Positions 1 through 6,494 of a stretch of DNA of 6,494 nucleotides are shown one piece after another. Every line of letters begins with the position of its first letter. Position 1 is the first letter of the stretch. The stretch spans positions 1 to 6,494 of the forward strand of contig JAGAAM010000137.1 in NCBI GenBank assembly GCA_017615235.1, written 5' to 3'. The notes beneath the pieces are model-generated. The model saw nothing but the letters and a program-made list of their open reading frames with translations, searched no databases and was not told where the DNA came from. Source of the stretch: Clostridia bacterium. Its GTDB lineage: Bacteria; Bacillota_A; Clostridia; Oscillospirales; CAG-382. The position numbers and the translations under genes were made by a program.

Positions 1-345
1 CAGTTCTGGTACGTCGAAAATCCCGCTCCGCTGCCCACCGACAGCGCTCCGTATAAAGAAAACGCCGCCAAATGCTTCGATATAGCGGAACGCATCCGCC
101 GTCTCGACGTCCAGAGCGAGCTTACGGAAGACCTCCGTATCGCCGCCGAAGGGCTTGGCATAATGAACGAGCATATGGCGCTCATCATCGACAAAAAGCC
201 GATACTGGAAGACGAAAAGCTCGAAAAATGGTGCGAACGCTACACAGAATCCTGGCTCCGCAACGACAAGCCGAGCGAGCTTACCGCCGTCCTCGACGTC
301 ATGCGCGGCAAGAAGATCACAACGAAAGACCTTCTTGCTCACTGA
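1..345 (+). CDS. 3' end of a probable glycoside hydrolase (family 20-like C-terminus), partial
   Basis: The frame is open from base 1 to a TGA at 343-345, giving the last 114 residues of a longer protein; the true start lies upstream of the window. The visible part is mostly helical and charged. Near the end it has an aromatic and basic stretch, WCERYTESWLRNDKPSEL. I recognise this as similar to the closing helices of family 20 beta-N-acetylhexosaminidase-like proteins, where a Tyr-x-x-x-Trp-Leu segment is followed by Asn/Lys-Pro. No catalytic residues of that family fall within the window, so the assignment rests on the tail alone and is tentative. An internal ATG at 163 has no ribosome binding site and is not a separate start. 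A terminator follows 16 bp after the stop, so this is the last gene of its transcription unit. The GHL10 and GH36 genes nearby fit a carbohydrate-degrading neighbourhood. Confidence 0.55.
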   Translation, partial: QFWYVENPAPLPTDSAPYKENAAKCFDIAERIRRLDVQSELTEDLRIAAEGLGIMNEHMALIIDKKPILEDEKLEKWCERYTESWLRNDKPSELTAVLDVMRGKKITTKDLLAH

Positions 346-360
346 TCCGGAAACAGTGTT

Positions 361-390
361 AAAGGGAGAGCAAAAACTCTCCCTTTTCCT
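361..390 (+). terminator. Rho-independent terminator after the first gene
   Basis: A perfect 10-bp stem (361-370 with 377-386, AAAGGGAGAG/CTCTCCCTTT) encloses a 6-base loop, CAAAAA. A T-rich tail follows, interrupted by two C residues. It sits 16 bp past the stop codon and just before the promoter of the next gene, so it separates the two transcription units. Confidence 0.8.
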
Positions 391-400
391 TTCGGCGGTG

Positions 401-429
401 TTGACATTGCCTTCGGAATGATATAAAAT
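401..429 (+). promoter_or_regulatory. Sigma-A-type promoter for the GHL10 gene
   Basis: A perfect -35 box TTGACA (401-406), a 17-bp spacer and a -10 box TAAAAT (424-429, 5 of 6 to consensus) stand 36 bp before the start codon. An overlapping TATAAA at 422-427 would give a 15-bp spacer and is less likely. Together with the terminator just upstream, this indicates independent, probably strong transcription. Confidence 0.75.
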
Positions 430-465
430 AAAGCAAAGTATGACAGACTTTATCGGGAGGAAGCT

Positions 466-2922
466 ATGAAACGGTTTTTGCCTCTGCTCGTCGCCGCCGT
501 GCTGCTTGTTACGGCGTTACCTTTAAATATTTCTGCGGAGGATGATATGTTCACTACCGTCACTTTGGAATATACGGGCATAAACACGACCCGCGTCGAG
601 AACAGCCTCATCATTTACCGGGACCGCGCGACTACCGGCACCAACACCTGGGGCTACGAGGTCGTCTGCGATAACGAAGGCACCGTCATCGCCGTAGGTG
701 GTAACAACAGCGCCATCCCGGAAGGCGGTTTCGTACTTTCGGCGATAGGCACCAGGAAGCAGCCGCTCATCGACGCGTCCGAACTCGGCATGACCGTCGT
801 GATCCACGAGGAATCGCGCACCTTCACGATAGGCTTCGTCAGGGAAAACATCGGCAAAAAATACCAGGTCTTCATCAACACCTACCGCGAAAAATATATA
901 CAGAACCTCACCGAACTGCGCGATTTTGACGTCACTGCCGTCGAACGCGATTTTGAGGAACTCAGCGCTATAAAAGACGAGATCGTTTCCGCAGTCAACG
1001 CTTCGAACGACGCGCTTCTAAAAACGAAAGACGCCGAATTTACGCAGAAATGCAAAAAACTTTCCGACGATCTCGTGATAAGCACACCCGTCGAAGCGCG
1101 CACGCTCTGGCTCCGCATCATGACGAGCAAGAGCGAGAAGGTCGTCGAATCCACCGTCCAGCAGATCGTACGGTTCGGTTTCAACAGCGTATGCATCGAG
1201 GCGCTTTTCGACAACACGATGATCGTCCCGATGCCGGAGGGCAGCCTTTTCGAGCAGAATCCGGCTTTCGGCGGCGTCGATATGCTCAAGCTTTATATCG
1301 ACGAATTCCATAAATACGGAATCGAAGTCCACCTCTGGATGTCCTGCTACCGCGTCGGTTATAAAGGAACGAGCAACACCTCCCGTTCGGTCGGAATGAA
1401 AAAACCGGAATGGCGCTGCAAAGGGCTTTCCGGCACCGACGTCGTCAAAAACGAATACGGCGACGCCTTCTTCCTCAATCCCGCTCTGCCGGAAGTGAAA
1501 GAGTTTTTGCTGGACACCTACCGCTATTTCCTTGAAAATTACGATATCGACGGATTCCAGCTCGATTACGTCCGTTATCCCGAAGTATCCGGCGAGGTCT
1601 TCGGTTACGACGACTATACGAAATCGGAATTCCTGAAAGCGACCGGACTTTCGGCGGTACCGACCAATTCCTCCCAGCGCGGCTGGAACGATTGGACTGA
1701 ATTCCGCGCCGCCTACGTCACCGACCTTGTCGAATCCGTCAAAGAAATGATCGACGAGATAAGACCCGACGTCTGGTTCTCCTGCGACGTCGCGCCGGCG
1801 ACGCTTTCCTCGCTCCCGCCCACCACCTGTCAGGATACGAAGACCTGGACCGACGGTTGCACGGTTGACATAATCTACCCGATGGCTTACGGCACCACCG
1901 ACGGCGTGAAGAGGTGGACCGCCGAAACGCTCGCCCTTTGCGACGAATACGTTTACTCGGTGATGGGACTGCGCGACAACGGTCACGAAATATTCGCGGA
2001 ACAGGTGCAGGAGTGCCGCAGGGCGGGCGCCTCCGGAAGCGCGTTTTTCTCGTATTCTCAATATATCGATGGCGGTTATATCGGCAAGATCGACAAGACG
2101 GTATACGCGAGATCCGCCGTGAATCCGACGTCTAACGCGAAGGCGGCGCTTATCGCCCAGCTCGAATTCGCCTCCGCGAAACTCGGCAATTTCAACACGT
2201 TGAGGCAGAAGGCGTACTCGCTCGATCCGGTTTACAATAATCTTGATGTCGAGGACGTCCGCGACACCGTTTCCACCAAGGCGGCGGAGGAGATAAACAG
2301 GGTCATAAAGAAGCTCAAAAACTCCTCCGTGAAGGCGATGAGCAAGGACCTCAGATCGCTCTCGTCGAAACTCGAAGAACTTTCCGGTAAGATCAAATAC
2401 GCCGACGGGGAATTCAAGGTCATGCGCCGGTTCCAGGAGGGCTTGCGCGATTTCCTTAAAGAAAACGCGCACTTCATCAACCTTCTGGTGAACACGAGCA
2501 AGGATTACGAAAAAGCGGTCTATAACGGCGAGATCGTCGAACCGGACGAATCCTCTCAGGATGATACCGGAACTTCCGAAAGCGCTCCGGAAACGAGCGG
2601 ATCCGCCGAAAGCGAACCCTCAGCCGATACTTCCGAAACGGTTTCGGAAGAAAGCGAACCGATCGAAAGCGAGCCGGTCGAAAGCGTTGACGAAAGTCAA
2701 GCCGAATCTTCGCCCGCCGAAAGCGGGGAAGAAAGCGCCCCCGGGAACAGCGTCGAAGACAGCGCCGTCGGACCCGAAAGCAAACCCGAAGGATCTCAGC
2801 CGCCGGAAGGCGGAAAAGGCAATCATCTTTTCGGTATGATCGCATTGATAGTCGCCGCCGTATCGCTGCTGGTATTCGTTCCGCTCGTAATATACGGCTT
2901 CCGCAAACGCGGCAAGAAATAA
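466..2922 (+). CDS. Secreted, membrane-anchored GHL10 (DUF187) family glycosyl hydrolase
   Basis: The start ATG follows GGGAGG (455-460) by 5 bases. Residues 1-24 form a signal peptide (MKRF, a hydrophobic core, then ISA before the likely cut). A beta-rich domain follows at about 28-125, with GTNTWGYEVV (58-67) and IPEGGFVLSAIG (84-95), then a helical connector. The GHL10 barrel spans about 207-545. It carries EARTLWLR near 210, HLWMSCYRVG (289-298), the hallmark DGFQLDYVRYP (362-372), WFSCDVAP (437-444) and DIIYPMAYG (468-476). A helical region (about 560-690) leads to an acidic Ser/Glu/Pro-rich linker of about 90 residues, one transmembrane helix (about 790-811) and a basic tail ending RKRGKK. 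No LPxTG sorting signal is present. The catalytic part should therefore lie outside the membrane, tethered by the C-terminus. A characterised relative, E. coli DigH (YddW), cleaves peptide-free peptidoglycan strands; the same substrate here is inference. The gene is monocistronic, with its own promoter and terminator. Confidence 0.9.
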   Translation: MKRFLPLLVAAVLLVTALPLNISAEDDMFTTVTLEYTGINTTRVENSLIIYRDRATTGTNTWGYEVVCDNEGTVIAVGGNNSAIPEGGFVLSAIGTRKQPLIDASELGMTVVIHEESRTFTIGFVRENIGKKYQVFINTYREKYIQNLTELRDFDVTAVERDFEELSAIKDEIVSAVNASNDALLKTKDAEFTQKCKKLSDDLVISTPVEARTLWLRIMTSKSEKVVESTVQQIVRFGFNSVCIEALFDNTMIVPMPEGSLFEQNPAFGGVDMLKLYIDEFHKYGIEVHLWMSCYRVGYKGTSNTSRSVGMKKPEWRCKGLSGTDVVKNEYGDAFFLNPALPEVKEFLLDTYRYFLENYDIDGFQLDYVRYPEVSGEVFGYDDYTKSEFLKATGLSAVPTNSSQRGWNDWTEFRAAYVTDLVESVKEMIDEIRPDVWFSCDVAPATLSSLPPTTCQDTKTWTDGCTVDIIYPMAYGTTDGVKRWTAETLALCDEYVYSVMGLRDNGHEIFAEQVQECRRAGASGSAFFSYSQYIDGGYIGKIDKTVYARSAVNPTSNAKAALIAQLEFASAKLGNFNTLRQKAYSLDPVYNNLDVEDVRDTVSTKAAEEINRVIKKLKNSSVKAMSKDLRSLSSKLEELSGKIKYADGEFKVMRRFQEGLRDFLKENAHFINLLVNTSKDYEKAVYNGEIVEPDESSQDDTGTSESAPETSGSAESEPSADTSETVSEESEPIESEPVESVDESQAESSPAESGEESAPGNSVEDSAVGPESKPEGSQPPEGGKGNHLFGMIALIVAAVSLLVFVPLVIYGFRKRGKK

Positions 2923-2930
2923 GCAAATAT

Positions 2931-2970
2931 AAAAAAAGACCTCCTGCACCAGAATGCAGGAGGTTTTTTT
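2931..2970. terminator. Bidirectional rho-independent terminator between convergent genes
   Basis: A 9-bp GC-rich stem (2940-2948 with 2955-2963, CCTCCTGCA/TGCAGGAGG) and a 6-base loop are flanked by seven A residues (2931-2937) and seven T residues (2964-2970). It therefore works as a stem plus T-run on both strands. It lies 8 bp after the GHL10 stop and its T-run touches the ung stop codon (2970-2972 on the plus strand), so it ends both transcripts. Confidence 0.92.
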
Positions 2971-3644
2971 CAATCTATCTTCCAGTCGATCTCCGGAAGC
3001 CCGTTTTCTTTCAAAAAGTTGTTGCACTTCGAGAAATGGCGGCAGCCGAAGAACCCGTTGTAAGCCGAAAGCGGGCTCGGGTGGGCGGCTTCCAGCACAA
3101 GGTGCGCCGGGTTGGTGATAAGGCCTTTCTTCGCCCTTGCGAACCCTCCCCAAAGCAGGAAGACTATCGGCTTTTCGCGCTCGTTCAACAGCTCGATAGC
3201 CCGGTCGGTGAATATCTCCCAACCCTTGCCGCGGTGGCTCCCCGCGAGGCCTTCGCGCACGGTGAGCACACTGTTGAGGAGCATAACGCCGTTTTTCGCC
3301 CACTGCGTAAGCTCGCCGTGGTTCGGCGGCATTATCCCCAGGTCGTCCCGGAGTTCTTTAAAAATATTCACCAGCGAAGGCGGAGCCTGGACTCCCTTTT
3401 TCACCGAAAAGCAAAGTCCGTGCGCCTGACCGTATCCGTGATAAGGGTCCTGACCGAGGATAACGGCGCGGACGTCGCCGTAATCGGTATATTTAAAGGC
3501 GTTGAAAATATCGTACATATCCGGGAAAATGCGTACTCCGGAGCGTTTGTATTCATCCGCCAGAAAAGCGCGGAGTTTTTTGTAATAATCCTTTTCCGCC
3601 TCCGGCGCCATAAGCGCGTCCCAGGAATTGCCGAAACTGAACAT
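2970..3644 (-). CDS. ung: Uracil-DNA glycosylase, family 1
   Basis: This is a 224-residue enzyme, the usual length for bacterial Ung. It removes uracil from DNA to start base excision repair. The diagnostic motifs are all present: GQDPYHG (64-70) with the water-activating Asp66; Phe79, which stacks on uracil, in GLCFSV; APPSL (87-91); LLNSVLTV (122-129) with the uracil-reading Asn124; and the DNA-intercalation loop HPSPLSA (188-194) with catalytic His188, followed by [10 protein letters not shown] chose the start at 3644 because AGGAGG (3657-3652) precedes it by 7 bases and [11 protein letters not shown] is a normal family N-terminus. A longer reading to 3743 would add 33 untypical residues encoded by the AT-rich promoter region. 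The gene is transcribed alone, divergently from mgtE, and converges on the GHL10 gene at a shared terminator. Confidence 0.97.
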
Positions 3645-3666
3645 CAGACCGCCTCCTTTTTTAAAG

Positions 3667-3695
3667 ATTATAACATTTATGTTATAAAAAATCAA
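3667..3695 (-). promoter_or_regulatory. Promoter of ung
   Basis: Reading the minus strand, TTGATT (3695-3690, 4 of 6) is followed after 17 bp by a perfect TATAAT (3672-3667). The expected transcript start near 3660 leaves an untranslated leader of only about 16 bases, barely room for the ribosome binding site at 3657-3652. Confidence 0.65.
3668..3687. repeat. Perfect inverted repeat over the ung -10 box; possible operator
   Basis: TTATAACAT-TT-ATGTTATAA is a perfect palindrome with 9-bp arms and a 2-bp centre. It overlaps most of the ung -10 hexamer and nearly all of the spacer. Because there is no T-run and the site lies at or upstream of the probable transcript start, a terminator is unlikely. 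The placement suits a dimeric repressor. No regulator is encoded in the window. AT-rich promoter DNA can form such palindromes by chance, though 9-bp arms make this less likely. Confidence 0.5.
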
Positions 3696-3714
3696 GAAAA
3701 ACGAAAATACTTCG

Positions 3715-3743
3715 TTGACAAAACCGCTTTTTGGGTATATCAT
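3715..3743 (+). promoter_or_regulatory. Sigma-A-type promoter for the mgtE leader and downstream genes
   Basis: A perfect TTGACA (3715-3720), a 17-bp spacer and TATCAT (3738-3743, 5 of 6) form a strong plus-strand promoter. Transcription from about 3750 would give a leader of roughly 200 bases before the mgtE start codon, long enough for the structured element described below. It is divergent from the ung promoter, with 19 bp between the two -35 boxes. Confidence 0.7.
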
Positions 3744-3770
3744 TAACCTGTATTTTTGTTTTCACAAAGA

Positions 3771-3776
3771 TATAAT
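3771..3776 (+). promoter_or_regulatory. Possible second -10 box upstream of the mgtE leader
   Basis: AGATATAATA contains a perfect TATAAT, but the bases 16-18 bp upstream (around 3747-3754) do not resemble a -35 box. If used, transcription would start near 3783, still upstream of the small ORF and of the whole folded leader. It could also be chance in AT-rich DNA. Confidence 0.25.
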
Positions 3777-3803
3777 ACAAAAACGATTGCAGAGGTGAAT
3801 TTT

Positions 3804-3890
3804 ATGGATACCGGACGAAGTAGCGGCATAAAACCCAAAAGTACGTGCGCGGACCCGGCGTTTGTAAGGTTCGCCCCGTTCGCGTTATAA
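3804..3890 (+). CDS. 28-residue candidate leader peptide upstream of mgtE
   Basis: An ATG preceded at 5 bases by GAGGTGA (3792-3798) opens a 28-codon frame ending at TAA 3888-3890. The peptide starts MDTGRSSGIKPKSTCADPAF and ends VRFAPFAL: basic in the middle, with three prolines and one cysteine, and no signal peptide or membrane segment. I do not recognise it. Its ribosome binding site is as good as those of the real genes here, and it lies fully within the mgtE leader, 63 bp before mgtE. The ORF covers the 5' strand of the leader's closing helix, so translating it would change the fold. Leader peptides that sense magnesium are known for other transporters (mgtL before Salmonella mgtA); a similar role here is inference. 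It may instead be a chance frame in a structured RNA. Confidence 0.45.
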   Translation: MDTGRSSGIKPKSTCADPAFVRFAPFAL

Positions 3891-3915
3891 AACCTTTTCG
3901 GGTTGTGCCGTTCTT
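3818..3915 (+). ncRNA. Structured 5' leader RNA domain of mgtE (possible riboswitch or attenuator)
   Basis: Long-range pairing closes a folded domain. AAG (3818-3820) and AGCGGCA (3822-3828) pair with TGCCGTTCTT (3906-3915): 10 bp with one bulged T and one G-T wobble. After a small internal loop, AACCC (3832-3836) pairs with GGGTT (3900-3904). Inside, AAGGTT (3866-3871) pairs with AACCTT (3891-3896), and a weaker hairpin is possible at 3843-3861, giving a junction-like fold. I compared it by eye with the M-box magnesium riboswitch. Only AGGTGA and TATGGATAC resemble it, and the conserved core is absent. It lies directly upstream of a magnesium transporter, behind a strong promoter. The pairings are read by eye, without energy calculation or comparative support. 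Confidence 0.5.
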
Positions 3916-3952
3916 GCCAGTTTTTATGAATCCAAAAGAAAAGGAGAACGGT
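3907..3952 (+). promoter_or_regulatory. Hairpin that can hide the mgtE ribosome binding site
   Basis: CCGTTCT (3908-3914) is perfectly complementary to AGAACGG (3945-3951), and G-T wobbles extend the helix to 3907-3915/3944-3952. The downstream strand takes in part of the Shine-Dalgarno AAGGAG (3941-3946) and the spacer up to two bases before the mgtE ATG. The upstream strand is the same one used to close the leader domain (3906-3915), so the two structures exclude each other. CCTTTT (3893-3898) could additionally pair with AAAAGG (3939-3944). Together these suggest control of mgtE at translation start. Confidence 0.5.
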
Positions 3953-3953
3953 C

Positions 3954-5330
3954 ATGAATGAAGAAACCATCACCAACGAAGCGATAGCCGAGGAGATCGA
4001 GGAATCGATAAAAAACAAAAAATACCCGGAGATCCGCAGGCTGTTAGCCGATATCGAACCGCAGGATATCGCGATAATCTTTGAAAGTCTTCCGGAAGAG
4101 ATAATGCCCGTCGTCTTCCGCCTGCTGCCGAAGACCACGGCGGCGGACTGCTTCTCGGAGATGTCCACCGACGTCCAGGAAATGCTTATCCGCCGTTTCA
4201 GCGACGCCGAACTTAAAAACATACTCGACGAGATGTATATCGACGATACCGTCGACGTCATCGAGGAAATGCCGGCGAACGTCGTCAAAAGGATCCTCGC
4301 CAACTGCGACAGCGAATCCCGCCAGCAGATAAACGATATTTTAAAATATCCGAAAGACTCTGCCGGAAGCATAATGACGGTGGAATACGTCCGCCTCGAT
4401 AAGAATATGACCATTGAGGACGCTTTCGCACGGATAAGGCGTACCGGCACGGATAAGGAGACTATCTATACCTGCTACGTCACCGAATCCGACAAAACGC
4501 TCGTAGGCGTCGTTACCGCGATGGACCTTATGCTCAACGACACCGATAAACTCATATCCGAAATAATGGATACCAACGTGATCTCCGTCACCACCGACGA
4601 GGATAAAGAGCAGGTCGCTTCCAAAATGAGCAAATACGACTTCCTCGCGATCCCGGTCGTCGACGTCGACAATCACCTTGTCGGTATCGTCACGTTCGAC
4701 GATGCAATCGACGTCATCCAGGAAGTGGAGACGGAAGATATTACCAAGATGGCGGCTTTCACGCCGACCGACAAGCCTTATTTCAAGACCGGCGTGTTTT
4801 CCATCTGGCTGTCGAGTATCCCCTGGCTTATGCTTTTAATGCTTTCCGCCACCTTCACGGGCGCGATAATATCGCATTACGAACTCGCTTTAAGCCACGT
4901 CATCATACTTACGTCGTTCATCCCGATGCTTATGGACACCGCCGGCAACGCCGGAGGACAGGCGTCGGTCACGATAATCCGTGCGATCTCGCTCGGCGAA
5001 GTGGAACCGAAAGACGTACTTCGCGTCGTCTGGAAAGAATTCCGCGTTTCCTTCCTCTGCGGCGTTTCGCTCGCCGCCGTCGGCTTCGGCAAAGCCGTGC
5101 TGGTCGATAAAGCGCCGCCTATGGTCGCTTTGGTCGTCTGCCTCACTCTCGCAACGACGGTCGTCGCCGCGAAGATAGTCGGCTGCTGTATGCCTCTGCT
5201 CATCAAAAGGCTCAAATTCGACCCGGCTGTCGTCGCAAGTCCTTTCATCACCACGATAGTCGACGCGCTTTCTCTTTTAGTCTATTTCGCAATAGCCTCC
5301 GCGATCCTTCCGGAACTGGCAAATATATAA
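3954..5330 (+). CDS. mgtE: Magnesium channel/transporter MgtE
   Basis: This 458-residue protein is close in length to Thermus MgtE. It carries magnesium inward across the cell membrane as a dimer whose cytoplasmic part senses magnesium and closes the pore. The domains are in the usual order. A helical acidic MgtE-N domain (about 20-130) contains IFESLPEEIMPVVFRLLP. Tandem CBS domains (about 135-260) include SAGSIMT (136-142), IMDTNVISVTTDED and VGIVTFDDAIDVI (243-255). Five membrane helices follow from about 280. The membrane part shows the conserved MDTAGNAGGQAS (327-338) and TTIVDALSLLVYF (433-445), where Asp437 matches the pore Asp of the family. The start follows AAGGAG (3941-3946) by 7 bases. 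No terminator is seen between it and the alpha-galactosidase gene 27 bp downstream. Expression is probably controlled by the folded leader upstream. Confidence 0.97.
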   Translation: MNEETITNEAIAEEIEESIKNKKYPEIRRLLADIEPQDIAIIFESLPEEIMPVVFRLLPKTTAADCFSEMSTDVQEMLIRRFSDAELKNILDEMYIDDTVDVIEEMPANVVKRILANCDSESRQQINDILKYPKDSAGSIMTVEYVRLDKNMTIEDAFARIRRTGTDKETIYTCYVTESDKTLVGVVTAMDLMLNDTDKLISEIMDTNVISVTTDEDKEQVASKMSKYDFLAIPVVDVDNHLVGIVTFDDAIDVIQEVETEDITKMAAFTPTDKPYFKTGVFSIWLSSIPWLMLLMLSATFTGAIISHYELALSHVIILTSFIPMLMDTAGNAGGQASVTIIRAISLGEVEPKDVLRVVWKEFRVSFLCGVSLAAVGFGKAVLVDKAPPMVALVVCLTLATTVVAAKIVGCCMPLLIKRLKFDPAVVASPFITTIVDALSLLVYFAIASAILPELANI

Positions 5331-5357
5331 TTATGTAAACCTTTCAGGAGATGCCAT

Positions 5358-6494
5358 ATGGCGATCATTTTCGACAAAACCAACGGTCAGTATTCTCTCC
5401 ATACCGCTAACACGAGCTATATAATGCAGGAAAAGGAAGGCTTTCTCCTTCACCTTTACTGGGGCAAAAAGCTTGGCGGCGACTGCTCCTATTTCTTCCG
5501 CGAGCAGGGGCGCGCAGCCTTCTCGCCGCACATGGAGCATTGCGAGGGGTTCATCCTCGACGACGTTCCGCTCGAATATCCCTGCTGGGGCAGGGCGGAT
5601 CTCCGCACCCCCGCGCTCGAGGTGACTAACGCCGACGGATCGGTCATAATCGACCCGAGCGTCGTCGATCACCGCATAGTAAAAGGCAAGCTTTCGCCGG
5701 AAGGGCTTCCCGCAGCGTACGCGGAAAACGAAGACGAATGCGAAACGCTTATCGTCGAACTGTACGACGTCGTCAGCAACGTCAAGGTCGAACTTTACTA
5801 TTGCGTCTACGAGGAGAGGGATATTATAACCCGCTTTGCGAAGGTGTTCAACAACGGCACTTCACCGGTATATATCGACCGCGCTGCTTCCGCCTCCGTC
5901 GATTTCGACAAGGTGGATTACGACGTGATCTCCAACTTCGGCACCCATTGCCGCGAAAGGCATATCGAGCGTTCGCCCTTAAAACACGGAAGATACATTA
6001 TGTCATCCAGGCGCGGCGCTTCCTCCCACGTCCACAATCCCTTCCTGATCCTCACTTCGCCTTCGGCGGACGAAGTCAGCGGCGACGCCTACGGCTTCGT
6101 GCTCGTCTATTCCGGGTCCTTCTCCGCGGAGATAGCAGCGAACCAGTTCGACACGGCGCGCGCCGTGATCGGGCTCGACCCCGATTCCTTCCGCTGGTAC
6201 CTCGAAGCCGGCGACGTCTTCTTTACCCCGGAATGCGTTATGACCTATTCGGGCGAAGGACTGGATAAACTTTCAAACAACTTTTCTTCGCTTTTCCGCG
6301 AAAGGCTTTGCCGCGGAAAGTTCCGCGATACAAGGCGCCCGGTGCTTCTGAACAGCTGGGAAGCCTGCTATTTCGATTTTGATTCCGAAAAACTTATGAG
6401 CATAGGCGACGCCTGCGCAGATCTCGGCATCGAGCTTATGGTCATAGACGACGGATGGTTCGGCAAACGCGATAACGACCGCTGCTCGCTCGGC
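5358..6494 (+). CDS. GH36 alpha-galactosidase, N-terminal 379 residues (truncated by window end)
   Basis: The frame is open from ATG 5358, preceded at 7 bases by CAGGAG (5345-5350), to the end of the window with no stop; members of this family usually run to about 700-750 residues. GH36 enzymes release terminal alpha-1,6-galactose from raffinose, stachyose, melibiose and galactomannan. The N-terminal beta-sandwich begins MAIIFDKTNGQYSLHT and contains GFLLHLYWGKKL. The barrel begins near residue 325 with RPVLLNSWEACYFDFD, in which NSWEA is residues 332-336, then VIDDGWFGKR (362-371), whose Asp364-Asp365 bind the galactose 4- and 6-hydroxyls in this family. The nucleophile and acid/base aspartates lie beyond the window. 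No signal peptide is present, so it acts in the cytoplasm on imported oligosaccharides. The 27-bp gap from mgtE suggests a shared transcript. A short ATG at 5351 is in another frame and is not used. Confidence 0.95.
   Translation, partial: MAIIFDKTNGQYSLHTANTSYIMQEKEGFLLHLYWGKKLGGDCSYFFREQGRAAFSPHMEHCEGFILDDVPLEYPCWGRADLRTPALEVTNADGSVIIDPSVVDHRIVKGKLSPEGLPAAYAENEDECETLIVELYDVVSNVKVELYYCVYEERDIITRFAKVFNNGTSPVYIDRAASASVDFDKVDYDVISNFGTHCRERHIERSPLKHGRYIMSSRRGASSHVHNPFLILTSPSADEVSGDAYGFVLVYSGSFSAEIAANQFDTARAVIGLDPDSFRWYLEAGDVFFTPECVMTYSGEGLDKLSNNFSSLFRERLCRGKFRDTRRPVLLNSWEACYFDFDSEKLMSIGDACADLGIELMVIDDGWFGKRDNDRCSLG

What the first reader, a model, noticed from the sequence alone, without database searches (positions are those of the whole stretch)
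3818..3953. Two mutually exclusive RNA folds upstream of mgtE suggest an uncharacterised magnesium-response switch
The strand 3906-3915 (TGCCGTTCTT) can pair with 3818-3828 (10 bp, one bulge), closing a branched domain, or its 3908-3914 core can pair perfectly with 3945-3951, occluding the mgtE Shine-Dalgarno region. A single strand shared between an upstream domain and an RBS-masking hairpin is the classic layout of a translational ON/OFF switch. The downstream gene is a magnesium transporter, yet the conserved M-box (ykoK) core is not visible. The pairings are seen directly; the regulatory role and ligand are inference.
Basis: partly seen in the sequence, partly recalled or inferred. Interest (0 to 1): 0.72.

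Follow-up and report, generated by a model that had tools for sequence, protein, structure and literature searches.

The report
Leader-peptide switch for magnesium transporters
In front of a magnesium-transporter gene lies a short coding sequence whose RNA competes with the gene's ribosome-binding site for the same strand, and the same arrangement recurs before two unrelated kinds of magnesium transporter, which points to an unnamed way of controlling magnesium uptake that is read by the ribosome.

Summary
Missed was that the 5' strand of the first helix is the start of a short gene (uORF 3804-3890, MDTGRSSGIKPKS...). A uORF of this family (consensus MDAGSS-GT--GRS) precedes mgtE in 50 of 80 related loci. 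In genome searches 108 of 117 classifiable matches lie upstream of a magnesium transporter gene: 97 mgtE, 11 the unrelated ATPase gene mgtA (8 of the 108 were in the model's training set). Both helices co-vary over 99 diverged leaders (z -13.7 and -11.3; three controls between -0.75 and +1.4). Frame, stop and codon statistics show the uORF is coding; two rare codons, AGT and CGA, are strongly favoured. No Rfam, Pfam or NCBIfam family matches. Best reading: ribosomes on the early uORF keep its strand from pairing, so the anti-RBS strand masks the transporter's RBS (OFF); when uORF translation fails, as expected at low Mg2+, the long helix forms and frees the RBS (ON). The Mg2+ response and its sign are inference; nothing was tested in cells.

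The parts
3715..3743 (+). promoter-like site TTGACA-17-TATCAT; would start the leader near 3750 (inferred)
   Evidence: 11 of 12 consensus matches; a consensus match only
3791..3798 (+). Shine-Dalgarno of the uORF (AGAGGTGA)
   Evidence: sequence; an SD-like stretch is at the same place in the aligned relatives
3804..3890 (+). uORF of 28 codons plus stop, MDTGRSSGIKPKSTCADPAFVRFAPFAL; CGA is codon 5 and AGT codon 6
   Evidence: conserved N-terminus in 50 of 80 related mgtE leaders; coding statistics
3813..3841 (+). strand 1 of helix P1 (uORF codons 4-13)
   Evidence: co-variation
3894..3918 (+). strand 2 of helix P1, pairs with 3813-3841
   Evidence: co-variation
3907..3915 (+). anti-RBS strand shared by P1 and P2
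   Evidence: in relatives P1 and P2 share at least 3 bases in 117 of 128 leaders
3944..3952 (+). strand 3: end of the mgtE SD and spacer, pairs with 3907-3915 (P2)
   Evidence: co-variation
3941..3946 (+). Shine-Dalgarno of mgtE (AAGGAG)
   Evidence: sequence
3954..5330 (+). mgtE, Mg2+ transporter (MgtE_N, CBS, MgtE domains)

Best explanation
The leader is a translational attenuator read by the ribosome. Strand 1 (uORF codons about 3-16) can pair with strand 2 upstream of the transporter's RBS (P1), or strand 2 can pair with the RBS itself (P2). Supported by comparison: the uORF is coding, P1 and P2 share strand 2, both co-vary, and the arrangement belongs to Mg2+ transporter genes of two unrelated families. 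Inferred: while ribosomes sit on uORF codons about 4-15, helped by the rare codons AGT and CGA, strand 1 is not available, P2 forms and the transporter is off; when few ribosomes get that far, P1 forms and the RBS is free. Also inferred: low Mg2+ is what makes uORF translation fail, by poor initiation or by early ribosome loss after the acidic second residue (as reported for Asp2/Glu5 of Salmonella mgtQ), so low Mg2+ switches the transporter on. Confidence by step: uORF plus exclusive helices 0.95; control through uORF translation 0.8; Mg2+ as the signal with this sign about 0.6.
For: uORF in 50 of 80 mgtE leaders; the same scorer finds 4 hits at score 6 and none higher in 1.09 Mb (both strands) of the other DNA of these loci. 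Anchor RTGGAYGC in 37 of 80 leaders: AGT 58:2:3 and CGA 40:10:3 in frames 0,1,2; 53 stop triplets, none in frame. CGA is 58% of Arg codons in codons 2-17 against 5% in the downstream genes, AGT 65% of Ser against 9%. P1 z -13.7 and P2 z -11.3 over 99 diverged leaders, three controls between -0.75 and +1.4; spacer-only P2 z 5.0 by energy, 2.9 by longest run. 108 of 117 classifiable genome matches upstream of mgtE or mgtA. Footprint scan: RBS access falls with the P site at codon index 4-14 (index 8: 26 of 96 down, 2 up) and rises at index 20 (28 up, 8 down). Window: RBS access 0.48 free, 0.25 with codons 1-15 blocked.
Against: No expression or Mg2+ data. The accessibility effect is modest and absent in many leaders: with codons 1-15 blocked 35 of 96 fall, 15 rise, 46 do not change; a ribosome at the start codon raises access slightly (37 up, 20 down). 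30 of 80 related mgtE loci show no recognisable uORF (L023 is cut by its contig end). L145 and L146 have leaders of 86-88 nt in which P1/P2 could not be tested. AGT stays favoured where its P1 partner differs, so part of the codon selection is not explained. The window's own fold is unremarkable.
Confidence: 0.6

Rival explanations
1. Same three-strand switch, but the sensor is a nascent-peptide arrest: MDAGSS-GT--GR stalls the ribosome at the CGA-AGT codons when Mg2+ is plentiful, and the stalled ribosome holds P1 open (OFF); at low Mg2+ the arrest fails and P1 forms.
For: Amino-acid selection at the N-terminus (codons 2-17: 170 synonymous against 92 expected of 353 single changes; codons 18-26: 74 against 59 of 217, pairs not independent). 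The first CGA lies at codons 11-14 in 72 of 99 leaders, inside the repressive stretch of the footprint scan.
Against: In the window CGA is codon 5, too early for the long nascent chains of typical arrest peptides (recalled); 12 of 99 leaders have no CGA in codons 5-18. No arrest was measured.
Confidence: 0.2
2. A riboswitch without a translated sensor: the RNA itself shifts between P1 and P2 with Mg2+ or another ligand, and the uORF is incidental.
For: P1 and P2 are classic expression-platform helices; long helices respond to Mg2+ in general (established knowledge).
Against: The uORF is in frame, free of in-frame stops and under amino-acid selection; Rfam finds no aptamer in the leader.
Confidence: 0.1
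3. Opposite sign: a ribosome further along the uORF, or ending it, keeps the RBS open, so good uORF translation switches the transporter on.
For: Footprints at codon index 20-26 raise computed RBS access (index 20: 28 of 96 up, 8 down); Salmonella mgtQ translation promotes mgtB (PMC8092293, passages).
Against: Footprints over codon indices 4-14, where the rare codons lie, lower it.
Confidence: 0.1
4. The peptide is a small protein that acts on the transporter, and the helices are incidental.
For: Small regulators of Mg2+ transporters exist, such as MgtR (PMC3641672, abstract in listing).
Against: Only the first 13-14 residues are conserved; lengths run from 20 to 57; the helices co-vary strongly.
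Confidence: 0.03
5. Chance pairings in one leader.
For: The window's own fold is unremarkable (z -1.53).
Against: Comparative tests.
Confidence: 0.01

Closest known systems
mgtQ of Salmonella, short ORF before mgtB (PMC8092293; passages read)
   Same: Short ORF before a Mg2+ transporter gene; alternative helices mask or free its RBS; acidic residue at position 2.
   Different: 8 codons, intergenic, no peptide similarity seen; its own strand pairs with region 2 rather than with the anti-RBS strand in our sense, and occupying it switches mgtB ON, the opposite of what is inferred here.
Leader ORFs mgtL (mgtA) and mgtM/mgtP (mgtCBR) of Salmonella (listings and abstracts PMC6460261 and PMC3641672; details recalled)
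   Same: Mg2+ transporter genes controlled through translation of leader ORFs and alternative RNA folds; mgtA is one of the genes here too.
   Different: Proline-rich leaders acting on transcription elongation or termination in enteric bacteria (recalled); here no terminator was found between uORF and mgtE on the + strand in the window and the helix masks the RBS.
M-box riboswitch (ykoK leader, RF00380)
   Same: Controls mgtE in many bacteria, including 8 of 79 scanned relatives.
   Different: No match in the window; no uORF sensor; the two devices mostly exclude each other (2 of 8 M-box loci have the uORF, 47 of 71 others).
Mycobacterial M-box with conserved uORF Rv1805A (PMC12810186; abstract and passages read)
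   Same: Conserved uORF in a magnesium-linked leader; anti-SD and anti-anti-SD strands.
   Different: Driven by an M-box; peptide reported as specific to mycobacteria.
mgtE motif SRC-65-1 (PMC11109978; passages read)
   Same: Structured leader of mgtE with the SD in a stem.
   Different: Reported only from Thioalkalivibrio, called a riboswitch candidate; no uORF is mentioned in the passage seen.

Membership tests
M-box riboswitch (RF00380) | match to the covariance model at its gathering score | tested here: not met
   no match in the window at E up to 5 nor in 3740-3960 at E up to 10
mgtL/mgtM/mgtP/mgtQ type leader ORFs | short ORF before a Mg2+ transporter gene, N-terminus conserved | tested here: met
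   50 of 80 mgtE loci; mgtA loci
mgtL/mgtM/mgtP/mgtQ type leader ORFs | alternative helices involving the ORF | tested here: met
   P1 and P2 co-vary and share a strand
mgtL/mgtM/mgtP/mgtQ type leader ORFs | same peptide family | not tested
   no alignment to the Salmonella peptides was made; by eye the consensus MDAGSS differs from the mgtQ features described except for the acidic residue 2
mgtL/mgtM/mgtP/mgtQ type leader ORFs | response to Mg2+ | not testable with these tools
   needs a reporter assay
mgtE motif SRC-65-1 | match to its alignment | not tested
any Pfam or NCBIfam peptide family | HMM match above cut-off | tested here: not met
   four uORF peptides, no match above a curated cut-off

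The most novel reading that the evidence does not exclude
A new family of sensory leader ORFs (MDAGSS type) is a magnesium gauge of Clostridia and possibly further Bacillota: the ribosome senses Mg2+ through an acidic second residue and rare, wobble-decoded codons (AGT, CGA), and its position chooses between two exclusive helices that control MgtE and, independently, MgtA.
Probability: 0.45. Interest if true: 0.85.

Novelty: new variant of a known kind. Interest (0 to 1): 0.74.

Why it matters
Magnesium control by leader ORFs is known from enteric bacteria. I found no report of one before mgtE or mgtA in Clostridia in the open-licence texts searched; the device described there is the M-box. 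A short peptide family shared by two unrelated Mg2+ transporter genes would give a ribosome-based magnesium sensor testable with a reporter of about 200 nt, and would help to explain why 71 of 79 scanned mgtE loci have no M-box. The strongly favoured rare codons make the open question of how ribosomes sense Mg2+ directly testable.

Tried and rejected
Rfam with permissive thresholds gave only sub-threshold matches: PyrR and Thr_leader on the terminator at 2934-2970 and flavi_FSE, taken as chance. A loop-E reading of AGTA/CGAA was an idea only and was not pursued. That AGT is fixed by P1 pairing alone was dropped because the opposite strand varies. Plasmid searches with two mgtA products confirmed the gene type but gave no host for the leader. 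Paper searches: MDAGSS 0 papers; the listings show no paper whose title or listed abstract describes such a uORF; find-passages in PMC11109978, PMC8632094 and PMC6429828 show none. Only open-licence PMC text was searched, supplements could not be read, and one paper I asked for was not held.

A sequence-only model (R1) was used because the distance between the strands varies: uORF start to gene start has median 160 nt, up to 559. For the same reason no pair-by-pair count on one alignment (count of structure pairs, R-scape) was made; permutation tests stand in for it.

Rows dropped before counts: one search used 49 of 51 leaders; one search dropped L004 (no SD found) and L025 (too short); one search merged 150 to 135 unique, left out loci scoring under 7 or without a transporter match and L185 (24% identity), and does not hold L190-L209; one search dropped 7 of 135 (L004, L025, L145, L146, L165, L173, L181) and tested 99 of 128 after a similarity cut; searches used 96 of these 99 (leaders over 330 nt left out). 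Rfam was run on 79 of the 80 loci (L080 not, L010 twice). Of the 120 places 9 have no transporter match and are counted as false (L150, L158, L160, L182, L200, L202, L203, L206, L207); 3 lie at contig ends (L083, L153 and G119:C1, the last not fetched). L090, found at E 0.022, has no transporter either and is outside the 120. The mgtA of L196 matches in two pieces and no open frame of 300 codons was found. The merged set and the training set were chosen with a motif score, so their codon and residue frequencies are inflated; the anchor test is the less biased one.

Full report
WHAT IS IN THE WINDOW. The window carries the end of an unassigned gene, a GHL10 protein gene (466-2922), a uracil-DNA glycosylase gene on the minus strand (2970-3743 as the longest frame), mgtE (3954-5330) and the start of a GH36 alpha-galactosidase gene (5358 on). 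No whole genome is held for it. The closest locus in genome contigs is an uncultured Clostridia bacterium with 80% identical MgtE (L001). Between the glycosylase gene and mgtE lie a promoter-like site (3715-3743) and the leader in question. Rfam finds nothing credible in the leader.

THE OBSERVATION. Both helices are there, base for base. P1: 3818-3828 with 3906-3915, part of 3813-3841 with 3894-3918. P2: 3908-3914 with 3945-3951, extendable by a G-U pair at each end. They share 3907-3915 and cannot coexist. The window's sequence alone would not show more than chance (fold z -1.53, 15 of 200 shuffles as good; P2 p 0.06).

The 5' strand of P1 is the start of a short ORF with its own Shine-Dalgarno: 3804-3890, MDTGRSSGIKPKSTCADPAFVRFAPFAL. 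The same scorer over 1.09 Mb (both strands) of the remaining DNA of these loci gives four hits at score 6 and none above. The consensus is M-D-A-G-S-S/T-x-G-T-x-x-G-R-S; the C-terminus drifts and the length runs from 20 to 57 residues.

IS IT CODING? With an anchor that does not look at the later codons (RTGGAYGC, found in 37 of 80 leaders), AGT falls 58:2:3 and CGA 40:10:3 in frames 0, 1, 2 within 54 bases, and the 53 stop triplets there are all out of frame. In the merged set of 135 unique leaders CGAAGT falls 68:1:0 and GGCAC 45:0:0 (this set was chosen with a motif score and is biased). Among 99 pairs at least 75% alike (not independent), codons 2-17 show 170 synonymous and 183 non-synonymous single changes where 92 synonymous are expected; codons 18-26 show 74 of 217 against 59. 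So the N-terminus is under amino-acid selection. Codon choice is selected too: CGA is 58% of the Arg codons in codons 2-17 against 11% later in the ORF and 5% in the downstream genes; AGT is 65% of Ser against 8% and 9%.

DO THE TWO HELICES CO-VARY? Of 135 leaders 128 were usable and 99 remain after a 70% similarity cut. I computed the duplex energy of each uORF strand with each pre-RBS block and compared own pairs with 20000 permutations. P1: own -29.46, permuted -24.13 kcal/mol (z -13.7). P2: own -12.88, permuted -10.50 (z -11.3). No permutation reached either. Controls: uORF strand with RBS z +1.4; uORF strand with a block inside the gene z -0.3; gene block with RBS z -0.75. Own pairs are seldom the single best of their row (5 and 4 of 99), as expected when relatives share strands; the median fractional ranks are 0.12 and 0.16. 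P2 is not just an anti-SD: for the spacer alone z is 5.0 by energy and 2.9 by longest run (65 of 20000 permutations as good), and at offsets 5-12 from the SD core the paired columns hold C-G, G-C, T-A and A-T in different leaders. P1 and P2 share at least 3 bases in 117 of 128 leaders. Examples of P2: GCCTTGC/GCAAGGT in L012, CCGTTCT/AGAACGG here, GTCTTAT/ATAAGAC in L174. An earlier round on the first set gave the same picture (in one search 43 of 49 pair better than the median shuffle, 14 of 49 at p below 0.05).

WHICH GENES CARRY IT? Unique places: 120. Three lie at contig ends, nine have no transporter match. The other 108 lie upstream of a magnesium transporter gene: 97 mgtE (one, L185, only 24% identical; one, L115, with mgtE about 500 nt away) and 11 mgtA (L116, L145, L146, L154, L171, L174, L196-L199, L201) (recount). 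Eight of the 97 mgtE places were in the training set; none of the mgtA places was. For L116, L145 and L154 the best NCBIfam models are the magnesium-translocating P-type ATPases NF011702 and TIGR01524 (the incomplete L116 stays below both cut-offs, the incomplete L154 below the first). For L199 and L201 most listed plasmid matches are annotated mgtA. MgtE and MgtA are unrelated proteins (established knowledge), so the shared factor is magnesium. The mgtA leaders keep the layout where it could be read: L116, L171 and L174 have P1 and P2, and L197-L199 have 14-base runs for both helices sharing six bases, although their anti-RBS strand lies about 130 nt before the start codon (at most 2 of 200 shuffles as good; L198 and L199 are near-identical). 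For L201 the P1 run is matched by 3 of 200 shuffles and the P2 run by 36 of 200, so P2 is not shown there. L145 and L146 have leaders of 86-88 nt and were not testable; L154 has two uORFs in a row.

RELATION TO THE M-BOX. Of 79 of the 80 mgtE loci scanned with Rfam, 8 have an M-box (L003, L005, L009, L016, L022, L029, L046, L063); of these only L003 and L009 also have the uORF, against 47 of the 71 others. The two devices mostly replace each other.

HOW IT MOST LIKELY WORKS. The uORF codons that most often pair with anti-RBS bases are codons 4-8. If the early uORF is occupied by a ribosome, strand 1 is not available, strand 2 is free to mask the RBS, and the transporter is off; if not, P1 forms and the RBS is open. 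Computed RBS access agrees in direction, with modest size: a 31-nt footprint with the P site at codon indices 4-14 lowers it (index 8: 26 of 96 leaders down, 2 up), at index 20 raises it (28 up, 8 down), and at the start codon raises it slightly (37 up, 20 down). Blocking codons 1-15 lowers mean access from 0.327 to 0.280 (35 down, 15 up, 46 same; Wilcoxon p 0.0008); blocking the next 45 nt instead, possible in 33 leaders, does not lower it (5 down, 14 up). For the window itself access falls from 0.48 to 0.25. The favoured rare codons lie in the repressive stretch: first AGT at codon 5 or 6 in 79 of 99, first CGA at codons 11-14 in 72 of 99. That low Mg2+ interrupts uORF translation is inference; the precedent is Salmonella mgtQ, where Asp2 and Glu5 are reported to destabilise the ribosome (PMC8092293, passages). 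Residue 2 is acidic in 132 of 135 here, a figure inflated by the selection. That AGT and CGA are wobble-decoded and slow is recalled, not tested.

WHAT SPEAKS AGAINST. There are no data on expression or magnesium. Thirty of 80 related mgtE loci have no recognisable uORF (L023 is cut by its contig end). The accessibility effect is absent in about half of the leaders. AGT stays favoured where its partner in P1 differs, so part of the codon selection is not explained by pairing. An arrest peptide, a direct RNA sensor or the opposite sign is not excluded.

WHAT IT IS CALLED. It works like the leader-ORF attenuators of enteric Mg2+ transporter genes, but I cannot file it under any of them: the layout differs and no Rfam, Pfam or NCBIfam family matches. 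It is not an M-box. I rate it a new variant of a known kind: a leader-ORF family with a three-strand RBS switch.

Noticed in passing
window 2934-2970: Hairpin CCTCCTGCA.../...TGCAGGAGG flanked by A and T runs between the converging GHL10 and uracil-DNA glycosylase genes, probably a two-way terminator; it causes the sub-threshold Thr_leader and PyrR matches.
   Followed up: no
window 466-2922: GHL10 glycosyl-hydrolase-like protein with a Ser/Glu/Pro-rich tail, a hydrophobic stretch and a basic end, as in surface-anchored proteins (read by eye; domain).
   Followed up: no
window 5358-6494: GH36 alpha-galactosidase gene 27 nt after mgtE on the same strand, perhaps co-transcribed.
   Followed up: no
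L003 2641-2797 and 2878 on; L009 2594-2748 and 2818 on: M-box and MDA..PRS uORF in tandem before mgtE: two magnesium devices in one leader.
   Followed up: partly
L154, uORFs at about 532 and 811, mgtA from 1091: Two uORFs of the family in a row before one mgtA gene.
   Followed up: no
L145, L146: Short mgtA leaders (86-88 nt) in which the uORF frame runs over the mgtA start codon; possibly a translation-coupled version. Genome G257 has a second near-identical uORF start at a contig end (L153).
   Followed up: no
L020, L027, L032: mgtE lies shortly after a tRNA gene cluster on the same strand and has neither a recognised uORF nor an M-box.
   Followed up: no
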